Of a stretch of DNA of 64,000 bases, positions 1 to 64,000 are shown one piece after another. The stretch spans positions 62,001 to 126,000 of the forward strand of contig NZ_RBLG01000001.1 of assembly GCF_003634585.1 (NCBI RefSeq), given 5' to 3'. The translations under genes were made by a program, and so were the position numbers. Under the pieces are notes generated by a model. It was given only the letters and a program-made list of their open reading frames with translations, did no database searches and was not told the origin of the DNA. Positions within the stretch are counted from its first letter, which is position 1. Each line of letters opens with the position of its first letter. The stretch comes from Gillisia mitskevichiae. Lineage in GTDB: Bacteria > Bacteroidota > Bacteroidia > Flavobacteriales > Flavobacteriaceae.

Positions 1-428
1 GCTTTTAAATTAGCTACATATTCTTGAAGTTTATTTTCATCGAACATTCCAACTTCATTTACGAAGTTTGGATTTTGAGCCAATTGAAGACGAAGTAATT
101 GTCTCACTTGCGCTTCTCCTACGTTGATACCAAGCTTTTCAAACTCTTCTTGCAAAACAACTTCACGAAGTTTTAGATCCCAAACTTGGTTTACAACCTG
201 AGAAGTAGTTGCGTTAGGCCCCATGTTTTGCTGGTAAGCATCTACCTGTCTGGCAAAATCTTCTCTGCTTATCTCTTCTCCATTAACGGTTGCAACCACA
301 TTTTGTGATTTTTGTGAACTTAAGCCTCCATTACGAATCACATCGGCAAGAACGAATGAGAATAATGCCAATGCAATAATTACGATAAGGAAAACAGACC
401 GTTGTCTAATTTTATTTAATACTGCCAT
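1..428 (-). CDS. ppiD: PpiD-like periplasmic peptidylprolyl isomerase/foldase, N-terminal part
   Basis: Only the first 142 codons lie in the window; the gene continues past base 1. The start is the ATG at 426-428. The protein opens with a short basic stretch and one membrane anchor (residues about 10-30, rich in I/V/L/A), followed by 'VNGEEISREDF' and a helical SurA_N-like segment. That is the layout of PpiD/SurA_N foldases, which are tethered to the inner membrane and help outer-membrane proteins fold. The parvulin domain itself is not visible here. It lies upstream of lptC and the outer-membrane protein genes on the same strand only in the sense of being downstream in transcription order, consistent with an envelope-biogenesis group. 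Confidence 0.8.
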   Translation of the reverse strand, partial: MAVLNKIRQRSVFLIVIIALALFSFVLADVIRNGGLSSQKSQNVVATVNGEEISREDFARQVDAYQQNMGPNATTSQVVNQVWDLKLREVVLQEEFEKLGINVGEAQVRQLLRLQLAQNPNFVNEVGMFDENKLQEYVANLK

Positions 429-523
429 TTGTAGTTATTATTTATCTAATATAGTGGGCGAAAATAGTGTTTTTAACCTTATTATAAAACTTAATATTTG
501 CAAAATATTAACGTAATTAATTT

Positions 524-1813
524 TTAATTTTTGTCTTTCAGTTGAAGTTCCACCAATTCAATTTTAGTATTAGTAGCATCAAGGATCTTAAAGTGATAAT
601 TATTGATCTTTACTTCCTCATCTATTTGTGGAATTTCCTCGGTATGATTGGTAATAAAACCACCGAGAGTTTCATAATTCTCACCTTCAGGAATATCCAA
701 CTTGTAAGTTTCATTTAAATAATCCACCTCCAATCTAGCCGAAAATTTAAAATGATCTTCTCCAAGTTTTTCTTCAATAAGGATGATAGAGTCATGTTCG
801 TCTTCTATTTCCCCAAATAGCTCTTCTACTATATCTTCAATAGTGATCATCCCACTAGTTCCTCCGTATTCATCTATTACCACAGCGATACTTTTCCTTT
901 TCTTGATCAAGATACTAAGTACATCTTTTACCCACATTGTTTCTGGAGCATACACAACGGGAAGTAGAATAGATTTAAGGGTTTTAGGCTTTTTGAAAAG
1001 TTCAAAGGAATGTATGTAACCTATAATATCATCTATAGTTTCATTATACACAAGGATCTTAGAAAGACCGGTTTCAGTAAAGATCTTAACCAAGTCTTTT
1101 GGCTCTACACTTTGGTCTACTGCTACGATCTCGGTTCTGGGAACCATTACTTCTCGAGATTTGATATCTGAAAACTCCAAAGCATTCTGAAATATTTGTA
1201 TTTCTGAATCTACTTCCTCATCAGACTCTACTGTTTCCAATTGCTCACTAATAAAATTCCCTAATTCTAATTTACTGAAAGCCAACTGAACCTCGTCTCC
1301 TTCGGTTTTAAAAAAGCGTTTCAGAATAACATCTGAGATCCAGATAACAAATGAAGAAACAAAACTGAATATGAAATAGAATATATATGCCGGGATCGCA
1401 AAGATCTTTAAGAATGAGTTCGCATAGATCTGAAAAAATACCTTCGGAAGAAATTCTGCTGTAAACAGAATAATTAGTGTAGATATAATGGTTTGAGTTA
1501 GAAGACTAAAATCTGTAACCATAGCGGTTACAAACCCACTTTCTGAAGGTAATAGACCAGACAGGACAGTCATTATTAACTCTCCCATATAAAAACCATA
1601 AACCACCAATGCAATATTATTGCCCACCAACATGGTAGCAATGAATTTTGAAGGTTTTTTAGTTAGTTTTCTAAGGACATTCGCTAATATTCCGGATTGC
1701 CTTTTTTCTATTTCAATAAAGATCTTATTGGAAGAAATGTATGCAATTTCCATTCCTGAGAAAAAGGCCGATAACAATAGGCAACATACAATAATTAGAA
1801 TTTGAACCTCCAT
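524..1813 (-). CDS. CNNM/CorC-HlyC family membrane protein with CBS pair
   Basis: A 429-residue protein with the order DUF21 membrane domain (hydrophobic helices within residues 1-170), a CBS-domain pair (about 205-330, including 'VMVPRTEIVAVD' and 'VIDEYGGTSGMITIEDIVEELFG') and a C-terminal CorC_HlyC domain (about 345-425). The family is annotated as hemolysin-like or Mg/Co efflux. The gliding protein GldE has the same architecture, so the exact role cannot be settled from sequence. It starts at the ATG at 1811-1813, five bases after the stop of a small membrane protein gene, and is probably co-transcribed with lptC. Confidence 0.85.
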   Translation of the reverse strand: MEVQILIIVCCLLLSAFFSGMEIAYISSNKIFIEIEKRQSGILANVLRKLTKKPSKFIATMLVGNNIALVVYGFYMGELIMTVLSGLLPSESGFVTAMVTDFSLLTQTIISTLIILFTAEFLPKVFFQIYANSFLKIFAIPAYIFYFIFSFVSSFVIWISDVILKRFFKTEGDEVQLAFSKLELGNFISEQLETVESDEEVDSEIQIFQNALEFSDIKSREVMVPRTEIVAVDQSVEPKDLVKIFTETGLSKILVYNETIDDIIGYIHSFELFKKPKTLKSILLPVVYAPETMWVKDVLSILIKKRKSIAVVIDEYGGTSGMITIEDIVEELFGEIEDEHDSIILIEEKLGEDHFKFSARLEVDYLNETYKLDIPEGENYETLGGFITNHTEEIPQIDEEVKINNYHFKILDATNTKIELVELQLKDKN

Positions 1814-1818
1814 ATTAA

Positions 1819-2010
1819 TTAATGCTTGTCATTTTCCAATTTCTTCCTAAAACGTCTTTTAAAAAAAAACATAAATATGGCAATAACCACAAAGAAAATA
1901 AAAAGATATGCGCGATTACGCTCTTCACTCCAAATTCTAACAGCTTCGAAGAGAAAAAATGCTGCTATGAATAAATATGCAAATTCAAAATATTTAAAAA
2001 ACTTCATCAT
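1819..2010 (-). CDS. small membrane protein, 63 aa, unknown function
   Basis: A short ORF between lptC and the CNNM gene. It overlaps the 3' end of lptC by 17 bases and ends just before the CNNM start, so translational coupling is likely. The sequence has two hydrophobic segments (about 8-24 and 33-50) separated by a charged turn, and a very basic tail (FFKRRFRKKLENDKH). No family recognised. The tight packing in an operon is the main reason for believing it is a gene. Confidence 0.65.
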   Translation of the reverse strand: MMKFFKYFEFAYLFIAAFFLFEAVRIWSEERNRAYLFIFFVVIAIFMFFFKRRFRKKLENDKH

Positions 2011-2569
2011 TCTTTTTTTCTTCTATTATTTGAATTCCCACATTAGTACGGGAACGAAAATTAGTGAAATTTAAATCGGAATCAAAACCTTGACCATCAT
2101 TCCGGGCACCATTGGCAAACTCAATTTTATTGGGTTTATCGGTAAATATCCATCCCGCTTTTTGATCCCAAAATAACTGCTCTGCACGTAATTTAGTACT
2201 GTCGCTAGTAATTAAAACTACATTATCCTGAAGATCTATAAGACCTGTTTCATCATATATGATTCCATAATTAGCGGTAACAATACTCTTTTTTCGATTT
2301 TCATCAAAAAATTCTACTTGGATTCCATCTGGGAATTCTCTGTAAGGAAATTCCATGTTTGTAAAATCTAGCATTTTTGGACTTTTAAGAGTAGCTACCA
2401 CTCTACCAGAATCTGTATACTTTAAATTAAGCCCCATTCCAATTGCCTGCGGATTCTCATCTGGCATGTCTAAAGCTCTAACCCTATTTAAATTACCCTC
2501 ACATGAAAAAAGCATTGTCACGGTGATAGCCGTGACAATGCCTGTAAATATTTTATTATATGTGATCAT
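1994..2569 (-). CDS. lptC: LPS export protein LptC
   Basis: A 191-residue lipoprotein: signal segment and lipobox 'LFSCEGN' with Cys23, then a beta-rich LptC/OstA-like region (GRVVATLKSPKM, TANYGIIYDETGLIDLQDNVVLITSDSTKLRAEQLFWD) in which strands repeat in the manner of the LptA/LptC fold. LptC bridges the inner-membrane LptBFG ATPase to the periplasmic LptA bridge during LPS transport. The lipoprotein form is usual in Bacteroidota, whereas enterobacterial LptC has a transmembrane anchor. The gene sits four bases downstream of a TPR protein gene, and its end overlaps the following small ORF. Confidence 0.85.
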   Translation of the reverse strand: MITYNKIFTGIVTAITVTMLFSCEGNLNRVRALDMPDENPQAIGMGLNLKYTDSGRVVATLKSPKMLDFTNMEFPYREFPDGIQVEFFDENRKKSIVTANYGIIYDETGLIDLQDNVVLITSDSTKLRAEQLFWDQKAGWIFTDKPNKIEFANGARNDGQGFDSDLNFTNFRSRTNVGIQIIEEKKNDEVF

Positions 2570-2573
2570 TGAT

Positions 2574-3947
2574 TTACAATGAAGGTACTCTTACTGTTTC
2601 TCCAATCCAACATCCTATTCTCACACTTTGACCTTCTTTTCCAGCTTGAAAAATATCAGATTTTTGAGGTGCTCTTCCTTTGTAAGCAGCAACCGTTTGG
2701 TTTGCAACGCTACTTAAAGATGGATCTACACGACCTGCTCTAGAAGCATAATCTGCAGCTAACCAATATACCGCTCTTTTATCAAAAGTTGTTGCTCCAC
2801 AATTGTTTGCGCTTTTTGCGATCATATCTGCAATTTGTAGATATGCTCTACCCGCTGAAGGCTTAGCAGAAAGTGCTTTATTGTAATAAGTTCTAGCCTG
2901 TCCGAAACTACCTTTTCTTTTGTAGTTATCTGCCAACTTCATATAAACTCTAGACTTATCTGAAGGATTTGTTTCCAATTCTGCAGACTCGTTATAGTAT
3001 TTCATTGCTTGCGTAGCATTTCCTTTTGCATCTGCTAATTGTCCTAAATAAAGGGCAGATTTAGCAGAAGGTTCTGCTGTATGTAAAGCTTCAGATAACT
3101 TAAAGAAGATAGGATCTTCTGTACAATCTTTAGCAGATAATCTTCCAGACGCGATCTTTAACCAAGCAACATCTGTTTTTCTTTCAGCAAAATCCTTATT
3201 ATATAAAGGGATTAAGTTATCACAATCTGCTCTCTGTCCTAACTTACCATTAATACTGCTTTTTACAGTACTATAAGCTTTTAAGTTGATCTCAGAATTC
3301 GCAACCAATTGCGCTTCCTTAGCAGATAATTCTTCTCCTGCATCTTGCTTTACTAAAAGTGGCGCAAGGAATTCTGCCATCTTATTTTCTTCTTCTTCAA
3401 CTTTAGATATTACTTGATCGTAGTTTTCAAAAACATCCTCTAATGTTTTAGTTCCTTCATCTTGAAGATCTACTAATAAAGAGAAATAAGCGTATAATGC
3501 TTTAGCACTAGTAAAACTCTCTCTATCAGCCTTAAACGCTGCATCAAAAGCTTCGAACTGCTCTTTTTTAGTTCCTATCCCATTGTCATATTTAAGCATT
3601 GCAATATCGCCTTGTACTTCACCTGCGCTTGTTTTAGCTGGGAAATACTTTAAACGATCGTTCATAAGATCTATAGTTTCTTGAACTAATGCTTTTTTAT
3701 CTGCATCTGTTGCTTTAGACATTTTATCTTTTAAAACACGATCTAAGTATTGAAAAGTTGCCAAACTATAAGTAGGACATTTTTCTTTTACTTCCATTAA
3801 AGGGGCATAAGCCTGATCGTATCTCTTTGCTTTTGCATCATCATAAGCCAACGCTGCTTTTGTAGCACAGTCTACATTAGTTTGAGCCTTAACTAGACCA
3901 GAGCTTAAAAGCACTCCTGATAATAGTAATATAAGTTTAGTTTTCAT
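2574..3947 (-). CDS. secreted TPR-repeat protein
   Basis: The ATG at 3945-3947 gives 457 residues beginning with a clear signal peptide (MKTKLILLLSGVLLSSGLVKAQ). A longer reading from 4001 would run into the upstream gene and prepend a non-signal sequence, so the internal start is preferred. Tetratricopeptide-type helices are visible in the second half (SALYLGQLADAKGNATQAMKYY; YMKLADNYKRKGSFGQARTYY; AYLQIADMIAKSA). Conserved downstream of outer-membrane protein genes in flavobacteria; the function is unknown, with a periplasmic scaffolding role a guess. Confidence 0.8.
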   Translation of the reverse strand: MKTKLILLLSGVLLSSGLVKAQTNVDCATKAALAYDDAKAKRYDQAYAPLMEVKEKCPTYSLATFQYLDRVLKDKMSKATDADKKALVQETIDLMNDRLKYFPAKTSAGEVQGDIAMLKYDNGIGTKKEQFEAFDAAFKADRESFTSAKALYAYFSLLVDLQDEGTKTLEDVFENYDQVISKVEEEENKMAEFLAPLLVKQDAGEELSAKEAQLVANSEINLKAYSTVKSSINGKLGQRADCDNLIPLYNKDFAERKTDVAWLKIASGRLSAKDCTEDPIFFKLSEALHTAEPSAKSALYLGQLADAKGNATQAMKYYNESAELETNPSDKSRVYMKLADNYKRKGSFGQARTYYNKALSAKPSAGRAYLQIADMIAKSANNCGATTFDKRAVYWLAADYASRAGRVDPSLSSVANQTVAAYKGRAPQKSDIFQAGKEGQSVRIGCWIGETVRVPSL

Positions 3948-3966
3948 TTTTTTGTTTTTATAGTGG

Positions 3967-5211
3967 TTAATCAAATTTGCGTTGTACGAACCATTTATCA
4001 TTTAATGACAAACTTATTGAAAGTTTAAAAAAGTTCTCCTGAATTAAACCGGAATTTGTTGTACCGCGCTGTCCATACTCAATTCCTATGTTTGCATTCG
4101 TAAAGTTTCGTCCTGCTGGTAATCCTACTCCAAAAGATATGCCAAACTCATTTATCCCCTCATTACTAAGGTTAAGCCCAGTTTCTTCAAAACGCAATCC
4201 TGCACGATAAACCACTCTGCTAAAATAACTTGTTAAAGAATTATAATCTGGAATATAAAATCCTCCTAATCTATATTGAGATGCATTATCATATTGCACT
4301 TCAGCAAAAGAATTTCCAGAATTAAAATTATAATCGCTTGCAGACACTCTTCCGTATTCTGCTCCTAAGAACCATTTATTATTAGCTCCAAGTCCAGCAC
4401 CAACAGTTAATTCTGAAGGTAAAGACAGGTCTCCTTTTGGAAATGTGGTGTCACTTTCCTCAAATGCAAATTCACTTCCATCTGTGCCAAATGAGATTAA
4501 AGCAACATTGCTCATCTTCTCTGCTGTGATATCCATTTGCGGAGCATAGGTTGCAACAGTATATAAATTAAGCTTATCGTTTAATTTTCTTTGATAATCC
4601 AGTCCAAAATTTAAATTAAAACCACGTAGGTCTGTTCTATTAATCTTCCGAGAACCTAATTGAACTCCAGCTTGATATGTGGTGAAGTTATTTTGAATAT
4701 TTCCAAAGTTATAATTCACATCTACCCCTAGACTAAGGTTGTCATTTACAGCATAACCTGCTGTTAAGAAAACTTTATTCATTCCTCCACGACCGGTAAA
4801 TCTATTTGAAGTCTCGTCATTGGTTTCTAATATCCTATATCCAACAGAGGTAAAGGGAATTAATCCCACTCCAAAATTCAACTTTCCAGTAGGAAGTCCA
4901 ATGGCCAAATAATCTAATGAAGTTGTTCTGCTAGATTCACTTTCTGTATCTGTTTTTAAAGCCGTACTTTGATGACTTCCTCCAACTGTAAAAGTGGTTA
5001 ATCGCAGTCTTCCATAAGAAGCCGGATTTCGTAAGTTTAAGTGAATACTATCTGAGAACATTCGAATACCTCCCATAGACTGATTTTCTACAGTACCTTT
5101 AAACTTAGTAAGGCCAATTCCGTAAAATGAATAAGGGGATGATGTTCCTTCTTGTGCAGCCGCTACAACCGTAGTTAATAAGGCTACGATTATTATAAAT
5201 CGTTTAATCAT
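3967..5211 (-). CDS. outer-membrane beta-barrel protein (OmpP1/FadL-like)
   Basis: A 414-residue protein with signal peptide (MIKRFIIIVALLTTVVAAAQ) followed by an N-terminal 'SPYSFYGIGL' segment and many alternating beta strands typical of a barrel, rich in G/N/Y/T, ending in an aromatic C-terminus (WFVQRKFD). It resembles the flavobacterial FadL/OmpP1-type hypothetical transporters. The substrate cannot be read from sequence. The start overlaps the stop of coaX by four bases, so the pair is likely co-transcribed. Confidence 0.7.
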   Translation of the reverse strand: MIKRFIIIVALLTTVVAAAQEGTSSPYSFYGIGLTKFKGTVENQSMGGIRMFSDSIHLNLRNPASYGRLRLTTFTVGGSHQSTALKTDTESESSRTTSLDYLAIGLPTGKLNFGVGLIPFTSVGYRILETNDETSNRFTGRGGMNKVFLTAGYAVNDNLSLGVDVNYNFGNIQNNFTTYQAGVQLGSRKINRTDLRGFNLNFGLDYQRKLNDKLNLYTVATYAPQMDITAEKMSNVALISFGTDGSEFAFEESDTTFPKGDLSLPSELTVGAGLGANNKWFLGAEYGRVSASDYNFNSGNSFAEVQYDNASQYRLGGFYIPDYNSLTSYFSRVVYRAGLRFEETGLNLSNEGINEFGISFGVGLPAGRNFTNANIGIEYGQRGTTNSGLIQENFFKLSISLSLNDKWFVQRKFD

Positions 5212-5939
5212 TGAGATTTATTAAATTCTAAAATGTAATTCAATCCTTCAAGGAGGAAATTTGAGTTCGCAAAGATGCTATTTTTTAATCGTTTACACAA
5301 AAATTGTGAGTCCCCACCTGTCAAAATTATTGTTAAATCTTTAAACTGAGTACTATACATTGAAATTACCCCATCAATTTCAGACGTAATTCCGTTAATA
5401 ACACCAGATTGCATGCTTTTAATGGTGGTATTTCCAATTAGATTTACACCTTCCTCCGGCTCTAATAACGGTAAGTTTTCTGTAAACGTATTCATTGCCT
5501 GATATCTCATTTGTAAACCTGGAGAAATTGCGCCTCCCAAATACTCATTTTCGCTGGTTTTTAAATCAAAAGTAATACAGGTACCAACATCTATTACTAA
5601 TACGTTTTGCGAAGGATATATTTTACTTGCTGCAGACACCAATGCAATTCTATCATTACCCAAAGTTTTAGGGCTAGCATAGAGATTTAAGAATACCTGA
5701 GGTAGCTCCTTATCCAAAACAATCATTTTATAGTCTTCTTGGAGTTTTTGCAACCACTTGGAAGGTGTTTTTGATACCGAAGAGACCAAAACATGCCCTA
5801 TATTTGGAAAACTCAGGTCTAATTCTTCAAGATTTTTAAAAAAATTTTGCTTGAGGGATGTTTTTTTTTGAATTAACACATTACCCTGAAATACAGCCAT
5901 TTTCACCAGCGTATTTCCTATATCTATCACTAAATTCAT
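5208..5939 (-). CDS. coaX: type III pantothenate kinase
   Basis: A 243-residue protein of the ASKHA-fold CoaX family, which phosphorylates pantothenate in the first step of CoA synthesis. Visible motifs: N-terminal phosphate loop 'DIGNTLVKMAVF', 'GNDRIALVSAA', 'DVGTCITFDL' with the second Asp motif, 'GGAISPGLQMR' and the late 'TGGDS'. Length matches the family. Divergent from the tRNA-Phe gene. It heads the minus-strand run coaX, outer-membrane protein, TPR protein, lptC. Confidence 0.95.
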   Translation of the reverse strand: MNLVIDIGNTLVKMAVFQGNVLIQKKTSLKQNFFKNLEELDLSFPNIGHVLVSSVSKTPSKWLQKLQEDYKMIVLDKELPQVFLNLYASPKTLGNDRIALVSAASKIYPSQNVLVIDVGTCITFDLKTSENEYLGGAISPGLQMRYQAMNTFTENLPLLEPEEGVNLIGNTTIKSMQSGVINGITSEIDGVISMYSTQFKDLTIILTGGDSQFLCKRLKNSIFANSNFLLEGLNYILEFNKSQ

Positions 5940-5989
5940 AGATTCAAATTAAAAAAGCGAAGTTACAAAAGCAATTTTTTAAAATTTCC

Positions 5990-6021
5990 TTTGTGGGTTA
6001 ATAAAAATGAAATTATATTTG
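5990..6021 (+). promoter_or_regulatory. Bacteroidota-type promoter of tRNA-Phe
   Basis: TTTG at 5990-5993 and TATATTTG at 6014-6021, separated by 20 bases. This matches the -33 TTTG / -7 TAnnTTTG form used by the Bacteroidota primary sigma factor. It lies about 40 bases before the mature tRNA, leaving a short 5' leader. Confidence 0.8.
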
Positions 6022-6060
6022 CACCCGCTTGACAGGCTTACTACAAGTTTTAAAGCAACT

Positions 6061-6133
6061 GGTGCCTTAGCTCAGTTGGTAGAGCAAAGGACTGAAAATC
6101 CTTGTGTCCCTGGTTCGATTCCTGGAGGCACCA
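6061..6133 (+). tRNA. tRNA-Phe (anticodon GAA)
   Basis: A 73-nt cloverleaf: acceptor GGTGCCT/AGGCACC, D-arm GCTC..GAGC, anticodon stem AAGGA/TCCTT with loop CTGAAAA (anticodon GAA), T-loop TTCGATT and discriminator A. The CCA end is not encoded. The T-stem CCTGG/CCTGG has a central U-U mismatch. Confidence 0.97.
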
Positions 6134-6137
6134 CCTT

Positions 6138-6171
6138 AAAAACCCCTTGACAATAGTCTTGGGGTTTTTTT
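6138..6171 (+). terminator. rho-independent terminator of tRNA-Phe
   Basis: AAAAACCCC and GGGGTTTTTT face each other across a loop of about 14 bases, directly after the tRNA and ending in a T run. The remaining bases up to 6352 show no gene. Confidence 0.7.
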
Positions 6172-6352
6172 AATTTATAATGTTAATCATTTCCTTCTCT
6201 TCAAGTTGAAAAATAAATAATATCAGAGAATAAGTTTTTTATATCGAAGATCACAGCAAGTTAGTTCCATATTCCCATAAAAATCATCCCTATTATCCTT
6301 CCTTTATAAATTCAGTAAAAGTGGACCGAAAGAGAGAATAATATTTAAGAAA

Positions 6353-6742
6353 CTATTTTTGATGCTTTAAAGCAATTTCTTTAAGTTTTTCTACACTTAA
6401 GGGTTTACTTAAAAATCCAGACACTTGCTTGTAAGATTCAGCTTTCGTTCTATCTGAAAAAGCTATAGAAGAGGAAACAATATAAATAGTGGTTTCTCTA
6501 TCAAAGTCAGGTCTGTGTTTAATTAGGCCATCCAGAAACTGCCAGCCATCCATTTGTGGCATATTAATATCCAATAGAATTAACGCAGGAAGAACCTTCT
6601 TTGAGTTTAATAGATCTTCAAAGGCTTCTGACCCATCATTATAAAAACAAATAGAGTCATACACTCCTGCACGCTCTACAGCTTTTCTAATGATAAGCTG
6701 ATAAATTTGATCGTCATCTATTACGCAAACGTTCATTTTCAT
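6353..6742 (-). CDS. CheY-like single-domain response regulator
   Basis: A 129-residue receiver domain with no output domain: acidic pair in 'VIDDD' (residues 8-11), phospho-acceptor Asp58 in 'LLDINMPQMDGW', a Thr/Ser switch position in 'IVSSS', and Lys in 'FLSKPLS'. It overlaps the stop of the upstream PAS histidine kinase by four bases (ATGA-type coupling), so that kinase is its probable partner. Single-domain regulators of this type often act by protein contact or in a phosphorelay. Confidence 0.93.
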   Translation of the reverse strand: MKMNVCVIDDDQIYQLIIRKAVERAGVYDSICFYNDGSEAFEDLLNSKKVLPALILLDINMPQMDGWQFLDGLIKHRPDFDRETTIYIVSSSIAFSDRTKAESYKQVSGFLSKPLSVEKLKEIALKHQK

Positions 6743-9093
6743 TTAAAATTTATTTTAAACACCGTACCAACTCCTACCTCACTTTCTACCCCTACACTGC
6801 CTCCCATAGCTTCAATTTGATTGCGAGTAATAAATAATCCAACGCCTCGAGAATTTGGGATCTGTGTAAATGTTTTATACAGACCAAACACCTTGTCCCT
6901 ATGTCGTTTTAAATCTATCCCTATTCCATTATCGGCTATTTCTAAGACCCATGATCCGTTTTCCTTATATCCAGTAATAGAAACTTCCAATTTTCTAACA
7001 GGTTCTCTATACCTTAACGCATTGGTTAAGAAGTTTAAAAATACACTTTCCAAATATGCCGCATTAAATTTAACGATCATATCATCTGGTATATCTCTTT
7101 TAATAATAGCTCCTTTTTTAATAATTTGCATTTGAAGGAGGTCTATAGTTTTATCTATAAAAGCATTGATCTGTAATGGCTCAATATTTAAGTCTAAATT
7201 AGTATTGATTGATACAACCTCATTTAGATCATCTAATGTGTGATTTAATGCGTTCCCTACTTTAGAAAGTAATTCTATATAATTTAGCTTCTCTTCTTCC
7301 ACATCAGAAGTATTATATAAGCTTAAAATTGCCTGAATATTACTGGAATGCGACCTTAAATTATGAGATACTATATAGGAGAAGTTTAGCAATCTTCTAT
7401 TTTGTTCCATTACAGTTTGGTAGGTACTATTTAAATGGATCTCTGCTTGCTTTTTCTCGCTGATATCCCTAAAGTTCCCAACAATCCCATTAATATTAGG
7501 ATCCTCCAGTAAATTAGTTATCGTATATTCCGCCCAACGCCATTCTCCTGCCTTATTGATTAATCTTACAGGATCCCCGAGCACAGGTTGCTTAGGATTC
7601 TGAATAGCAAATTGCAATTGTTTTTGAAAAATTTTCGAGTCTTCTGGATGAATCAAAGTGCTTAAATTAATAGCTTTAAATTCTGCCTCTGAATATCCTG
7701 AAAGCTTCTCTCCAGAAGGAGAGGAATATAATGTCCAACCTTCTTTAGAAAAAATTGTTACTACCTCGGCGCCATTCTCCACCAATGCTCGGTACCTTTT
7801 CTCCTTACGCATTAGCTCATCTTCAGCTAAAACTCTTTCAGTAATATCCTCAATAATTGCGATATGAGTATTCCCAGAAAAACCTTCTTTCCATAGAGGG
7901 GAGGCAGAAAGCTTGATCCATAATATATTTCCATTCTTCTGGATAAGTTTTTTTTCTAAGCTATACTCCCTAATTTCTCCGTTTAATAAATTATTCATTA
8001 AAGCTACATTCTTATCAACTTCCACTGGATCTGTTAAATCTCTAAAGTTCATGTTCTTCAATTCCTCTTCTTCATATCCACAAAGTTCTCTAAACCTCTG
8101 ATTGGTCTCTAAAAATTTTCCGGTAGGGGTTTCTACGCGCACCATCCCAATAGCAGCCTGATTAAAAATAGTCCTAAATTTCAACTCGCTATTTATTAAT
8201 TCTCCTGCTTGTTCATCCACCAGTTTTTGAAGTCTAGCCGGTTGCTTAAATAAAAGAATGACCATCCAGCTTAACCATGCAGCTATTAAAAGGATGAAAA
8301 AAGTTAATGGGATCAACTCATAAAATGTCTCCTTGGGATTTTTAAGTGCTATGTAGAATTTCCAGTCTCCGTCTGGGAGAATTATGGTTTCTACAACATT
8401 ATAATCTCTATCTAAATGATTTTCAATAAAAAATCGCTCTTTATTCGTTATAGCATCGATTTTAGAGAACTGAAAAAGGTACTTATCTCTGGCAAGTTCT
8501 TTTAAGCCCGCTTGTTCTATAAGGCTTTCAAGTTTGATAATGACAGCCGAAAACCCCCAAAACCTATTATCCTTAAAAACTGGCAATCTTCCAACAACTG
8601 CCGTCCCGCCTTGCTTAAGATCAATTGGGCCAGCAAAATACATTTTTTTGGCATCTATTGCTTTATAAGCCTCTTTTTGGGTTTTAGGATCTTTTAAGAT
8701 ATCATAGCCAATAACGGCCTCATTCCCCTTTAATGGATAAACTTCTTGAATTACACCTCCGGGATCCATCTGGACTACATCTATAACCGGATATTGTTCT
8801 AATAATTGCGGAGCATTTTGATCAAAATCTTTAATGTTCCCTTTATCATCGATCAAAAGACCCATACTCAAGGCAACAGAATAGCTATCTTTTAAGGAGT
8901 TATTTAAATTTTTTTCCACTTGATCCATCACGCCCACCATTTCTCTTTCCTCAGACTCACGAATGATTTGATATCTCTGATAAAGAAGAAAACAACCTAG
9001 AAGAAATAGAAAGACAAAAGAAAATATCCCTGCCAGAATTGGTCGAGAAAAAATATGTGATATAGATAATTTAGAACCTTTTATTGGGCTCAT
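6739..9093 (-). CDS. membrane PAS-domain sensor histidine kinase
   Basis: 784 residues. Two membrane helices (about 17-37 and 259-281) bracket a periplasmic sensor segment of the CHASE type ('YPVIDVVQMDPGGVIQEVYPL'). Two PAS/PAC domains follow (about 305-425 and 430-550, with 'RDISEKKQAEIHL' closing the second). The dimerisation helix carries the phospho-acceptor in 'SYIVSHNLRSHS' (His577), an atypical H-box of the kind common in flavobacterial PAS kinases. The GHKL ATPase has N box 'FLNFLTNALRY', G1 'DNGIGID' and G2 'GVGLFITRNQIEAMGG'. Coupled to the downstream receiver gene. The stimulus is unknown. Confidence 0.93.
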   Translation of the reverse strand: MSPIKGSKLSISHIFSRPILAGIFSFVFLFLLGCFLLYQRYQIIRESEEREMVGVMDQVEKNLNNSLKDSYSVALSMGLLIDDKGNIKDFDQNAPQLLEQYPVIDVVQMDPGGVIQEVYPLKGNEAVIGYDILKDPKTQKEAYKAIDAKKMYFAGPIDLKQGGTAVVGRLPVFKDNRFWGFSAVIIKLESLIEQAGLKELARDKYLFQFSKIDAITNKERFFIENHLDRDYNVVETIILPDGDWKFYIALKNPKETFYELIPLTFFILLIAAWLSWMVILLFKQPARLQKLVDEQAGELINSELKFRTIFNQAAIGMVRVETPTGKFLETNQRFRELCGYEEEELKNMNFRDLTDPVEVDKNVALMNNLLNGEIREYSLEKKLIQKNGNILWIKLSASPLWKEGFSGNTHIAIIEDITERVLAEDELMRKEKRYRALVENGAEVVTIFSKEGWTLYSSPSGEKLSGYSEAEFKAINLSTLIHPEDSKIFQKQLQFAIQNPKQPVLGDPVRLINKAGEWRWAEYTITNLLEDPNINGIVGNFRDISEKKQAEIHLNSTYQTVMEQNRRLLNFSYIVSHNLRSHSSNIQAILSLYNTSDVEEEKLNYIELLSKVGNALNHTLDDLNEVVSINTNLDLNIEPLQINAFIDKTIDLLQMQIIKKGAIIKRDIPDDMIVKFNAAYLESVFLNFLTNALRYREPVRKLEVSITGYKENGSWVLEIADNGIGIDLKRHRDKVFGLYKTFTQIPNSRGVGLFITRNQIEAMGGSVGVESEVGVGTVFKINFK

Positions 9094-9196
9094 TTAGGAT
9101 AAGGGTATAAATTTTATTTTTTTAAATATAAATAATATAATCTTATAACCTTTAATTATAAGTAATTAATGAAAGGTTTTGTTTTTAATGAGGTTT

Positions 9197-10216
9197 TTAC
9201 ACATCACTTTTTAAGGATTTCAAAAAGTATTTTGGATTTACACCATACTTTTCTTTGAAGATCTTAGAAAAATAGCTTCTATTATTTAATCCTATGGCGA
9301 GAACAATCTCAGATATATTTTTCTCAGAATTCATCAACATATCTTTAGCAGCTTCTAATTTTACATTCTGAATATATTTATTCACCGTTAAATCATACAC
9401 ATACTTAAATCCTTCCTGAAGCTTATTTACATTGGTTCCAGCTTCTTTAGCCAAGTTCTCCACAGTTAAATTACTACTAAGATCTCCAGCAATTCTCTTA
9501 GCAACATAATCTACTTTATGAATATCTGACTTTCTTAAAATTTTAGGTAATTTATCTTCAGCTTCATCATCTTGATATTGGGCAATCTGTACCACTAACA
9601 TTTGGAAAGATTTTCCTTCAAGAAAAAGCGATCTAAGAAAACCAGAATGCTCTTTGCTATTCATCTGGTCCATGAGATCTGCCGCTTTTATACTATAGTT
9701 CCCTTGATAGAAAAACTGATGTTTAGACACCTCATCCTTGAATAGGGTTTTTAATGTATCGTCTAGATCTTGAAAATTGTAATTTGATCTATGAGAAAAA
9801 GTAGCTCGTATAATTTCTAAGCTAGATACATGGGTTTGTACATTCGCTTTAAAATATAAAACGTGTCCATTATAACCGCTACTGGATACAATAATGTTTT
9901 GATATGCCTGAATATCATTTACTTCTGTTGTGTCTTGAAAAGAATGTGAGACAGATCCTTCTGAACAAAAAATAAATTTTAAGGGATGTACGCTATTTAG
10001 GGTGAAATGTATTTCTATATCCTCATAAAACTTACAATTATAAGAGATCACCCCAATTCCAGAATCGAAACTTGAAGCTGTCACAGTACCTTCCCCCAAT
10101 TCTTTTGGAATTGTCAACACCAATTCCCCACCATTATTATCTAGAGAAACATTTAAAAATTCTGAAATGTCCTTGATAATCTCATTAACTGGTAAGGTTT
10201 TAACCGCAATTTTCAT
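9197..10216 (-). CDS. AraC-family transcriptional regulator
   Basis: 339 residues. The C-terminal 100 or so hold the two helix-turn-helix motifs of the AraC fold ('LTVENLAKEAGTNVNKLQ' and 'ISEIVLAIGLNNRSYFSK'), ending with 'YGVNPKYFLKSL'. The N-terminal 230 residues form a beta-rich sensor region with no recognisable ligand signature. The gene stands alone, separated by 700 bases from the arsenosugar cluster, which runs on the opposite strand. A link to that cluster is possible but unsupported. Confidence 0.9.
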   Translation of the reverse strand: MKIAVKTLPVNEIIKDISEFLNVSLDNNGGELVLTIPKELGEGTVTASSFDSGIGVISYNCKFYEDIEIHFTLNSVHPLKFIFCSEGSVSHSFQDTTEVNDIQAYQNIIVSSSGYNGHVLYFKANVQTHVSSLEIIRATFSHRSNYNFQDLDDTLKTLFKDEVSKHQFFYQGNYSIKAADLMDQMNSKEHSGFLRSLFLEGKSFQMLVVQIAQYQDDEAEDKLPKILRKSDIHKVDYVAKRIAGDLSSNLTVENLAKEAGTNVNKLQEGFKYVYDLTVNKYIQNVKLEAAKDMLMNSEKNISEIVLAIGLNNRSYFSKIFKEKYGVNPKYFLKSLKSDV

Positions 10217-10542
10217 AAAACAATTTTATAATTTTAATATCGAAATTTAATCTCACAAAAATTTTACTTCCCTGTGTTAATGAACAATTGATATACAGTC
10301 AAAAATAATCTAAGCAATCTAAATTACAATGAAAATAGCAAATAACAGCAATATTAATGCGTATAACGTTATTCATATAATTAATAGCCCAAAACACCCA
10401 AGAGTTAAGTAAAATTAATAAAAATAGTAATTGTGTTAATGAATTCTCTAAAAACGGCACATTTCACAATAAAAAGAAGTCAAATTTACCTCCTCTAAGG
10501 ATAACATATATTTATCATCCTTATTTTGAAATTATTCCACTT

Positions 10543-10626
10543 ATGATTACAATATTAATTTTACTGGCTTTAGAAATTGTGCTCATAGTATTTGTTAGCG
10601 TCCTATTAATTAGGAAAAATAATTAA
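10543..10626 (+). CDS. possible 27-aa single-span membrane peptide
   Basis: ATG at 10543 to TAA at 10624-10626. The peptide is a single hydrophobic helix (MITILILLALEIVLIVF, then VSVLLI) with one Glu in the middle and a basic tail RKNN, which suits an inner-membrane micropeptide. It is too short for standard gene calling, and no convincing ribosome site or promoter is visible, so it could be chance in AT-rich DNA. No family recognised. Confidence 0.3.
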   Translation: MITILILLALEIVLIVFVSVLLIRKNN

Positions 10627-10871
10627 TCTTCTCAATATTTCATATTTCCTTGTATTTAATCATAATTAATATACAATCTTATATTATAATTTTTTAAAAT
10701 CTTCTTTTTTAAATACCTTGTTCCCTAAGTATAAAAGAGATATATCACCAATAAATACTATATTAAGAGCAGCTTTTAGTAAATCGAGTTTATTTTAATA
10801 ATCTTCCGAAGATAGTTGTAGCTCTTTACTTCCTGATCTCTTTACATTAAAAACCATTATCTCAATAAACA

Positions 10872-10895
10872 CGTAAGTATATAGTATACGTTACG
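10872..10895. promoter_or_regulatory. candidate operator: imperfect inverted repeat before the arsenosugar cluster
   Basis: CGTAAGTATA and TATACGTTACG are inverted copies around a TAG spacer with one extra base in the right arm. It ends 29 bases before the ATG of the first cluster gene, where a repressor site or 5'-UTR hairpin would be expected. No regulator gene of the ArsR type is present in the window. Confidence 0.35.
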
Positions 10896-10924
10896 ATTAA
10901 AGAAACATGTTATAAAATATAATT

Positions 10925-11260
10925 ATGTCTAAAACCTATTATGATCCTGCCGACCTAAGAAAATTTGGAAATATTACTGAATGGAATGAAGAATTAGGCA
11001 CAAAATTTTTCGATTATTACGGCAAAGTCTTTGAAGAAGGTGCTCTCTCGGCTCGAGAAAAATCTTTAATTGCATTAGCTGTTTCTCATGTTGTACAATG
11101 CCCTTATTGTATAGATGCATATACAAAGGATGGATTGCAAAGAGGAATAGACAAGTCGGAAATGATGGAAGCTGTTCATGTTGGAGCTGCAATTAAAAGC
11201 GGAGCCACTTTGGTTCACGGGGTTCAAATGATGAATAAATACGAAAAACTTAGCATGTAA
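10925..11260 (+). CDS. arsenosugar-cluster AhpD/CMD-like protein
   Basis: A 111-residue carboxymuconolactone-decarboxylase-fold protein with the AhpD-type redox pair 'QCPYC' (Cys59, Cys62) followed by 'DAYTKDGLQRG' and a conserved His in 'AVHVGAAI'. Proteins of this type are annotated as the peroxidase-like partner of the ArsS radical SAM enzyme. Both Cys are normal TGC/TGT codons. It is the first gene of the plus-strand run and lies 67 bases before arsS. A thiol-redox role in arsenic handling is inference; its reaction is not established. Confidence 0.85.
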   Translation: MSKTYYDPADLRKFGNITEWNEELGTKFFDYYGKVFEEGALSAREKSLIALAVSHVVQCPYCIDAYTKDGLQRGIDKSEMMEAVHVGAAIKSGATLVHGVQMMNKYEKLSM

Positions 11261-11327
11261 TTTGTTGCAAACAGCATTTTAATTAATCCTACCAGATTGC
11301 TATTATAATTCTGAATTAAAAAATATT

Positions 11328-12386
11328 ATGGCTTTATTAAAATCATTAGCAGCACGGGAAGACGATCTTTCTAGCCCAGCTAATCAATTAAAATTTCTAA
11401 GCAATGGCATTTTTAAAAAAGGGGAATTGCCTTTATTTAAAGATAAAATCGCCGAAAATAATCATTTCCCACTAAAACCTAAAAAACTGGAAATTCTTCA
11501 GTTAAATTTAGGATATATGTGTAATCAAGTGTGCTCCCATTGCCACGTAGATGCTGGCCCAGACCGTAAAGAGATCATGACCATGGAGACGATGGAACAA
11601 TGTCTTGAAGTTATAAGAAATACTGGCGCGCATACTTTGGACCTTACTGGGGGAGCTCCAGAGATGAATCCAAATTTTCGTTGGTTTGTAGAAGAAGCAT
11701 CAAAAGCTGGAATTAAAGATTTTATTGTACGTTCCAATCTTACCATCATATTAGCGAATAAAAAGTACCACGATTTGCCAGAGTTCTTTAAAAAACATAA
11801 AGTTCATGTCGCCTCTTCTCTTCCTTTTTATAAAAGAGATAAAACAGATAAGCAACGGGGAAATGGTGTTTTTGATAAATCTATAAAAGCATTACAAATG
11901 CTTAACGCTGTGGGTTATGCTCAAGAAGGTACTGGTTTAAAATTAGACTTGGTTTACAATCCATCGGGTGCTTTTCTTCCTACAGATCAGCAGGCATTAG
12001 AGCAAGATTTTAAAGTAGCTCTTAAAGAAGATTTTAATATAGATTTCAACAGATTATTTGCGATCACGAACCTTCCAATAAGTAGGTTTTTAGAATATTT
12101 AATTGCTTCAGAAAATTATGAAGACTATATGTATGCACTTGTAGAAGCTTACAACCCCACTGCTGTAGAAAATGTAATGTGTACAAACACTATTTCAATA
12201 AGTTGGGATGGCTGGTTGTATGATTGCGATTTTAACCAGATGTTAGATCTAAAAGTAGCAAGTAAAGTTCAGCATATAAGCAACTATAATGAAGATCTTT
12301 TAAATGATAGAGAAATTATTATTTCTCAGCATTGTTATGGATGCACTGCCGGAGCAGGAAGTAGTTGCCAAGGAACAGTTGCTTAA
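11328..12386 (+). CDS. arsS: arsenosugar biosynthesis radical SAM protein ArsS
   Basis: 352 residues. The radical SAM 4Fe-4S site CxxxCxxC is Cys65, Cys69, Cys72 ('CNQVCSHCHVDAGP'), followed by 'LDLTGGAPEMN', which fits the SAM-binding GGE-like motif. A Cys-rich C-terminal domain holds 'MCTNTISISWDGWLYDCDFN' and 'HCYGCTAGAGSSCQG', the signature of this family. ArsS is known in cyanobacteria to attach the adenosyl group of SAM to dimethylarsenite, giving the precursor of arsenosugars. All family Cys positions here are encoded as Cys. Adjacent to arsM, PNP and two glycosyltransferases, which strongly supports the assignment. Confidence 0.92.
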   Translation: MALLKSLAAREDDLSSPANQLKFLSNGIFKKGELPLFKDKIAENNHFPLKPKKLEILQLNLGYMCNQVCSHCHVDAGPDRKEIMTMETMEQCLEVIRNTGAHTLDLTGGAPEMNPNFRWFVEEASKAGIKDFIVRSNLTIILANKKYHDLPEFFKKHKVHVASSLPFYKRDKTDKQRGNGVFDKSIKALQMLNAVGYAQEGTGLKLDLVYNPSGAFLPTDQQALEQDFKVALKEDFNIDFNRLFAITNLPISRFLEYLIASENYEDYMYALVEAYNPTAVENVMCTNTISISWDGWLYDCDFNQMLDLKVASKVQHISNYNEDLLNDREIIISQHCYGCTAGAGSSCQGTVA

Positions 12387-12397
12387 TCCTATTTTAT

Positions 12398-12907
12398 ATG
12401 AAACTAAAATTAGGCTTTTTACTTTTTTTTATATTTCAAATTGGGTTTATAAACGCCCAGGGATCTCTAGATAAATTAATATCTAAATACAATTCTCACA
12501 GCATTCCTTATATCTCTGTTGAAGAGTTAAAAATGCAAAGTGCAAAAGAAAAAGTCTTTATTCTAGATGCCCGAGAAATTGAAGAATTTCAAGTTAGTCA
12601 TATCGCAAATTCAATTTTTGTTGGCTATAATAATTTTTCAACAGAAAAAGTTATTTCCAATATCAAGTTAAAAAACGCTCCCATTGTTGTCTATTGTTCT
12701 TTAGGAATTAGATCTGAAACCATTTCAGAAAAACTAAAAGAAGCTGGATATACCAACATCAAAAATCTATACGGCGGAATTTTTGAATGGAAAAATAAAG
12801 GTTACAGCGTGTACGATTCTTCTAATAAAGAAACACAAAAGGTTCATGCCTTTTCCAAGCACTGGTCTAAATATTTGACCAAGGGAGAAAAGGTTTACCA
12901 GTTATAA
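12398..12907 (+). CDS. exported rhodanese-like sulfurtransferase
   Basis: The ATG at 12398 starts a clean signal peptide (MKLKLGFLLFFIFQIGFINAQ); the longer reading from 12365 overlaps arsS and adds a non-signal leader. The 169-residue product is a single rhodanese domain with 'FILDAREIEEFQVSHI' (CH2A motif) and the active-site loop 'VVYCSLGIRS' with Cys100. It lies 11 bases after arsS. A periplasmic sulfur- or arsenic-related transfer step is plausible from context only. Confidence 0.85.
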   Translation: MKLKLGFLLFFIFQIGFINAQGSLDKLISKYNSHSIPYISVEELKMQSAKEKVFILDAREIEEFQVSHIANSIFVGYNNFSTEKVISNIKLKNAPIVVYCSLGIRSETISEKLKEAGYTNIKNLYGGIFEWKNKGYSVYDSSNKETQKVHAFSKHWSKYLTKGEKVYQL

Positions 12908-13031
12908 AATAAATGATTCTTAACCTGTTTCCGAAGCGCTTAATACTAGTAGTAAAAAGCAAATTCAGGCTAACGAAAAAACTTCAAGTCTAAAAACGGA
13001 GATACATTCATCCTTTAAACCTTTATTCAAA

Positions 13032-13637
13032 TTGAATTCTAAAAATTTACTACTCATTTTTACGCGTAATCCAGAACTAGGCAAAGTAAAAACCAGACTG
13101 GCAAAAGATGTGGGAGATCAAACAGCTTTTGATATCTACAAATTTTTATTAGACCATACCCTTACTATCACTAAAACATTAGCAGTAACCAAAGAAGTTT
13201 ATTATTCAGAAAAAATTCATAACAATGATATTTGGGATGAAGCTCTCTATAATAAGAAACTACAAAAAGGTAAAGATCTCGGGGAGAGAATGAAAAATGC
13301 ATTCGCCTCAGGATTTAAAAATGGCTATACTAATATTATCATTATTGGAAGTGATATGTACGATATGTCTTCTGAAGATCTAATGTTGGCATTTCAAAAA
13401 TTAGAGGAAACAGACTATGTAATTGGACCCGCAGAAGATGGTGGTTATTATTTATTAGGGATGCGTAAGTTGAATTCTGTTATATTTGAAGATAAGGAAT
13501 GGGGAACCCAAACCGTATTAAAAGATACTTTACAGGATTTAGACCAAGAGAGCAAAACCCTTTTAGCGGTTAAAAATGATGTAGATTATTTTAGTGACAT
13601 CAAAGAACATAGAGCTTTTCAACATTTTTTTCAATAG
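13032..13637 (+). CDS. arsenosugar-cluster glycosyltransferase, DUF2064 (TIGR04282-type)
   Basis: 201 residues with the CofC-like nucleotidyl/glycosyltransferase fold: N-terminal 'LLLIFTRNPELGKVKTRLAK' (NTP-sugar loop), 'IIGSDMYDMS' and 'DYVIGPAEDGGYYLLGMRK'. No in-frame ATG lies between the preceding stop and this position, so TTG at 13032 is the likely start. The family regularly accompanies ArsM/ArsS and is proposed to help build the sugar part of arsenosugars; the donor is not known. Its stop lies five bases before the PNP start. Confidence 0.87.
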   Translation: MNSKNLLLIFTRNPELGKVKTRLAKDVGDQTAFDIYKFLLDHTLTITKTLAVTKEVYYSEKIHNNDIWDEALYNKKLQKGKDLGERMKNAFASGFKNGYTNIIIIGSDMYDMSSEDLMLAFQKLEETDYVIGPAEDGGYYLLGMRKLNSVIFEDKEWGTQTVLKDTLQDLDQESKTLLAVKNDVDYFSDIKEHRAFQHFFQ

Positions 13638-13642
13638 AGAAT

Positions 13643-14455
13643 ATGACAGATCAAATACAAGAAACTACAGATTACTTAAAGGATAAAGGTTTTAATGCTC
13701 CAGAGATAGGAGTTATTTTAGGAACTGGATTAGGGAAACTTCCAGATGAAATGGAGATTTTATCTGAAGTTAGCTATAATGACATCCCTCATTTCCCAAT
13801 TTCCACAGTAGAATTTCATAAAGGGAAGTTGATCTTCGGAAATTTAGAAGGGAAAAAAGTAATTATAATGCAAGGTCGCTTGCATCTATACGAAGGCTAC
13901 TCCTTAGAGGATGTAACCTTTCCTGTTAGGGTTATGAAACACTTAGGCATCCAAAAATTATTGGTTTCTAATGCTTCTGGATCTATAAATTTAGATTTCA
14001 AAAAAGGTGAATTAATGCTAATAGACGATCATATTAATCTCCAGGGAGGCTCTCCCTTAGCTTTTAAAGGAGTGGAAAAATTAGGTGAGCGTTTTGTAGA
14101 TATGAGTGCTCCTTACGATGCTAAAATGAATAGGTTGCTCCATGAGATCGCAAATAAACACCACATAAAATTACATACTGGAGTTTATGCTTCAGTTCTT
14201 GGGCCACAATTAGAAACAAGAGCAGAATATCGCTATTTAAAAATTATTGGAGCAGATGCTGTGGGAATGAGTACCGTTCCCGAGGTTATCGTTGCCAATC
14301 ATTTAAAGCTTCCAGTGTCAGCAATTTCAGTAATTACAGATGAAGGAAACCCAGATGACCTAAAACCCGTAGATATAAGTGAGATCATTGCAATGGCCGA
14401 AAAAGCTGAGCCAAATATGATCCTGTTATTTAAAGAATTGATTAAAACCATTTAA
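13643..14455 (+). CDS. purine-nucleoside phosphorylase
   Basis: A 270-residue trimeric-type (PNP I) phosphorylase: 'GVILGTGLGKL' phosphate loop, 'VEFHKGKLIFG', 'MQGRLHLYEGYS', 'LVSNASGSIN' and the late 'DAVGMSTVPEVIVANHLKLPVSAISVITDEGNPD' region. It cleaves purine nucleosides with phosphate. Set between two arsenosugar enzymes, it could remove adenine from the arsenic-bearing adenosine made by ArsS, which would expose the ribose for glycosylation. This is inference; normal purine salvage is the alternative. Confidence 0.93.
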   Translation: MTDQIQETTDYLKDKGFNAPEIGVILGTGLGKLPDEMEILSEVSYNDIPHFPISTVEFHKGKLIFGNLEGKKVIIMQGRLHLYEGYSLEDVTFPVRVMKHLGIQKLLVSNASGSINLDFKKGELMLIDDHINLQGGSPLAFKGVEKLGERFVDMSAPYDAKMNRLLHEIANKHHIKLHTGVYASVLGPQLETRAEYRYLKIIGADAVGMSTVPEVIVANHLKLPVSAISVITDEGNPDDLKPVDISEIIAMAEKAEPNMILLFKELIKTI

Positions 14456-14521
14456 GTTTTGTAATTAAAGTCAATTATTTTCAACTGAATTCTAATTGAA
14501 TCATCCTATAATTGAAATAAA

Positions 14522-15490
14522 ATGAGCTACCTAGATACCACTTACGATGTTTATAAAGAAGCAGCCTTAACTCCAGATGTAGGCTTGTGTTGTACTACCA
14601 ACCCTATTTGGGAGTTACCAGGCCTTAAAATTCCTAAGATAATGCAGGAAATGAACTATGGCTGTGGGAGTACTGTGCATGCTAGAGATCTTTCTAACAA
14701 TCCAAAGATGCTTTATGTTGGTGTTGGCGGCGGAATGGAATTGCTGCAATTCGCCTATTTTAACCGTCAAAAAGGTGGAGTAATAGGAATAGACATGGTA
14801 GACGAAATGTTGGAAGCTTCACGCAAGAATTTTGTAGAGGCCGAAGCTGTTAACCCTTGGTTTAAAAGCGATTTTGTAAGTCTAAAGAAAGGGGATGCGC
14901 TTAATTTACCTGTGGAAGACAACACGGTAGATGTTGCGGCTCAAAATTGCTTATTCAATATTTTTAAGGCTGAAGATCTTAAGAAAGCTATTGAAGAAAT
15001 GTACCGCGTATTGAAACCACATGGAAAATTGGTGATGAGCGATCCTACTTGTGAGCAACCAATGAACGAAGAACTAAGAAACGATTCCAGATTGAGAGCA
15101 TTGTGTTTAAGTGGAAGCTTACCTATTGCCGAATATGTAAAAGCACTTACAGATGCAGGATTTGGAACTATAGAAATTAGAGCGAGAAAACCATACAGGA
15201 TATTAGATCCAAAAAATTATCCGACAGAGGAATTGATCTATATAGAATCTATAGAGGTAGCAGCTATTAAAGATCCAATGCCTGAAGATGGACCCTGTAT
15301 ATTTACTGGAAAAGCGGCCATTTACTATGGAGACGAAGCATTTTTTGATGATAAATTAGGGCATATCCTTCTTAAGAATCAGCCATTAGCAATTTGCGAT
15401 AAAACTGCTGCTGCATTACAAAGTTTGGGAAGAGATGATATTTATTTTAGCGAATCTACTTTCCACTATGACGGTGGCGGTTGTTGTTAG
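14522..15490 (+). CDS. arsM: arsenosugar biosynthesis arsenite methyltransferase ArsM
   Basis: A 322-residue SAM methyltransferase: SAM loop 'LYVGVGGGMELLQF', acidic 'GIDMVDEMLEASRKNF', 'GDALNLPVEDNTVDVAAQNC' and 'EEMYRVLKPHGKLVMSD'. Possible arsenic ligands are Cys23-Cys24 ('GLCCTTN'), Cys48 ('NYGCGS') and a C-terminal 'DGGGCC'. ArsM methylates As(III) to mono- and dimethyl species, the substrate for ArsS. The form with N-terminal 'YDVYKEAALTPDVGLCC' is the one found in arsenosugar clusters rather than the classical detoxifying type. Confidence 0.92.
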   Translation: MSYLDTTYDVYKEAALTPDVGLCCTTNPIWELPGLKIPKIMQEMNYGCGSTVHARDLSNNPKMLYVGVGGGMELLQFAYFNRQKGGVIGIDMVDEMLEASRKNFVEAEAVNPWFKSDFVSLKKGDALNLPVEDNTVDVAAQNCLFNIFKAEDLKKAIEEMYRVLKPHGKLVMSDPTCEQPMNEELRNDSRLRALCLSGSLPIAEYVKALTDAGFGTIEIRARKPYRILDPKNYPTEELIYIESIEVAAIKDPMPEDGPCIFTGKAAIYYGDEAFFDDKLGHILLKNQPLAICDKTAAALQSLGRDDIYFSESTFHYDGGGCC

Positions 15491-15501
15491 AAATTATTAT
15501 T

Positions 15502-15710
15502 AGAGGCTTCGAAGTCCCGATAGATAAGGGGACAGCATGATATAGGGATTTTTTGTCACTCTGAGCTTGTCGAAGAGTGGACAAGGAGTCTGAATAAAAG
15601 AAGCTTCGACAGGCTCAGCTTGACATTCAGTTTCTTTTTGAAATTTGCTTTACTCGATTGTCACACTGAGCTTGTCGAAGTGTTGCCGAAGACTTGACGA
15701 AGTGAGTAGA
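15502..15710. repeat. dispersed flavobacterial intergenic stems (CTGAGCTTGTCGAAG type)
   Basis: Fills the gap between arsM and the DUF547 gene. Contains 'GTCACTCTGAGCTTGTCG', its near-inverse 'CTTCGACAGGCTCAGCTTG' and a further 'CACTGAGCTTGTCGAAG', plus a decayed 'GTCCCGATAG' stem. The same units recur near 27.2, 30.1 and 57.2 kb. They can fold into hairpins and may slow or end transcription within the cluster. Confidence 0.8.
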
Positions 15711-15725
15711 ATTTAAACACACCCC

Positions 15726-16532
15726 ATGAAAAAATCAAAAAACATTATTTTAATACTTGTTGTAGGAGCCTTATATTTTACAACAGGTGCCTGTAATCTA
15801 ATTTCTTCAGCAGGGCTTTCCAGTAAAGGATTACCAACAAATGAAGTTTCAGAAGAATTACCTTCTACAACAGCAAATTCTGAAGTAAATGTAGATCACA
15901 GCGAGTGGAATACATTGCTTAAAAAGCATGTTTCTAAAGAAGGTCTTGTAGATTATAAAGGGTTTATGAAAGATAGAGAGCAGTTAAATGCTTATCTCGC
16001 GAAACTTGCAAAACTTAAACCTACAGACAACTGGTCTGTGCAGGAACAATTGGCATATTACATCAACATTTACAATGCGTATACCGTAGACCTTATTTTA
16101 AATAATTATCCTACAAGAAGCATCAAAAATATAGATGGAAATTGGACCAAAGACATTGTAACTATTGGAGATGTGGAAATTTCTTTGGGAGGAATCGAAA
16201 ATAGTATTCTTAGGAAAATGAACGAACCTCGAATACATTTCGCTATTAATTGTGCTTCTATTTCTTGCCCTAAATTAATGAATGAAGCTTATACTGCTGC
16301 TAAAATAAATGAGCAATTAGATAGAGCTGCTAAAGATTTTATTAATTCAGATAAAAATGAGATCTCGAAAAATTCAGCTAAATTATCTTCGATCTTTGAT
16401 TGGTATAAAAAAGATTTTACTGTAGATGGGACAACTTTAATAGCCTATATTAATAAGTATTCTAATGTAAAAGTTGATGCTGGCACTACCATTACTTATA
16501 AAGATTACAATTGGAATCTAAACGAACAATAG
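15726..16532 (+). CDS. DUF547 lipoprotein of the arsenosugar cluster
   Basis: 268 residues with an SPII signal and lipobox ending 'TTGACNLISS', a Ser/Thr/Glu-rich linker, then a DUF547 domain: 'DYKGFMKDREQLNAYL', 'AYYINIYNAYTVDLIL', 'IHFAINCASISCPKL' and 'FDWYKKDF'. The Cys pair in 'NCASISCPKL' is the family hallmark. Function is unknown; it recurs in arsenosugar clusters of Bacteroidota. The next gene starts four bases downstream, so they are coupled. A paralogue lies on the other strand at 18264-18971. Confidence 0.88.
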   Translation: MKKSKNIILILVVGALYFTTGACNLISSAGLSSKGLPTNEVSEELPSTTANSEVNVDHSEWNTLLKKHVSKEGLVDYKGFMKDREQLNAYLAKLAKLKPTDNWSVQEQLAYYINIYNAYTVDLILNNYPTRSIKNIDGNWTKDIVTIGDVEISLGGIENSILRKMNEPRIHFAINCASISCPKLMNEAYTAAKINEQLDRAAKDFINSDKNEISKNSAKLSSIFDWYKKDFTVDGTTLIAYINKYSNVKVDAGTTITYKDYNWNLNEQ

Positions 16533-16536
16533 TAGA

Positions 16537-17223
16537 ATGATCAGCATTATTATCCCTGTTTTAAACGAAGAGACCGGAATTATAAAGTTATTAGATCATC
16601 TTAAAAATATTGCTGCCTTTTCTAATAATGAGATCATTGTTGTAGATGGTGGTAGCATAGATAAAACTCCGGAACTTGTAAAAGAGTATGCCGGAGTTTT
16701 TTTTATGACTTCTGAGAAAGGCCGAGCTAAGCAAATGAACGCTGGGGCGAAAAACGCAAAATTTGAAACTCTTTATTTTTTACACGCAGATAGTTTCCCT
16801 CCTTCCAATTTCGATCAATTAATTATGAAGGAAATAGCTGCTGATAATTTAGCTGGTTGTTTTCAAATGAAATTCGATATGGATCACTGGTGGCTCAACT
16901 TAATGGGCTGGTTCACAAAATTCAACCATAAGGCTTGCAGAGGTGGCGACCAGTCTCTATTTATTACTAAAAGTTTATTTAATGAACTTGGTGGCTTCAA
17001 CGAAACATTTGTGATTTACGAGGACAATGAGCTTATTGGCAGACTTTACAAGCAAAATCAATTCGAAGTGATTCCGAAAGGTTTAACCACCTCGGCTAAG
17101 AAATATGAAGAGATAGGCGTTTGGAAATTACAGTTTTTCTTTGCCAATATCTATATTAAAAGGTTAATGGGAGCTTCACCAGAGGAATTATACCAATATT
17201 ATAAAAGCAGGATCAATCCCTGA
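16537..17223 (+). CDS. arsenosugar-cluster GT2 glycosyltransferase (TIGR04283-type)
   Basis: A 228-residue GT-A fold enzyme: 'SIIIPVLNEETGIIKLL', 'EIIVVDGGSIDKT', 'GRAKQMNAGA', 'LYFLHADSFPP' as the DxD-like site, and 'CRGGDQSLFITKSLF' and 'YEDNELIGRLY' late motifs. No membrane anchor. The family is tied to ArsM/ArsS clusters and probably adds or accepts a sugar unit. Its 3' end overlaps the convergent GH113-like gene by 11 bases. Confidence 0.88.
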   Translation: MISIIIPVLNEETGIIKLLDHLKNIAAFSNNEIIVVDGGSIDKTPELVKEYAGVFFMTSEKGRAKQMNAGAKNAKFETLYFLHADSFPPSNFDQLIMKEIAADNLAGCFQMKFDMDHWWLNLMGWFTKFNHKACRGGDQSLFITKSLFNELGGFNETFVIYEDNELIGRLYKQNQFEVIPKGLTTSAKKYEEIGVWKLQFFFANIYIKRLMGASPEELYQYYKSRINP

Positions 17224-18274
17224 TCATTTCCCCATAAAAACCTTTCACCACCTGTAATGCCGGTTTATTTTGAGGTGTAAATTGATTGTTTTCTATGCCT
17301 CCTGCCTCGTCATGATCATGAAACCACTTCCATAAAAATCCACCAGCGAACCAGTCTTCTCTCCAGAATTCCTGATATAAAGCCATTAGCGCATTAGATT
17401 GCAAATCATTGTTCACAGAGGTTTCCTTTCTGGAAGAATCCCAAGGCTGCTTAGTTGCAAAATCGGTGTTTCGGTACCCGTATTCTGTAAACATGATCTT
17501 CCTGTCATATTTTTCTGAAAGCTCCTTTAATTGAGATTTATGAGGTTTCCAGGATGCTCTTAATTCTTCAATATTTGGAGATTTCCCATTGCTTAGAGGA
17601 AAGTAGGCGTCTACACCTATATAATCTAACTGATCCCAAAAAGTGATTTTTCCCACCTTATCCCAGTTCTCGGCATAGGTTAGTTTCCCTGTATATACCT
17701 TCCTGATTTTAATGATTAGTTGCTCCCAGAATTCTGTTCTTTCATTCGCAAATCCATATAATTCAGTACCTAAACAAAATAGTTCTACATTTTCTTCAGC
17801 AGCCATAGTTGCATATAATAGGATGAATTCTTCATAGTTTGTTTCCAATTCCTTCCAATCTTCTTCAGAATTCATTTTTATATCCCCAGTAAATTCCCCT
17901 TTCCATATCCAAATATGTGGCTTAACCATCACTTTTAAACCTTGAGAATGTAATAATTTTGTGGTTTCTCTCACGCCATCCACCCGTTCTCCCTCCCATT
18001 GCCGTTCTGTATTAAATATAAGATCGGGACTGGACAGACTTTCCATAAACCCAAAAGGCATTACGGCTACGGCGTTTGCATTTACCTCTAAAATTGGTGT
18101 AATATGTGAACTGGAAATAGGTTCACGGGAAGCTACTAAACTAACTCCATTATATTTATCTTGTTTTTTCTGCCCTTGGCAAGAGATTATCACCATTAGC
18201 AGACTAATAAGAGATATAAAACGAAGATTATAAGCTCTCCTATTAATTTCTTTTGAAAAAGTTTTATAGTGCAT
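17213..18274 (-). CDS. GH113-like glycoside hydrolase lipoprotein
   Basis: 353 residues. Signal peptide with a long basic n-region ending in lipobox 'MVIISCQG', then a TIM-barrel with 'VNANAVAVMPFGF', 'GLKVMVKPHIWIWKGEF', a probable acid/base Glu171 in 'CLGTELYG' and a probable nucleophile Glu264 in 'IMFTEYGYR', and 'GGFLWKWFHDHD'. This is the pattern of GH113 and related clan-A hydrolases (beta-mannanase-like). It probably works at the cell surface or periplasm on an unknown glycan. It lies on the strand opposite the arsenosugar genes; its start overlaps the end of the upstream DUF547 gene by 11 bases, so those two form an operon. Confidence 0.75.
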   Translation of the reverse strand: MHYKTFSKEINRRAYNLRFISLISLLMVIISCQGQKKQDKYNGVSLVASREPISSSHITPILEVNANAVAVMPFGFMESLSSPDLIFNTERQWEGERVDGVRETTKLLHSQGLKVMVKPHIWIWKGEFTGDIKMNSEEDWKELETNYEEFILLYATMAAEENVELFCLGTELYGFANERTEFWEQLIIKIRKVYTGKLTYAENWDKVGKITFWDQLDYIGVDAYFPLSNGKSPNIEELRASWKPHKSQLKELSEKYDRKIMFTEYGYRNTDFATKQPWDSSRKETSVNNDLQSNALMALYQEFWREDWFAGGFLWKWFHDHDEAGGIENNQFTPQNKPALQVVKGFYGEMIRD

Positions 18275-18971
18275 TCAAATCCCAATTATAATTATAAAAT
18301 TCGATTTTTAAATTGTCTGGAATAGGAGTATTCCTGTATTTATTTACATAATCTAACAAGGTCCCGCCCTTTCTTGTGAAATCCTTCTGATACCATTTCA
18401 TTAATTCTGAAAGTAATACTTTATCTTTTTGAATCTTAACAAAGTCTGATGAATTCATTGCTTTTACGGCTTGCTGCTGTAATTGTTTTTCCAAAGTTTC
18501 TGGTCTATAAGCTTCAGTAATTATGGGGGGACATCCAATTGCTGCACATACTAGCACAAAATGAAACCTAGCTTCCTCAGGATAATTTCCTAACAAAAAT
18601 TTCTTTTCAATATCATCCAGAGTAACCGATTTTTGTCCCAAACTGTGTGTTTTGGTGCTAAAAAAACCTTCAATATCCATTGGGGATTTTACAGGATACT
18701 GTTTTACAATTCCATTAATGACAGCAATATTATAAGCATTTATCCAAAATGCTTTATAAGCATCGGGGTTTTCTGTAGATACTTTCACCTGTTTTACTAG
18801 ACTCAACAATTCCTGTAGTTCATTGGGATTCTGCTTTATTTCTGCGTACTTTACCCTACCATTACTCACATAATGTTTTAAAAAATCATCTGAAGCATCA
18901 AGGAATTTTGAAGATTCCTGAGCAAAAGAAAAACTAGAAATTAGAAGTATTAGTAAAGAAAAAAATTTCAT
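18264..18971 (-). CDS. secreted DUF547 protein (second copy)
   Basis: 235 residues with signal peptide 'MKFFSLLILLISSFSFAQ' and a complete DUF547 domain: 'AFWINAYNIAVINGIV', 'FHFVLVCAAIGCPPI' (Cys pair matching the first copy), 'LMKWYQKDF' and 'YNYNWDLNAL'. It shares the domain with the lipoprotein at 15726-16532 but is soluble rather than lipidated. Paired with the GH113-like gene. Function unknown. Confidence 0.87.
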   Translation of the reverse strand: MKFFSLLILLISSFSFAQESSKFLDASDDFLKHYVSNGRVKYAEIKQNPNELQELLSLVKQVKVSTENPDAYKAFWINAYNIAVINGIVKQYPVKSPMDIEGFFSTKTHSLGQKSVTLDDIEKKFLLGNYPEEARFHFVLVCAAIGCPPIITEAYRPETLEKQLQQQAVKAMNSSDFVKIQKDKVLLSELMKWYQKDFTRKGGTLLDYVNKYRNTPIPDNLKIEFYNYNWDLNAL

Positions 18972-19086
18972 TTTTTAAATTTATAAAAGGTTTCATATAA
19001 TGCTTCGACCAAGCGAATTAATTATAAGTCGTAGTTTAAAAATTACTAACCAAATTGTTACCAATCCTCTAAAAATAAGAAATTAT

Positions 19087-20379
19087 ATGGAGCATGTTGT
19101 CATTATAGGTAATGGTATTTCTGGAATTACCGCAGCCAGACACATAAGAAAACAATCTGATAAAAGGATCACAGTAATTTCGGCAGAAAGCGATCATTTC
19201 TTTTCCCGTACTGCTCTTATGTATGTATATATGGGGCATATGAAATGGGATCACTTAAAACCTTACGAAGATTGGTTCTGGAAAAAGAATAGAATAGAAC
19301 TTAAAAATGCATTTGTATCTCAAGTGCAGCCAGAAAAAAATATGCTCACTTTTTCTTCTGGAGAAACTATGGAGTATGACCAATTGATCATCGCTTCAGG
19401 TTCCAATTATAACAAATTTGGATGGAAAGGTCAGGATCTTGACGGAGTACAGGGAATGGTTACCAAACAGGATCTTGAACTTTTAGAAATTAACACCAAG
19501 AATTGTAAACATGCAGTAATCGTGGGCGGCGGACTTATTGGCTCTGAAATGGCAGAAATGCTAAGCACAAGGAAAATACCAGTTACTTTTTTAGTTAGAG
19601 AATCCAGTTTTTGGAATGGAGTGCTTCCTCCCGGGGAGTCAGAAATAATCAACAATCATATTCTTGAACATCATATAGATCTTAAATTAAATTCCAATTT
19701 AAGAGAAATAGTTTCCGACGAAAATGGCCGAGTTAAAGGTGTTATCATAGAAGAAACGGGCGAAGAGATAGAATGTGATCTGGTAGGACTTACTGCCGGG
19801 GTATCTCCAAATATCCATTTTTTAAAGGGGTCTGGAATAGAACTAGGAAGAGGCGTGAAAGTTAATAGATCGCTTCAAACAAATTACGAGAATATTTATG
19901 CCATTGGCGATTGTGCAGAGCAGCATGAAGGAATAGGTGAAAGAAGACCTATAGAGGCTGTTTGGTACACGGGCAGAATGATGGGAGAAGTAGTGGCTCA
20001 AAGCATTTGCGGTAACCCCATGCAATATAATCCCGGACATTGGTTTAACAGTGCCAAGTTCTTCGATATAGAGTACCAAACTTATGGTTGGGTTTTTCCT
20101 GAACCACGCGATGGGGAGACTCATTTTCATTGGAAACACCAAGATGGCAGGAAATGTATCACCATAAATTATCAAGAAGAAACCAGGAAATTTGTAGGTA
20201 TAAATACCTTCGGAATTAGAATGCGCCACGAAACTTTCGATAAATGGCTTACAGAAGAGAGATCTGTAGATTTTGTGATAGAAAATTTAAAACAAGCCAA
20301 TTTTGAACCTGAGTTTTATAAAACATACGAAACTGAAATTCAGCAAAGCTTTAATAAACATCAACCTGTAACCAATTAA
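19087..20379 (+). CDS. FAD/NAD(P)-dependent pyridine nucleotide-disulfide oxidoreductase family protein
   Basis: The ATG at 19087 is chosen because the FAD-binding Rossmann motif starts at once ('VVIIGNGISGITAARHI'); a longer reading from 19000 adds an unlikely leader. 430 residues with a second nucleotide motif 'HAVIVGGGLIGSEMAEML', the late FAD motif 'YAIGDCAE', and a C-terminal extension with 'WFNSAKFFDIEYQTYG'. Similar to nitrite/rubredoxin reductase-type flavoproteins. Only 23 bases separate it from the Fe-S membrane protein gene, so the two are likely an electron-transfer pair. Confidence 0.87.
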   Translation: MEHVVIIGNGISGITAARHIRKQSDKRITVISAESDHFFSRTALMYVYMGHMKWDHLKPYEDWFWKKNRIELKNAFVSQVQPEKNMLTFSSGETMEYDQLIIASGSNYNKFGWKGQDLDGVQGMVTKQDLELLEINTKNCKHAVIVGGGLIGSEMAEMLSTRKIPVTFLVRESSFWNGVLPPGESEIINNHILEHHIDLKLNSNLREIVSDENGRVKGVIIEETGEEIECDLVGLTAGVSPNIHFLKGSGIELGRGVKVNRSLQTNYENIYAIGDCAEQHEGIGERRPIEAVWYTGRMMGEVVAQSICGNPMQYNPGHWFNSAKFFDIEYQTYGWVFPEPRDGETHFHWKHQDGRKCITINYQEETRKFVGINTFGIRMRHETFDKWLTEERSVDFVIENLKQANFEPEFYKTYETEIQQSFNKHQPVTN

Positions 20380-20402
20380 CCCTTAAAAAAATTACACCTA
20401 TA

Positions 20403-21983
20403 ATGGAAAATAATCTGTCCCTGACCGGAGATGTTTCAAGATCCTTAAGTATTCCTCAAAAGTTAGCCACATTATTAGGTATTTCTGGCTTGTTTATTTT
20501 AGTATTAGCCTCCTTCAACCTAAACTTCCCAAACAAAACTTTTTGGCTGTACACCTCCCTTTCTGCTATAGGAATTGGTGTGATCTGGTTTGCACAGGCT
20601 ACATACGCACATAAAACCGAAGGTATAAAAAATGACCAAATTTGGTTTAAATCTATAACTAATAGAGGCGTTTTGGGCTGGATCACTGGGGTTATTCTAA
20701 CAGGTTTTTATATAGTCCTTTATTTCTATCCGGAGCTTTTAGGCCTAAATGCCGAAGGGGAAAACACTGGATTAATTTCACTCTTTGATCCTCTAAGCAA
20801 TTTGTTAAGTGGCAATCCCGCCAGTCAATGGTTTGTTTACGGGACACTTTATACTATTGCCATTCTTTCCTTCGGGGTAAAATTCATTTGGAAATACCGT
20901 CACAATAAATATGAGCGTTTACGAACCTTTTCGGTGATGTTCTTTCAGTTAAGTTTCGCTTTTCTAATCCCGGAATTTATGCAACGCCTTAATAGTGAGA
21001 ATTTCTCATTGCCTTATTACGATCTTAAGAGCATCTGGCCTCTTAACTATTATAACTTTGAGCAATATCGGGTAGATTCCATGATAAACGCAGGAGATAT
21101 AGGGATCGCAATGTTGATATTTGGGGTGATCTCTATTTTTGTGATCACCCCAATTCTTACTTACAAGTACGGAAAACGCTGGTATTGCTCTTGGGTTTGT
21201 GGTTGCGGAGGATTGGCTGAAACTGCGGGAGATTCCTTTAGACAATTAAGTGATAAATCTCAATCTGCATGGAAGATCGAGCGTTGGGTGGTACATAGTG
21301 TTGTGGTTTTTGTAACTCTTATGACTACTGCGGTAATCTATTCTTATTTAGGAGATGACGGGAAATACTGGCTTAATAAAACCACTTTTCTAATTGGAGT
21401 TGCAGTTTTGCTAACAGCCGTTTTCGCCTTGGTGATGATCTTTAAGAGAAATGAATTTCAGAAAGACGCAAAATTCGGAGCTATTGGATATTTAGCGATC
21501 ATATTATCTCTTATTGGATTTCACTTTTTAAGTGGAGATGGGAAAGTTTTCCTTTTTGAAGCAGAAGCCTTAAGATCTACCTATGGAGTATTGATAGGTG
21601 CCATTTTTAGCGGAGTTATAGGTACCGGATTCTATCCGATTTTTGGAAATAGAGTATGGTGTAGATTTGGTTGCCCAATGGCCGCGATCTTAGGTTTTCA
21701 ACAACGCTTATTTTCAAGATTTAGAATTACTACTAATGGAGGACAATGTATCTCTTGCGGAAATTGTTCTACTTACTGTGAAATGGGAATAGATGTTAGA
21801 GCTTATGCGCAAAAAGGGGAGAATATTGTACGCTCCAGTTGTGTTGGCTGCGGAATTTGTTCTGCGGTTTGTCCAAGAGGGGTGCTTAAATTAGAAAATG
21901 ATTCTATGAATGGTAGAATAAATGCGAACGAAATATTATTAGGAAACGATGTGGATCTAATGGATCTAATAAATCAGAAATAA
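20403..21983 (+). CDS. polytopic membrane 4Fe-4S protein (NapH/NosR-like)
   Basis: 526 residues with about eight membrane helices, two cytoplasmic 'CxxxC(P/G)' loops ('WYCSWVCGCGG' and 'WCRFGCPMAAILG') and, near the C-terminus, two ferredoxin-type clusters ('CISCGNCSTYCEMG' and 'CVGCGICSAVCPRG'). This is the NapH/NosR/CcoG family layout, membrane proteins that pass electrons to or from the quinone pool. Partner is probably the upstream flavoprotein. The final acceptor is unknown; arsenic metabolism is a guess from location. Confidence 0.87.
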   Translation: MENNLSLTGDVSRSLSIPQKLATLLGISGLFILVLASFNLNFPNKTFWLYTSLSAIGIGVIWFAQATYAHKTEGIKNDQIWFKSITNRGVLGWITGVILTGFYIVLYFYPELLGLNAEGENTGLISLFDPLSNLLSGNPASQWFVYGTLYTIAILSFGVKFIWKYRHNKYERLRTFSVMFFQLSFAFLIPEFMQRLNSENFSLPYYDLKSIWPLNYYNFEQYRVDSMINAGDIGIAMLIFGVISIFVITPILTYKYGKRWYCSWVCGCGGLAETAGDSFRQLSDKSQSAWKIERWVVHSVVVFVTLMTTAVIYSYLGDDGKYWLNKTTFLIGVAVLLTAVFALVMIFKRNEFQKDAKFGAIGYLAIILSLIGFHFLSGDGKVFLFEAEALRSTYGVLIGAIFSGVIGTGFYPIFGNRVWCRFGCPMAAILGFQQRLFSRFRITTNGGQCISCGNCSTYCEMGIDVRAYAQKGENIVRSSCVGCGICSAVCPRGVLKLENDSMNGRINANEILLGNDVDLMDLINQK

Positions 21984-22060
21984 TATTTTGTAAGTAACTA
22001 CCTTTGAAATCGAACCTAAGCTTGTTATATTATTAAGTTACAAGTGAAGATCCCCATTGA

Positions 22061-22753
22061 ATGTCTGAAAAAATTATAGTTATTATCCCTGCCTTTAATG
22101 AAGAAGCTTCCATTGGTAAAGTAATTCAGGAAATCCCGGAAATCGTTTCAGAGATCATTGTGGTTAGCAATAACTCTACAGATAGCACTGCAGAAGTAGC
22201 TAAAAATGCTGGAGCTACTGTTCTATTTGAAGCTAATAAAGGATACGGTTATGCCTGTTTAAAAGGCTTGGATTATATTTCTAAAAAATCTGAAAAGCCT
22301 GAAATCATTGTTTTTCTAGATGGAGATTATAGCGATTACCCTGCTGAGTTAACTCAAATTATTGAACCCATTCTTTCAGATAATATAGACATGGTAATTG
22401 GGTCCCGGGTTAGTAGATGGAGAGAAAAAGGTGCTATGACTTTTCCGCAACGCTTTGGAAATGGACTGGCAACTTCTTTGATGAAGCTATTCTTCAATGC
22501 AAATTTCACAGATCTCGGACCTTTTAGAGCTATTAAATACAACAAGTTACTGCAGCTAAATATGCAGGATAAAACTTATGGCTGGACGGTAGAAATGCAA
22601 TTAAAAGCCATAAAGCAAAATCTCACGTATATAGAAGTGCCTGTGCACTATAAGAACAGGATTGGTGTCTCCAAAGTTTCAGGAACTATTAAAGGGGCTA
22701 TCTTTGCAGGAGTTAAAATATTGACTTGGATCTTTAAATACAGTTTTAAATAA
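22061..22753 (+). CDS. GT2 glycosyltransferase (DPM1-like)
   Basis: 230 residues, single GT-A domain: 'VIIPAFNEEASIGKV', 'EIIVVSNNSTDST', 'ANKGYGYACLKGL', 'VFLDGDYSDYP' (metal site) and 'GSRVSRWREKGAM'. It resembles dolichol/undecaprenyl-phosphate sugar transferases without the membrane tail. The stop shares a base with the next start (22753), showing translational coupling to a membrane GT. Confidence 0.85.
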   Translation: MSEKIIVIIPAFNEEASIGKVIQEIPEIVSEIIVVSNNSTDSTAEVAKNAGATVLFEANKGYGYACLKGLDYISKKSEKPEIIVFLDGDYSDYPAELTQIIEPILSDNIDMVIGSRVSRWREKGAMTFPQRFGNGLATSLMKLFFNANFTDLGPFRAIKYNKLLQLNMQDKTYGWTVEMQLKAIKQNLTYIEVPVHYKNRIGVSKVSGTIKGAIFAGVKILTWIFKYSFK

Positions 22754-24225
22754 TGGACTTTGCGATTATAATAGTTTACACACTCGCACTCTTGCTCATT
22801 TTATTATATAGCATTTCACAACTGAGTTTACTTATAAATTATCTTAGATCGAAAAAAAGGAATGAGGTTAGTGAAAAATATAATTTCTCCAATCCTTCAG
22901 AAATTCCATTCGTTACTATTCAATTGCCGCTTTATAATGAAATGTATGTAGTGGAAAGATTACTGCAAAATATTTCTAAGATCGATTATCCAAAAGATAA
23001 GTTAGAAATTCAGGTTTTGGATGACTCTACAGATGAAACTATCGCATCTACTGCGCAACAGATCCTTGAACTTCAGAAGAAAGGACTAGATATACAGCAC
23101 ATTACCAGAACAGATAGAACAGGCTTTAAAGCGGGCGCTTTAAAGGAAGGACTTAAGATCGCTAAGGGAGAATTTATTGCTATTTTCGATTCAGATTTTA
23201 TGCCGAAATCGGATTGGCTTCTTCAAACGGTACCATATTTTAAGGATCCTAATATTGGAGTGGTACAAACCAGATGGGGACATATTAATAGAGAATATTC
23301 CTTGCTAACTAAAATACAGGCTTTCGCACTAGATTTTCATTTTATCTTGGAACAAGTAGGAAGAAATTTCGGAAAACATTTCATCAATTTTAATGGTACT
23401 GCTGGAATATGGCGAAAAGAGTGCATTATGGATGCAGGCAACTGGAGTGGAGATACGTTAACGGAAGATCTCGATCTAAGTTACCGGGCGCAAATGAAGA
23501 AATGGAAATTTAAATATTTGGAAGATGTAGAAACGCCTGCTGAATTACCTGTAGTTATAAGCGCTGCGAGATCTCAACAATTTAGATGGAACAAGGGAGC
23601 TGCAGAGAATTTTCAGAAAAATTATTCTAAACTGCTTTTTGACAAAACTCTATCAGCGGGAACGAAATTCCATGGGTTTTTTCATTTATTGAATTCCAGT
23701 ATGTTCCTATTAATACTGCTATTAGCTATTTTAAGCGTTCCCGTTTTGTATATAAAAAACACAAATCCGCAATTCAGCAGTTATTTTAATGTAATCGCCT
23801 TTTTCGCAATTAGCACACTTATTTTCTTTATTTGCTATTGGGTTACCTATGCTAAAATACATGGGAAAGGAATCGGCAGCTTTTTTAAATTTATCGGGAT
23901 GTTCCTTACCTTCTTCTCCATCGCAATGGGCTTTTCTGTGCATAACTCGCTTGCAGTTTTAGAAGGCCACTTCGGAAAAAAGAGCGACTTTATTCGCACC
24001 CCAAAATTCAATATTAATAATCTGAAAGATTCCTGGAAAGGCAATAAATATTTATCCCGGAATTTATCACTAAGCACCATGGTAGAAGGAATACTTTGGC
24101 TGTATTTCGGATTTGCAATTTATAGCGCATTTGTGCTGGAAGACTTTGGACTAATTATTTTTCATCTGATGCTTTTTGCTGGGTTTGGATATGTTGTTTT
24201 TAAGTCATTAATCTCAAAAGTTTAA
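22753..24225 (+). CDS. cellulose-synthase-like membrane glycosyltransferase (GT2)
   Basis: 490 residues: N-terminal membrane helix, catalytic GT2 domain with 'VTIQLPLYNEMYVVERLL', 'QVLDDSTDET', 'AIFDSDFMPKSDW', 'DTLTEDLDLSYRA' and the processive-enzyme motif 'QQFRW', then several C-terminal helices (about 310-490). Such enzymes polymerise or transfer sugar to glycans or lipids across the inner membrane. No PilZ domain. Coupled to the preceding GT2 gene and followed closely by a membrane hydrolase gene. Confidence 0.87.
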   Translation: MDFAIIIVYTLALLLILLYSISQLSLLINYLRSKKRNEVSEKYNFSNPSEIPFVTIQLPLYNEMYVVERLLQNISKIDYPKDKLEIQVLDDSTDETIASTAQQILELQKKGLDIQHITRTDRTGFKAGALKEGLKIAKGEFIAIFDSDFMPKSDWLLQTVPYFKDPNIGVVQTRWGHINREYSLLTKIQAFALDFHFILEQVGRNFGKHFINFNGTAGIWRKECIMDAGNWSGDTLTEDLDLSYRAQMKKWKFKYLEDVETPAELPVVISAARSQQFRWNKGAAENFQKNYSKLLFDKTLSAGTKFHGFFHLLNSSMFLLILLLAILSVPVLYIKNTNPQFSSYFNVIAFFAISTLIFFICYWVTYAKIHGKGIGSFFKFIGMFLTFFSIAMGFSVHNSLAVLEGHFGKKSDFIRTPKFNINNLKDSWKGNKYLSRNLSLSTMVEGILWLYFGFAIYSAFVLEDFGLIIFHLMLFAGFGYVVFKSLISKV

Positions 24226-24231
24226 TTCTAG

Positions 24232-25233
24232 ATGGATTCTCTTACACAAATAGTTCTTGGAGCAGCAATTGGAGAAGCCGTTTTAGGCAAAAAAGTTGGT
24301 AATAAAGCCATGCTCTACGGTGCTATTGCCGGAACGATTCCAGATCTAGATTCATTCGCTCCACTTTTTACAGATACGCTCTCTGCTATTGAGATCCATA
24401 GAGGGTTTACACATTCAATCGTGTTTTCAATACTTTTTGCACCCATCTTTGGTTGGCTTATATCAAAAATAGAAAAGAAGACTGGAGTCGGTTGGAAAGG
24501 TTGGTCCTGGCTAATGTTCTGGGGATTCCTGACTCATCCTTTATTAGACGCCCATACAACTTGGGGCACGCAACTTTTTTGGCCATTAGACCTTAGACTT
24601 GCTTATAAAAATATATTTGTAATAGATCCACTTTACACCCTTCCCTTTCTTGTCTTCGTAATCCTCGCAATGCGATCTAAACGTGGATCTATAAAAAGAA
24701 GGAAATATAATAATCTGGGACTTATTATAAGTAGTGCTTATATATTGTGTACAATCGGTTTAAAAGGGATCACTTATTTTAAATTTAAGGAAGCTCTTGA
24801 AGAACAAAATATTTCTTATTTGCAACTCCAAACCAGACCTAGCCCATTTAATACTATTATGTGGTCTGCAAATGTAGAATTGGAAGATGCATATTTACTT
24901 GGAGATTATTCTATTTTCGATTCCCATCCTATCAAGTTTAAACGCATCCCTAAAAATCATTTCTTAGTCGACTCTTTTAAGAATACAAATAATTTAGATC
25001 GAGTTATAGCTATTTCTGAAGGCTGGTATACTATTTCAAAAAGAGATGAAAAACTTTACTTTAACGATCTTCGTTTTGGTGCTTTAGATTCTGAAGATGA
25101 AAATCCAAAATTTGTGTTTAGTTACCTCTTGAAGCAGGAAAATAATAAATTAGTTGTGGAAGAGGTACCAAGAGATCCAGAAGAAGCCAAGGCTGTGATC
25201 ATGAAATTAGGAAATCGCATATTAGGTAATTAA
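24232..25233 (+). CDS. YdjM-family membrane-bound metal-dependent hydrolase (DUF457-like)
   Basis: 333 residues. The N-terminal half has four membrane helices and the family motifs 'MDSLTQIVLGAAIGEA', 'GTIPDLDSF', 'IHRGFTHSI' and 'THPLLDAHTTWGTQ', whose His/Asp residues are thought to bind metal. The C-terminal half is a soluble extension. Substrate unknown; some relatives are linked to envelope or DNA-damage responses. Starts six bases after the GT gene. Confidence 0.85.
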   Translation: MDSLTQIVLGAAIGEAVLGKKVGNKAMLYGAIAGTIPDLDSFAPLFTDTLSAIEIHRGFTHSIVFSILFAPIFGWLISKIEKKTGVGWKGWSWLMFWGFLTHPLLDAHTTWGTQLFWPLDLRLAYKNIFVIDPLYTLPFLVFVILAMRSKRGSIKRRKYNNLGLIISSAYILCTIGLKGITYFKFKEALEEQNISYLQLQTRPSPFNTIMWSANVELEDAYLLGDYSIFDSHPIKFKRIPKNHFLVDSFKNTNNLDRVIAISEGWYTISKRDEKLYFNDLRFGALDSEDENPKFVFSYLLKQENNKLVVEEVPRDPEEAKAVIMKLGNRILGN

Positions 25234-25292
25234 ACTGAAGCTATTAAATTAATATAAGGCGTTTACAAAGAGTATCCTAGCATGAATCCATA

Positions 25293-25363
25293 ATGTCATT
25301 CTGAACTTGTTTCAGAATCTCACAAAACTATAGTTTAGACCCTGAAATAAATTTAGGGTGACG
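25293..25363. repeat. dispersed repeat unit (GTCATTCTGAACTTGTTTCAG type)
   Basis: 'GTCATTCTGAACTTGTTTCA' followed by 'GACCCTGAAATAAATTTAGG' and 'GTGACG'. A near copy occurs at 29267-29330, so the unit is a family-level repeat rather than gene remnant. Confidence 0.65.
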
Positions 25364-25454
25364 AAATAACTATCAGAATAAATAGGAGGTGTAAACAAAT
25401 TTTCTTCATTCGCTTCGATATCCTATCTTTAAGTCTAGAAAATATAATCCCTTT

Positions 25455-27182
25455 ATGCAAGGCTTCAAATTATTATTTATCACTTCCCTCTTCTTTCTCT
25501 CTTTTCAAGCACTTTTTTCTCAGCAGAAGTCTGAAGAACTCAATAAGATCATAGAAAAAGTTCAAGACCATAAAAGCTATGAGATTAAAGAATTTCCATT
25601 GGGTCTTTATACAGAAGATCACTACCGCAGACAATCCGTCTTTGCAAGTGAGCAATTAAAAAAGCTGAATTTATTAAAGGCTTCTGAAATGTCCCAAACA
25701 GACATGATCTCTCTGGAACTTTTAAAATATAAACTTCAGGAAACCATCGACACTTTCGAATATAAATTATACCTGAATCCTTTGCTTTCTGATGCAGGAT
25801 TTCATTTAAGTCTGCCATATAATGTTACCCAACTTGCAGATTATTCCCAGGTAAAAACATACCTCAACAAACTAAATGCGATCCCCGTATATGTAGATCA
25901 GCATCTTATTTTACTTAGAAAAGGATTGGAATTAGGCATAACACAGCCAAGAGTGATCTTTGAGGGTTATGAAAGCACATATAACGATCAGCTAGTTAAA
26001 AATTATAAAGACAGCTATTACTATTCCCCTTTTAATGATCTGCCGGCTTCGCTCTCTGAAACTCAAAAAGATTCAGTTTTACAGGCTGCAGAAAAAGCGA
26101 TCAAGCAATCGGTATTACCAGAATTTAAAAAGATCAAAAAATTCTTCGATAAGGAATATCTCCCGAAAACTCGCAGCAGTATAGGAGTTTCAGAAACACC
26201 TCATGGGCGAGAATTTTATCAGAATAGACTAAATTATTACACCACCCTAGAGCTCACTGCAGAAGAGATCCACCAAATTGGGTTAGAGGAGGTTTCTCGA
26301 ATTAATACCGAAATGAAACAAATTATAAGGGAGGTGAATTTTGAAGGTTCCTTCGAGGAGTTCATCCAATTCCTTAGAACCGACCCTCAGTTTTATGCGG
26401 ATACGCCCGAAGAACTTTTAAAAGAAGCTCGGAATATTTCAAAAAAGATAGATGCACAATTGCCGAGATTCTTTAAAAAACTACCTAGAAAACCTTATGG
26501 AGTTACTCCGGTGCCAGATGCGATCGCACCTAAATATACTACGGGAAGATATATTTCCCCACAGGAAGAGACTCAGCCCGGTTATTACTGGGTAAATACC
26601 TACGATCTACCTAGCAGACCATTATATGTGCTTCCGTCGCTTACAGCTCACGAGGCTGTGCCGGGGCATCATTTACAGATCTCACTAAATTCAGAATTAG
26701 GAGATAGTATTCCTAAGTTTAGAAGACGCTTCTATCTTTCGGCTTATGGTGAAGGCTGGGGATTATATTCAGAATTTCTAGCTGAGGAAATGGGTGTTTA
26801 TACGACTCCTTACGAGATGTTTGGAAAGCTCACTTATGAGCAATGGCGAGCCTGCAGATTGGTAGTAGACACCGGAATTCATGCCTTGGGCTGGACTAAA
26901 GAACAAGCTGTCGATTTTTTAAGAATTAATACCGCGCTTTCTTTTCATGAGATCAATACCGAAGTAGATAGATATATTTCATGGCCGGGACAAGCGGTTT
27001 CTTATAAAATAGGAGAATTAAAAATTAGAGAGCTTCGAAAAAAAGTGGAAAAAGAATTTGGAGAGGATTTCGATATGCGCGATTTTCATGAGGTTATTCT
27101 TTCTCAAGGAACTGTAACTTTAGCAATTATGGAAAAGTTAGTAGATGATTATATTACTTCATCTAAAGAGGTTAAAAATTAA
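25455..27182 (+). CDS. DUF885 putative metallopeptidase, secreted
   Basis: 575 residues with signal peptide (MQGFKLLFITSLFFLSFQALFSQ). The DUF885 hallmark 'LTAHEAVPGHHLQ' lies at residues 397-408 with the zinc-ligand-like 'HEAVPGHH' at 399-406; further family motifs are 'YGEGWGLYSEFLAEEMG' and 'FHEINTEVDRYISWPGQAVSYKIG'. Related to zinc carboxypeptidase-like enzymes, but the substrate is unproven. The stop codon runs into a perfect hairpin. Confidence 0.87.
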   Translation: MQGFKLLFITSLFFLSFQALFSQQKSEELNKIIEKVQDHKSYEIKEFPLGLYTEDHYRRQSVFASEQLKKLNLLKASEMSQTDMISLELLKYKLQETIDTFEYKLYLNPLLSDAGFHLSLPYNVTQLADYSQVKTYLNKLNAIPVYVDQHLILLRKGLELGITQPRVIFEGYESTYNDQLVKNYKDSYYYSPFNDLPASLSETQKDSVLQAAEKAIKQSVLPEFKKIKKFFDKEYLPKTRSSIGVSETPHGREFYQNRLNYYTTLELTAEEIHQIGLEEVSRINTEMKQIIREVNFEGSFEEFIQFLRTDPQFYADTPEELLKEARNISKKIDAQLPRFFKKLPRKPYGVTPVPDAIAPKYTTGRYISPQEETQPGYYWVNTYDLPSRPLYVLPSLTAHEAVPGHHLQISLNSELGDSIPKFRRRFYLSAYGEGWGLYSEFLAEEMGVYTTPYEMFGKLTYEQWRACRLVVDTGIHALGWTKEQAVDFLRINTALSFHEINTEVDRYISWPGQAVSYKIGELKIRELRKKVEKEFGEDFDMRDFHEVILSQGTVTLAIMEKLVDDYITSSKEVKN

Positions 27183-27214
27183 ATGTCACTCTTCGACAGG
27201 CTCAGAGTGACATT
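27182..27214. terminator. bidirectional hairpin between convergent genes
   Basis: AATGTCACTCT and AGAGTGACATT are perfect 11-base inverted arms around the loop TCGACAGGCTC. The first base is the last base of the DUF885 stop. The loop sequence is that of the dispersed repeat family, so a repeat unit seems to act as the terminator for the DUF885 gene and, from the other side, the M56 gene. Confidence 0.7.
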
Positions 27215-27241
27215 TTGCTAAAAAATTAATAAAACGCTCTG

Positions 27242-27290
27242 TTGTCAAGCTGTCCCGCTATCGGAAATGTCGAAGCTTTTTGTGACAAAA
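27242..27290. repeat. dispersed repeat fragment (GTCAAGCTGTCCCG type)
   Basis: 'TTGTCAAGCTGTCCCGCTAT' followed by 'CGGAAATGTCGAAGC' is a decayed copy of the TCGACA..CCCGATAGCTATCGGG..TGACA unit seen at 30256, 57119 and 59635. Confidence 0.6.
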
Positions 27291-27303
27291 AATTGATTTT
27301 TCA

Positions 27304-28758
27304 TTATCTATCTTCTACTACAATTGGATCCTTAGACAATTTTACTATTGGCTTTTTAGATTTAATATCTCGTACTTGGATATTGATACTTTTTGATTCC
27401 CTAGTGATTTTTATAGCCTCCTTTCCTGTAATTTCTTTGCCTTCAAAATAAAATATGGCTCCCTGTTCAGCCAGCTCTTTCATATGCACTGAAGGAACTG
27501 GTGGCGGTGGAGGTGGCAATAGCTCAGAATCCCCATCCATTTCAAACATTTCAATTTCTACCTGAGGTGCTGGTGTTGCTGCATTTGGTGGTGGAGGCGG
27601 TGGCACTACCCCATGCAGATCATCAGCAGGAATCGGCATAGGTGGAGCTGGAGCATTCTTTGGAACAATAATTTCCGGAAATTTCTCTGAATTATCTCGT
27701 TGTTCTTTATTCATCCTATCAAAGATAAATACCATGCGTTCTAATTCATTTCGGCTTATGGTTCTCTTTTCTTTAGGCAAAGAATTATACTTTTTAGCCA
27801 ACGCATTATATTCCTTAACCATCTTTTTGGTAGCTATATCCTGAATTAAGGAATTTTTATAATGTGGTTTTAAATTTTCAGAATTAGCGAAAGAAGCGTC
27901 TCTTTCAATAACTTCTGAGGTGCTAAAGCTAAAGAGCAATACTGCTAATAGCGGTAATAAAAGGAGTCCTTTGCTCCAGATCGTTCTTTTAGATGTGTGT
28001 GTTTTCATAACTGTAAATCGTTTTTTGATTGATGAATAATTAAAGGCATTTGCCAACTTGCTTGATTGGGCATTCGATGAAAATGCCAACAAGGTTCTTT
28101 GATATATGGAGGTTTCAATTCCATTTTTTATAACCGATTGATCGGCTAGAAATTCATGATTTAGTTGAATTGCATTTTTAGCAAGATAGATTAGGGGATT
28201 GAACCAAAACACGATCTGCAATATTTCGACAAATAAAATATCCAAACTGTGTAATTGCTTTGCGTGCGCTTCCTCATGCACTATCACCTCCTGCGGGATC
28301 TGATTTTTATTGAATTTATCTTTGTTGAAAAACAGATAGCTGAAAAATGTGTGTGGGACTATATTGTCATTCAATAAGACATTTATAAAACCCTTGTTTT
28401 TTAATTTCGGATTTTGTTTGATCCTTACAAATAGGGCCGCTAAATTCCTGAAAAATTTTATGCTGAAAATAACAACTCCAAGTCCGTATATAATCCAAAG
28501 AAGCGCAGTCCAATTAAAACTAGAAGAAGAAATACTTTCCGAAACCATTAAAGACCCTTCAGAAATTGGGATTATGGAAGTTGGACTAACTTCTACATAG
28601 CTCGTAAATGTGATATAAGGAATTAGAATGGCTGCAAAAAGAGACCCTAGTAAATAAAACCTTTTAAACAGATGCATCGTTTCTTTTTCCAATAACAACT
28701 TATAGAAAAGAAGCAATATGGCTAAGCAAGCAGCGGAATTTAATAAGTATGTTTCCAT
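27304..28758 (-). CDS. BlaR1/M56-family membrane metallopeptidase
   Basis: 484 residues. N-terminal membrane helices (about 4-22, 35-53, 88-105), then the zinc site 'HEEAH' at 161-165, a further helix near 268-285, and a periplasmic tail with two proline clusters ('PPPPPPNAATPAP' and 'PPPPPPVP') and a short C-terminal domain. In BlaR1 systems the membrane peptidase senses a signal and cuts the BlaI repressor. No penicillin-binding sensor domain is visible, so the signal here is different. It is two bases downstream of the BlaI-type gene. Confidence 0.9.
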   Translation of the reverse strand: METYLLNSAACLAILLLFYKLLLEKETMHLFKRFYLLGSLFAAILIPYITFTSYVEVSPTSIIPISEGSLMVSESISSSSFNWTALLWIIYGLGVVIFSIKFFRNLAALFVRIKQNPKLKNKGFINVLLNDNIVPHTFFSYLFFNKDKFNKNQIPQEVIVHEEAHAKQLHSLDILFVEILQIVFWFNPLIYLAKNAIQLNHEFLADQSVIKNGIETSIYQRTLLAFSSNAQSSKLANAFNYSSIKKRFTVMKTHTSKRTIWSKGLLLLPLLAVLLFSFSTSEVIERDASFANSENLKPHYKNSLIQDIATKKMVKEYNALAKKYNSLPKEKRTISRNELERMVFIFDRMNKEQRDNSEKFPEIIVPKNAPAPPMPIPADDLHGVVPPPPPPNAATPAPQVEIEMFEMDGDSELLPPPPPPVPSVHMKELAEQGAIFYFEGKEITGKEAIKITRESKSINIQVRDIKSKKPIVKLSKDPIVVEDR

Positions 28759-28760
28759 TT

Positions 28761-29126
28761 TTATTTGCTTTTAATTTCTTGATCTATAATTTTCCTAAGC
28801 TCTTCTAATTCGGTCTTGCTCAAATTGGTTTCTTTGGTGAAAAATGAAGCAAATTGTGAACTGGAATCGTTAAAGAAATTTTTTATGAGTCCGTTTACAT
28901 GTTTAGAAAAATAATCCTTTTTTCGCACCAAAGGAAAATACTCTCTAGAACGTCCCTGCTGTGTATAATCTACAAATTTCTTATCCTGCATTCTTTTTAA
29001 TAGAGTCGCCACAGTTGTAATTGCAGGTTTGGGTTCCGGATAAGCTTCAATTAGATCCTTCATCAAAGCTTTTTCCTGTTTCCAAAGGATCTGCATTAAT
29101 TGTTCTTCAGAATTTGATAATTGCAT
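28761..29126 (-). CDS. BlaI/MecI/CopY-family repressor
   Basis: A 121-residue winged-helix repressor: 'EEQLMQILWKQEKALMKDLIEAYPEPKPAITTVATLLKRMQDKKFV' is the DNA-binding head, and the C-terminal helices make the dimer. It represses its own operon with the downstream M56 gene; two palindromes of the TACAnnTGTA class lie in its promoter at 29148-29188. The target beyond its own operon is unknown. Confidence 0.93.
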   Translation of the reverse strand: MQLSNSEEQLMQILWKQEKALMKDLIEAYPEPKPAITTVATLLKRMQDKKFVDYTQQGRSREYFPLVRKKDYFSKHVNGLIKNFFNDSSSQFASFFTKETNLSKTELEELRKIIDQEIKSK

Positions 29127-29147
29127 ATTATTGAATTAATACATTGC

Positions 29148-29188
29148 TCTACAAATGTAGAATAAATATTTAATTCTACAAACATAGA
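29148..29188 (-). promoter_or_regulatory. blaI promoter with two BlaI operators over the -7 and -33 elements
   Basis: On the minus strand the promoter reads TTTG (29179-29182), 19 bases, TACATTTG (29152-29159). The palindrome TCTACAAATGTAGA (29148-29161) covers the -7 box and the weaker TCTACAAACATAGA (29175-29188) covers the -33 box; centres are 27 bases apart. TACAnnTGTA is the core of known BlaI/MecI operators, so the repressor should directly block RNA polymerase. Confidence 0.82.
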
Positions 29189-29265
29189 GTAACTCTTATT
29201 TCGTTTTAATTACTTCTGAAGAATTCAATTTAGATTTGCTCCAAAGATACATACCCCGAAAAAGA

Positions 29266-29380
29266 CGTCATTCTGAACTTGATTCAGAATCTCTCACAAC
29301 TGTTAATCAATATAATAAGGTAAGACCCTGAAATAATTTCGATAGCTATCGGAACAGGTTGGCGAGATAGCTATCCTCAC
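29266..29380. repeat. dispersed repeat units between blaI and phnA-like gene
   Basis: 'GTCATTCTGAACTTGATTCA', 'GACCCTGAAATAATTTCG' and 'CGATAGCTATCGGAACAG', related to units at 25293 and 59635. With the blaI promoter it explains most of the 328-base gap between the divergent genes; the rest holds the promoter of the downstream gene. Confidence 0.7.
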
Positions 29381-29408
29381 GGGAAATGGAAATTTAAATT
29401 TTAAAGTC

Positions 29409-29436
29409 TTGTATTTTAAGGATTCCCCTACCTTTA
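29409..29436 (+). promoter_or_regulatory. promoter of the PhnA-type gene
   Basis: TTG at 29409-29411 (within CTTG), 17 bases, TACCTTTA at 29429-29436, matching TAnnTTTG in seven of eight positions counted over the fixed bases except the last. The ATG follows 19 bases later. Confidence 0.5.
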
Positions 29437-29454
29437 CATTCAAAAATCATAACA

Positions 29455-30033
29455 ATGAGTGTAGAGCAAGAATTATTTCAACGTAGCGGATCAAAATGTG
29501 AATTATGTAGTTCAACTGAAGATCCTCAGATCTACGAAGTGCCGGAAAGCCCAACTAAAGGCGCCGATAGCTCAATTCTTGCTTGTAATACATGTAAAGA
29601 ACAACTTGAAGATCCTGAAAAAGTTGAAGCCAATCACTGGAGATGTTTAAATGATAGCATGTGGAGTACTGTTCCTGCTGTACAAGTGGTTGCATGGAGA
29701 ATGCTTACCAAGCTAAAAAATGAAGGTTGGCCACAAGATCTTTTGGACATGATGTATATGGAAGATGATGTAAAAAAATGGGCAAAAGCTACCGAGGTTG
29801 CAGATCCAGCAGCAAAAAGCATTGTTCACAGAGATAGCAATGGAGTGATTTTGGAAGCAGGAGATTCTGTTGTACTTATTAAAGATCTAAAAGTTAAAGG
29901 AAGCAGTATGGTTGCTAAGCAAGGAACCGCAGTACGCCGAATTTCTTTAGATCATGAGAATGCTGAATATATTGAGGGAAGAGTAGATGGGCAGCAAATT
30001 GTTATTATCACTCAATATGTGAAAAAGCTATAG
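29455..30033 (+). CDS. PhnA-type zinc-ribbon protein
   Basis: 192 residues. Two Cys pairs at the N-terminus ('CELC' and 'CNTC') form a zinc ribbon, followed by a helical middle with 'NDSMWSTVPAVQVVAWRML', and the C-terminal PhnA domain 'VHRDSNGVILEAGDSVVLIKDLKVKGSS', an SH3-like barrel. PhnA was once linked to phosphonate use but the family role is uncertain. Single gene with its own promoter and a strong terminator at 30086-30121. Confidence 0.88.
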   Translation: MSVEQELFQRSGSKCELCSSTEDPQIYEVPESPTKGADSSILACNTCKEQLEDPEKVEANHWRCLNDSMWSTVPAVQVVAWRMLTKLKNEGWPQDLLDMMYMEDDVKKWAKATEVADPAAKSIVHRDSNGVILEAGDSVVLIKDLKVKGSSMVAKQGTAVRRISLDHENAEYIEGRVDGQQIVIITQYVKKL

Positions 30034-30046
30034 TCAACAAACCTAA

Positions 30047-30292
30047 TGTCACCCTGAGCGGAGTCGAAGGGTATTTTTTAATAATAAAAAGGTCGATTCT
30101 AATTAAAGAATTGACCTTTTTGTTATAATGAATTTGTCACATTGAGCCTGTCGAAATGTGATTTCTACTAAAAGATAAGCTTCGACAAGCTCAGCTTGAC
30201 AAATCAACTGGTCACATTGAGCCTGTCGAAATGTGCATTCCATTAAAAAGCAAACTTCGACATCCCGATAGCTATCGGGACAGTTTGACAAT
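30047..30292. repeat. cluster of dispersed flavobacterial repeat stems
   Basis: Contains 'GTCACCCTGAGCGGAGTCG', two copies of 'GTCACATTGAGCCTGTCG' (30137 and 30212), 'GCTTCGACAAGCTCAGCTTG' and 'CATCCCGATAGCTATCGGGA'. Reverse reading gives an open frame of the well-known spurious 'FRQAQC..AELVEA' type. The terminator of the upstream gene is embedded in it. Confidence 0.85.
30086..30121 (+). terminator. terminator of the PhnA-type gene
   Basis: Arms AAAAAGGTC and GACCTTTTT enclose an inner ATTCT/AGAAT stem; the 3' arm ends in a T run. Because the arms start with A run and end with T run it can work from both directions. Confidence 0.75.
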
Positions 30293-31683
30293 TATTTCTT
30301 CGTCATTTCTGTGAAATGCTTGTAAAATAATGGAATGGTTTTGATTCCTTTCAAGTAATTCCAGATCCCAAAATGCTCATTTGGCGAGTGAATAGCATCA
30401 CTATCCAGTCCAAAGCCCATTAAAATGGTCTTGCTCTTTAATTGTTTTTCGAAAAGTGCTACAATTGGAATACTTCCACCGCTTCGTTGTGGAATTGGTT
30501 CTTTTCCAAAGGACTCCTTATAGGCATTACTTGCTGCTTGATACTCTACAGTATCAATAGGCGTAACATAAGCTTGCCCACCATGATGAGGTTTTACCAA
30601 TACTCTTGTTCCTTTTGGAGCAATACTTTCAAAATGTTTTTTGAAAAGTTCTGTGATCTCTTGCCAATCTTGATTTGGTACTAATCGCATACTTATCTTT
30701 GCAAAAGCTTTACTTGCAATTACTGTTTTGGCACCTTCGCCAATATAGCCGCCCCAAATACCATTTACATCCAGTGTTGGTCTAATAGAATTACGTTCGT
30801 TAGTAGAATAACCTTTTTCACCATATACATCTTCAATATCCAAAGCTTCCTTATATTTTTCTATAGAAAATGGAGCTTCTGCCATTTTTGCTCTTTCATC
30901 ATCACTCAATTCATCTACTTTATCATAGAATCCAGGAATAGTGATATGATTGTTTTCATCATGTAAGGAAGCGATCATCTTAGTAAGTACGTTTATAGGA
31001 TTTGCTACCGCTCCTCCATAAAGTCCACTGTGTAGGTCTCTATTTGGTCCTGTAAGTTCTACTTCCACATAACTCAGTCCGCGTAAACCGGTTGTGATAG
31101 AAGGTGTGTCTTTGGCGATCATTCCGGTATCGGAGATCAAGATCACATCATTTGCTAATTTCTCCTTATTGCGTTCTATAAACCAACCCAAACTTTCACT
31201 TCCAACTTCCTCTTCTCCTTCTATCATGAATTTCACATTACAAGGAAGGCTTCCAGTTTTGGTCATATACTCCAAGGCCTTTACATGCATGTACATTTGT
31301 CCTTTATCGTCGCATGCTCCACGAGCAAAAATGGCTCCTTCTGGATGAACCTTTGTGTTTTTGATCACTGGTTCGAAGGGTGGACTATCCCAAAGTTCAA
31401 TTGGATCTGCCGGTTGCACGTCATAATGACCATAAACTAGCACTGTTGGAAGATCTTTATCGATTATTTTTTCACCAAAGACGATTGGATATCCCGGAGT
31501 CTCACAAATTTCTACTGAATCACATCCTGCTTCTTTCAAAGCATTCTTCACTGCTTCGGCTGTATTTAAAACATCCTTTTTGTAGGCAGGGTCTGCGCTC
31601 ACAGAGGGAATTTTAAGTAAATCTATCAGTTCTTCTATAAACCGATCTTTATTTTCTTCAACATATTTATCTAAATTCTTCAT
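30292..31683 (-). CDS. M20-family dipeptidase (CNDP-like)
   Basis: 463 residues with the M20 metallo-exopeptidase signature: 'VLVYGHYDVQPAD' (His/Asp metal ligand region), 'GACDDKGQM' (bridging Asp), 'MIEGEEEVGS' (catalytic Glu pair), 'RDLHSGLYGG' of the dimerisation lid, and a late His in 'DAIHSPNEHFG'. Cytosolic, no signal peptide. Transcribed away from tRNA-Leu. Probably cleaves dipeptides. Confidence 0.93.
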   Translation of the reverse strand: MKNLDKYVEENKDRFIEELIDLLKIPSVSADPAYKKDVLNTAEAVKNALKEAGCDSVEICETPGYPIVFGEKIIDKDLPTVLVYGHYDVQPADPIELWDSPPFEPVIKNTKVHPEGAIFARGACDDKGQMYMHVKALEYMTKTGSLPCNVKFMIEGEEEVGSESLGWFIERNKEKLANDVILISDTGMIAKDTPSITTGLRGLSYVEVELTGPNRDLHSGLYGGAVANPINVLTKMIASLHDENNHITIPGFYDKVDELSDDERAKMAEAPFSIEKYKEALDIEDVYGEKGYSTNERNSIRPTLDVNGIWGGYIGEGAKTVIASKAFAKISMRLVPNQDWQEITELFKKHFESIAPKGTRVLVKPHHGGQAYVTPIDTVEYQAASNAYKESFGKEPIPQRSGGSIPIVALFEKQLKSKTILMGFGLDSDAIHSPNEHFGIWNYLKGIKTIPLFYKHFTEMTKK

Positions 31684-31739
31684 GCTATTTTTTTTGAAAT
31701 CAGGTAAAGGTAATAAATTGATATTTTCTTGTTGGATTA

Positions 31740-31769
31740 TTTGAATATTGAAACATTTATGTATATTTG
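31740..31769 (+). promoter_or_regulatory. promoter of tRNA-Leu
   Basis: TTTG at 31740-31743, 18 bases, TATATTTG at 31762-31769: a full consensus Bacteroidota promoter, closely like that of tRNA-Phe. Confidence 0.82.
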
Positions 31770-31828
31770 CAGCCGCTTATCTAGGTAAGCATTTTTACAA
31801 CGAGTCCTAAGTGTTGTAAAATGGAAAT

Positions 31829-31910
31829 GCGGGCGTGGTGGAATTGGTAGACACGCCAGACTTAGGATCTGGTGCCGCGAGGTGTGGGAGTTCGAGTCTC
31901 CCCGCCCGCA
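31829..31910 (+). tRNA. tRNA-Leu (anticodon UAG)
   Basis: 82-nt class II tRNA: acceptor GCGGGCG/CGCCCGC, anticodon stem CCAGA/TCTGG with loop CTTAGGA (anticodon TAG), a long variable arm (TGCCGCGAGGTGT region), T-arm GGGAG-TTCGAGT-CTCCC and discriminator A. CCA is not encoded. Its cognate synthetase LeuS is also in this window (60344-63562). Confidence 0.97.
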
Positions 31911-31914
31911 CAAA

Positions 31915-31946
31915 GAAAAAGTTTCTCAGCAATGAGAAGCTTTTTT
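31915..31946 (+). terminator. terminator of tRNA-Leu
   Basis: AAAAAGTTTCTCA and TGAGAAGCTTTTTT pair around a GCAA tetraloop and end in a T run, directly after the tRNA. Confidence 0.8.
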
Positions 31947-32001
31947 GGTTTTATAACCTTTCTTTAATGGGAGGTTTTTCAAATTATAAATAAGACTGTT
32001 T

Positions 32002-32739
32002 TTAAAAATCGATTGAACTTTTAAAAACTATATCTTCTATATCCTCGGGATTCAATTTATACTGACTTAATGATTTCTCTCCAATAATAAATAAATCGTT
32101 GTTTCGGATAATAAGATCGAAAGCGTCTTCTTCAATTCCCCCAACAAGTTCTGGTTGTGCTGGGTTGGAAACATTAAAGATGCGAACCACATTTTTATCT
32201 GTAACCAATAAATGATTTCCGTAGAGCCCCAAACCAATAGGACGATCCAAAGTAATAATAGTTAATAACTCGGGCCTTAAGAGATCTTGAGTATTATAAA
32301 TTTCTAATTGATTAACATTTCCAGCACATCCTGCATTTGTATGAAGTGTTACATAAGTATAATCACCTGATGAGACCACAGGATCGCAACTACGTACATG
32401 TTCTACTTTAGAAAGTTGAAGCGGATATTTAGGATGGGAAACATCAAAAATAAACATTCCAAGACGGCTTCCCACGAACAAATATTCATCTAAAGAAAAC
32501 AGCGTTTCTATATCAAAACCTATCTGTTTAGTTCCTACAAAATTTGGTTTCTCAGGGCTAGAAATATCAAAGATACGCAGGGATTGATCGTCTACAGTAT
32601 ATAAATAATCACCCACTAATGAAAATCTCGCAAGTGAGCCTCCAGAACCGTCTACAGAATTTGGCTGCGAATTATCACCATCGGCGGCATTACAACCTAC
32701 CATCAATATACAAAGACAAAGTATTATAATTTTTTTCAT
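32002..32739 (-). CDS. LVIVD-repeat lipoprotein
   Basis: 245 residues, SPII signal with lipobox 'LMVGCNAA', then beta-propeller-like LVIVD repeats: 'LYTVDDQSLRIFDISSPEKPNFVG', 'LFVGSRLGMFIFDVSHPKYP', 'LLVTDKNVVRIFNVSNPAQPELVG'. Found on the cell surface of Bacteroidota with unknown role. Separated by four bases from a related shorter lipoprotein gene. Confidence 0.87.
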   Translation of the reverse strand: MKKIIILCLCILMVGCNAADGDNSQPNSVDGSGGSLARFSLVGDYLYTVDDQSLRIFDISSPEKPNFVGTKQIGFDIETLFSLDEYLFVGSRLGMFIFDVSHPKYPLQLSKVEHVRSCDPVVSSGDYTYVTLHTNAGCAGNVNQLEIYNTQDLLRPELLTIITLDRPIGLGLYGNHLLVTDKNVVRIFNVSNPAQPELVGGIEEDAFDLIIRNNDLFIIGEKSLSQYKLNPEDIEDIVFKSSIDF

Positions 32740-32743
32740 CTTT

Positions 32744-33250
32744 TTAGTTTAGTTGTTGATAGCCTATTACAACTTCGTTTTCCGGAACATTATAAAAAGA
32801 GGGCTCAAGCCCTTCCGGGGAACGTAATTCTGGAAAAACATTTCGTTCCCTGTGTGAGATATTTAATGAATTTGAATTTAGGGAGTAGGAAAAAGCAACA
32901 AGATCTACTGCATGATGCACATATAGAATGTTATTTCTAATAGCCAGATCTGTAGCCAAAGGAATCTTTAAAAATGCAACTGGATTAGGTTTTGTAGGAT
33001 CCGAGTTGTCTATTATATGAAAACCTTCTCCTAATTCATTTAAATAAATAAGATCATCTTTCACATATATTTTACCAGAGTTAATTACTGGACGTTCGCC
33101 TAAAAGACTAATACTCTTTTCAAAATCTTTTCGAGATTGGGTTATTGGCTCATAACTACTTCTCATTCCTGGATAATCATCATCATGATTTGTGTACCAA
33201 CAAGATTGCAAAATTAATAGTAGGGAGAAATAGAGGAGCAGTTTTTTCAT
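32744..33250 (-). CDS. LVIVD-like lipoprotein, short
   Basis: 168 residues, lipobox 'LILQSCWYT', followed by beta strands resembling one or two LVIVD blades ('IYVKDDLIYLNELGEGFHIIDNSDPTKPNPVAFL'). Too short for a full propeller; it may be one half of a two-part protein with the downstream gene, or work on its own. Upstream 358 bases (33251-33608) hold no gene. Confidence 0.72.
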   Translation of the reverse strand: MKKLLLYFSLLLILQSCWYTNHDDDYPGMRSSYEPITQSRKDFEKSISLLGERPVINSGKIYVKDDLIYLNELGEGFHIIDNSDPTKPNPVAFLKIPLATDLAIRNNILYVHHAVDLVAFSYSLNSNSLNISHRERNVFPELRSPEGLEPSFYNVPENEVVIGYQQLN

Positions 33251-33608
33251 AAGGTGGTTTTATAATTCATAATGCTGAATATTTCCAAAATCATTTTTAA
33301 AAAAGCCTAGGGTATTTAAATATAATTAAATTTTAACGACATATGCCATCCTAAATCCTATAAATAGGTAGAAAACACGTAATTATCATATAATTACAAT
33401 GTTCAAAAACTAACAAAAGCGAACTATATCTTCTTTAAAACATGCTAACGGTAGCGCTTAAGCATTAATAAAACTAGATATGCGCTTTCACAGCAGTACC
33501 TTCAGAAAAAAAATAATATTAATTCGAATGTTGTAGAGATGTTTTTAAAAATCTAAATGCTTTTAAAAATCTCAGCCCTAAAAGAGATTATATAAAATCG
33601 GAACTATT
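33251..33608. other. 358-base intergenic gap, no feature recognised
   Basis: AT-rich, with no RNA, repeat or ORF that could be supported. It must contain the promoter of the LVIVD gene pair and the 3' end of the upstream gene, but no consensus element was found. Confidence 0.5.
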
Positions 33609-34712
33609 TTAAAGTTTTTGCTCTATGAAAGTATCATTAAGCTTTTTAATAATAGCGCGTATATCTTCAATTTTTCGTGCTCCACCTTTATATTCTTGTA
33701 ACAACTGCGGTTGTTGCTCTAACAAATCTTCTATCATATTATCTGTAAGCTCAGTTATAATCCCTGTCTGAGTGTCTAATACAATACCTCGCAACTTAGT
33801 TGATGCCAAAGCTCCAATCATCCCGAAAGCTGCAGAAACATTTTTATTATCATATTGATCTTCAAAATATACATACCTCCCTAAAAATTTCGATTTTATA
33901 AAATATTCTGCTTGGGTAAATTTAAAAACATTTAGGTAGATACTTTCCCCGTCGGAATATCCATAAAGATTTTTAATTCGCTTTTTAGCATTTTGGTAGT
34001 ACACCATATAATGTTCGAATTTCTTAGTTTCAGCAATTAGTTTGGCATTATAGGCTATCGTGTCTTTAGGAGAGTTACTTACTAGATCATTAAAGCTATA
34101 ATACAATCCTTCTTTTAAGCCTTCAGAGAAATCTAATTTTCTTATACTTCTTTCAGTATTTGCAATTGGCAAGTCTTCCAATTTCTTCTGTACAGCCACT
34201 GCAGCAACTTCATTAATAACTTGGGTAATAGCTTCTAAAATTCTTTCATCGTGTTTACTGGAAACATCCAGACCTTTACCTTCTACTTTTGCAGCATAAT
34301 TTCCTAAGCTATATTGAATTCCATCTTCGGATTTTAAAAATTCAATTTCCACTTCACAGGTTCCCAACTCAGTCATAGTGGAAGTTCTTTCAGAAATATA
34401 AAGTTTATGTATAATCGCTGTAAATTCCTCTTTATTTTCTGAAGGAGGAAGCAATATATTAAATGTATTCTGTAAGTGTATTTCAAAATTTTCACTGAAG
34501 TTGGCAACTACTTGCTTATTAAAAGCACCCTTTTGAGTCACTCCAATACCATTTTTTGATACACGGCTATCGATTACTTCGGAAATATAAAAGCTCGAAA
34601 CCGAGAGTTTTTCCTTAGGCTGAAGCTTTACCGAATAAGCATCTTTTTGACATATCCCTTTAAAAGAGATTAATGAAAAGATTAAAAAGAAAATTATAGA
34701 AGTTGATTTCAT
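33609..34712 (-). CDS. exported protein of unknown function, 367 aa
   Basis: Signal peptide (MKSTSIIFFLIFSLISFKGICQ) then a two-part mature protein. The first half has 'FYISEVIDSRVSKNGIGVTQKGAFN' and 'CEVEIEFLKSEDGIQYSLGNYAAKVEGKGLDVS', reminiscent of a lipoprotein-like beta domain; the second half is helical with 'YLNVFKFTQAEYFIKSKFLGRYVYFEDQYDN'. No family recognised. Stands alone between two gaps. Confidence 0.75.
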   Translation of the reverse strand: MKSTSIIFFLIFSLISFKGICQKDAYSVKLQPKEKLSVSSFYISEVIDSRVSKNGIGVTQKGAFNKQVVANFSENFEIHLQNTFNILLPPSENKEEFTAIIHKLYISERTSTMTELGTCEVEIEFLKSEDGIQYSLGNYAAKVEGKGLDVSSKHDERILEAITQVINEVAAVAVQKKLEDLPIANTERSIRKLDFSEGLKEGLYYSFNDLVSNSPKDTIAYNAKLIAETKKFEHYMVYYQNAKKRIKNLYGYSDGESIYLNVFKFTQAEYFIKSKFLGRYVYFEDQYDNKNVSAAFGMIGALASTKLRGIVLDTQTGIITELTDNMIEDLLEQQPQLLQEYKGGARKIEDIRAIIKKLNDTFIEQKL

Positions 34713-34996
34713 AGTTATTTAAACATTAGTGTTTTACAGTTTAAACATACTTATAAATCTGATTCGTTTTTATTTTGTTTTGAAAATAATTTCCCTTTAA
34801 AATCAAGGCTTTTAGGAAGTTTTATTTAAAACCTTTACTGAAATTTATATCTAAAAAATCGCACCTCCATAAAATTCTCGATATTTTCATCTCTACATAA
34901 TCAGATTCACCTTTTTCCCGTTAAGTTGTAGTTCCTATTGATTTTAAGGTAAATTCAAAATAGATTAAATTAGCGATCCTATAATTTTTATAATTT

Positions 34997-35926
34997 ATGA
35001 TGTCCCAAACTCTATTGAAGAAAATAACATTTTTCAGCATTATTATATGTTTAGCTTCTTGTGCTAGTGTTTCAAAAACCGAATTTTCTCAGCAGTCTAA
35101 TAAACAACTAGCAAAGCATATTATCCTCATAGGTTCTGATGGTTTAGGGGCTTATGCTTTCGAAAAAGCTAAAATCCCAAATCTTAGAAAGATGATGAAT
35201 AATGGAAGTTATTCACTAAAAGCAAGAGCAGTTCTTCCTTCCTCAAGTGCTGTTAATTGGGCATCTATGCTTATGGGCTCAGGCCCCGAGTTGCACGGAT
35301 TTACAGAATGGGATAGTAGAGAACCCGAATTACCTTCAGCAACACTTGGGAAAAGCGGGATCTATCCTACTATTTTCAGTTTGGTAGATACTCAGCTTCC
35401 AAATGCGAAAAAAGGGGCTTCATATACTTGGGGCGGGATCCGGAATGTATTCGAAAGAAAATTAGTAGATATGGATTACAATGGTTCTACAGATGAAAAA
35501 ACCCTAGAGCATGCATTAGAATTTATTACTGAAGAAAAACCTGTGTTCACTTTTATTCATTTAGATGAACCAGATCATACTGGCCACAAACAAGGATTTG
35601 ATTCTAACGAATATTACGAAGCGGTAGAACATATGGACTCCTTAGTTGGTGAAATCTTATCTAGTTTAGAAGAAAATAAGCTGATGGATGAAACGTTAAT
35701 AATTTTCACTGCAGATCATGGTGGGAATAGAAAAAGTCATGGTGGTAAAACCTTGAAAGAGGTTGAAATTCCGTGGATAGCTTATGGTAAAGGAATTTCC
35801 AATCAAGGAAGAATAAATAGCACTATTGTTACTTACGATACTGGAGCTACCATTGCCTATTTGTTGGGTCTTCAGATCCCTGAATCTTGGAGAGGAAAGC
35901 CGGTTACAAATATTATAAAAAAATAA
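34997..35926 (+). CDS. alkaline-phosphatase-superfamily phosphodiesterase lipoprotein
   Basis: 309 residues, lipobox 'CLASCASVS', then the AP-superfamily metal and nucleophile sites: 'ILIGSDGLGAYAF' (first metal Asp), 'LPSSSAVNWASMLMG' (Ser/Thr nucleophile region), 'HLDEPDHTGHKQGFDS' and 'FTADHGGNRKSHGG' (metal His/Asp). Resembles type I phosphodiesterase/nucleotide pyrophosphatases. Probably acts on phosphate esters outside the cytoplasm. Confidence 0.88.
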   Translation: MMSQTLLKKITFFSIIICLASCASVSKTEFSQQSNKQLAKHIILIGSDGLGAYAFEKAKIPNLRKMMNNGSYSLKARAVLPSSSAVNWASMLMGSGPELHGFTEWDSREPELPSATLGKSGIYPTIFSLVDTQLPNAKKGASYTWGGIRNVFERKLVDMDYNGSTDEKTLEHALEFITEEKPVFTFIHLDEPDHTGHKQGFDSNEYYEAVEHMDSLVGEILSSLEENKLMDETLIIFTADHGGNRKSHGGKTLKEVEIPWIAYGKGISNQGRINSTIVTYDTGATIAYLLGLQIPESWRGKPVTNIIKK

Positions 35927-36056
35927 TACTTAACTCATTACTACTCATTTGCATCTATTTATTTTAATTTAGGAGAAATAACTTTTCAAAAACTTCCTTG
36001 CCTCCTATTAGCAATCGTTATTGCTAGTAAAGTTTTATGAAGTAAAATTAAATAAG

Positions 36057-37538
36057 ATGCATACCAAACGTGAGACTCCCATTGAGCTATCTAAAGAGGA
36101 ATTTAAAAAAGTAGGCTATCAATTAATCGATAACATTTCAGAATTTTTAGAAACTATCGATAAAAGACCAGTTACAAAAGGGGAAACGCCTAAGCACTTA
36201 CAAGAACTATTAGGAACAGCAAGACTTCCTGAAAATGGAACTTCTGCAGAAGAGTTAATGGCAAGCACCACTCAACTTTTATTAGACCACTCTCTATTTA
36301 ATGGGCATCCTAAATTCTTAGGATATATTACCTCATCTGCTGCACCTGTTGGGATCTTGGCCGATCTTTTAGCTTCCTCATTAAATCAAAATGTCGGTGC
36401 TCAAATTCTTAGTCCTATTGCTACAGAAATTGAAAAACAAACAGTAAAATGGCTGGCAGAATTTATTGGAGTTTCTTCAGAATATTCTGGAATTTTGGTT
36501 AGTGGTGGAAATATGGCCAATTTCACCGGGTTTCTTGCTGGGCGTACCGCAAAGGCTCCAAAAAATATCAAGGAAGAGGGAATGTTTGGAAGTGATAAAT
36601 TAAAAATTTACTGTTCTAAAACCACACATACTTGGGTAGAAAAAGCGGCTATTTTATTCGGCTTAGGCTCTAAATCTGTACGGTGGATAGCCACAACAGA
36701 GAAGAACAAAATGGACAATAAAATACTAGAAAAGACCATTGAAGAAGACCTCATTGCAGGATATAAACCTATAATGATAATAGGAACTGCCGGTGATGTG
36801 AGCACAGGCGTTGTAGACCATTTGGATGGAATTGCAGAATTATGTAAAAAACACGATCTATGGTTTCATGTAGATGGCGCTTATGGTGTCCCGGCAGCTG
36901 TTATTCCAGATCTTAAGCCTATATTTAATGGCCTGCAGGAAGCAGATTCCATCGCATTAGATCCACATAAATGGCTGTATAGTCCCTTAGAAGCTGGATG
37001 CACTTTGGTTAAAAATCCGCAACATTTAATAGACACCTTTAGCTCACACCCCGAATATTATAATTTCGGTAAGGACGAAGTTGGATCTGCTACAAATTTC
37101 TACGAATATGGACTTCAAAATTCCAGAGGATTTAGAGCTCTGAAAGTTTGGCTTGTCTTACAGCAAATAGGACGCAGCGGTTACGAAAAAATGATCCAAC
37201 AGGATATTCATCTGTCCGAATTGTTCTATGAATTAGCTAACAAAAACAGAGAATTAGAAGCTGTTACCCAAAATTTAAGCATTACTACGCTAAGATATAT
37301 TCCTTTGGAATTAGATATTCCAATAGAACCCCTATATCTAAATACTCTTAACGAAGCACTGCTGGATGAGCTTCAAAAAGGAGGGGAGGTATTTCTTTCT
37401 AACGCTATCGTTCATGACAAGTACTGTTTACGTGCTTGTATTGTTAACTTTAGAACTTCAGAAAAGGATATAGAAGAAATTATAACTATAATAACAAGAG
37501 AAGGCAAAAAGATGCATCATAAACTAAAGAATATTTAG
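36057..37538 (+). CDS. group II pyridoxal-dependent decarboxylase
   Basis: The ATG at 36057 is preferred to a TTG at 36021, which would add a leader without support. 493 residues: N-terminal 'TPKHLQELLG', PLP site 'GILVSGGNMANF', 'WFHVDGAYGVPA', Schiff-base Lys305 in 'LDPHKWLYSPLEAG', and C-terminal 'LRACIVNFRTSE'. The family includes aromatic amino acid, tyrosine and tryptophan decarboxylases; the substrate here is not clear. Monocistronic or leads the small GyrI-like gene. Confidence 0.9.
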   Translation: MHTKRETPIELSKEEFKKVGYQLIDNISEFLETIDKRPVTKGETPKHLQELLGTARLPENGTSAEELMASTTQLLLDHSLFNGHPKFLGYITSSAAPVGILADLLASSLNQNVGAQILSPIATEIEKQTVKWLAEFIGVSSEYSGILVSGGNMANFTGFLAGRTAKAPKNIKEEGMFGSDKLKIYCSKTTHTWVEKAAILFGLGSKSVRWIATTEKNKMDNKILEKTIEEDLIAGYKPIMIIGTAGDVSTGVVDHLDGIAELCKKHDLWFHVDGAYGVPAAVIPDLKPIFNGLQEADSIALDPHKWLYSPLEAGCTLVKNPQHLIDTFSSHPEYYNFGKDEVGSATNFYEYGLQNSRGFRALKVWLVLQQIGRSGYEKMIQQDIHLSELFYELANKNRELEAVTQNLSITTLRYIPLELDIPIEPLYLNTLNEALLDELQKGGEVFLSNAIVHDKYCLRACIVNFRTSEKDIEEIITIITREGKKMHHKLKNI

Positions 37539-37584
37539 CCTATTGAGGTTCTTTAAATACTTCCAAATAACATTAATATATTAA

Positions 37585-38070
37585 ATGATACATGCCCGAA
37601 TTGAGAACATTTCAGAAATAAAACTAGTTGGTAAAAAAATAAACATGTCGTTTTCCAACATCCAGACACCAAAGCTTTGGAAAAGTTTTATGCCGAAGAA
37701 ATCACAAATAGCAAATACTTTAAATGATAACCTCTTTTCTGTAGAGGTATATAGCTCTTCAACATTTTTTGAAACCTTCGAACCTACAACAGAATTCGAA
37801 AAATGGGCTACAGTTGAAGTTTCGGACTTCAAAGCCATCCCTCCAGAAATGGAAACACTATGCATTCCTGCTGGAGAATATGCTGTATTCAATTATAAAG
37901 GATATGGCAGTAAAGCTTCGAATATATATAGAAGTATCATTCAAGATTGGTTCCCTAAGTCTGAATATCAATTAGATCATCGTCCGCATTTTGCTGTGAT
38001 GGGTGAAAAGTATAAAAATGAAGATCCGACCTCGGAAGAGGAGTTGTGGTTTCCAATCAAGGAAAAATAA
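37585..38070 (+). CDS. GyrI-like/effector-binding domain protein
   Basis: 161 residues of the AraC_E_bind/GyrI-like fold with 'LVGKKINMSFSN', 'TVEVSDFKAIPPEMETLCIPAGEYAVFNYKG' and 'YRSIIQDWFPKSEYQLDHRPHFAVMG', no DNA-binding head. Such proteins bind small molecules or act as hydrolases. Fifteen bases before the MBL gene, so probably co-transcribed. Confidence 0.85.
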   Translation: MIHARIENISEIKLVGKKINMSFSNIQTPKLWKSFMPKKSQIANTLNDNLFSVEVYSSSTFFETFEPTTEFEKWATVEVSDFKAIPPEMETLCIPAGEYAVFNYKGYGSKASNIYRSIIQDWFPKSEYQLDHRPHFAVMGEKYKNEDPTSEEELWFPIKEK

Positions 38071-38084
38071 ACTTAAATTTAAAA

Positions 38085-39056
38085 ATGAAATTATTACAAA
38101 CATTCTTCCTAAGCATTATACTTAGTTCCTCCTTCATTGCACAGGAAATAGAACTCAAGCCGCAGTTTCCTTCACAGCAGGAAAAGACCACTGAGATTTC
38201 TCTGGTTATCTTAGGAAATGTGCAAGATGCTGGGTTCCCTCATATAGCCTGTCAAAAAGATTGCTGTACGGCTCTTTTCGAAAATCCTGATAAAAGCAGA
38301 AAAGTTGTTTCCTTAGGTATTCTTGATCCATTAAATGACAAAAAATATCTTTTTGAAGCCACTCCAGATATCACGTCTCAATTAAAACTTTTTAAAAATT
38401 ATGCTTCGGAAAATTCTAAAGAAGTTCCAGATGGAATTTTCTTGACTCATGCGCATATTGGACATTACACTGGCTTGATGTATTTTGGAAAAGAAGCTAT
38501 GAATGCGTCAAATATTCCAGTTTATGCTATGCCTAAAATGAAAGTGTTTTTGGAGAGTAATGGTCCCTGGAGTCAGTTGATGGTTAATAAAAACATTCTA
38601 ATTCATGAATTAAACCATAAGAAAGAGCTTGTGTTAAGTAAAGATCTTAAAGTGATCCCATTTTTGGTACCTCATCGGGATGAATATTCCGAAACTGTAG
38701 GTTATAAGATCCTTGGCCCGAACAAGAAGGCACTTTTTATTCCGGATATCGATAAATGGGAGAAATGGGATACTGATATTATTAAAGAAATAGCAGACGT
38801 AGATTATGCTTTTCTTGATGCAACATTTTATGATGGAGCAGAGATCAATAATCGGGATATCTCCGAAATCCCACATCCTTTTATCATTGAAAGTATGAAG
38901 CGGTTTTCTGGTTTAAGTTCCGAAGAGAAGAACAAGATCTATTTTATTCATTTTAATCACACCAATCCAGCACTGGATCCTGAAAGTTCTCAAACTAAAA
39001 TTATTTTACAGAAGGGTTTCCATATTGCAAGGATCAATGAAACTTTTCAACTCTAA
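38085..39056 (+). CDS. PqqB-like MBL-fold metallohydrolase, exported
   Basis: The ATG at 38085 begins a signal peptide (MKLLQTFFLSIILSSSFIAQ). 323 residues. After 'LGNVQDAGFPHIACQKDCC' the metallo-beta-lactamase metal motif reads 'THAHIGHYTGL', that is HxHxGH instead of HxHxDH; later ligands include 'VPHRDEYS', 'FIPDIDKWEKW' (Asp), and 'HFNHTNP'. The Cys-rich N-terminal motif is shared with PqqB-like proteins, though PQQ genes are absent here. Function unknown. Confidence 0.85.
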   Translation: MKLLQTFFLSIILSSSFIAQEIELKPQFPSQQEKTTEISLVILGNVQDAGFPHIACQKDCCTALFENPDKSRKVVSLGILDPLNDKKYLFEATPDITSQLKLFKNYASENSKEVPDGIFLTHAHIGHYTGLMYFGKEAMNASNIPVYAMPKMKVFLESNGPWSQLMVNKNILIHELNHKKELVLSKDLKVIPFLVPHRDEYSETVGYKILGPNKKALFIPDIDKWEKWDTDIIKEIADVDYAFLDATFYDGAEINNRDISEIPHPFIIESMKRFSGLSSEEKNKIYFIHFNHTNPALDPESSQTKIILQKGFHIARINETFQL

Positions 39057-39069
39057 TAAAATCAAAGAC

Positions 39070-39549
39070 ATGAGTATTAAAACTATTAGAAAGTTCTTCA
39101 TTTTAATTATTGGTTCAATGTTCATTTCCTGCTCTACCGTTAAGCAACCAAAAGAATATGTTCCGGATAATGCTGAATTATACAAGGAAATAGTAGCAAT
39201 GGACACAGAGTTTTTTGCTGCTTATAATAGTTGTGACTTGAAAAAGCAAAATGAGTTTTATTCAGATTCAATTGAATTCTTTCATGATCAAGGTGGATTA
39301 ATGACCTCTAAAAAAGGGATTTTAGAAGCTACAGAAAAAAATATCTGCGGAAAGGTAACTAGACATTTGGTGCCTGGAAGTATTGAAGTGTATCCTATAA
39401 AAGATTTTGGAGCTATAGAATTTGGCGAGCATACTTTTAAAAACAATCAAGAAAGTTCGGACACAACTTCCCGAATAGGGAAATTTGTGATCTTCTGGCA
39501 GAAAAAGGAGTCCAAATGGGAGATCACTAAAGTGGTTAGCCTTCACTAA
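39070..39549 (+). CDS. SnoaL/NTF2-like (DUF4440-type) lipoprotein
   Basis: The ATG at 39070 leads to an SPII signal with lipobox 'MFISCSTVKQ'; an upstream start at 39025 would overlap the MBL gene. 159 residues, cone-shaped NTF2-like fold with 'EIVAMDTEFFAAYNSCDLKKQNEFYSDSIEFFHDQGG' and 'TSRIGKFVIFWQKKESKWEITKVVSLH'. A small-molecule binding or isomerase-like role is typical. Likely the last gene of a three-gene set starting at 37585. Confidence 0.85.
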   Translation: MSIKTIRKFFILIIGSMFISCSTVKQPKEYVPDNAELYKEIVAMDTEFFAAYNSCDLKKQNEFYSDSIEFFHDQGGLMTSKKGILEATEKNICGKVTRHLVPGSIEVYPIKDFGAIEFGEHTFKNNQESSDTTSRIGKFVIFWQKKESKWEITKVVSLH

Positions 39550-39672
39550 TTCGACATTTACTTTTGTTGAAAACATCTATTCAAACATTTATATTTTCTT
39601 TAATATTCCGCTGAATTGTAGTTTGCAATATTTTAGTAATTTTCATTCTCAATAAATCCCGAAAACTTTTAA

Positions 39673-40380
39673 ATGGAAATATTTCTGCACCCCGATGCGT
39701 GGATCGCACTACTTACTTTAACCTTTATGGAGATCGTTTTAGGGATAGACAATATCATTTTCATTTCTTTAGTAGCAGATAAACTACCCGAACATCAGCA
39801 AAAAAGAGCTCGAATTGGTGGGCTAGCTGCGGCATTAATAATGAGGGTTCTTTTACTTTTAAGTATTACCTGGATCATTGGACTTACCAAGCCAGTTTTA
39901 TCTTTAGGAGAATTTGAGTTAAGTTGGAGAGATCTTATTTTAATAAGTGGAGGAATATTTCTCTTGGTAAAAAGCACTTTGGAGATTCATCACAAGGTGG
40001 AAGGTCATGTTGAAGAACATACTGTTAAAAAAGCAAGTTCTTTTGGTTATGCAATTCTTCAAATAGTATTATTAGATATCATATTTTCATTCGATTCTAT
40101 CTTAACTGCCATCGGTTTAACCGAGCAAATATTACTAATGATCATTGCAGTAATGATCTCTATTGTGGTTATGATGATCTTCGCTAAAGCAGTTGGAGAT
40201 TTTGTTTCCAAACATCCTACCATACAGATCCTAGCTTTGTCTTTCCTTATTTTAATTGGAGTTATGCTTATAGTAGAAGGGGCACATTATCATGTTCCAA
40301 AAGGATATATCTATTTTGCAGTCTTCTTTTCTCTATCTATAGAGATGTTAAATATGAGATTTAGAAAGAAGAATACTTAA
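39673..40380 (+). CDS. TerC-family integral membrane protein
   Basis: 235 residues with about seven helices and the family acidic motifs 'MEIVLGIDNIIFISL' and 'LLDIIFSFDSILTAIGL'. Named after tellurite resistance, and several relatives export manganese to load secreted enzymes; function here is unproven. The gene stands alone, followed by a convergent minus-strand operon. Confidence 0.9.
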   Translation: MEIFLHPDAWIALLTLTFMEIVLGIDNIIFISLVADKLPEHQQKRARIGGLAAALIMRVLLLLSITWIIGLTKPVLSLGEFELSWRDLILISGGIFLLVKSTLEIHHKVEGHVEEHTVKKASSFGYAILQIVLLDIIFSFDSILTAIGLTEQILLMIIAVMISIVVMMIFAKAVGDFVSKHPTIQILALSFLILIGVMLIVEGAHYHVPKGYIYFAVFFSLSIEMLNMRFRKKNT

Positions 40381-40393
40381 GAATGCTGTATTA

Positions 40394-40969
40394 CTAGAAA
40401 ATTTCATAGTGGATCGGCTTAAAACTACCTCCATTACTATCTTCAGCAGAACAAGCTGTTAAGGCCACAATTAGATCCATTTGAGCTTCAAAAAGCACAT
40501 AATCTCCTGCTTTACTTAAAGGTGGCTCTACACTCAACTTTCCATCTGCTGCAAACTGCACATTCATAAAAATATTGAAAGCGGTAGGCACATCATCCGG
40601 TTGGATATTGAATTTTTCGAGATTGGTATATAAGTTCTCAAAACAACTTGGATGATATTCGGGATTGTTATACATGATCTGGAAAGTCTCCGGACTGCAT
40701 GGTGCTAAAAGAAAATCATTTCTCCCATTAGTATCTTCTAGGATCTCCATCATTTTTCTACTTCTATTACTCCATAGAAAATTTCCTTTCGTGATGAGAA
40801 TATTCTCTTCAAAATCTAAGGTTTTTCCTGAAGAGATCTTTTCTCGAGTATCTTCAGCATTAAAAAGAACCATATCACTCACCTGTTCTCCTTGAGGATC
40901 TACAACTTTTAATTTTTGCCCTTTCTTCAATGTAAAGGCAGCTCCCGTTTGTTTCTTAATAATTTCCAT
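40394..40969 (-). CDS. DUF1989 urea-carboxylase-associated family protein
   Basis: 191 residues of the DUF1989 family: 'FTLKKGQKLKVVDPQGEQVSDMVLFNAED', 'TKGNFLWSNRSRKMMEILEDTNGRNDFLLAPCS', 'CFENLYTNLEKFNI' and 'FNIFMNVQFAADGKLSVEPPLSKAGDYVLFEAQMDLIVALTACS'. Its start overlaps the end of the PaiB-like gene by 14 bases. Relatives are linked to urea or guanidine use; no such genes are nearby. Confidence 0.87.
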   Translation of the reverse strand: MEIIKKQTGAAFTLKKGQKLKVVDPQGEQVSDMVLFNAEDTREKISSGKTLDFEENILITKGNFLWSNRSRKMMEILEDTNGRNDFLLAPCSPETFQIMYNNPEYHPSCFENLYTNLEKFNIQPDDVPTAFNIFMNVQFAADGKLSVEPPLSKAGDYVLFEAQMDLIVALTACSAEDSNGGSFKPIHYEIF

Positions 40970-41573
40970 TATTCTCTTCTCTAATATTTTTACTCAATTC
41001 CTTACTCAAGGCATCGCCCTCATTTAAATTATGGATCACAGCATTTACATCTTCTTTTTTATAAGATTGATGTAATTTGGCTACTCCTTCAATTTTAAAA
41101 GGTTCTGCCCAAAACCCTGTGATCAATGGAAGATGATCTTCTAACATTTGCTTAGGTATATCTTTATAATACAATGGCTGCGTCTGATCTTTTTCAAACT
41201 CCTGTACTAAATTATCTAAAGAACTCACGAGCTCTTCTCGTGTCTGCAATTTTAATTTAACATTTACGTGAACTGCAGAGTAATCCCAAGTACTAATATC
41301 TTTTTCCTGATACCAAGAGGAGGAAATATATCCATGAGCTCCTTGAAAGATCATCAATGCCTCTGCATCATCTTTTAAATACTGAAGTTGTTCATTATGA
41401 TTAGCTATATGTGCATATAGCCTGAAGTTTTGAGAATTCCCCTCTATGAGCACTGGAATGTGTGTGGCCAATAAACGCTCCCCTTTCAAAATAAAACTTG
41501 CGAAAGGATGTTGTTTTATAAATTCGAATAAATACGCTGGATCTTGCTTCTTATATTTCTTGGGCTGATACAT
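40956..41573 (-). CDS. PaiB-like FMN-binding protein
   Basis: 205 residues with the FMN-binding split-barrel of PaiB: 'MYQPKKYKKQDP', 'FASFILKGERLLATHIPVLI', 'LYAHIANHNEQL', 'DAEALMIFQGAHGYISSSWY', 'DYSAVHVNVKLKL'. PaiB in Bacillus affects sporulation and protease expression; the biochemical role is unclear. In an operon with DUF1989 and YqcI/YcgG-type genes. Confidence 0.9.
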   Translation of the reverse strand: MYQPKKYKKQDPAYLFEFIKQHPFASFILKGERLLATHIPVLIEGNSQNFRLYAHIANHNEQLQYLKDDAEALMIFQGAHGYISSSWYQEKDISTWDYSAVHVNVKLKLQTREELVSSLDNLVQEFEKDQTQPLYYKDIPKQMLEDHLPLITGFWAEPFKIEGVAKLHQSYKKEDVNAVIHNLNEGDALSKELSKNIREENNGNY

Positions 41574-41576
41574 GAA

Positions 41577-42278
41577 TTACATTTTCCCTGAAAGAAACGG
41601 ACATTTCCATTCTTCTCCAACTTTTCTTCCACTGTATTGCTTTGCTTCACTACTCTCACCAAAATCCTCAAGCACCGGGTTTATATTTCCTTGTAGTTCT
41701 ACATCCCGTTCTCTAATTTTATCTCGTACAACTTCATAAGTGCCCATCTCTCTCAGCTTTTCGAACTGCCAGTGCAAATTGAAAGCGATCGCTGGATATG
41801 GAGTTTGCCTCGCCATTCTCGAACTGTTTGGATGTAAACCAACAATATAAAATGCTTTTCCTCCTAAACTGAAACTAAAATCTTTATTCGCAGGGTCATC
41901 ACTCACCGCAGGATCCCAAGATTCTGTATCTACTTCATGTAAAAAGTCTAACTGCTTCCAAAGTATATCTTCAAATTGTTTTTCAGTAAAGGATTCTCTT
42001 CCTTTAAATACAGCCATGAAAGTGAAGAATTCTTTGGATTCAAAATCATAATTAGAAATGTATTTTTTTAAATCTTTAAGAATTTTGATTGCTGTATTTT
42101 TAGATCCAAAGTTATCGTAGACATGAAAATCTACTTTATCCATACTAAAAACGGTCTGAGCCATAACGCAGGGATGATTTTGATTGATTATAAAATCTTC
42201 AAATTCGGCTTTAATCTTTTTAGTATCATCTAAACTTAAGCGCTCTGCATTAACTTTTTTTTCAACTACAGCTCTCAT
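41577..42278 (-). CDS. YqcI/YcgG-family protein
   Basis: 233 residues with the family signature 'NHPCVMAQTVFSMDKVDFHVYDNFGS', 'FTFMAVFKGRESFTEKQFEDILWKQLDFLHEVD', 'FSFSLGGKAFYIVGLHPNSSRMARQTPYPAIAFNLH' and a C-terminal 'GRKVGEEWKCPFL'. Relatives are linked to guanidine-like or nitrogen metabolism and some are haem-oxygenase-like, but the function is unsettled. First gene of the operon, preceded by a good promoter at 42305-42335. Confidence 0.88.
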   Translation of the reverse strand: MRAVVEKKVNAERLSLDDTKKIKAEFEDFIINQNHPCVMAQTVFSMDKVDFHVYDNFGSKNTAIKILKDLKKYISNYDFESKEFFTFMAVFKGRESFTEKQFEDILWKQLDFLHEVDTESWDPAVSDDPANKDFSFSLGGKAFYIVGLHPNSSRMARQTPYPAIAFNLHWQFEKLREMGTYEVVRDKIRERDVELQGNINPVLEDFGESSEAKQYSGRKVGEEWKCPFLSGKM

Positions 42279-42304
42279 TTTATTGAATTTTTGGTTGTAA
42301 AATG

Positions 42305-42335
42305 TAAATTTATATGCGAAAGGGTCATTATCAAA
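42305..42335 (-). promoter_or_regulatory. promoter of the YqcI/PaiB/DUF1989 operon
   Basis: On the minus strand TTTG (42332-42335), 19 bases, TAAATTTA (42305-42312), close to TAnnTTTG. The ATG lies 27 bases further on. Confidence 0.65.
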
Positions 42336-42382
42336 GGTGTTTAAGAAGAAATTAATCTAACTTTAAAAAAGATTAACATGCT

Positions 42383-42820
42383 ATGGAAATAATTAAAATA
42401 TTCATCGCTGGAGTGGTAGCAACTTCTCTGATGACTGCGTTTAGCTATATTGTTTCAGCAATAATTAACAAGCAGTTCAGAGAACCAGAACTACTTAATA
42501 TAATCCTTTCCAAATCTTCATTTTTCAGGTTAGAATTATCTAAAAAAAGTAGTGCTGGATGGATATTACATTATCTTATAGGCTGGCTATTTGTACTGAT
42601 ATTTGCATTGGTCTGGGATATAGAACTTATTCCAATATCTATAATTTCAGGTGCAATATTAGGTTTTGGAGCTGGAATTATTGGGGTGTTTGGGTGGAAG
42701 ATTTTCTTTGCCTTGAGTAGCGATCCGCCGAAAATAGCATGGAGCGAATACTACCTGCAATTAATTATTGCTCATATTATTTTTGGAATAAGTACTGCTG
42801 TAGTTTATATAGTTTGGTAG
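42383..42820 (+). CDS. membrane protein of unknown function, 145 aa
   Basis: Four hydrophobic helices (about 7-27, 53-72, 77-105, 122-143) with a short charged loop after the first. No family recognised. Divergent from the YqcI operon and convergent with the SemiSWEET gene, two bases apart. Confidence 0.7.
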   Translation: MEIIKIFIAGVVATSLMTAFSYIVSAIINKQFREPELLNIILSKSSFFRLELSKKSSAGWILHYLIGWLFVLIFALVWDIELIPISIISGAILGFGAGIIGVFGWKIFFALSSDPPKIAWSEYYLQLIIAHIIFGISTAVVYIVW

Positions 42821-42821
42821 A

Positions 42822-43082
42822 TCATTTTTCACGATAACGTAACATGAGAAAAAGCATCATTCCGTTCAAGGCTAAAGAAACTCCATTAGTTACAATTATT
42901 GGCATATCTTTTTGGGTAATTCCATAAACCACCCATAAAAAAACTCCTACTATTAAAATACTGAACATACCAGGGGAAATGTCCTCGACTTTTTTAGTTT
43001 GTAAAGCTTTTTTTATTTGCGGCACTACTGCAACAGTTGTACAAATTCCGGCCACTAAACCTAAAACATCTGTCCATTCCAT
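42822..43082 (-). CDS. SemiSWEET-type sugar transporter
   Basis: 86 residues and three helices, the half-size SWEET/PQ-loop unit: 'GICTTVAVVPQIKKALQTKKVEDIS' holds the PQ motif and 'GVFLWVVYGITQKDMPIIVTNGVSLALN' the conserved Asn-bearing third helix. Acts as a dimer to move sugars. Probably downstream in an operon with the DUF421 gene, nine bases away. Confidence 0.92.
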   Translation of the reverse strand: MEWTDVLGLVAGICTTVAVVPQIKKALQTKKVEDISPGMFSILIVGVFLWVVYGITQKDMPIIVTNGVSLALNGMMLFLMLRYREK

Positions 43083-43091
43083 CGTTTCAGT

Positions 43092-43610
43092 TTAACGTTT
43101 CACACCCTTTAGCAACCATTCCTCTAAATTACTATCATCACTTGCATGTAATACCGAAATATCTCCAGTGGTTTCAAAAACAACAGCCTTAATCTGAGAC
43201 ATTTGTGTAACATTCGCTTCTCTTAATTTAGAGCGCAGATCAGATTCCGTTACTCTTGCTTTCCTAAGATTATCTTTCAATATCTTTTCCCCATCCATTA
43301 ATAATAGAGGGGTGTTATCTATTGCTTTTTGAAAGAATTTGAAACGCCTGAATAAAGCTGCGGATATTTGCAAAATATAGACTATTGCAAGTCCCACAAT
43401 CCCTTGTAACAAACTAATAGATTTTGAAAGAATAGTGCTTGCTATTATAGAACCAATAGCAACCGTCATTGCAAAATCAAAACTGGACATTTTTGAAAAA
43501 CTACGTTTTCCGGCAATCCTTGTGAAAATTATTACAGCAATATAAATTCCAATTGCTGAAATGCAAATTGCCACTAAAGAAGTTCCCGATGCCTCGAACC
43601 ATTTTTCCAT
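43092..43610 (-). CDS. DUF421 membrane protein (YetF-like)
   Basis: 172 residues with N-terminal helices (about 12-32, 44-62, 66-85), the 'RIAGKRSFSKMSSFDFAMTVAIGSI' family motif, and a C-terminal soluble DUF421 domain 'PLLLMDGEKILKDNLRKARVTESDLRSKLREANV' ending 'AVVFETTGDISVLH'. Function unknown; relatives in Bacillus affect germination or stress. Single gene followed by SemiSWEET. Confidence 0.9.
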   Translation of the reverse strand: MEKWFEASGTSLVAICISAIGIYIAVIIFTRIAGKRSFSKMSSFDFAMTVAIGSIIASTILSKSISLLQGIVGLAIVYILQISAALFRRFKFFQKAIDNTPLLLMDGEKILKDNLRKARVTESDLRSKLREANVTQMSQIKAVVFETTGDISVLHASDDSNLEEWLLKGVKR

Positions 43611-43640
43611 AAATTTTTTTTTCTTATTTATATTTTAAAG

Positions 43641-43790
43641 TTATCGTTTAAATTTATAATACTCCAAATAAGGATGCGGTATGTTTTCTACAGAATGTTT
43701 AATAGCATCCATACCAATTTCACTAAAAGTGATTCCATTTTCTCCAAAACCTAAGCTTTGTTGTGTCTCACATCTATATTTATAGGGTCT
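43641..43790 (-). pseudogene. 3' remnant of an FAD-dependent oxidoreductase gene
   Basis: A minus-strand frame of about 49 codons reads 'SLGFGENGITFSEIGMDAI', then 'KHSVENIPHPYLEYYKFKR' and a stop. The 'G(x)GxNGITFS' segment and the following 'HP.L.YY.F.R' tail are the C-terminal pattern of DAO/GlpO-type amino acid oxidases. No start or N-terminal part remains; an upstream TGA closes the frame and protein-like sequence continues briefly in another frame. It occupies the gap between the DUF421 and SDR genes. Confidence 0.6.
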
Positions 43791-43811
43791 TCAAATTAAA
43801 TTGATATTTTT

Positions 43812-44660
43812 TTAGCTGCCAACAACTTCTCCTCCGTTTACATGGATCACTTGGCCGGTAACATAACTACTGTCCTCACAAGCCAGATATACAAAGGCAG
43901 GTGCTACTTCGCTTGGCTGTCCGGCTCTACCCAAAGGGGTGTCCTGTCCGAAATCTGAAACGTCATCAAAGGTAGACGGAATTAGGGGCGTCCATATAGG
44001 CCCTGGAGCTACTGCATTCACTCTAATCCCTTTTCCTGCTAACATTTTAGATAGGGATCTAGTAAAAGTTACAATAGCGCCTTTGGTGCTGGAATAATCT
44101 AACAAATGTTCACTACCGCGGTACGCCGTTACAGAAGTGGTATTAATTATAGTAGCTCCCTCTTTTAGATGCTGCATAGCTTCTTTTACAACATAAAAAT
44201 AAGGGTAGATATTGGTTTCGAAGGTTTTGTGAAGTTGTGCTGAGCTTATATCTTCAATATTATTTTTTGGTTCTTGAAAAGCTGCATTATTCACAACAAT
44301 ATCTAAGCTTTTGAATTCTTCAAGACATTTAGAAATTATTGATTTACAAAATTTCTCTTCTTTGAGGTCTCCTTCGATAATTAAACATTCTTTCCCTTCC
44401 TTTTCCACCATTTTTTTGGTTTCCAAGGCATCCTCATCTTCCTTTAAATATACAATTGCAATATTTGCTCCTTCTCTAGCAAAATGAATTGCTACACTTC
44501 TACCAATTCCACTATCCCCTCCAGTAATTAAAGCTGTTTTATTTTGAAGTTTATCACTTCCTTTATAGTCTTTTCGAATAATCTCTGGTTGTGGGCTCAT
44601 TTTATATTCAAAACCAGGTTTCTTCTGATCTTGATTTACAAATTCCTTAGGCTTGTCCAT
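43812..44660 (-). CDS. short-chain dehydrogenase/reductase
   Basis: 282 residues: an N-terminal extension of about 40 residues as in YhdF/YdaD-type general stress dehydrogenases ('FEYKMSPQPEIIRKDYKGSDKLQNK'), NAD(P) loop 'TGGDSGIGRS', 'NNAAFQEP', catalytic Ser in 'NTTSVTAY' and Tyr/Lys in 'YSSTKGAI', and 'VAPGPIWTPLIPS'. Ends 'GQVIHVNGGEVVGS'. The substrate is unknown. Confidence 0.93.
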   Translation of the reverse strand: MDKPKEFVNQDQKKPGFEYKMSPQPEIIRKDYKGSDKLQNKTALITGGDSGIGRSVAIHFAREGANIAIVYLKEDEDALETKKMVEKEGKECLIIEGDLKEEKFCKSIISKCLEEFKSLDIVVNNAAFQEPKNNIEDISSAQLHKTFETNIYPYFYVVKEAMQHLKEGATIINTTSVTAYRGSEHLLDYSSTKGAIVTFTRSLSKMLAGKGIRVNAVAPGPIWTPLIPSTFDDVSDFGQDTPLGRAGQPSEVAPAFVYLACEDSSYVTGQVIHVNGGEVVGS

Positions 44661-44751
44661 CTTATTACATGTTTAGATTATTATGTGAAATTAAAAAGCA
44701 ACCCATTAAAAAAAATGTTAAGTAATGATAAGACTTTCTAAACAAGTAATA

Positions 44752-44759
44752 TATATTTG
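44752..44759 (+). promoter_or_regulatory. -7 promoter element directly before the GDPD start
   Basis: TATATTTG ends five bases before the ATG at 44764, so the transcript should begin at or next to the start codon. A -33 TTTG is not clear (TTTC at 44735-44738, 13 bases away). See findings on a leaderless mRNA. Confidence 0.55.
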
Positions 44760-44763
44760 AAAA

Positions 44764-45447
44764 ATGAATCCTATCTATAAAATTGGTCATCGCGGTGCGA
44801 AAGGTCATTGTACCGAGAATACATTAGAGAGTATTAATCTAGCCCTGGAAATGGGTGTAGATGGTATAGAAATAGATGTTCATCTATGTGCATCTGGAGA
44901 ATTGGTGGTTTTTCACGATTTCACCTTAGACCGATTAAGTGATGGTTTTGGAGAAATTAGCACCAAGAGCTATGAGCAACTTCAGCAATTAAGACTTAAA
45001 GGAGATTATAAAATTCCTTTACTTACTGAAGTTTTAGACCTTATAGAAGGTAAATGTTCTATCAACATAGAACTTAAAGGTCAACATACTGCTAAAGGAA
45101 CCTGTGCAATTATTTCAAAATATATAGATAAAGGCTGGGAATATTCCAGTATTCTTGTTTCCAGTTTTCAAGAAAATGAATTGCTGGAAGTAAAAAAAAT
45201 AAACAGCAACATTCTTATCGCGATACTAAGTAAAGCAAGTGTAGAGGAAGCAATAGAATGGGGCAAGGTCCTAAACGCTACAGCTATACATCCTTCTTTA
45301 GGCATTATAACCAGACAAAGTGTTATAGATGCACATAATGAGGGATTTAATGTAAATGTCTGGACGGTGAATGAGCCGGAAGATATTGCCAGAATGATCG
45401 AGTTTGGAGTAGATGGAATAATTTCAGATTTCCCAGACAGATTATAA
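44764..45447 (+). CDS. glycerophosphodiester phosphodiesterase
   Basis: 227 residues with the GDPD TIM-barrel motifs: 'IGHRGAKGHCTENTLESI' (catalytic His and Glu), 'DGIEIDVHLCASGELVVFHD' (metal ligands and second His), 'LSINIELKG'-like strand 'CSINIELKG', 'VNVWTVNEPED' and 'DGIISDFPDRL'. Cytosolic; hydrolyses glycerophosphodiesters to glycerol-3-phosphate and an alcohol. The conserved 'GHRG' close to the N-terminus excludes a longer start. Confidence 0.93.
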   Translation: MNPIYKIGHRGAKGHCTENTLESINLALEMGVDGIEIDVHLCASGELVVFHDFTLDRLSDGFGEISTKSYEQLQQLRLKGDYKIPLLTEVLDLIEGKCSINIELKGQHTAKGTCAIISKYIDKGWEYSSILVSSFQENELLEVKKINSNILIAILSKASVEEAIEWGKVLNATAIHPSLGIITRQSVIDAHNEGFNVNVWTVNEPEDIARMIEFGVDGIISDFPDRL

Positions 45448-45485
45448 TTTCTTTTATTTCCTCCTTCCCTTCTGCTGCAAACCTA

Positions 45486-45493
45486 TAAATTTG
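45486..45493 (+). promoter_or_regulatory. -7 promoter element of the HI0933-family gene
   Basis: TAAATTTG (TAnnTTTG) 20 bases before the ATG at 45513; no -33 TTTG at the right distance. Confidence 0.45.
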
Positions 45494-45512
45494 CGCTTTC
45501 AATTTTCTCTGA

Positions 45513-46721
45513 ATGAACTACGATATTATTATAATTGGTGGAGGTGCTGCAGGATTTTTTACTGCGATCAACGCTGCAGAACTAGATCCTAATGCCAAAA
45601 TATTAATTTTGGAAAGAGGGAAAGAAGTGCTTACCAAAGTGCGTATTTCGGGCGGGGGAAGATGTAATGTAACTCATGCGGAGTTCACTCCTAGCGAGCT
45701 CATAAAAAAATATCCAAGAGGAGAAAAAGAACTTCGCGGCCCCTTTCATTCCTTTATGACAGGAGATACTATTGCCTGGTTTGAGGAACGCGGTATCGAA
45801 TTAAAAATTGAAGAGGATGGACGAATGTTCCCTGTCTCGGATTCTTCGGAAACTATTATAAATTGCTTTCTTTCTGAAACCCAGCGTTTAGGTATTAAGA
45901 TCCTTAAAAATCATTCTGTCCAAAATATCACTTCAGAAAACGAAAAATGGCTTATAAATACTAGTAATGGAGACTTCTCTGCTGAAAAAATTCTGATAGC
46001 CACAGGAAGTAATCCTAAGATATGGAAGATGCTAGAAAGCCTAGGGCATCAAATGGAAGCTGCAGTACCTTCGTTATTCACCTTTAATATAAAAGATGAG
46101 AGAATTAAAGATCTTCCAGGCGTTGCGACTTTTGCTTCGGTAAAAATCCCGGAAATAAATATGGAGGATGAAGGTCCTCTTTTAATTACGCATTGGGGTC
46201 TAAGTGGTCCAGCCATTTTAAAACTTTCTGCTTGGGGTGCAAGAGAATTGAACGAGCTCGATTATAAATTTAAGATCCAAGTAAATTGGCTCGCTCAGCA
46301 AAATTCAGAAGAAATTCTGGAGCAACTTTTAGAACTTAAACTGAAACATGCTAAGCAACAACTCTCAAAATATGCACAATTCGATCTTCCGAAACGCTTA
46401 TGGAAAAGTTTAGTTCTTGCTTCTAAGATAGCTGAGACCGATATTTGGGCAGATATTAATAAAAAACAATTAGTCTTACTTAGCGAGCAACTTACAAGAT
46501 CTGAGTTTTTGGTAGACGGAAAAAGTACTTTTAAGGAGGAGTTTGTAACTGCTGGTGGGATAAAACTTAATGAAGTGAACTTTAAAACCTTTGAAAGCAA
46601 ACTTCAGAAAAATGTATATTTCGCAGGGGAGGTTTTAAATATAGATGCGATCACCGGCGGGTTTAACTTTCAAAATGCATGGACTGGCGGATACCTAGCT
46701 GCCAAAGCCATGACAAGTTAA
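45513..46721 (+). CDS. HI0933/YhiN-family flavoprotein
   Basis: 402 residues: FAD motif 'DIIIIGGGAAGFFTAINAAE', 'KVRISGGGRCNVTHAE', 'ILIATGSNPKIWKML', 'LITHWGLSGPAILKLSAW', and the C-terminal 'GGIKLNEVNFKTFESKLQKNVYFAGEVLNIDAITGGFNFQNAWTGG'. The family is a BaiN-like flavin reductase group found in many bacteria, with unknown natural substrate. Convergent with the tspO-like gene. Confidence 0.92.
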   Translation: MNYDIIIIGGGAAGFFTAINAAELDPNAKILILERGKEVLTKVRISGGGRCNVTHAEFTPSELIKKYPRGEKELRGPFHSFMTGDTIAWFEERGIELKIEEDGRMFPVSDSSETIINCFLSETQRLGIKILKNHSVQNITSENEKWLINTSNGDFSAEKILIATGSNPKIWKMLESLGHQMEAAVPSLFTFNIKDERIKDLPGVATFASVKIPEINMEDEGPLLITHWGLSGPAILKLSAWGARELNELDYKFKIQVNWLAQQNSEEILEQLLELKLKHAKQQLSKYAQFDLPKRLWKSLVLASKIAETDIWADINKKQLVLLSEQLTRSEFLVDGKSTFKEEFVTAGGIKLNEVNFKTFESKLQKNVYFAGEVLNIDAITGGFNFQNAWTGGYLAAKAMTS

Positions 46722-46733
46722 GAATAAGAAATA

Positions 46734-47213
46734 TCACAAATTCAGTCGCCAGATCTCAAAATTCAGAATTGCGGCAAATACCACCCAGATAGCATACGGC
46801 ACTAATAAATATGCTGCGGTTTTATTGACTATTTTAAACCACTTTATGGTAAAAATTAGAACGATAAAAAGAAGTATAATATCCAATAATGCCCAGAATG
46901 GTTTTTGCATCCCAAAAAAAAGTAAGGACCAAGAAGCATTCAGCAAGAGTTGAAAAACGAAATGATAAAGGGCAGTTTTCACCCATTTATGATAAAAACC
47001 TTTACTCCATACTATTCCCGCCGCTATACCCATTAAAATATAAAGAACTGTCCAAACCGGCCCGAATATCCAGTTTGGCGGATTAAAGCTAGGTTTATTA
47101 AGCTGTAAGTACCAACCTCCAATACTAGTTTGCGTAGCAAGAGAACCCAAAAAACCAATAAACAAGCAAACGGCCAATGCAAAGGATATTCGTAAATAGA
47201 TTTTAGAAGTCAT
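46734..47213 (-). CDS. tspO: TspO/MBR-family membrane protein
   Basis: 159 residues and five helices, with the family sequence 'GWYLQLNKPSFNPPNWIFGPVWTVLYILMGIAAGIVW' and 'NASWSLLFFGMQKPFWALLDI', 'AYLLVPYAIWVVFAAILNFEIWRLN'. Binds porphyrins or sterol-like ligands; role here unknown. Divergent from the mvaD gene. Confidence 0.93.
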   Translation of the reverse strand: MTSKIYLRISFALAVCLFIGFLGSLATQTSIGGWYLQLNKPSFNPPNWIFGPVWTVLYILMGIAAGIVWSKGFYHKWVKTALYHFVFQLLLNASWSLLFFGMQKPFWALLDIILLFIVLIFTIKWFKIVNKTAAYLLVPYAIWVVFAAILNFEIWRLNL

Positions 47214-47284
47214 TTTAATTGGTTTGCTAGCCTAAAATAGGCAATTATTTGAAATTCTAAGTTATCATCTCTTAACTAAAAAAG

Positions 47285-47292
47285 TATATTTG
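47285..47292 (+). promoter_or_regulatory. -7 promoter element of mvaD
   Basis: TATATTTG, 17 bases before the ATG at 47310. No TTTG at the usual distance upstream; GCCTA-AAA-TAGGC at 47230-47242 between the divergent genes could be a small operator. Confidence 0.5.
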
Positions 47293-47309
47293 TGTAAAAT
47301 TTTAGGAGC

Positions 47310-48401
47310 ATGCAAGCACAAGATTTTATACCACAATCTAAACTAGAGACAATTGATACTGGGAAAGTAACTTGGCAATCGCCTAGCAACATTGCATTGG
47401 TAAAATATTGGGGTAAAAAAGAAAATCAGATCCCTGCAAATCCTTCTATTAGTTTTACGCTGAATAACTGTAAAACAATAACCAGCTTAGAATTTACTAG
47501 TACAAAAGATTCTGAGAAAAAAAGTGATCTTTTTAATTTTGAGTTTTATTTCGAAGGACAAAAAAAAGAAGATTTTAAGCCTAAGATCTATACCTTTTTT
47601 GAAAGAATAGTAGAGTTTTGTCCTTATTTAAAGGAATATCACTTTACTATAAATTCTGAAAACACCTTTCCACATAGTAGTGGGATTGCCTCTTCTGCCA
47701 GTGGAATGAGCGCTTTGGCCTTGTGCATTATGAGTTTAGAGAAGCAACTTTCTCCTAGTATTTCTGAAGATTACTTTTATAAAAAAGCGTCATTTCTTGC
47801 TCGCTTAGGCTCTGGAAGTGCCTGTAGAAGTGTACAAGGAAAAATAGTTGTTTGGGGTGAACATGAAGGCATAGAAGGCAGTTCCAATCTTTTTGGAGTA
47901 GCCTATCCAAATGAAGTGCATGAAGTTTTTGAAAACTATCAGGATACTATTTTATTGGTAGATAAAGGAGAGAAAAAAGTGAGTAGTAGTGTTGGTCATA
48001 ATTTAATGCATGATCATCCTTTTGCTGAAGAGCGTTTTAAACAAGCTCATAAAAATTTAGCTGCTTTAAAAGAAATTTTTAAGTCTGGAAACTTAAATGA
48101 GTTTATAGAAATAGTGGAAAGTGAGGCCTTAACATTGCATGCAATGATGATGAGCAGCAATCCTTATTTCATATTAATGAAGCCTAACACATTAGAGATC
48201 ATCAACAAAATATGGGCATTTAGAGAAGCAACTGGATTACCCGTTTGTTTTACTTTAGACGCTGGTGCCAATGTTCATGTTTTGTATCCTGAAAAAAATA
48301 AAACAGAAATCTTTCAATTTATTGAAGACAAACTACTTGGGTATTGTGAGAAAAATCAATTTATATCTGACAGTATAGGTTTAGGTTCAAAAAAATTGTA
48401 G
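47310..48401 (+). CDS. mvaD: diphosphomevalonate decarboxylase
   Basis: 363 residues of the GHMP superfamily: 'SNIALVKYWGKKENQIPANPSISFTL' (MvaD signature), the phosphate loop 'FPHSSGIASSASGMSALAL', 'GSGSACRSVQGKIVVWG' with catalytic Ser/Arg, and 'CFTLDAGANVHVLY'. It converts mevalonate diphosphate to isopentenyl diphosphate. Followed by a mevalonate kinase gene and a prenyltransferase gene, so the locus builds and uses isoprenoid units. Confidence 0.93.
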   Translation: MQAQDFIPQSKLETIDTGKVTWQSPSNIALVKYWGKKENQIPANPSISFTLNNCKTITSLEFTSTKDSEKKSDLFNFEFYFEGQKKEDFKPKIYTFFERIVEFCPYLKEYHFTINSENTFPHSSGIASSASGMSALALCIMSLEKQLSPSISEDYFYKKASFLARLGSGSACRSVQGKIVVWGEHEGIEGSSNLFGVAYPNEVHEVFENYQDTILLVDKGEKKVSSSVGHNLMHDHPFAEERFKQAHKNLAALKEIFKSGNLNEFIEIVESEALTLHAMMMSSNPYFILMKPNTLEIINKIWAFREATGLPVCFTLDAGANVHVLYPEKNKTEIFQFIEDKLLGYCEKNQFISDSIGLGSKKL

Positions 48402-48412
48402 TTTTAATTGAT

Positions 48413-48420
48413 TATATTTG
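48413..48420 (+). promoter_or_regulatory. -7 promoter element before the mevalonate kinase-type gene
   Basis: TATATTTG, 52 bases before the ATG at 48473, preceded by TTG at 48396-48398 only 14 bases away, shorter than usual. Suggests separate transcription from mvaD. Confidence 0.45.
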
Positions 48421-48472
48421 CCTCGCAATCTATTGTTTAGAACTTTTCTAAATTTAGAATATTTATACGCTT

Positions 48473-49411
48473 ATGAAAGGACCATTATTTTACTCTAAGA
48501 TCTTACTTTTCGGAGAATATGGGATCATCAAGGATTCCAAGGGGTTATCTATACCATATAACTTTTATAATGGTGCTTTAAAGGTGGATGAAAATCCATC
48601 AGAAGAGGCGATAGAATCTAATAAAAGTTTACTACGCTTTGCTAAATATTTAGGAGAATTAGAAGTAGCTAATCCTTCTTTAGTACATTTCAATTTAGAA
48701 GAATTAAACAAAGATATTGCAAAAGGAATGTATTTTGACTCTACGATCCCTCAAGGATATGGAGTTGGGAGTAGTGGCGCCTTGGTTGCTGCTATTTATG
48801 ATGAATATGCTACAGATAAGATCACGGTCTTAGAAAATCTGACTAGAGAAAAATTATTAAAACTGAAAAAGATCTTCGGGGAAATGGAATCTTTTTTCCA
48901 TGGAAAATCTTCTGGATTAGATCCTTTAAACAGTTATTTAAGCATCCCTATTTTAATAAATTCTAAAGATAATATTGAGCCTGCTGGAATTCCATCTCAA
49001 ACAGAAAATGGAAAAGGCGCTGTGTTTTTATTGGATAGTGGTTCTATAGGTGAAACTGCGCCAATGGTACAGATCTTTATGGAAAACATGAAACAAGAGC
49101 CATTTAGAAAAATGGTGAAAGATCAATTCGTAAAACATACTGATGCCTGTGTAGATGATTTTTTACAAGGCGACATTAAATCTTTATTTGGAAATATTAA
49201 AAAGCTTTCTCACGTTGTATTAGACAACTTTAAGCCAATGATACCAACACAATTTCATAATTTATGGAAACAAGGAATAGATTCTAACGATTACTATCTA
49301 AAACTTTGTGGTTCTGGTGGAGGTGGCTATATCTTAGGTTTTACAGAAGACATAGAAAGGGCAAAAAGATCTTTAAAAGATTATAATTTAGAAGTGGTTT
49401 ACAACTTCTAA
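48473..49411 (+). CDS. mevalonate kinase-type GHMP kinase
   Basis: 312 residues with the GHMP kinase features: 'KILLFGEYGIIKDSKGLSIP', ATP loop 'IPQGYGVGSSGALVAAIYDEYA', 'MESFFHGKSSGLDPLNSYL' (catalytic Asp) and the C-terminal 'LKLCGSGGGGYILGF'. The context with mvaD points to mevalonate or phosphomevalonate phosphorylation. Which of the two is not decided by sequence alone. Confidence 0.88.
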   Translation: MKGPLFYSKILLFGEYGIIKDSKGLSIPYNFYNGALKVDENPSEEAIESNKSLLRFAKYLGELEVANPSLVHFNLEELNKDIAKGMYFDSTIPQGYGVGSSGALVAAIYDEYATDKITVLENLTREKLLKLKKIFGEMESFFHGKSSGLDPLNSYLSIPILINSKDNIEPAGIPSQTENGKGAVFLLDSGSIGETAPMVQIFMENMKQEPFRKMVKDQFVKHTDACVDDFLQGDIKSLFGNIKKLSHVVLDNFKPMIPTQFHNLWKQGIDSNDYYLKLCGSGGGGYILGFTEDIERAKRSLKDYNLEVVYNF

Positions 49412-49426
49412 AATTTCCTAAACTAC

Positions 49427-50332
49427 ATGGCGTCTGCTAAAAATAAACGATTACTACTTAAATTGTTGAGTTTGTTTTCGGTAGTACGAGGATATAATAT
49501 TCTCATCCTTGTTTTTGCTCAATATTTAACTGCTGCATTTATATTAGCGCCAGATCTTCCACTAAGAGATGTTTTTTTTGATCCTAACCTCTTTTTTCTC
49601 ATACTTTCTTCGGCAACAGTAATTGCTTCAGGATATATTATCAATAATTTTTATGATAGTGAGAAAGATTTAATAAACAGGCCAAAAAAGACAATGCTGG
49701 ATAGGCTTATTAGTCAGCGAACAAAACTTTCGGTATATTTTATTCTGAATTTTGCTGCTATCTTCTTCGCCAGTTACGTGTCTTTTAGAGCGGTAGTCTT
49801 CTTTTCGATCTACATATTCACCATTTGGTTATATTCCCACAGGATTAAAAAAATCCTTTTTCTGGGGAATATCATGGCAAGCATCTTAGCTATTACTCCA
49901 TTTTTTGTAGTATTTATTTATTATAAAAATTTTGAAACCGTTATTTTCATACACGCAACTTTTCTTTTTATTATGATCGCAATGCGAGAAATGGTAAAGG
50001 ATCTAGAAAATTTAAAAGGAGATCTAATTCAGAATTATAAAACCATTCCGGTAGTCTATGGTGAAAAATGGAGCAAGTTTTTTCTTTCTGTCCTCACTGT
50101 TCTAGCTGTTATTCCAATTCTACTCTTAACTACAAGATTCGATACCGGTTTAATGGATTATTATTTTTACACTTCATTACTTCTGCTTATATTCTTTTTG
50201 TTATTTCTTTATTTTAGCAATGCGAAGTGGCAGTATTTAATATTACATAACATACTTAAATTTATAATTGTAGCGGGAGTTTTTAGTATCCTACTTATAG
50301 ATTACAAAGAAGTTTTTAATAGAGTTTTTTAA
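49427..50332 (+). CDS. UbiA prenyltransferase, geranylgeranylglycerol-phosphate geranylgeranyltransferase-like
   Basis: 301 residues with eight or nine helices and the UbiA aspartate motifs 'NNFYDSEKDLINRPKK' (first, with N/D) and 'KDLENLKGDLIQNYKT' (second). This subfamily is named after the archaeal digeranylgeranylglycerol-phosphate synthase and is widespread in Flavobacteriia, where its product is not established. Fifteen bases after the kinase gene, so they are co-transcribed. Confidence 0.85.
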   Translation: MASAKNKRLLLKLLSLFSVVRGYNILILVFAQYLTAAFILAPDLPLRDVFFDPNLFFLILSSATVIASGYIINNFYDSEKDLINRPKKTMLDRLISQRTKLSVYFILNFAAIFFASYVSFRAVVFFSIYIFTIWLYSHRIKKILFLGNIMASILAITPFFVVFIYYKNFETVIFIHATFLFIMIAMREMVKDLENLKGDLIQNYKTIPVVYGEKWSKFFLSVLTVLAVIPILLLTTRFDTGLMDYYFYTSLLLLIFFLLFLYFSNAKWQYLILHNILKFIIVAGVFSILLIDYKEVFNRVF

Positions 50333-50380
50333 GAATACAAATCTTTAAGTGTTAAAATATAAAGAGAAAGATATATCTAG

Positions 50381-50388
50381 TATCTTTG
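50381..50388 (+). promoter_or_regulatory. -7 promoter element of the pseudouridine synthase gene
   Basis: TATCTTTG (TAnnTTTG), 15 bases before the ATG at 50404. This element overlaps the alternative ATG at 50386, which supports the downstream start. Confidence 0.55.
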
Positions 50389-50403
50389 CAAAAAATTAGC
50401 GAT

Positions 50404-51279
50404 ATGGGAAGGAATGATAATTCTTCAGGAAAAAAGTTTAGTGGAAGACAAGGTGGTGGGCCAAAGAAAAAATCTATGGCTAGAGGAAACGCTCCTGTTA
50501 AGAAAGATTCCGCCCCAAAAAGCGCTCCTAAAGCTGCAGTAAAAACAGCTGCTAAAACTGGCCCAAAGCCAGAAGGAATAAGGCTTAATAAATACATCTC
50601 TAATTCTGGAGCTTGTTCTCGTAGAGATGCAGATATCTATATTGGTGCAGGAAATGTAACTGTAAATGATAAGATAGTTACAGAAATGGGATACCGAGTA
50701 AAACCTAACGAAGAAGTAAAATTTGACGGTAGACGTGTAACTCCAGAAATGCCAGAATATATTCTTTTGAACAAACCTAAAGGATTCTTTACTACTGGAA
50801 GTTTAGAAAAAGGTTCTAGAACCGTAATGGATCTAATATCTAGTGCAACTAAATCTAAAGTAGTACCTGTTGGAAAACTGGACCGTCAGGCTACTGGTCT
50901 TTTATTATTCACTAATGACGGGACTTTAGAAAAACAACTTGGAAAACCTAAGAACGGTATTAGACAGATCTATCATGTAGAACTTAGCAAGCCTATTTCT
51001 TTTGAAGAATTGAAAAGAATTGAAGAGGGTGTTACTCTAGAAGATGGAAAAGTAAAAGTTCAAGAGGTAAGTTATATAGACAATAGACCTAAGAATGAAT
51101 TGGGAATAGAGACCAATAGTATAAAACCACACGTGATCCAACGCCTATTCAAAAGCTTAGGTTATGAGGTAGAAAAGTTAGATAGAGTGACTTTTGGCGG
51201 ACTTACAAAAAAGGATCTTCCAAGAGGAAATTATAGATTTCTAACTAAACAAGAGATCATAAATATTAAAATGCTGTAG
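50404..51279 (+). CDS. RsuA/RluB-type rRNA pseudouridine synthase
   Basis: 291 residues. A basic, low-complexity N-terminal tail (KKFSGRQGGGPKKKS and Lys/Ala/Pro repeats, residues 1-60) precedes an S4 RNA-binding domain ('GIRLNKYISNSGACSRRDADIYI') and the synthase core with catalytic Asp in 'VGKLDRQATGLLLFTNDG'. The tail is common in flavobacterial versions. Start chosen at 50404 because a promoter-like TATCTTTG lies just before it. It is followed by a hairpin at 51337-51366. Confidence 0.92.
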   Translation: MGRNDNSSGKKFSGRQGGGPKKKSMARGNAPVKKDSAPKSAPKAAVKTAAKTGPKPEGIRLNKYISNSGACSRRDADIYIGAGNVTVNDKIVTEMGYRVKPNEEVKFDGRRVTPEMPEYILLNKPKGFFTTGSLEKGSRTVMDLISSATKSKVVPVGKLDRQATGLLLFTNDGTLEKQLGKPKNGIRQIYHVELSKPISFEELKRIEEGVTLEDGKVKVQEVSYIDNRPKNELGIETNSIKPHVIQRLFKSLGYEVEKLDRVTFGGLTKKDLPRGNYRFLTKQEIINIKML

Positions 51280-51608
51280 ACCTTAACTCAAAAATGTAAT
51301 TTCAACTAACATTTTTTATACATTTGCTTGACTAATAAGTGAATTGCTTTTTAAAAATTCACTTTTAGCGATAAGTAAAGTAGAGATTTTCAGATTTAGA
51401 ATTAAATAAACTCAATTGATAACGTTGATGTTATTTTTAAGTGAAGCCACTGAGCTTCAGGTTTTTAATTCAGCTTTAGGCTCGACAAATCTCAGCGCGC
51501 TTACATTTAGCGCCTTCCCATCAAATTATCTTAACAATAATTTACAAGTCAATCCTTTTGACAGTATAATTTAATCCCTAATTTTTAACCAACAATTAAA
51601 ACACAGCA
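51280..51608. other. 329-base leader/intergenic region before speA
   Basis: Holds TACATTTG (51319-51326, a TAnnTTTG element), a strong hairpin (51337-51366), a second hairpin (TGAAGC/GCTTCA at 51442-51459 followed by GGTTTTT), and no ORF. The region may be the terminator of the pseudouridine synthase gene plus the speA 5' leader. Confidence 0.5.
51337..51366 (+). terminator. hairpin after the pseudouridine synthase gene
   Basis: AAGTGAATT and AATTCACTT are perfect nine-base arms around a ten-base loop, ending in a short T run. Confidence 0.65.
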
Positions 51609-53012
51609 TTGAACACAAAATATCGCGATTTAATAGAGCAAACTTTTTATTTTCCTCAGGAAGAATTTAAATTAGAAGATAATGAGCTGCAATTTCATGG
51701 TATAGATCTTATGAAATTAGTAGAGCAATATGGTGCACCACTTAAGTTCACCTATCTTCCAAAGATTTCAGAGAATATAAATCGAGCAAAAGAATGGTTT
51801 AAGAACGCAATCAAGGAACATGATTATAAAGGAAAATATAATTACTGTTACTGTACTAAAAGCTCTCATTTCGAACACGTTTTAAACGAAGCTTTAAACA
51901 ATGATATTCATATTGAAACCTCATCTGCGTTCGATATTAATATCGTTCAGAAATTAAAAACATCAGGAAAACTTCATAAAGATGCATATGTAATATGTAA
52001 TGGTTTTAAAAGAGACCAATACATCACTAATATTGCAGATCTTTTAAATGGAGGACATAAAAATTGTATCCCAGTTATAGATAACTACGAGGAGATCGAT
52101 CTTCTTTCAGAAAAAATAAACGATCCTTATAAAATTGGTATAAGAATAGCTTCTGAAGAAGAGCCAAAATTTGAGTTCTATACTTCCAGATTAGGAATTG
52201 GATATAAAAATATTGTTCCTTTTTTCAATAAAAAGGTAAAAGACAATCCACAGGTAGAGCTAAAAATGCTTCACTTTTTCATTAACACCGGTATTCGCGA
52301 TACAGCCTATTACTGGAATGAGTTGAATAAATGTTTAAAGGTATACATAGATCTTAAAAAGGTATGTCCAAGTTTGGATAGTTTGAATATCGGCGGTGGA
52401 TTTCCAATAAAAAATTCTCTAGCTTTTGAATATGATTACCAGTATATGGTGTCTGAGATCATAAATCAGATTAAACTTACTTGTGAAGAATATGAGGTAG
52501 AAGTACCTAATATTTTTACCGAATTTGGATCTTTCACAGTTGGAGAGAGTGGAGGAGCTATTTATGAGATCCTTTATCAAAAACAACAAAACGATCGTGA
52601 AAAGTGGAACATGATAAATTCATCTTTCATAACTACGCTTCCAGACACTTGGGCTATAAGCAAGAAATTTGTAATGTTGCCAATAAATAGGTGGAACGAT
52701 GAATATGAGCGTATTTTACTAGGAGGACTTACATGTGATAGTGACGATTATTACAACTCTGAACAAAATACTAACGCGATTTATCTTCCGAAGTATAAAA
52801 AGGAGAAACCACTTTATATTGGTTTCTTTAATACAGGTGCTTACCAAGAAAGTATTGGTGGATTTGGCGGATTACAACACTGTTTGATCCCACAACCAAA
52901 ACACATACTTATAGATAAGGAAGAAGATGGCACTTTAACAACTAAAGTATTTAGTGAGCAACAGAACGCCGAAGACCTATTACACATCTTAGGTTACGAT
53001 AGAAACAAATAG
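51609..53012 (+). CDS. speA: arginine decarboxylase (biosynthetic, PLP fold III)
   Basis: 467 residues with the alanine-racemase-like fold: PLP Lys in 'YNYCYCTKSSHFEHVL', 'IETSSAFDINIVQKL', 'FFINTGIRDT', 'LNIGGGFPIKNSLAF', and C-terminal active-site segment 'FNTGAYQESIGGFGGLQHCLIP'. Starts with TTG at 51609. Much shorter than E. coli SpeA (about 660 aa) but typical of the Bacteroidota form. Makes agmatine from arginine; the next gene converts agmatine to putrescine. Confidence 0.88.
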   Translation: MNTKYRDLIEQTFYFPQEEFKLEDNELQFHGIDLMKLVEQYGAPLKFTYLPKISENINRAKEWFKNAIKEHDYKGKYNYCYCTKSSHFEHVLNEALNNDIHIETSSAFDINIVQKLKTSGKLHKDAYVICNGFKRDQYITNIADLLNGGHKNCIPVIDNYEEIDLLSEKINDPYKIGIRIASEEEPKFEFYTSRLGIGYKNIVPFFNKKVKDNPQVELKMLHFFINTGIRDTAYYWNELNKCLKVYIDLKKVCPSLDSLNIGGGFPIKNSLAFEYDYQYMVSEIINQIKLTCEEYEVEVPNIFTEFGSFTVGESGGAIYEILYQKQQNDREKWNMINSSFITTLPDTWAISKKFVMLPINRWNDEYERILLGGLTCDSDDYYNSEQNTNAIYLPKYKKEKPLYIGFFNTGAYQESIGGFGGLQHCLIPQPKHILIDKEEDGTLTTKVFSEQQNAEDLLHILGYDRNK

Positions 53013-53073
53013 ATTTAAAAAAATTTATAACTTTAACCATTACAAGTCAACTTAAAACTTTTAAAATCAAGCA

Positions 53074-53952
53074 ATGAGCAAAAAGAATTACGCCGGGATA
53101 CCAGAAAAATATGCACGCCTAGAGGATGCACAAGTGGTATTAATCCCTGTTCCTTATGATGGAACAAGCTCCTGGCAAAAAGGCGCAGATAAAGGACCAG
53201 ATGCTTTTTTGGAAGCTTCAGAAAATATGGAACTTTTCGACATTGAAACCCGTTCAGAAGTTTACAGAAAAGGTATTTACTTGGCTCCGCCGGTAACTGA
53301 GAATTCTTCACCAGAAAAAATGGTAGAAGCTGTTCAAAAAACAACTAAAAATTACATAAATCAAGAAAAATTTGTAACAATTTTTGGTGGTGAACATTCT
53401 GTAAGTATTGGAACAATTAGAGCGTTTAATGAAGCTTTTCCGGATCTTACGGTAGTGCAACTAGATGCTCATGCAGATCTAAGGCCAGAATATGAAGGTT
53501 CTAAATGCAATCATGCTTGTGCGCTTCACGAAGCGAGTAAAACGACCAATCTTGTACAGGTAGGAATTCGATCTATGGATGTTTCTGAACTAGATCATAT
53601 GGATGAAAACCAAGTGTATTTTGGTGATGATCTTTATGAAAACTGGACAGAGGATGCTATTGGACAAATGACGCCAAATGTATTTATCACGATAGATCTT
53701 GATGCTTTTGATCCATCTATTATGCCATCTACAGGAACCCCAGAACCAGGAGGATTACTTTGGTATGAAACTCTAGATTTCCTGAAAATGATCTTTAAAA
53801 AGAAAAATGTGGTAGGATTTGATATTGTAGAGCTTTGTCCTAACGATGTGGATAAATCTTCAGATTTTCTTGCTGCAAAATTATATTATAAAATGTTGAG
53901 CTATAAGTTCAAATATTTAAATCATAACCCAGACGAAGACGACGATGAGTAA
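53074..53952 (+). CDS. speB: agmatinase/ureohydrolase
   Basis: 292 residues of the arginase superfamily with all metal motifs: 'FGGEHSVSIG', 'VQLDAHADLRPEY', 'ITIDLDAFDPSIMPSTGTPEPGG'. Catalyses agmatine to putrescine and urea. Its last eight bases overlap the start of the deoxyhypusine-synthase homologue, so the two are translationally coupled. Confidence 0.93.
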   Translation: MSKKNYAGIPEKYARLEDAQVVLIPVPYDGTSSWQKGADKGPDAFLEASENMELFDIETRSEVYRKGIYLAPPVTENSSPEKMVEAVQKTTKNYINQEKFVTIFGGEHSVSIGTIRAFNEAFPDLTVVQLDAHADLRPEYEGSKCNHACALHEASKTTNLVQVGIRSMDVSELDHMDENQVYFGDDLYENWTEDAIGQMTPNVFITIDLDAFDPSIMPSTGTPEPGGLLWYETLDFLKMIFKKKNVVGFDIVELCPNDVDKSSDFLAAKLYYKMLSYKFKYLNHNPDEDDDE

Positions 53953-54916
53953 AGGAGCGATTTCAGAATTTATTAAAAAGTACTATTTACACTTTAATGC
54001 CGCTGCTCTTGTAGATGCCGCTGAAGCATACGAAAAGCAATTAGCTGGTGGTTCTAAAATGTTGGTTTCTCTTGCTGGTGCAATGAGTACTGCCGAAATA
54101 GGAAAAATATTTGCAGAGATGATCCGTCAGGATAAATTGCAAATTGTTTCTTGTACAGGTGCCAATTTAGAGGAAGATGTAATGAATCTTGTTGCGCATT
54201 CTCATTATAAAAGAGTGCCTAACTATAGAGATCTTACACCTCAAGATGAGTGGGATCTTTTAGAAAAAGGTTTGAATAGAGTTACAGATACTTGTATTCC
54301 AGAAGAGGAAGCATTTAGAAGAATTCAGGAGCATATCGTGAAGATCTGGAAAGATGCTGAAGCTGCCGGAGAGCGTTATTTTCCGCATGAATACATGTAT
54401 AAACTATTACTTTCTGGAGTATTAGAAGAATACTACGAAATAGATATTAAGGATTCTTGGATGTTTGCTGCTGCAAAAGCAAATCTTCCAATGGTTGTTC
54501 CGGGTTGGGAAGATAGTACCATGGGAAATATTTTTGCTTCTTACGTTTTAAAAGGCGAGCTAAAAGCAAGTACGATGAAATCTGGGATCGAGTATATGAC
54601 CTTTCTAGCTGATTGGTATACAGAAAATTCTAAAGAAGGAATTGGTTTCTTCCAGATTGGTGGAGGTATTGCGGGAGATTTCCCAATATGCGTGGTGCCA
54701 ATGTTATATCAAGACATGGAGCGTACAGACACTCCTTTTTGGAATTATTTCTGCCAGATCTCTGATTCTACAACCAGTTACGGATCTTATTCTGGAGCGG
54801 TTCCTAATGAGAAGATAACTTGGGGAAAATTAGATATTAATACTCCAAAATTCATTATAGAAAGTGATGCTACCATTGTAGCTCCATTGATTTTTGCATA
54901 TTTACTAGATATGTAA
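53945..54916 (+). CDS. deoxyhypusine-synthase homologue (possible homospermidine synthase)
   Basis: 323 residues of the DHS fold: 'SLAGAMSTAEIGKIFAEMIRQDKLQIVSCTGANLEEDV', 'GVLEEYYEIDIKDSWMFAAAKANLPMVVPGWEDSTMGNIF', and the catalytic Lys in 'ITWGKLDI' (Lys295), which matches the active-site Lys of eukaryotic DHS (the Trp-Gly-Lys motif). Bacteria lack eIF5A, so the substrate is something else. Homospermidine is a major polyamine in many Flavobacteriaceae, and the gene follows speA and speB; use of spermidine/putrescine to form homospermidine is a reasonable inference. Confidence 0.88.
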   Translation: MSKGAISEFIKKYYLHFNAAALVDAAEAYEKQLAGGSKMLVSLAGAMSTAEIGKIFAEMIRQDKLQIVSCTGANLEEDVMNLVAHSHYKRVPNYRDLTPQDEWDLLEKGLNRVTDTCIPEEEAFRRIQEHIVKIWKDAEAAGERYFPHEYMYKLLLSGVLEEYYEIDIKDSWMFAAAKANLPMVVPGWEDSTMGNIFASYVLKGELKASTMKSGIEYMTFLADWYTENSKEGIGFFQIGGGIAGDFPICVVPMLYQDMERTDTPFWNYFCQISDSTTSYGSYSGAVPNEKITWGKLDINTPKFIIESDATIVAPLIFAYLLDM

Positions 54917-54939
54917 TCGAGTTTTAAGAAACATTTAAG

Positions 54940-55035
54940 CTGCTTATTAGAAGTTGCGTCACTCGGAATCTTATTTTTGAAGAACTAATGGTTTTTCATC
55001 ATTTCCGAAGACCCTCTTTTAATAAGCAGTTTTTT
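54940..55035 (+). ncRNA. three-helix structured element ending in a T run after the polyamine operon
   Basis: Three nested helices: CTGCTTATTAGAAG (54940-54953) with CTTTTAATAAGCAG (55016-55029), all 14 positions paired with one G-U; TCGGAA (54963-54968) with TTCCGA (55003-55008); and TGAAGAAC (54978-54985) with GTTTTTCA (54991-54998), eight pairs with one G-U and a five-base loop. Six T follow the outer helix. Could be an oversized terminator of the polyamine operon, a 3'-UTR element or a small RNA. Confidence 0.5.
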
Positions 55036-55063
55036 ATTGAGCATATTTTTATCAGATTATTAA

Positions 55064-55687
55064 ATGAATACTTGGATTATATACAGCATTGGATTTCTGG
55101 CACAAATGCTCTTCTCTACCCGATTAATTACACAATGGCTACTTTCTGAAAAGGCTAAAAAAGTAAAAACTCCCACTCTTTATTGGAAACTGAGTTTGCT
55201 GGCCGCCATCCTCCTATTTATATATGGATATCTTAGGGACGATTTACCAATTATGATTGGCCAAATATTGATCTACGGTGTTTATTTTAGGAACTTAAAG
55301 CTCCAAGAGGAATGGAAAAGTTCCAGATTGATCTTTAAGATAACGGTATTTCTCGCTCCTGTTCTTATTGCTGGTTATTTGCTTTTATATAGTGAAAAAC
55401 AATGGAGTGATTTTCTGCAGAATGAAAACATAGCTCTTTGGCTAATTCTCTTGGGAATTATTGGACAATTGGTGTATACCTGCCGATTTATTTACCAGTG
55501 GATCTATTCTGAAAAACACAATAAATCCAGCTTACCTAAAGGTTTTTGGATCTTGAGCCTTACTGGCTCTGCACTTATTTTTACCTATGCTATTTTCAGA
55601 AAAGATCCCGTACTATTAGCAGCTCACTTCTTTGGAGCCATTGTTTATATTAGAAATTTATTCTTGATTAAAAAGAACAACAATTAA
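55064..55687 (+). CDS. duplicated LAB_N-domain membrane protein
   Basis: 207 residues made of two similar halves (residues about 4-80 and 120-200), each with 'GFLAQMLFSTRLITQWLLSEK' / 'GIIGQLVYTCRFIYQWIYSEK' and 'WILSLTGSALIFTYAIFRKDPVLLAAHFFGAIVYIRNL'-like helices. This is the N-terminal domain of lipid-A-disaccharide synthase, here without the transferase. Probably a membrane scaffold in lipid or glycolipid handling. Tail-to-tail four-base overlap with the next gene. Confidence 0.87.
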   Translation: MNTWIIYSIGFLAQMLFSTRLITQWLLSEKAKKVKTPTLYWKLSLLAAILLFIYGYLRDDLPIMIGQILIYGVYFRNLKLQEEWKSSRLIFKITVFLAPVLIAGYLLLYSEKQWSDFLQNENIALWLILLGIIGQLVYTCRFIYQWIYSEKHNKSSLPKGFWILSLTGSALIFTYAIFRKDPVLLAAHFFGAIVYIRNLFLIKKNNN

Positions 55688-57063
55688 ATCTTTTCTAATT
55701 TTTTTCTACTGAAAAGTTCCCAACCAAATACTGAAAATACTATCAGATATTCTAGAGCTACTAGCCACAGGTTTTCTTGGAATCCGTGTGCAGTGTACGC
55801 ACTATAACTTAAGATCACCAGAAAGCTCCAAACATATATATATTTATAGTTTGTGAAAATAGAAAGCATTAAAGAAATTGCCAAATACCATGGATGTACC
55901 GTTGTAGAAAAAAATAAATAAGCTGTAAAGCCAAAAAGCATCGCTGTTATCAACTTTTCAAGGGAATTGTTTTTTCTAAAGAGCGACAAACCGGCCAACA
56001 TCGTGATTGTGACCAATGGGAGCACTTTTCCAGCCGTTTCTATAATATTATAACCCTTAACTTGAAATCCTACCCAACGTACGACATAGTAGAAGCTAGC
56101 ATTAAATTCGAATTTTTGAAACCAGAGGCCAATCGTAGCCATAAAATTTTCTATAAATGCTCCAGACAGAATTGGCAAAAAACCTAATGCAACCGTAATT
56201 CCAACAATTAAATAGAATCCTACCAACTTAGCTAAACCAAGTTTCGCATCATTCGGTTTGTTTTGAATATTCTTTCTTTCATAAATAAAATAACCAAAGA
56301 ATAATGGCAAGAACATGAGTGGCACTAACTTCAGTAAAACCGAACAAGCAAAAATGATCGCACTTCCTATCCACTTTTTTTGCTGAAGTAAATACAAACT
56401 CCAAACCAAGAAGAAAACCATTACCCCTTCAAAATGAAGATTTCCTGTGAGTTCTATAATAATAAATGGATTAAGCAGATAAAGAAATATTCTGGATTCT
56501 GGCAATTTGAGCTCCATCAGCAATTTTCTTCCGAAGTATAAAACACCAATATCTGCCGCAATAATCAACATTCGTAAAACTATTACAGAACCTACTATAC
56601 TTTTCCCAGCCACAGCACCTGCTAATGAAAACAACAACTGATTTAAAGGTGGATAATTAGTATAATGACTTGCATTAAGCGCTCCCATTCCATTAAACAA
56701 TTCTTTGGCTTGAGCGATTGGAGCCGTCCCCAATTCGATTAAATTCTCCGGCAAATATAAATAAGGATTAAATCCTGCTGCGATCATTCTTCCATCCCAA
56801 ATAAATCTATAGAAGTCTTGAGATAAATTGGGCATCGCCCCGATAAAGAGAGCTCTAAATAGCAAGGCAATACCAGCAAGAAACCAAAAATTTACTTTTT
56901 CAATTTTATAAAGCTTCCAACTTAAAAAGAATGCGCCAGAGTAAAGGCCAATGAGTTTTATAAAATCAGAGCGTTCCAAGTCGTATGCAAAAGAAAAGTA
57001 AAATACCGCAGTAGTTGCAATAAGCAACAGTGACATTTTATGCAGTTGGAAAAATTTCTTCAT
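55684..57063 (-). CDS. GT-C-type membrane glycosyltransferase (mannosyltransferase-like)
   Basis: 459 residues, about eleven membrane helices, with the GT-C loop 'GAMPNLSQDFYRFIWDGRMIAAGFNPYLYLPE' carrying the Asp and 'NASHYTNYPPLNQL', then many later helices and a C-terminal aromatic region. Resembles bacterial mannosyl/arabinosyltransferase-like proteins that use a polyprenyl-phosphate sugar. The acceptor is unknown. Followed on this strand by a region of repeat stems. Confidence 0.82.
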   Translation of the reverse strand: MKKFFQLHKMSLLLIATTAVFYFSFAYDLERSDFIKLIGLYSGAFFLSWKLYKIEKVNFWFLAGIALLFRALFIGAMPNLSQDFYRFIWDGRMIAAGFNPYLYLPENLIELGTAPIAQAKELFNGMGALNASHYTNYPPLNQLLFSLAGAVAGKSIVGSVIVLRMLIIAADIGVLYFGRKLLMELKLPESRIFLYLLNPFIIIELTGNLHFEGVMVFFLVWSLYLLQQKKWIGSAIIFACSVLLKLVPLMFLPLFFGYFIYERKNIQNKPNDAKLGLAKLVGFYLIVGITVALGFLPILSGAFIENFMATIGLWFQKFEFNASFYYVVRWVGFQVKGYNIIETAGKVLPLVTITMLAGLSLFRKNNSLEKLITAMLFGFTAYLFFSTTVHPWYLAISLMLSIFTNYKYIYVWSFLVILSYSAYTAHGFQENLWLVALEYLIVFSVFGWELFSRKKLEKI

Positions 57064-57118
57064 TCAGGAAATATAATTCTTTAAAGAAACGGAAAATTTA
57101 GATTCTGAAATAATAGAT

Positions 57119-57278
57119 GCTTCGACATCCCGATAGCTATCGGGACAGCATGACATTCTGGTTATAAAAATTATAAATAATGCTGTCAGTCTGAGCTTGT
57201 CGAAGACTGCTATTTAAGTTTTAAACCAAACTGTCGAAACATCTCGATCCCGATAGCTATCGGGACGCTGGATGTGAC
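57119..57278. repeat. dispersed repeat stems (CCCGATAGCTATCGGG type)
   Basis: 'GCTTCGACATCCCGATAGC' with its inverse 'GCTATCGGGACAGCATGAC', 'GTCAGTCTGAGCTTGTCG', and a second 'CCCGATAGCTATCGGGACG' at 57249. The gap between the two minus-strand genes is made mostly of these units. Confidence 0.85.
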
Positions 57279-57320
57279 TACCCCCTTTAAAGTTAGAAAT
57301 TAATAAAAGTCGCAATGCGA

Positions 57321-59090
57321 CTAGTCTACGATGTTCATTTTCTTCAGCAAAAAGGAAGCATTCATATTCTGGCAAACTCCCTCTTTGAACTTATAGTCGA
57401 AAAACAACTCATCATTAACGATCTCTGCATCAAAATAGTGATTTTCTACTTGGTTCAATTCATCTGAAACTTCACATAAACTTAGATCATGAGTAGCAAT
57501 AATACCAGTAGACTTGGATTTCACCAATTTCTGAATAAATTTTCTAGAGCCTATCGCCTTATCTGTGCTGTTTGTTCCTTTCAAGATCTCATCTAATATG
57601 ATAAAATATTTATCTTCCTGAATTTCATTTACGATATACTGTAAGCGCTTTAATTCAGAAAAGAAATAAGACTCATCATCGCTCAGTGAATCTGTGGTTC
57701 TCATACTTGTTATAAGTTTGATTGGCGTGTACTCACTTTCTTCTGCACAAACAGGAAGTCCAATATTAGCCATAACAATGTGAAGCGAAACGGTTCTTAG
57801 AAACGTACTTTTCCCTGCCATATTCGCCCCAGTAATGATCATGAAATGTTCATTTTCTATAAGCAGATCATTGTCTACTCTCTTTTCAGGATTCAACAAT
57901 GGATGACCTAATTTTGTGGCTTTTATAATAGACTTGTCCTTATGGATCTCTGGGAAACTATAATGTGCATGATTAAATGCGAAATTTCCAAGACTGTTGT
58001 AAGCGTCTATAAATTCTATCACCTCAAACCATGTTTTTACATTTTCATGATTCGAAATTATCCATTTTTCAAGTCGAAGTGTTTGTCTAAGATCCCATAA
58101 GAGAAATCCATTTCCAACAGCAATGAAAATGGCGTTATTTCGCTGATCTAAAGCATCGATGGCTTTGGAAAACGATTTCAATAATTTAGACGCTTTTGTC
58201 GCTTCCGCTTTTACAGCTAATTGTTGCTTTTTTAAGATCTCCGATTTAAAACTAATAGACTCGATCATTCCTAACAACTGATAATATTGATGAAATGTAT
58301 CTTGTACTTTCCTAACATTATTTGCCATCACATTTATCTTCTTCACATAAACCCCCGTAATTCCCCAGCCTACTAAAAACCAGGCAAAGACTAACCATCC
58401 GTTTACCATTTGGGTATAATACCCAGCTATAAGTAATATAGAAATTGCAGTAAAGACCCAGCTTAGATAAAACATAAATTTAGGAACAAATGTTTTGTAA
58501 CTGGCTAACCAAGCAAGCACATTGGAAGAGTTAGTTTCAGTTTTAACCAACTTGGCAACTGCAGAAAACTCCTGTCTCCATGTTGCTTTATCGGCCAATT
58601 CCTTTATAGCTTCTTGCTTTTCATCTATATTATCTATAGAATTTTCGGTAAGAATACTGGCTAACTTTTTCTTTCCGTCTTTTAAGGAAGTTCTGTTTAA
58701 ATATTGGAAGAAAGATCCTTTTCCAAAAAGATCTATATCTTGGCTAAAAGGATGATCATGATCTTCGAATTCTTTTCCGGTTGCTAAATGAGAAAAATTC
58801 CTGTTTAGAACTTCCAGCTCCGTTTCATTGAGTTTTACAAGTTCATCTATTTTATTGCGTTTGTACTTAAGATCTGAATGGCGCGAAACCAAAAATAAAA
58901 AGATCCCAAATCCCACCACTCCAATTAAGGCAGCGATCTTCCAGTCTGGATAAAAGTAATAGATACCAAAAGCAGTTCCCAGAAAAAGAATTAGACGCAA
59001 CATGCTAGACAAGTTAATTTGCCTGTTTGCGTCTAATAAATGCTTTTGTTGGGTTGCCTTTTCTTGAGTATAAAAATCGAATGCTGTCAT
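57321..59090 (-). CDS. MutS-like ATPase (short MutS family)
   Basis: 589 residues. N-terminal two membrane helices (about 30-64) and two more near 208-250, a helical lever region, and the C-terminal MutS ATPase with Walker A 'ITGANMAGKSTFLRTV', 'TSMRTTDSLSDDESYFFSELKRL', Walker B 'YFIILDEILKGTNS' and 'GIIATHDLSL'. No DNA mismatch-recognition domain. The membrane helices set it apart from canonical MutS; function unknown. Lies between repeat DNA and an MmcQ-family gene. Confidence 0.9.
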   Translation of the reverse strand: MTAFDFYTQEKATQQKHLLDANRQINLSSMLRLILFLGTAFGIYYFYPDWKIAALIGVVGFGIFLFLVSRHSDLKYKRNKIDELVKLNETELEVLNRNFSHLATGKEFEDHDHPFSQDIDLFGKGSFFQYLNRTSLKDGKKKLASILTENSIDNIDEKQEAIKELADKATWRQEFSAVAKLVKTETNSSNVLAWLASYKTFVPKFMFYLSWVFTAISILLIAGYYTQMVNGWLVFAWFLVGWGITGVYVKKINVMANNVRKVQDTFHQYYQLLGMIESISFKSEILKKQQLAVKAEATKASKLLKSFSKAIDALDQRNNAIFIAVGNGFLLWDLRQTLRLEKWIISNHENVKTWFEVIEFIDAYNSLGNFAFNHAHYSFPEIHKDKSIIKATKLGHPLLNPEKRVDNDLLIENEHFMIITGANMAGKSTFLRTVSLHIVMANIGLPVCAEESEYTPIKLITSMRTTDSLSDDESYFFSELKRLQYIVNEIQEDKYFIILDEILKGTNSTDKAIGSRKFIQKLVKSKSTGIIATHDLSLCEVSDELNQVENHYFDAEIVNDELFFDYKFKEGVCQNMNASFLLKKMNIVD

Positions 59091-59106
59091 GAACTTATAG
59101 CTATAA

Positions 59107-59466
59107 TTATAGTAGATCCAGCTCCTGTTTTAGTTTCTTAGTTAAACCTTCACGTATCAAATTATAGGAGTGATCTACGAGCTCGAAGATAAGTGTTTTT
59201 TGAAGACTGCCGTCTAATACCAAGGTATTCCAGTGTGCTTTATTCATATGATATCCAGGAAGAATGTTTTCTGGATGCTCTTCCCGCAAACTAATTGCTC
59301 TTTCAGGATCGCATTTTAAATTTACTCTTAATGGTACCTCATCCAAAGAAGCAATGGTAAATATCTTTCCCATCAACTTAAGAACAAGATTATCAGGTCC
59401 AAAAGGCAAACCCTCGGTCACCCCTTTCTTGGAAAGACAATAATCTCTATAAGTTTCTATGTCCAT
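59107..59466 (-). CDS. MmcQ/YjbR-family protein
   Basis: 119 residues: 'MDIETYRDYCLSKKGVTEGLPFGPDNLVLKLMGKIFTI', 'VNLKCDPERAISLREE' and 'GYHMNKAHWNTLVLDGSL', the CyaY-like double-wing fold of MmcQ/YjbR proteins, often called DNA-binding. Sixteen bases upstream of the MutS-like gene. Confidence 0.92.
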   Translation of the reverse strand: MDIETYRDYCLSKKGVTEGLPFGPDNLVLKLMGKIFTIASLDEVPLRVNLKCDPERAISLREEHPENILPGYHMNKAHWNTLVLDGSLQKTLIFELVDHSYNLIREGLTKKLKQELDLL

Positions 59467-59509
59467 AATTTCTAAGATTATTTTGCTCTTTTAGCCTTGC
59501 AGAAATACT

Positions 59510-59671
59510 GAGATTTCTCGACTCCGCTCGAAATGACATTGTTATTTGTAACCTCCTATTATAGATTGTCATCCCGACGGTAGGAGGGATCTATATTTTA
59601 TAAATTGCCAATAAATCACTTCCCTAGAAGCAAACTTCGACTTCCCGATAGCTATCGGAACAGATTGATAA
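59510..59671. repeat. dispersed repeat stems between MmcQ- and DUF4230-type genes
   Basis: 'GAGATTTCTCGACTCCGCTC' / 'GAAATGACATT', 'TGTCATCCCGACGG' / 'TAGGAGGGATCT' and 'CTTCCCGATAGCTATCGGAA'. These are the same families as elsewhere in the window. Confidence 0.8.
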
Positions 59672-59673
59672 AA

Positions 59674-60288
59674 CTATTTCGAGATCTTCGCGGGCACTTC
59701 TGAAGCTACTTCTAAAGCTGAATAATCTAATTTCCACCCGATGGTTTCTACGATCTTTTCCATTAGAAGAATAGTCCCTAAAGCCTCTTTTTCTGCTTTT
59801 TCAAGCAAGCCGCTTTGAGGGATCTTGTCTACAATATGTTTTTTTGAATCTCTACTAATATCGGTTAGATCTGAGGTAGTAAAAGGATTTGCCCAACCTT
59901 CACGCTTGTCGTAATATTTAAAATCGGTCTCTACCGTTAGCAACTCGGGTTTAGGGAAATTGGTGAGAATGATCTTCTTATTTTCTATATCACTATCCAT
60001 TCGGATTTTACTTAAATCAAAACCCACATGAGCTTTCGCTGTAATAAGAATGATCGCTTTTTTCTTCCCTAAAAGCAAGCTCACGTACTTGTCTTTTAGA
60101 TTTTCATAATGATAGATCTCAGAAAAATCTCCTTCAACAGAAATAAACTTGCAGACACTCTTGATCTTATCCATCAAAATAATAGATTGCTCATCTGACC
60201 TCGATCTATTTTTCTGGCTATTTAGCTTTGAAAATAGAAAATAGGCCAAAATGGCTCCAGCGGCAAGTCCTATAAAAAGATACTCCAT
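59674..60288 (-). CDS. DUF4230 membrane-anchored protein
   Basis: 204 residues, one N-terminal membrane helix (about 3-19), then a DUF4230 domain: 'KFISVEGDFSEIYHYENLKDKYVSLLLGKKKAIILITAKAHVGFDLSKI', 'TNFPKPELLTVETDFKYYDKREGWANPFTTSD'. Function unknown. Downstream of leuS with a 55-base gap, so possibly co-transcribed. Confidence 0.87.
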   Translation of the reverse strand: MEYLFIGLAAGAILAYFLFSKLNSQKNRSRSDEQSIILMDKIKSVCKFISVEGDFSEIYHYENLKDKYVSLLLGKKKAIILITAKAHVGFDLSKIRMDSDIENKKIILTNFPKPELLTVETDFKYYDKREGWANPFTTSDLTDISRDSKKHIVDKIPQSGLLEKAEKEALGTILLMEKIVETIGWKLDYSALEVASEVPAKISK

Positions 60289-60343
60289 ATTTCAAATATA
60301 ACTAAAAGCCATTTATAATTTAAAGCTTACAGAAAACTACAAT

Positions 60344-63300
60344 CTAACCAACAATGTTCACGATCTTCCCCGGAACAACGATTACCTTCTTAGGAGCTCT
60401 TCCATCTAATTGTTTCAGGGTGCGCTCATCTGCCATAACCGCTTTTTCAATTTCATCTTTCCCAAGTTCTAGAGGTAACTCCATAATAAACCTCATTTTT
60501 CCGTTGAAAGAAATAGGATAATCCTTGGTGCTTTCTACTACATATTTTTCCTCAAAAACAGGATATTCTGCTGTAGTAATAGAGGAATCGTGACCCAATT
60601 TACTCCAAAGCTCTTCCGCAATATGTGGAGCATAAGGTGCAATTAATATTGCCAAAGGTTCTAACACCTCGCGCTGATCGCATTTTTGAGCAGTTAACTC
60701 ATTCACACAGATCATAAATGTGGATACTGAAGTATTAAAACTGAATTCTTCTATATCTTCAGTTACCTTTTTAATGGTTTTATGCAAAGTTTTCAAAGAA
60801 TCGGCTGAAGCTTTTTCCTCTGAAACAGCAAACACCTCATCGTTATGGTATAACTTCCACATTTTCTTCAAGAAATTATGAACCCCAGTAATTCCGGCTG
60901 TATTCCAAGGTTTAGCTTGCTCTAATGGTCCCAAGAACATCTCGTACATACGCAAAGTATCTGCGCCATACTGAGAACAGATCTCGTCTGGACTTACCAC
61001 ATTGTATTTGGACTTAGACATTTTTTCCACTTCTCTGCCAACAATATACTTTTCGTTCTCTAGTATGAATTTAGCATCTGCAAACTCCGGTCTCCAATTT
61101 TTGAAAGCCTCTATATCTAATTCATCTGATGAATTTATCATAGCCACATCTGCATGAATAGGTTGTACAGATCTACCTTCTATTAATCCTTTAGAAATAA
61201 AGGTGTTCTCTCCTTCAATTCTATAAACCATTGCGCTCATTCCAAGGATCATCCCTTGGTTGATGAGTTTTTTGAAAGGTTCTTTTACCGTCACCATTCC
61301 GCGATCGTATAAGAATTTCGTCCAAAATCTGGAATATAATAAGTGACCGGTAGCATGTTCACTTCCACCAATATATAGATCTACATTTTCCCAGTATTTC
61401 TGAGCTACTTCTGAAGCAAATCTCTCCTCATTATCGGCATCCATATATCTAAAGAAATACCATGAACTCCCTGCCCAACCCGGCATTGTGTTTAATTCTA
61501 AAGGATAAATATTCTTAGAAGCATCTAACAATTCATTAGAAACAATCTCATTTTTATTTGAATCCCACGCCCAAGTTGTAGCGCGACCTAATGGCGGCTC
61601 CCCTTCTTCGGTTGGAAGATATTTTTCTACTTCTGGTAGCTTTAGTGGCAAATGTTCCTCTGCTATCATTTGTGGTAAACCATTAACATAATATACAGGA
61701 AATGGCTCTCCCCAATAACGCTGTCTGGAAAATACTGCATCACGTAATCTATAATTGATCTTTCCTTTTCCCGCATTAACTGCTTCCAGGGCATCTATTG
61801 CTTTTTGCGTTGCTTCCTTATAGCTTAATCCACTTAGGAAATCACTATTCGCGATCTTAGTTCCATCTTTCTCTGCGTATGCCTCATCAGAAATATCTAT
61901 TCCCTCAAAAATATTAGGGATAGGCAAACTAAAATGTTTTGCGAAATCGTAATCCCGCTGATCTCCACAAGGAACCGACATTACTGCTCCTGTTCCATAA
62001 CCTGCCAACACGTAATCCCCGATCCAAACAGGGATTTTCTCGCCACTTAAAGGATGAATTGCATAAGCGCCCGTAAATACTCCGGAAATGGTCTTTACAT
62101 CTGCCATTCGCTCACGCTCACTTCGCTTAGCCGATTTTTCTATGTATGCTGAAACTGCTTCTTTTTGTTCTGAAGAAGTTATTTCCTGAACCAATTCATG
62201 CTCTGGTGCCAGCGTCATAAAGCTAACTCCAAAAATGGTGTCTGGACGCGTAGTGAAAACATCTATCCCCCTAACCCCCTGAGGGGAAACTTGGTAATTG
62301 GATAATTCATTCTCTATTTGTTTTAAAACAGAATCAATATTTCCTATTACTTCTTCATTTTTAAAACGAATAACTTTAAATCCAAGATCATTTAAAATCC
62401 TAGACCTTTCCATATCCTTCTCTTCTTGAGAAAGATGAATCCCACCATCTACTTCTACCACAAGTTTTTTTGATAAGCAAACGAAGTCGACTATGAAATC
62501 TGCGATTAAATGTTGTTGTCTAAATTTTGACCCTAATTTCTTAGTTTTTAATTGCTGCCAAAGTATTTTTTCCGCATCTGTCGGATTATCTCTCATTTTC
62601 TTCGCTTTTTCAAGCAACAAATGAGAGTTATTTCCACCAGTCATATAACCGGGTTTTGAGTTTCCTTTCCCTTCGGGGAAGGTTAGGATGGGGAACTTAA
62701 CTAGCGCTCCTTTAGATCTTCCAATCCAATTGGTTTGCGAATCCTTAAGGGGCTGTGGCCAATCTAAAGCTTCAGAATCGTCTAATAAGCGTTGAGCATA
62801 TGCAGAAATACGCATGCTCCATTGCGTCATCTTTTTTCGAACTACCGTAAATCCTCCACGTTCAGATACTCCATTTACAATTTCGTCATTTGCCAACACG
62901 GTACCTAATTCCGGGCACCAGTTAACTTCGGTTTCAGCTAAATAGGTAAGTCTGTATTTTAAAAGAATTTGTTGTTTTTCTTCAGAAGAAAAGGCGTTCC
63001 ATTCATCTGCAGAAAAGAATTCTACCTCATCATCACAAACAGCATTAACATTAGTATTTCCTTCCGAAGAAAAAAGGAGTTCTAAGTCTGATATTGCTCG
63101 AGCTTTATCTTCAGTTTTATCATACCAAGAATCAAAAAGTTGAATAAAGATCCATTGTGTCCAACGGTAATAATCTGGTTCGCTGGTTCGTACTTCCCTG
63201 CTCCAATCGAATGAAAAACCAATTTGATCCAGTTGTTGGCGGTATCTTTTAATATTATCCTCGGTAGTGATAGCCGGGTGTTGCCCAGTTTGAATAGCAT

Positions 63301-63562
63301 ATTGCTCTGCAGGCAAACCAAAACTATCATATCCTTGTGGATGCAATACATTAAAACCTTTATGGCGTTTGAATCTTGCATAAATATCACTGGCGATATA
63401 TCCTAGAGGGTGCCCAACGTGTAATCCTGCTCCAGACGGGTAAGGAAACATATCCAACACATAGAATTTTGGCAGATCACTTTTATTTTTCGCTTTAAAA
63501 GTTTGGTTCTCTGCCCAATATTTTTGCCACTTGGCTTCAATCTCATTAAAATGGTAACTCAT
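60344..63562 (-). CDS. leuS: leucyl-tRNA synthetase with an in-frame DUF559 nuclease-domain insertion
   Basis: 1072 residues versus about 930 usual for the family. Class I motifs are intact: HVGH at 48-51, KMSKS at 847-851, anticodon-binding and C-terminal domains. The CP1 editing domain starts at 'NWIGRSKGALVKF' and resumes with 'IDVFTTRPDTIFG' (433-445). Between them, residues about 291-432 are foreign: flank 'LTFPEGKGNSKPGYMTGG', a DUF559 (Vsr-like) domain ('NPTDAEKILWQQLKTKKLG', 'ADFIVDFVC' Asp359, 'VVEVDGG' Glu370 and Asp372, 'FKVIRFKNEEVIG'), and flank 'SPQGVRG'. Without it the protein has about 930 residues. The frame is open throughout, so a chimeric enzyme is probably made unless the insertion is spliced at protein level, for which there is no sign. 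Confidence 0.95.
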   Translation of the reverse strand: MSYHFNEIEAKWQKYWAENQTFKAKNKSDLPKFYVLDMFPYPSGAGLHVGHPLGYIASDIYARFKRHKGFNVLHPQGYDSFGLPAEQYAIQTGQHPAITTEDNIKRYRQQLDQIGFSFDWSREVRTSEPDYYRWTQWIFIQLFDSWYDKTEDKARAISDLELLFSSEGNTNVNAVCDDEVEFFSADEWNAFSSEEKQQILLKYRLTYLAETEVNWCPELGTVLANDEIVNGVSERGGFTVVRKKMTQWSMRISAYAQRLLDDSEALDWPQPLKDSQTNWIGRSKGALVKFPILTFPEGKGNSKPGYMTGGNNSHLLLEKAKKMRDNPTDAEKILWQQLKTKKLGSKFRQQHLIADFIVDFVCLSKKLVVEVDGGIHLSQEEKDMERSRILNDLGFKVIRFKNEEVIGNIDSVLKQIENELSNYQVSPQGVRGIDVFTTRPDTIFGVSFMTLAPEHELVQEITSSEQKEAVSAYIEKSAKRSERERMADVKTISGVFTGAYAIHPLSGEKIPVWIGDYVLAGYGTGAVMSVPCGDQRDYDFAKHFSLPIPNIFEGIDISDEAYAEKDGTKIANSDFLSGLSYKEATQKAIDALEAVNAGKGKINYRLRDAVFSRQRYWGEPFPVYYVNGLPQMIAEEHLPLKLPEVEKYLPTEEGEPPLGRATTWAWDSNKNEIVSNELLDASKNIYPLELNTMPGWAGSSWYFFRYMDADNEERFASEVAQKYWENVDLYIGGSEHATGHLLYSRFWTKFLYDRGMVTVKEPFKKLINQGMILGMSAMVYRIEGENTFISKGLIEGRSVQPIHADVAMINSSDELDIEAFKNWRPEFADAKFILENEKYIVGREVEKMSKSKYNVVSPDEICSQYGADTLRMYEMFLGPLEQAKPWNTAGITGVHNFLKKMWKLYHNDEVFAVSEEKASADSLKTLHKTIKKVTEDIEEFSFNTSVSTFMICVNELTAQKCDQREVLEPLAILIAPYAPHIAEELWSKLGHDSSITTAEYPVFEEKYVVESTKDYPISFNGKMRFIMELPLELGKDEIEKAVMADERTLKQLDGRAPKKVIVVPGKIVNIVG
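62267..62693 (-). mobile_element. DUF559 cassette inserted in leuS
   Basis: About 427 bases inside leuS, bounded by GC-rich ends: CCCCCTAACCCCCTGAGGGG at 62267-62286 and GGTTAGGATGGGG preceded by CTTTCCCTTCGGGGAA at 62664-62693. The outer bases are imperfectly inverted (CCCC-CTAACC against CCCCATCCTAACC) and each end can form its own small hairpin. Such ends are seen around free-standing DUF559 ORFs in Bacteroidota. Mobility is inferred; no target-site duplication is evident. Confidence 0.6.
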
Positions 63563-63608
63563 CCTATATATTTTCTGATTACGCAGTAATATTTAACTGT
63601 AATGCGCG

Positions 63609-63616
63609 CAAATTTA
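63609..63616 (-). promoter_or_regulatory. -7 promoter element of leuS
   Basis: TAAATTTG on the minus strand, 46 bases before the leuS ATG at 63560-63562. No clear -33 element. Confidence 0.45.
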
Positions 63617-63645
63617 CAATTTTAAACTTCTTTATAAGTCCTATT

Positions 63646-64000
63646 TTATATAGATTCTGCCAGCATTCTTGCTTGCTTTTCCATTGGCAGCAAACATTCG
63701 TAGATAAATTGATTCACTGGAGTTGGAACGCCAAGTCGATTTCCTTCCTTCACGATATATCCATTAAAATTATCCAATTCTGATGGTTTTCCTTCCATAA
63801 TATCGCGTTGTGTAGAGGCAGTTGTCTTTGAGTCTAGCTTATTTATTACCTCAAAAGCAGCTTTTATGTGTTCATCATTTAAAGCAATTCCTTTGGCATT
63901 GGCTACCATTTTAATTTCTTCGGCAGTCTTCCTCATAAGATCCATCAAATATTCGCTTTCTCTCATTTTCCCAAGATTAACCCGAGTAAGTCCGCCTAAA
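63646..64000 (-). CDS. ketopantoate reductase-like protein, C-terminal part
   Basis: The frame is open to the window edge, so only the last 117 codons are seen. They carry the C-terminal ApbA/PanE helical domain: 'GGLTRVNLGKMRESEYLMDLMRKTAEEIKMVANAKGIAL', 'STQRDIMEGKPSELDNFNGYIVKEGNRLGVPTPVNQFIYECL'. The Ser/Asp of 'GKPSELDNFNG' is the family's substrate-binding motif. Substrate may be 2-dehydropantoate or a related 2-oxo acid; the N-terminal Rossmann domain is outside the window. Confidence 0.85.
   Translation of the reverse strand, partial: LGGLTRVNLGKMRESEYLMDLMRKTAEEIKMVANAKGIALNDEHIKAAFEVINKLDSKTTASTQRDIMEGKPSELDNFNGYIVKEGNRLGVPTPVNQFIYECLLPMEKQARMLAESI

Follow-up and report, generated by a model that had tools for sequence, protein, structure and literature searches.

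The leucyl-tRNA synthetase (LeuRS) gene of Gillisia mitskevichiae carries an in-frame insert with an intact nuclease domain of the DUF559 family. This insert is probably a selfish element, which would be translated as an extra domain of the synthetase and would spread by the repair that its own nuclease provokes, a cycle of cleavage and movement that we infer from the comparison of sequences. Related nucleases occupy several unrelated genes, and many of the elements share a layout of inverted, G/C-rich ends with a bacterial repeat known as the triplex motif.

The insert and its host gene

The window analysed here is a stretch of 64,000 nucleotides, and leuS lies on its minus strand (Table 1). 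The 1072-aa frame contains no internal stop, and Pfam finds the editing domain, whose match starts at residue 431, as well as the remaining LeuRS domains. Since the genome, which is 99.97% complete, has a single full-length LeuRS match besides three short and weak ones, the insert-bearing protein should be the working LeuRS of this species. The frame of the insert is free of stops from end to end, so that an extra surface domain of the working enzyme should be made. A structure model of full-length LeuRS was too poor (mean pLDDT 57) for placing the insert, and a model of the domain was used instead.

Table 1. Position of leuS, of the insert and of its parts within the window
Feature	Position	Strand	Evidence
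leuS, leucyl-tRNA synthetase with inserted nuclease domain (1072 aa)	60344..63562	-	TIGR00396 leuS_bact, E 2.1e-272
Left host flank, NWIGRSKGALVKF	62693..62731	-	
5' end of element: two pyrimidine arms and hairpin (TTCCCC..TTCCCC-GAA-GGGAAA); degenerate triplex-motif layout, long linker	62661..62695	-	sequence
Inserted element, residues 291-432, 426 bp, in frame	62267..62692	-	comparison with empty congeners
DUF559 nuclease domain, residues 318-420	62303..62611	-	Pfam PF04480, E 9.5e-35
Catalytic residues Asp359, Glu370 and Asp372 (D-x10-E-x-D)	62447..62488	-	sequence pattern
3' end of element: C-arm, TCA loop, G-arm, TTA linker, second G-arm (triplex-motif layout)	62266..62290	-	sequence
Right host flank, IDVFTTRPDT	62237..62266	-	VFTTRPDT invariant in 24/24 aligned LeuRS

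An earlier note on this DNA had described about 142 extra in-frame residues in leuS. Comparison with the empty gene of a congener (G111) bears this out: a KEQSTGAD loop of 8 residues gives way to 142, a net gain of about 134, the DNA borders being approximate because the empty loops vary among congeners. The DUF559 domain named in that note is likewise confirmed by the Pfam match, and its three catalytic residues are intact and correctly numbered. An assembly chimera, the artefact that it had considered, is unlikely because the same kind of insert sits in the same place in other genomes, for example in a Gillisia marina record (88% identity over the segment).

Three loci that yielded no DUF559 motif (L075, L078 and L079) were dropped. 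Of the 94 loci of our DUF559 survey, 3 were set aside before the D-x10-E-x-D pattern was counted; it is seen in 89 of the other 91 domains. All 16 LeuRS residents with a strong match, a set that lies apart from the decayed leuS copies discussed below, retain the catalytic residues. The insert is the sole DUF559 match of its genome at E <= 0.001. In a Foldseek comparison, the AlphaFold2 model of the domain (mean pLDDT 89.5) is nearest to 3hrl (E 2e-7) and to I-Bth0305I (3r3p, E 1e-4), with Vsr itself weak (E 0.098), and a profile search with the domain also reaches the I-Bth0305I chain (E 2e-6). By domain match and active-site pattern the insert is a DUF559 or Vsr-type PD-(D/E)XK nuclease, likely a DNA-cutting enzyme. 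An internal start for a free nuclease at the Met of GYMTGG was considered and rejected, since this position is not conserved and some relatives have Leu or Arg there.

Filled, empty and decayed alleles

Twelve genes of the genus Gillisia have a readable leuS loop, six filled and six empty; two genomes with an unreadable loop and two without a match at E <= 1e-60 stand outside this count. Since alignment to close relatives turns up empty sites, the segment does not belong to a normal CP1 domain. Two nuclease lineages, A and B, occupy the loop within the genus. On a host tree of 24 chosen LeuRS, the window's leuS, which bears lineage A, is sister to a carrier of lineage B (support 97/95), the insert states require 9 changes, and lineage A is unclustered (9 changes against 8.3 when shuffled). 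On this tree, empty alleles intermingle with filled ones, including those filled differently, and insertion in the same loop recurs across genera. No target-site duplication was recognised in leuS, where the loops differ even among empty congeners, nor in a comparison of G323 with G550.

In all 10 species pairs compared, synonymous sites differ less in the insert than in the host gene; in 8 of these pairs they also differ less than in every host window of the same size, and by bootstrap 3 of the 10 pairs are not clear (0.054, 0.234 and 0.266). Under a codon-usage saturation control the insert still has the lower value in 11 of 12 pairs, and the effect is partly compositional (GC3 0.286 against 0.351). 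This reduced difference points to spread between species, which, together with empty and filled alleles at one site, is the behaviour of a homing endonuclease as far as it can be read, indirectly, from such comparisons. The interleaved alleles and the lower synonymous difference also lend support to the earlier proposal of a mobile cassette that is translated as part of an essential gene. A clear co-conversion tract was not found, the flanks adjacent to the insert lying not consistently below the host average in most pairs.

The insert is, by its dN/dS, under purifying selection: 9 of the 11 computed pairs give 0.15-0.35 against 0.05-0.09 for the host, one of the other two being saturated (undefined) and one decayed (0.26 against 0.14). 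Such selection, like the catalytic residues retained by all strong-match LeuRS residents, would be expected if the nuclease were kept for a useful function in LeuRS or in each of its hosts. Yet domestication of this kind is very unlikely, given the patchy presence and turnover inside one genus, the related domains in unrelated hosts and the decay of four leuS copies (G113, G002, one Tenacibaculum and one Polaribacter), which lack Asp372 and the GC-rich ends and keep an open frame through the site. The relatedness of nucleases in unrelated hosts and this decay with the frame open also leave unsupported the earlier suggestion of a new nucleic-acid function for LeuRS.

Related nucleases in other host genes

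Related DUF559 nucleases lie in frame inside MetH, RecG, a methylmalonyl-CoA-mutase fusion, a UvrD-type helicase and restriction genes. A frame open from end to end defines the nested class, to which 50 of the 94 loci belong, and insertion is to that extent compatible with translation. The 36 stand-alone copies were examined for a position within a gene in another frame or antisense; in 3 of them some frame is open across the element, but it never extends beyond 40 aa on each of the two sides. RNA splicing would not need the open frame by which these 50 loci are classed, and removal of the segment from RNA or protein, as an intron or intein, appears extremely improbable even though an essential host gene would suit it. 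Between 59500 and 64000 Rfam gives no match up to E 1, hence none to a group I or II catalytic RNA, and no intein or Hint splicing domain is among the Pfam matches at E <= 0.001.

On a tree of 92 of the 94 nuclease domains, built from few columns and unresolved at half of its forks, the host-gene labels need 17 changes against 52.2 when shuffled, and the residents of RecG, HemD and HsdM form one clade each. By this tree the nucleases group according to their host gene, a pattern like that of homing-endonuclease alleles. Such locus-specific lineages could alternatively reflect vertical descent with many losses and the transfer of whole genes.

Structured ends and copies without a nuclease

The 3' end of the window's element fits the layout of the triplex motif (TM/PIT) and the 5' end does so only partly; a triplex motif with a TTA second loop is described in PMC4666352. 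Across the survey, the strict motif reaches 1.65 per strand-kb in end zones against 0.019 in surrounding DNA, and the loose motif is found close to 61 of the 94 elements, compared with 3 of 61 windows of background. Of the 94 elements, 32 carry the strict form at the 5' end and 27 at the 3' end (18 at both), and motifs of unexpected orientation occur in 11 5' zones and 15 3' zones. Most single ends do not fit the layout strictly, and it is for the elements as a group that it holds: among the 114 of 188 ends that give a pyrimidine hairpin, the mirror score of the arms is 4.73 against 3.77 (sd 0.07) with swapped arms. A direct-repeat reading of the outer arm likewise exceeded its swapped control (4.11 against 3.72), but by less, and was set aside. 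In a plain test for terminal inverted repeats, 40 of the 94 loci exceed z 4, and the window reaches 2.0. In the genome of G. mitskevichiae, the end pattern with up to 2 mismatches occurs at one place, the 3' end of the insert.

Paired ends also exist without a nuclease between them, in some cases in frame: one loop read at 30 loci holds an in-frame copy of this sort in 6 and a nuclease copy in 2. A single genome may contain up to 104 end motifs, and in one with 53 (G575) all 15 neighbouring motifs less than 250 bp apart are convergent. Motif and nuclease counts are correlated (rho 0.57; 41 genomes of one genus, uncorrected for kinship). Together with the inverted ends and the copies in many unrelated genes, these observations would suit a transposon-like process resembling that of REPINs, in which the nuclease excises and inserts copies through their structured ends, by single-strand or hairpin chemistry and at many sites, the lineages being old vertical insertions with occasional gene transfer. 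This process is possible but rather unlikely, as the nuclease sequences group by host gene, same-loop insertions recur across genera, the insert differs less than its host at the same site, and one genome (G573) combines 69 motifs with the absence of any nuclease match at E <= 1e-10.

Proposed mechanism and implications

In the homing-like reading that we favour, a compact element, in which inverted G/C-rich ends of 'intrastrand triplex motif' layout enclose a single nuclease gene of the DUF559/Vsr fold, would land in a loop that tolerates insertions, where the editing domain of LeuRS begins. Its nuclease, if active, would cut or nick leuS alleles without the element, or else the element's own structured ends, which may fold into a triplex in the cell. 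A filled copy would then serve as the template for repair of the break, and this copying step would install the element in the fashion of homing endonucleases. Selection would spare only in-frame copies in loops, and where the nuclease is lost and both ends are kept, mini-elements would persist.

More tentatively, and with slightly more doubt than confidence, we suggest that such elements form a new class of mobile element, with a Vsr-fold nuclease, triplex ends and mini-copies that lack the nuclease; within this class, one clade would have adapted to exist as a permanent in-frame domain of essential enzymes, LeuRS among them. To judge by the in-frame copies, an essential synthetase may accommodate a complete selfish nuclease domain with no need for splicing, which would be a third way, besides introns and inteins, of hiding a nuclease gene in essential genes. 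Annotations of a 'DUF559 domain' in LeuRS, MetH and RecG may accordingly be marks of a parasite and not of an enzyme function. Triplex-motif repeats have so far lacked a known mover (Holder et al. 2015; PMC4666352). The nuclease that they flank here is a concrete candidate, which E. coli K-12 possesses as ycjD, a DUF559 gene with a triplex motif in the gap before fabI; the element may show how this widespread and enigmatic bacterial repeat is moved.

Comparison with known systems

Homing endonucleases act at one site that has empty and filled alleles, and the leuS site has both. The insert nuclease is homologous to I-Bth0305I, a homing endonuclease of the EDxHD (Vsr-fold) family, whose fold it shares by profile and by structure. 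Unlike I-Bth0305I, which was deposited as a mobile intron protein, the leuS nuclease has no intron or intein that we could find around it, its frame is continuous with that of the host protein, and its element has structured inverted ends.

RAYT/REP systems (REPINs) combine a single small nuclease gene with hairpin ends and nuclease-less paired-end copies, as do the leuS-type elements. They differ in the enzyme: no Y1 (HUH) transposase family was found by Pfam at E <= 0.001 in 17 carrier proteins, the nuclease being of the PD-(D/E)XK type. By description, the insert is also like the Rickettsia palindromic elements, palindromic inserts in the frame of a working protein gene. Those elements are not known to contain a nuclease, whereas the leuS insert does.

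In the open-access literature we found nothing joining DUF559 to leucyl-tRNA synthetase, nor, judged by title and opening of the abstract, DUF559 reports on such an insertion. The same domain family includes 3hrl, E. coli YcjD (NCBIfam PRK09767) and Caulobacter VsrA; in contrast to the insert these are free-standing proteins, and VsrA has instead been proposed as a mismatch-repair enzyme (PMC12907096).

The ends themselves share the layout of the TM/PIT repeats as described in PMC4666352, with a C-arm, loop, G-arm, short linker (such as TTA or CCG) and second G-arm, and with inverted pairs. For the E. coli motif, the same paper reports triplex folding in vitro and nothing in favour of a stable triplex in vivo. 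In that account the repeats of E. coli MG1655 are intergenic and have no linked mobility genes, whereas those described here bound nuclease elements and lie inside coding genes.

The nuclease domain and its host

Within LeuRS the DUF559 domain follows the first part of the catalytic domain and precedes the editing domain, whose Pfam match starts at residue 431. Asp359, Glu370 and Asp372, which the earlier note gave as the D-x(10)-E-x-D pattern, are correct as numbered when checked on the sequence, and this catalytic pattern is kept in 89 of 91 DUF559 domains examined and in all 16 strong-match LeuRS residents. In Foldseek the domain model (mean pLDDT 89.5) matches 3hrl at E 2e-7, I-Bth0305I (3r3p), a homing endonuclease, at E 1e-4 and 3.5e-4, and Vsr weakly (E 0.098); sequence profiles also match 3hrl (E 1.5e-35) and 3r3p (E 2e-6). 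A Caulobacter study describes the DUF559 protein VsrA as responsible for a DNA-damage response without a cytosine methyltransferase, its authors proposing a role in mismatch repair (PMC12907096).

Coordinates of the host gene and of the inserted domain
Feature	Position	Strand	Details
leuS	60344-63562	minus	1072 aa, internal stops 0
DUF559 domain in LeuRS	residues 318-420		Pfam E 9.5e-35

The window genome (99.97% complete) contains no second DUF559 match at E <= 0.001 and no second full-length LeuRS match was found in it. Since the insert-bearing LeuRS is the only full-length match, it should be a working enzyme.

Filled and empty alleles

Among 16 genomes of the window's genus, 14 have a LeuRS match at E <= 1e-60 and the loop is readable in 12 (not in G157 and G159). 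Six loops are filled (the window's own genome G000, G153, G151, G154, G156 and G152) and six are empty (G160, G162, G111, G150, G149 and G158), so that the empty site which the earlier note, reading the insert as a mobile cassette, had proposed to seek in relatives does exist. The LeuRS of G160 is 90% identical to that of the window across residues 432-1072, in an assembly that is 66% complete and with a stop in the match, while leuS of G158 is fragmented in its assembly.

A draw of 149 genomes from the family yielded DUF559 matches at E <= 0.001, counting weak ones, in 72. Identified leuS residents with GC-rich ends number 11, the window counted, and two further residents (G113, G002) have lost both Asp372 and these ends, leuS still being in frame. 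Among the matches listed, the closest named relative is that of Gillisia marina (88% over the segment), and insert-bearing named records include at least Gillisia marina, Cellulophaga baltica, Marixanthotalea marina and Maribacter halichondriae; those of Tenacibaculum sp. AHE14PA and Polaribacter sp. IC066, from the same matches, carry an insert with its ends lost and Asp372 replaced.

The landing loop adjoins VFTTRPDT, which is invariant in 24 of 24 aligned LeuRS. A different palindromic repeat, CCCTGAGCGCAGTCGAAGGG, occupies the same loop in frame in G061 (loci L046, L055), and the loop therefore looks like a general landing place. Short AATTC-type repeats are seen in the empty loops of G006, G150, G149 and G158 (L047, L139, L137, L134). 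A second LeuRS loop (alignment A1, columns about 775-812, before YPLELNTMPGWAGSSWY) holds other in-frame inserts (KQVQHD...VTPSGVE, RHSELDSESH-like), and a DUF559 element is located in this region at L115 and L116.

Turnover and selection at the leuS site

On a host tree of 24 chosen LeuRS, insert left out, the insert states (nuclease lineages A, B and C, labelled by the analyst from the domain tree and alignments, decayed, i.e. without Asp372 and GC-rich ends, and empty) require nine changes, the minimum possible being four; shuffled states need 11.0 on average and are equally low in 12 of 200 shuffles. Lineage A alone takes nine changes, not below shuffled (8.3). The window (A) and G154 (B) form a sister pair (support 97/95), and the insert of G151, B-like at its 5' end and A-like in its body, looks like a mosaic from recombination.

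In all 10 pairs compared, the insert has a smaller proportion of synonymous differences than its host gene, and in eight of them this proportion lies below that of every same-sized host window, with bootstrap values <= 0.024 in seven pairs and of 0.054, 0.234 and 0.266 in the other three. Once scaled for codon-usage saturation, the insert is below the host in 11 of 12 pairs, narrowly in two, the exception being G000-G050. The strongest pair, G154-G156, has 19 synonymous codon differences in 117 in the insert vs 303 in 793 in the host. Synonymous differences in the flanks of the insert reveal no clear co-conversion tract in 10 pairs. From these sequence comparisons we infer that the element turns over at the leuS site, in other words that it moves.

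Judging by its codon changes, the insert is under purifying selection, with dN/dS of 0.15-0.35 compared with 0.05-0.09 for the host in nine of 11 pairs (simple counting method); of the remaining two, one is saturated and the decayed pair G113-G002 gives 0.26 vs 0.14 by the same method.

Other host genes

In the family draw, 27 of 83 DUF559 matches at E <= 1e-20 sit within open frames at least 300 aa long. The 94 loci analysed were selected with a bias towards strong matches and long frames, and three more were dropped as the motif was not found; of the 94, 50 are nested in a longer frame with > 40 aa on each side, six are N-terminal, two C-terminal and 36 stand-alone. Pfam runs on 16 further carrier proteins identify as hosts a second site in LeuRS, MetH, RecG, a MeaB/methylmalonyl-CoA mutase fusion, a UvrD-type helicase, HsdR, HsdM and other restriction-modification proteins, HemD, HisD and a glutamine-amidotransferase-domain protein. 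The MetH frame of G047 (L021) starts with the peptide NNFVPPLGARGLKLSG, which resembles a solitary element end read in that frame.

Mapped on a tree built from 92 nuclease domains (108 columns, 44 of 88 inner branches unresolved), the host labels require 17 changes vs 52.2 when shuffled. RecG, HemD and HsdM residents form one clade each; a clade of 40 (support 98) unites residents of LeuRS, MetH, RecG, the mutase and the helicase with three copies labelled as alone, two of which are the C-terminal fusions. Intein and homing-endonuclease alleles cluster by insertion site.

Structured ends

The clearest ends consist of an outer arm, a short linker, an inner arm, a loop and the complement of the inner arm, the two ends of an element being mutually inverted. 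By sequence, this layout is that of TM (also PIT), the intrastrand triplex motif which Holder et al. describe between genes of E. coli MG1655; they state that genetic-mobility activities were never found around the E. coli copies (PMC4666352). A pyrimidine hairpin is present at 114 of 188 ends, that is in 72 of 94 elements, 42 of them at both ends. At the 114 hairpin ends the mirror resemblance between outer and inner arms has a mean score of 4.73, vs 3.77 (sd 0.07, highest of 200 = 4.01) with swapped arms, and direct reading gives 4.11 vs 3.72.

In the expected orientation the strict motif occurs 1.65 times per strand-kb in end zones vs 0.019 in surrounding DNA (10 in 519 strand-kb); it is found at the 5' end of 32, the 3' end of 27 and both sides of 18 of the 94 elements, and the opposite orientation is seen in 11 5' and 15 3' zones. 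A looser motif lies <= 700 bp from 61 of 94 elements vs 3 of 61 background windows. In the window element the 3' end matches the triplex-motif layout and the 5' end is degenerate.

Derivatives without nuclease

A UvrD-type gene of another genus is matched in 41 of 41 genomes, and its loop could be read as protein at 30 loci and as DNA at 16. Two genomes have a nuclease copy: in G323 the frame is open throughout (1316 aa), and in G552 it is broken into two close to the insert end (856 + 613 aa). Six more (G558, G551, G574, G573, G578 and G571) carry, in frame, the inverted end pair and a short linker without nuclease; the 3' hairpin of G571 is interrupted, and the genes of G558 and G574 have one stop each elsewhere in the match. 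The remaining loops read are empty or hold other sequence. At L171 (G586) a third kind of repeat, the inverted pair AGAGTTAAGAGT/AACTCTTAACTC, is in frame in the loop that also receives triplex-ended elements.

Across the 41 genomes, counts of end motifs and of nuclease matches correlate (rho 0.57, p 9e-5, kinship ignored), the median being 15.5 motifs in 30 genomes with nuclease vs 6 in 11 without (p 0.018). With 69 motifs, G573 nevertheless lacks a nuclease match at E <= 1e-10. All 15 neighbouring motif pairs < 250 bp apart in G575 (53 motifs) are convergent. In three genomes with mapped motif places, eight nuclease loci had motifs <= 400 bp away on both sides in four cases, on one side in one and on neither in three.

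Relatives in other phyla: plasmid records and E. coli

A plasmid collection yields 37 records with a relative. As a raw count, seven of eight examined, two being the same E. coli locus, have a loose motif no more than about 1 kb from the nuclease, and one has none. The family member of E. coli K-12 MG1655 is ycjD (NCBIfam PRK09767, E 7.8e-81), between sapF and fabI. A motif identical to the TM consensus lies in the gap between ycjD and fabI, and thus on one side of ycjD only. In the two E. coli genomes examined that lack ycjD at this place, its position upstream of fabI is taken by a three-gene efflux block. One strain (L195) has an inverted triplex-motif pair after ycjD (2837-2871 and 3043-3077), a mini-element-like arrangement where K-12 has one motif.

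Probable mechanism and comparison with known systems

The genome comparisons establish a nuclease cassette that is in frame and has structured, inverted ends. They also show that it turns over at one site, that selection acts on the insert and that derivatives without the nuclease exist. The predicted nuclease would cut the allele without the element, or the element ends, and repair would then copy the element in. A possible target is the conserved DNA stretch at VFTTRPDT; a landing loop adjoining this invariant motif is as expected if conserved DNA is the target. Translated as part of the host protein, the insert would probably form a surface domain; this would keep the host alive, so that splicing would not be needed.

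Searches of an open-access library yielded no paper connecting DUF559 to triplex-motif ends or to LeuRS, which does not prove the absence of one. At E <= 0.001 Pfam matched neither an intein domain in the window LeuRS nor a RAYT transposase in 17 carrier proteins, and Rfam no intron in 59500-64000 up to E 1. The element would work similarly to a homing endonuclease gene, but without intron or intein, and similarly to a REPIN, but with a different enzyme; with the Rickettsia palindromic elements it shares being in frame.
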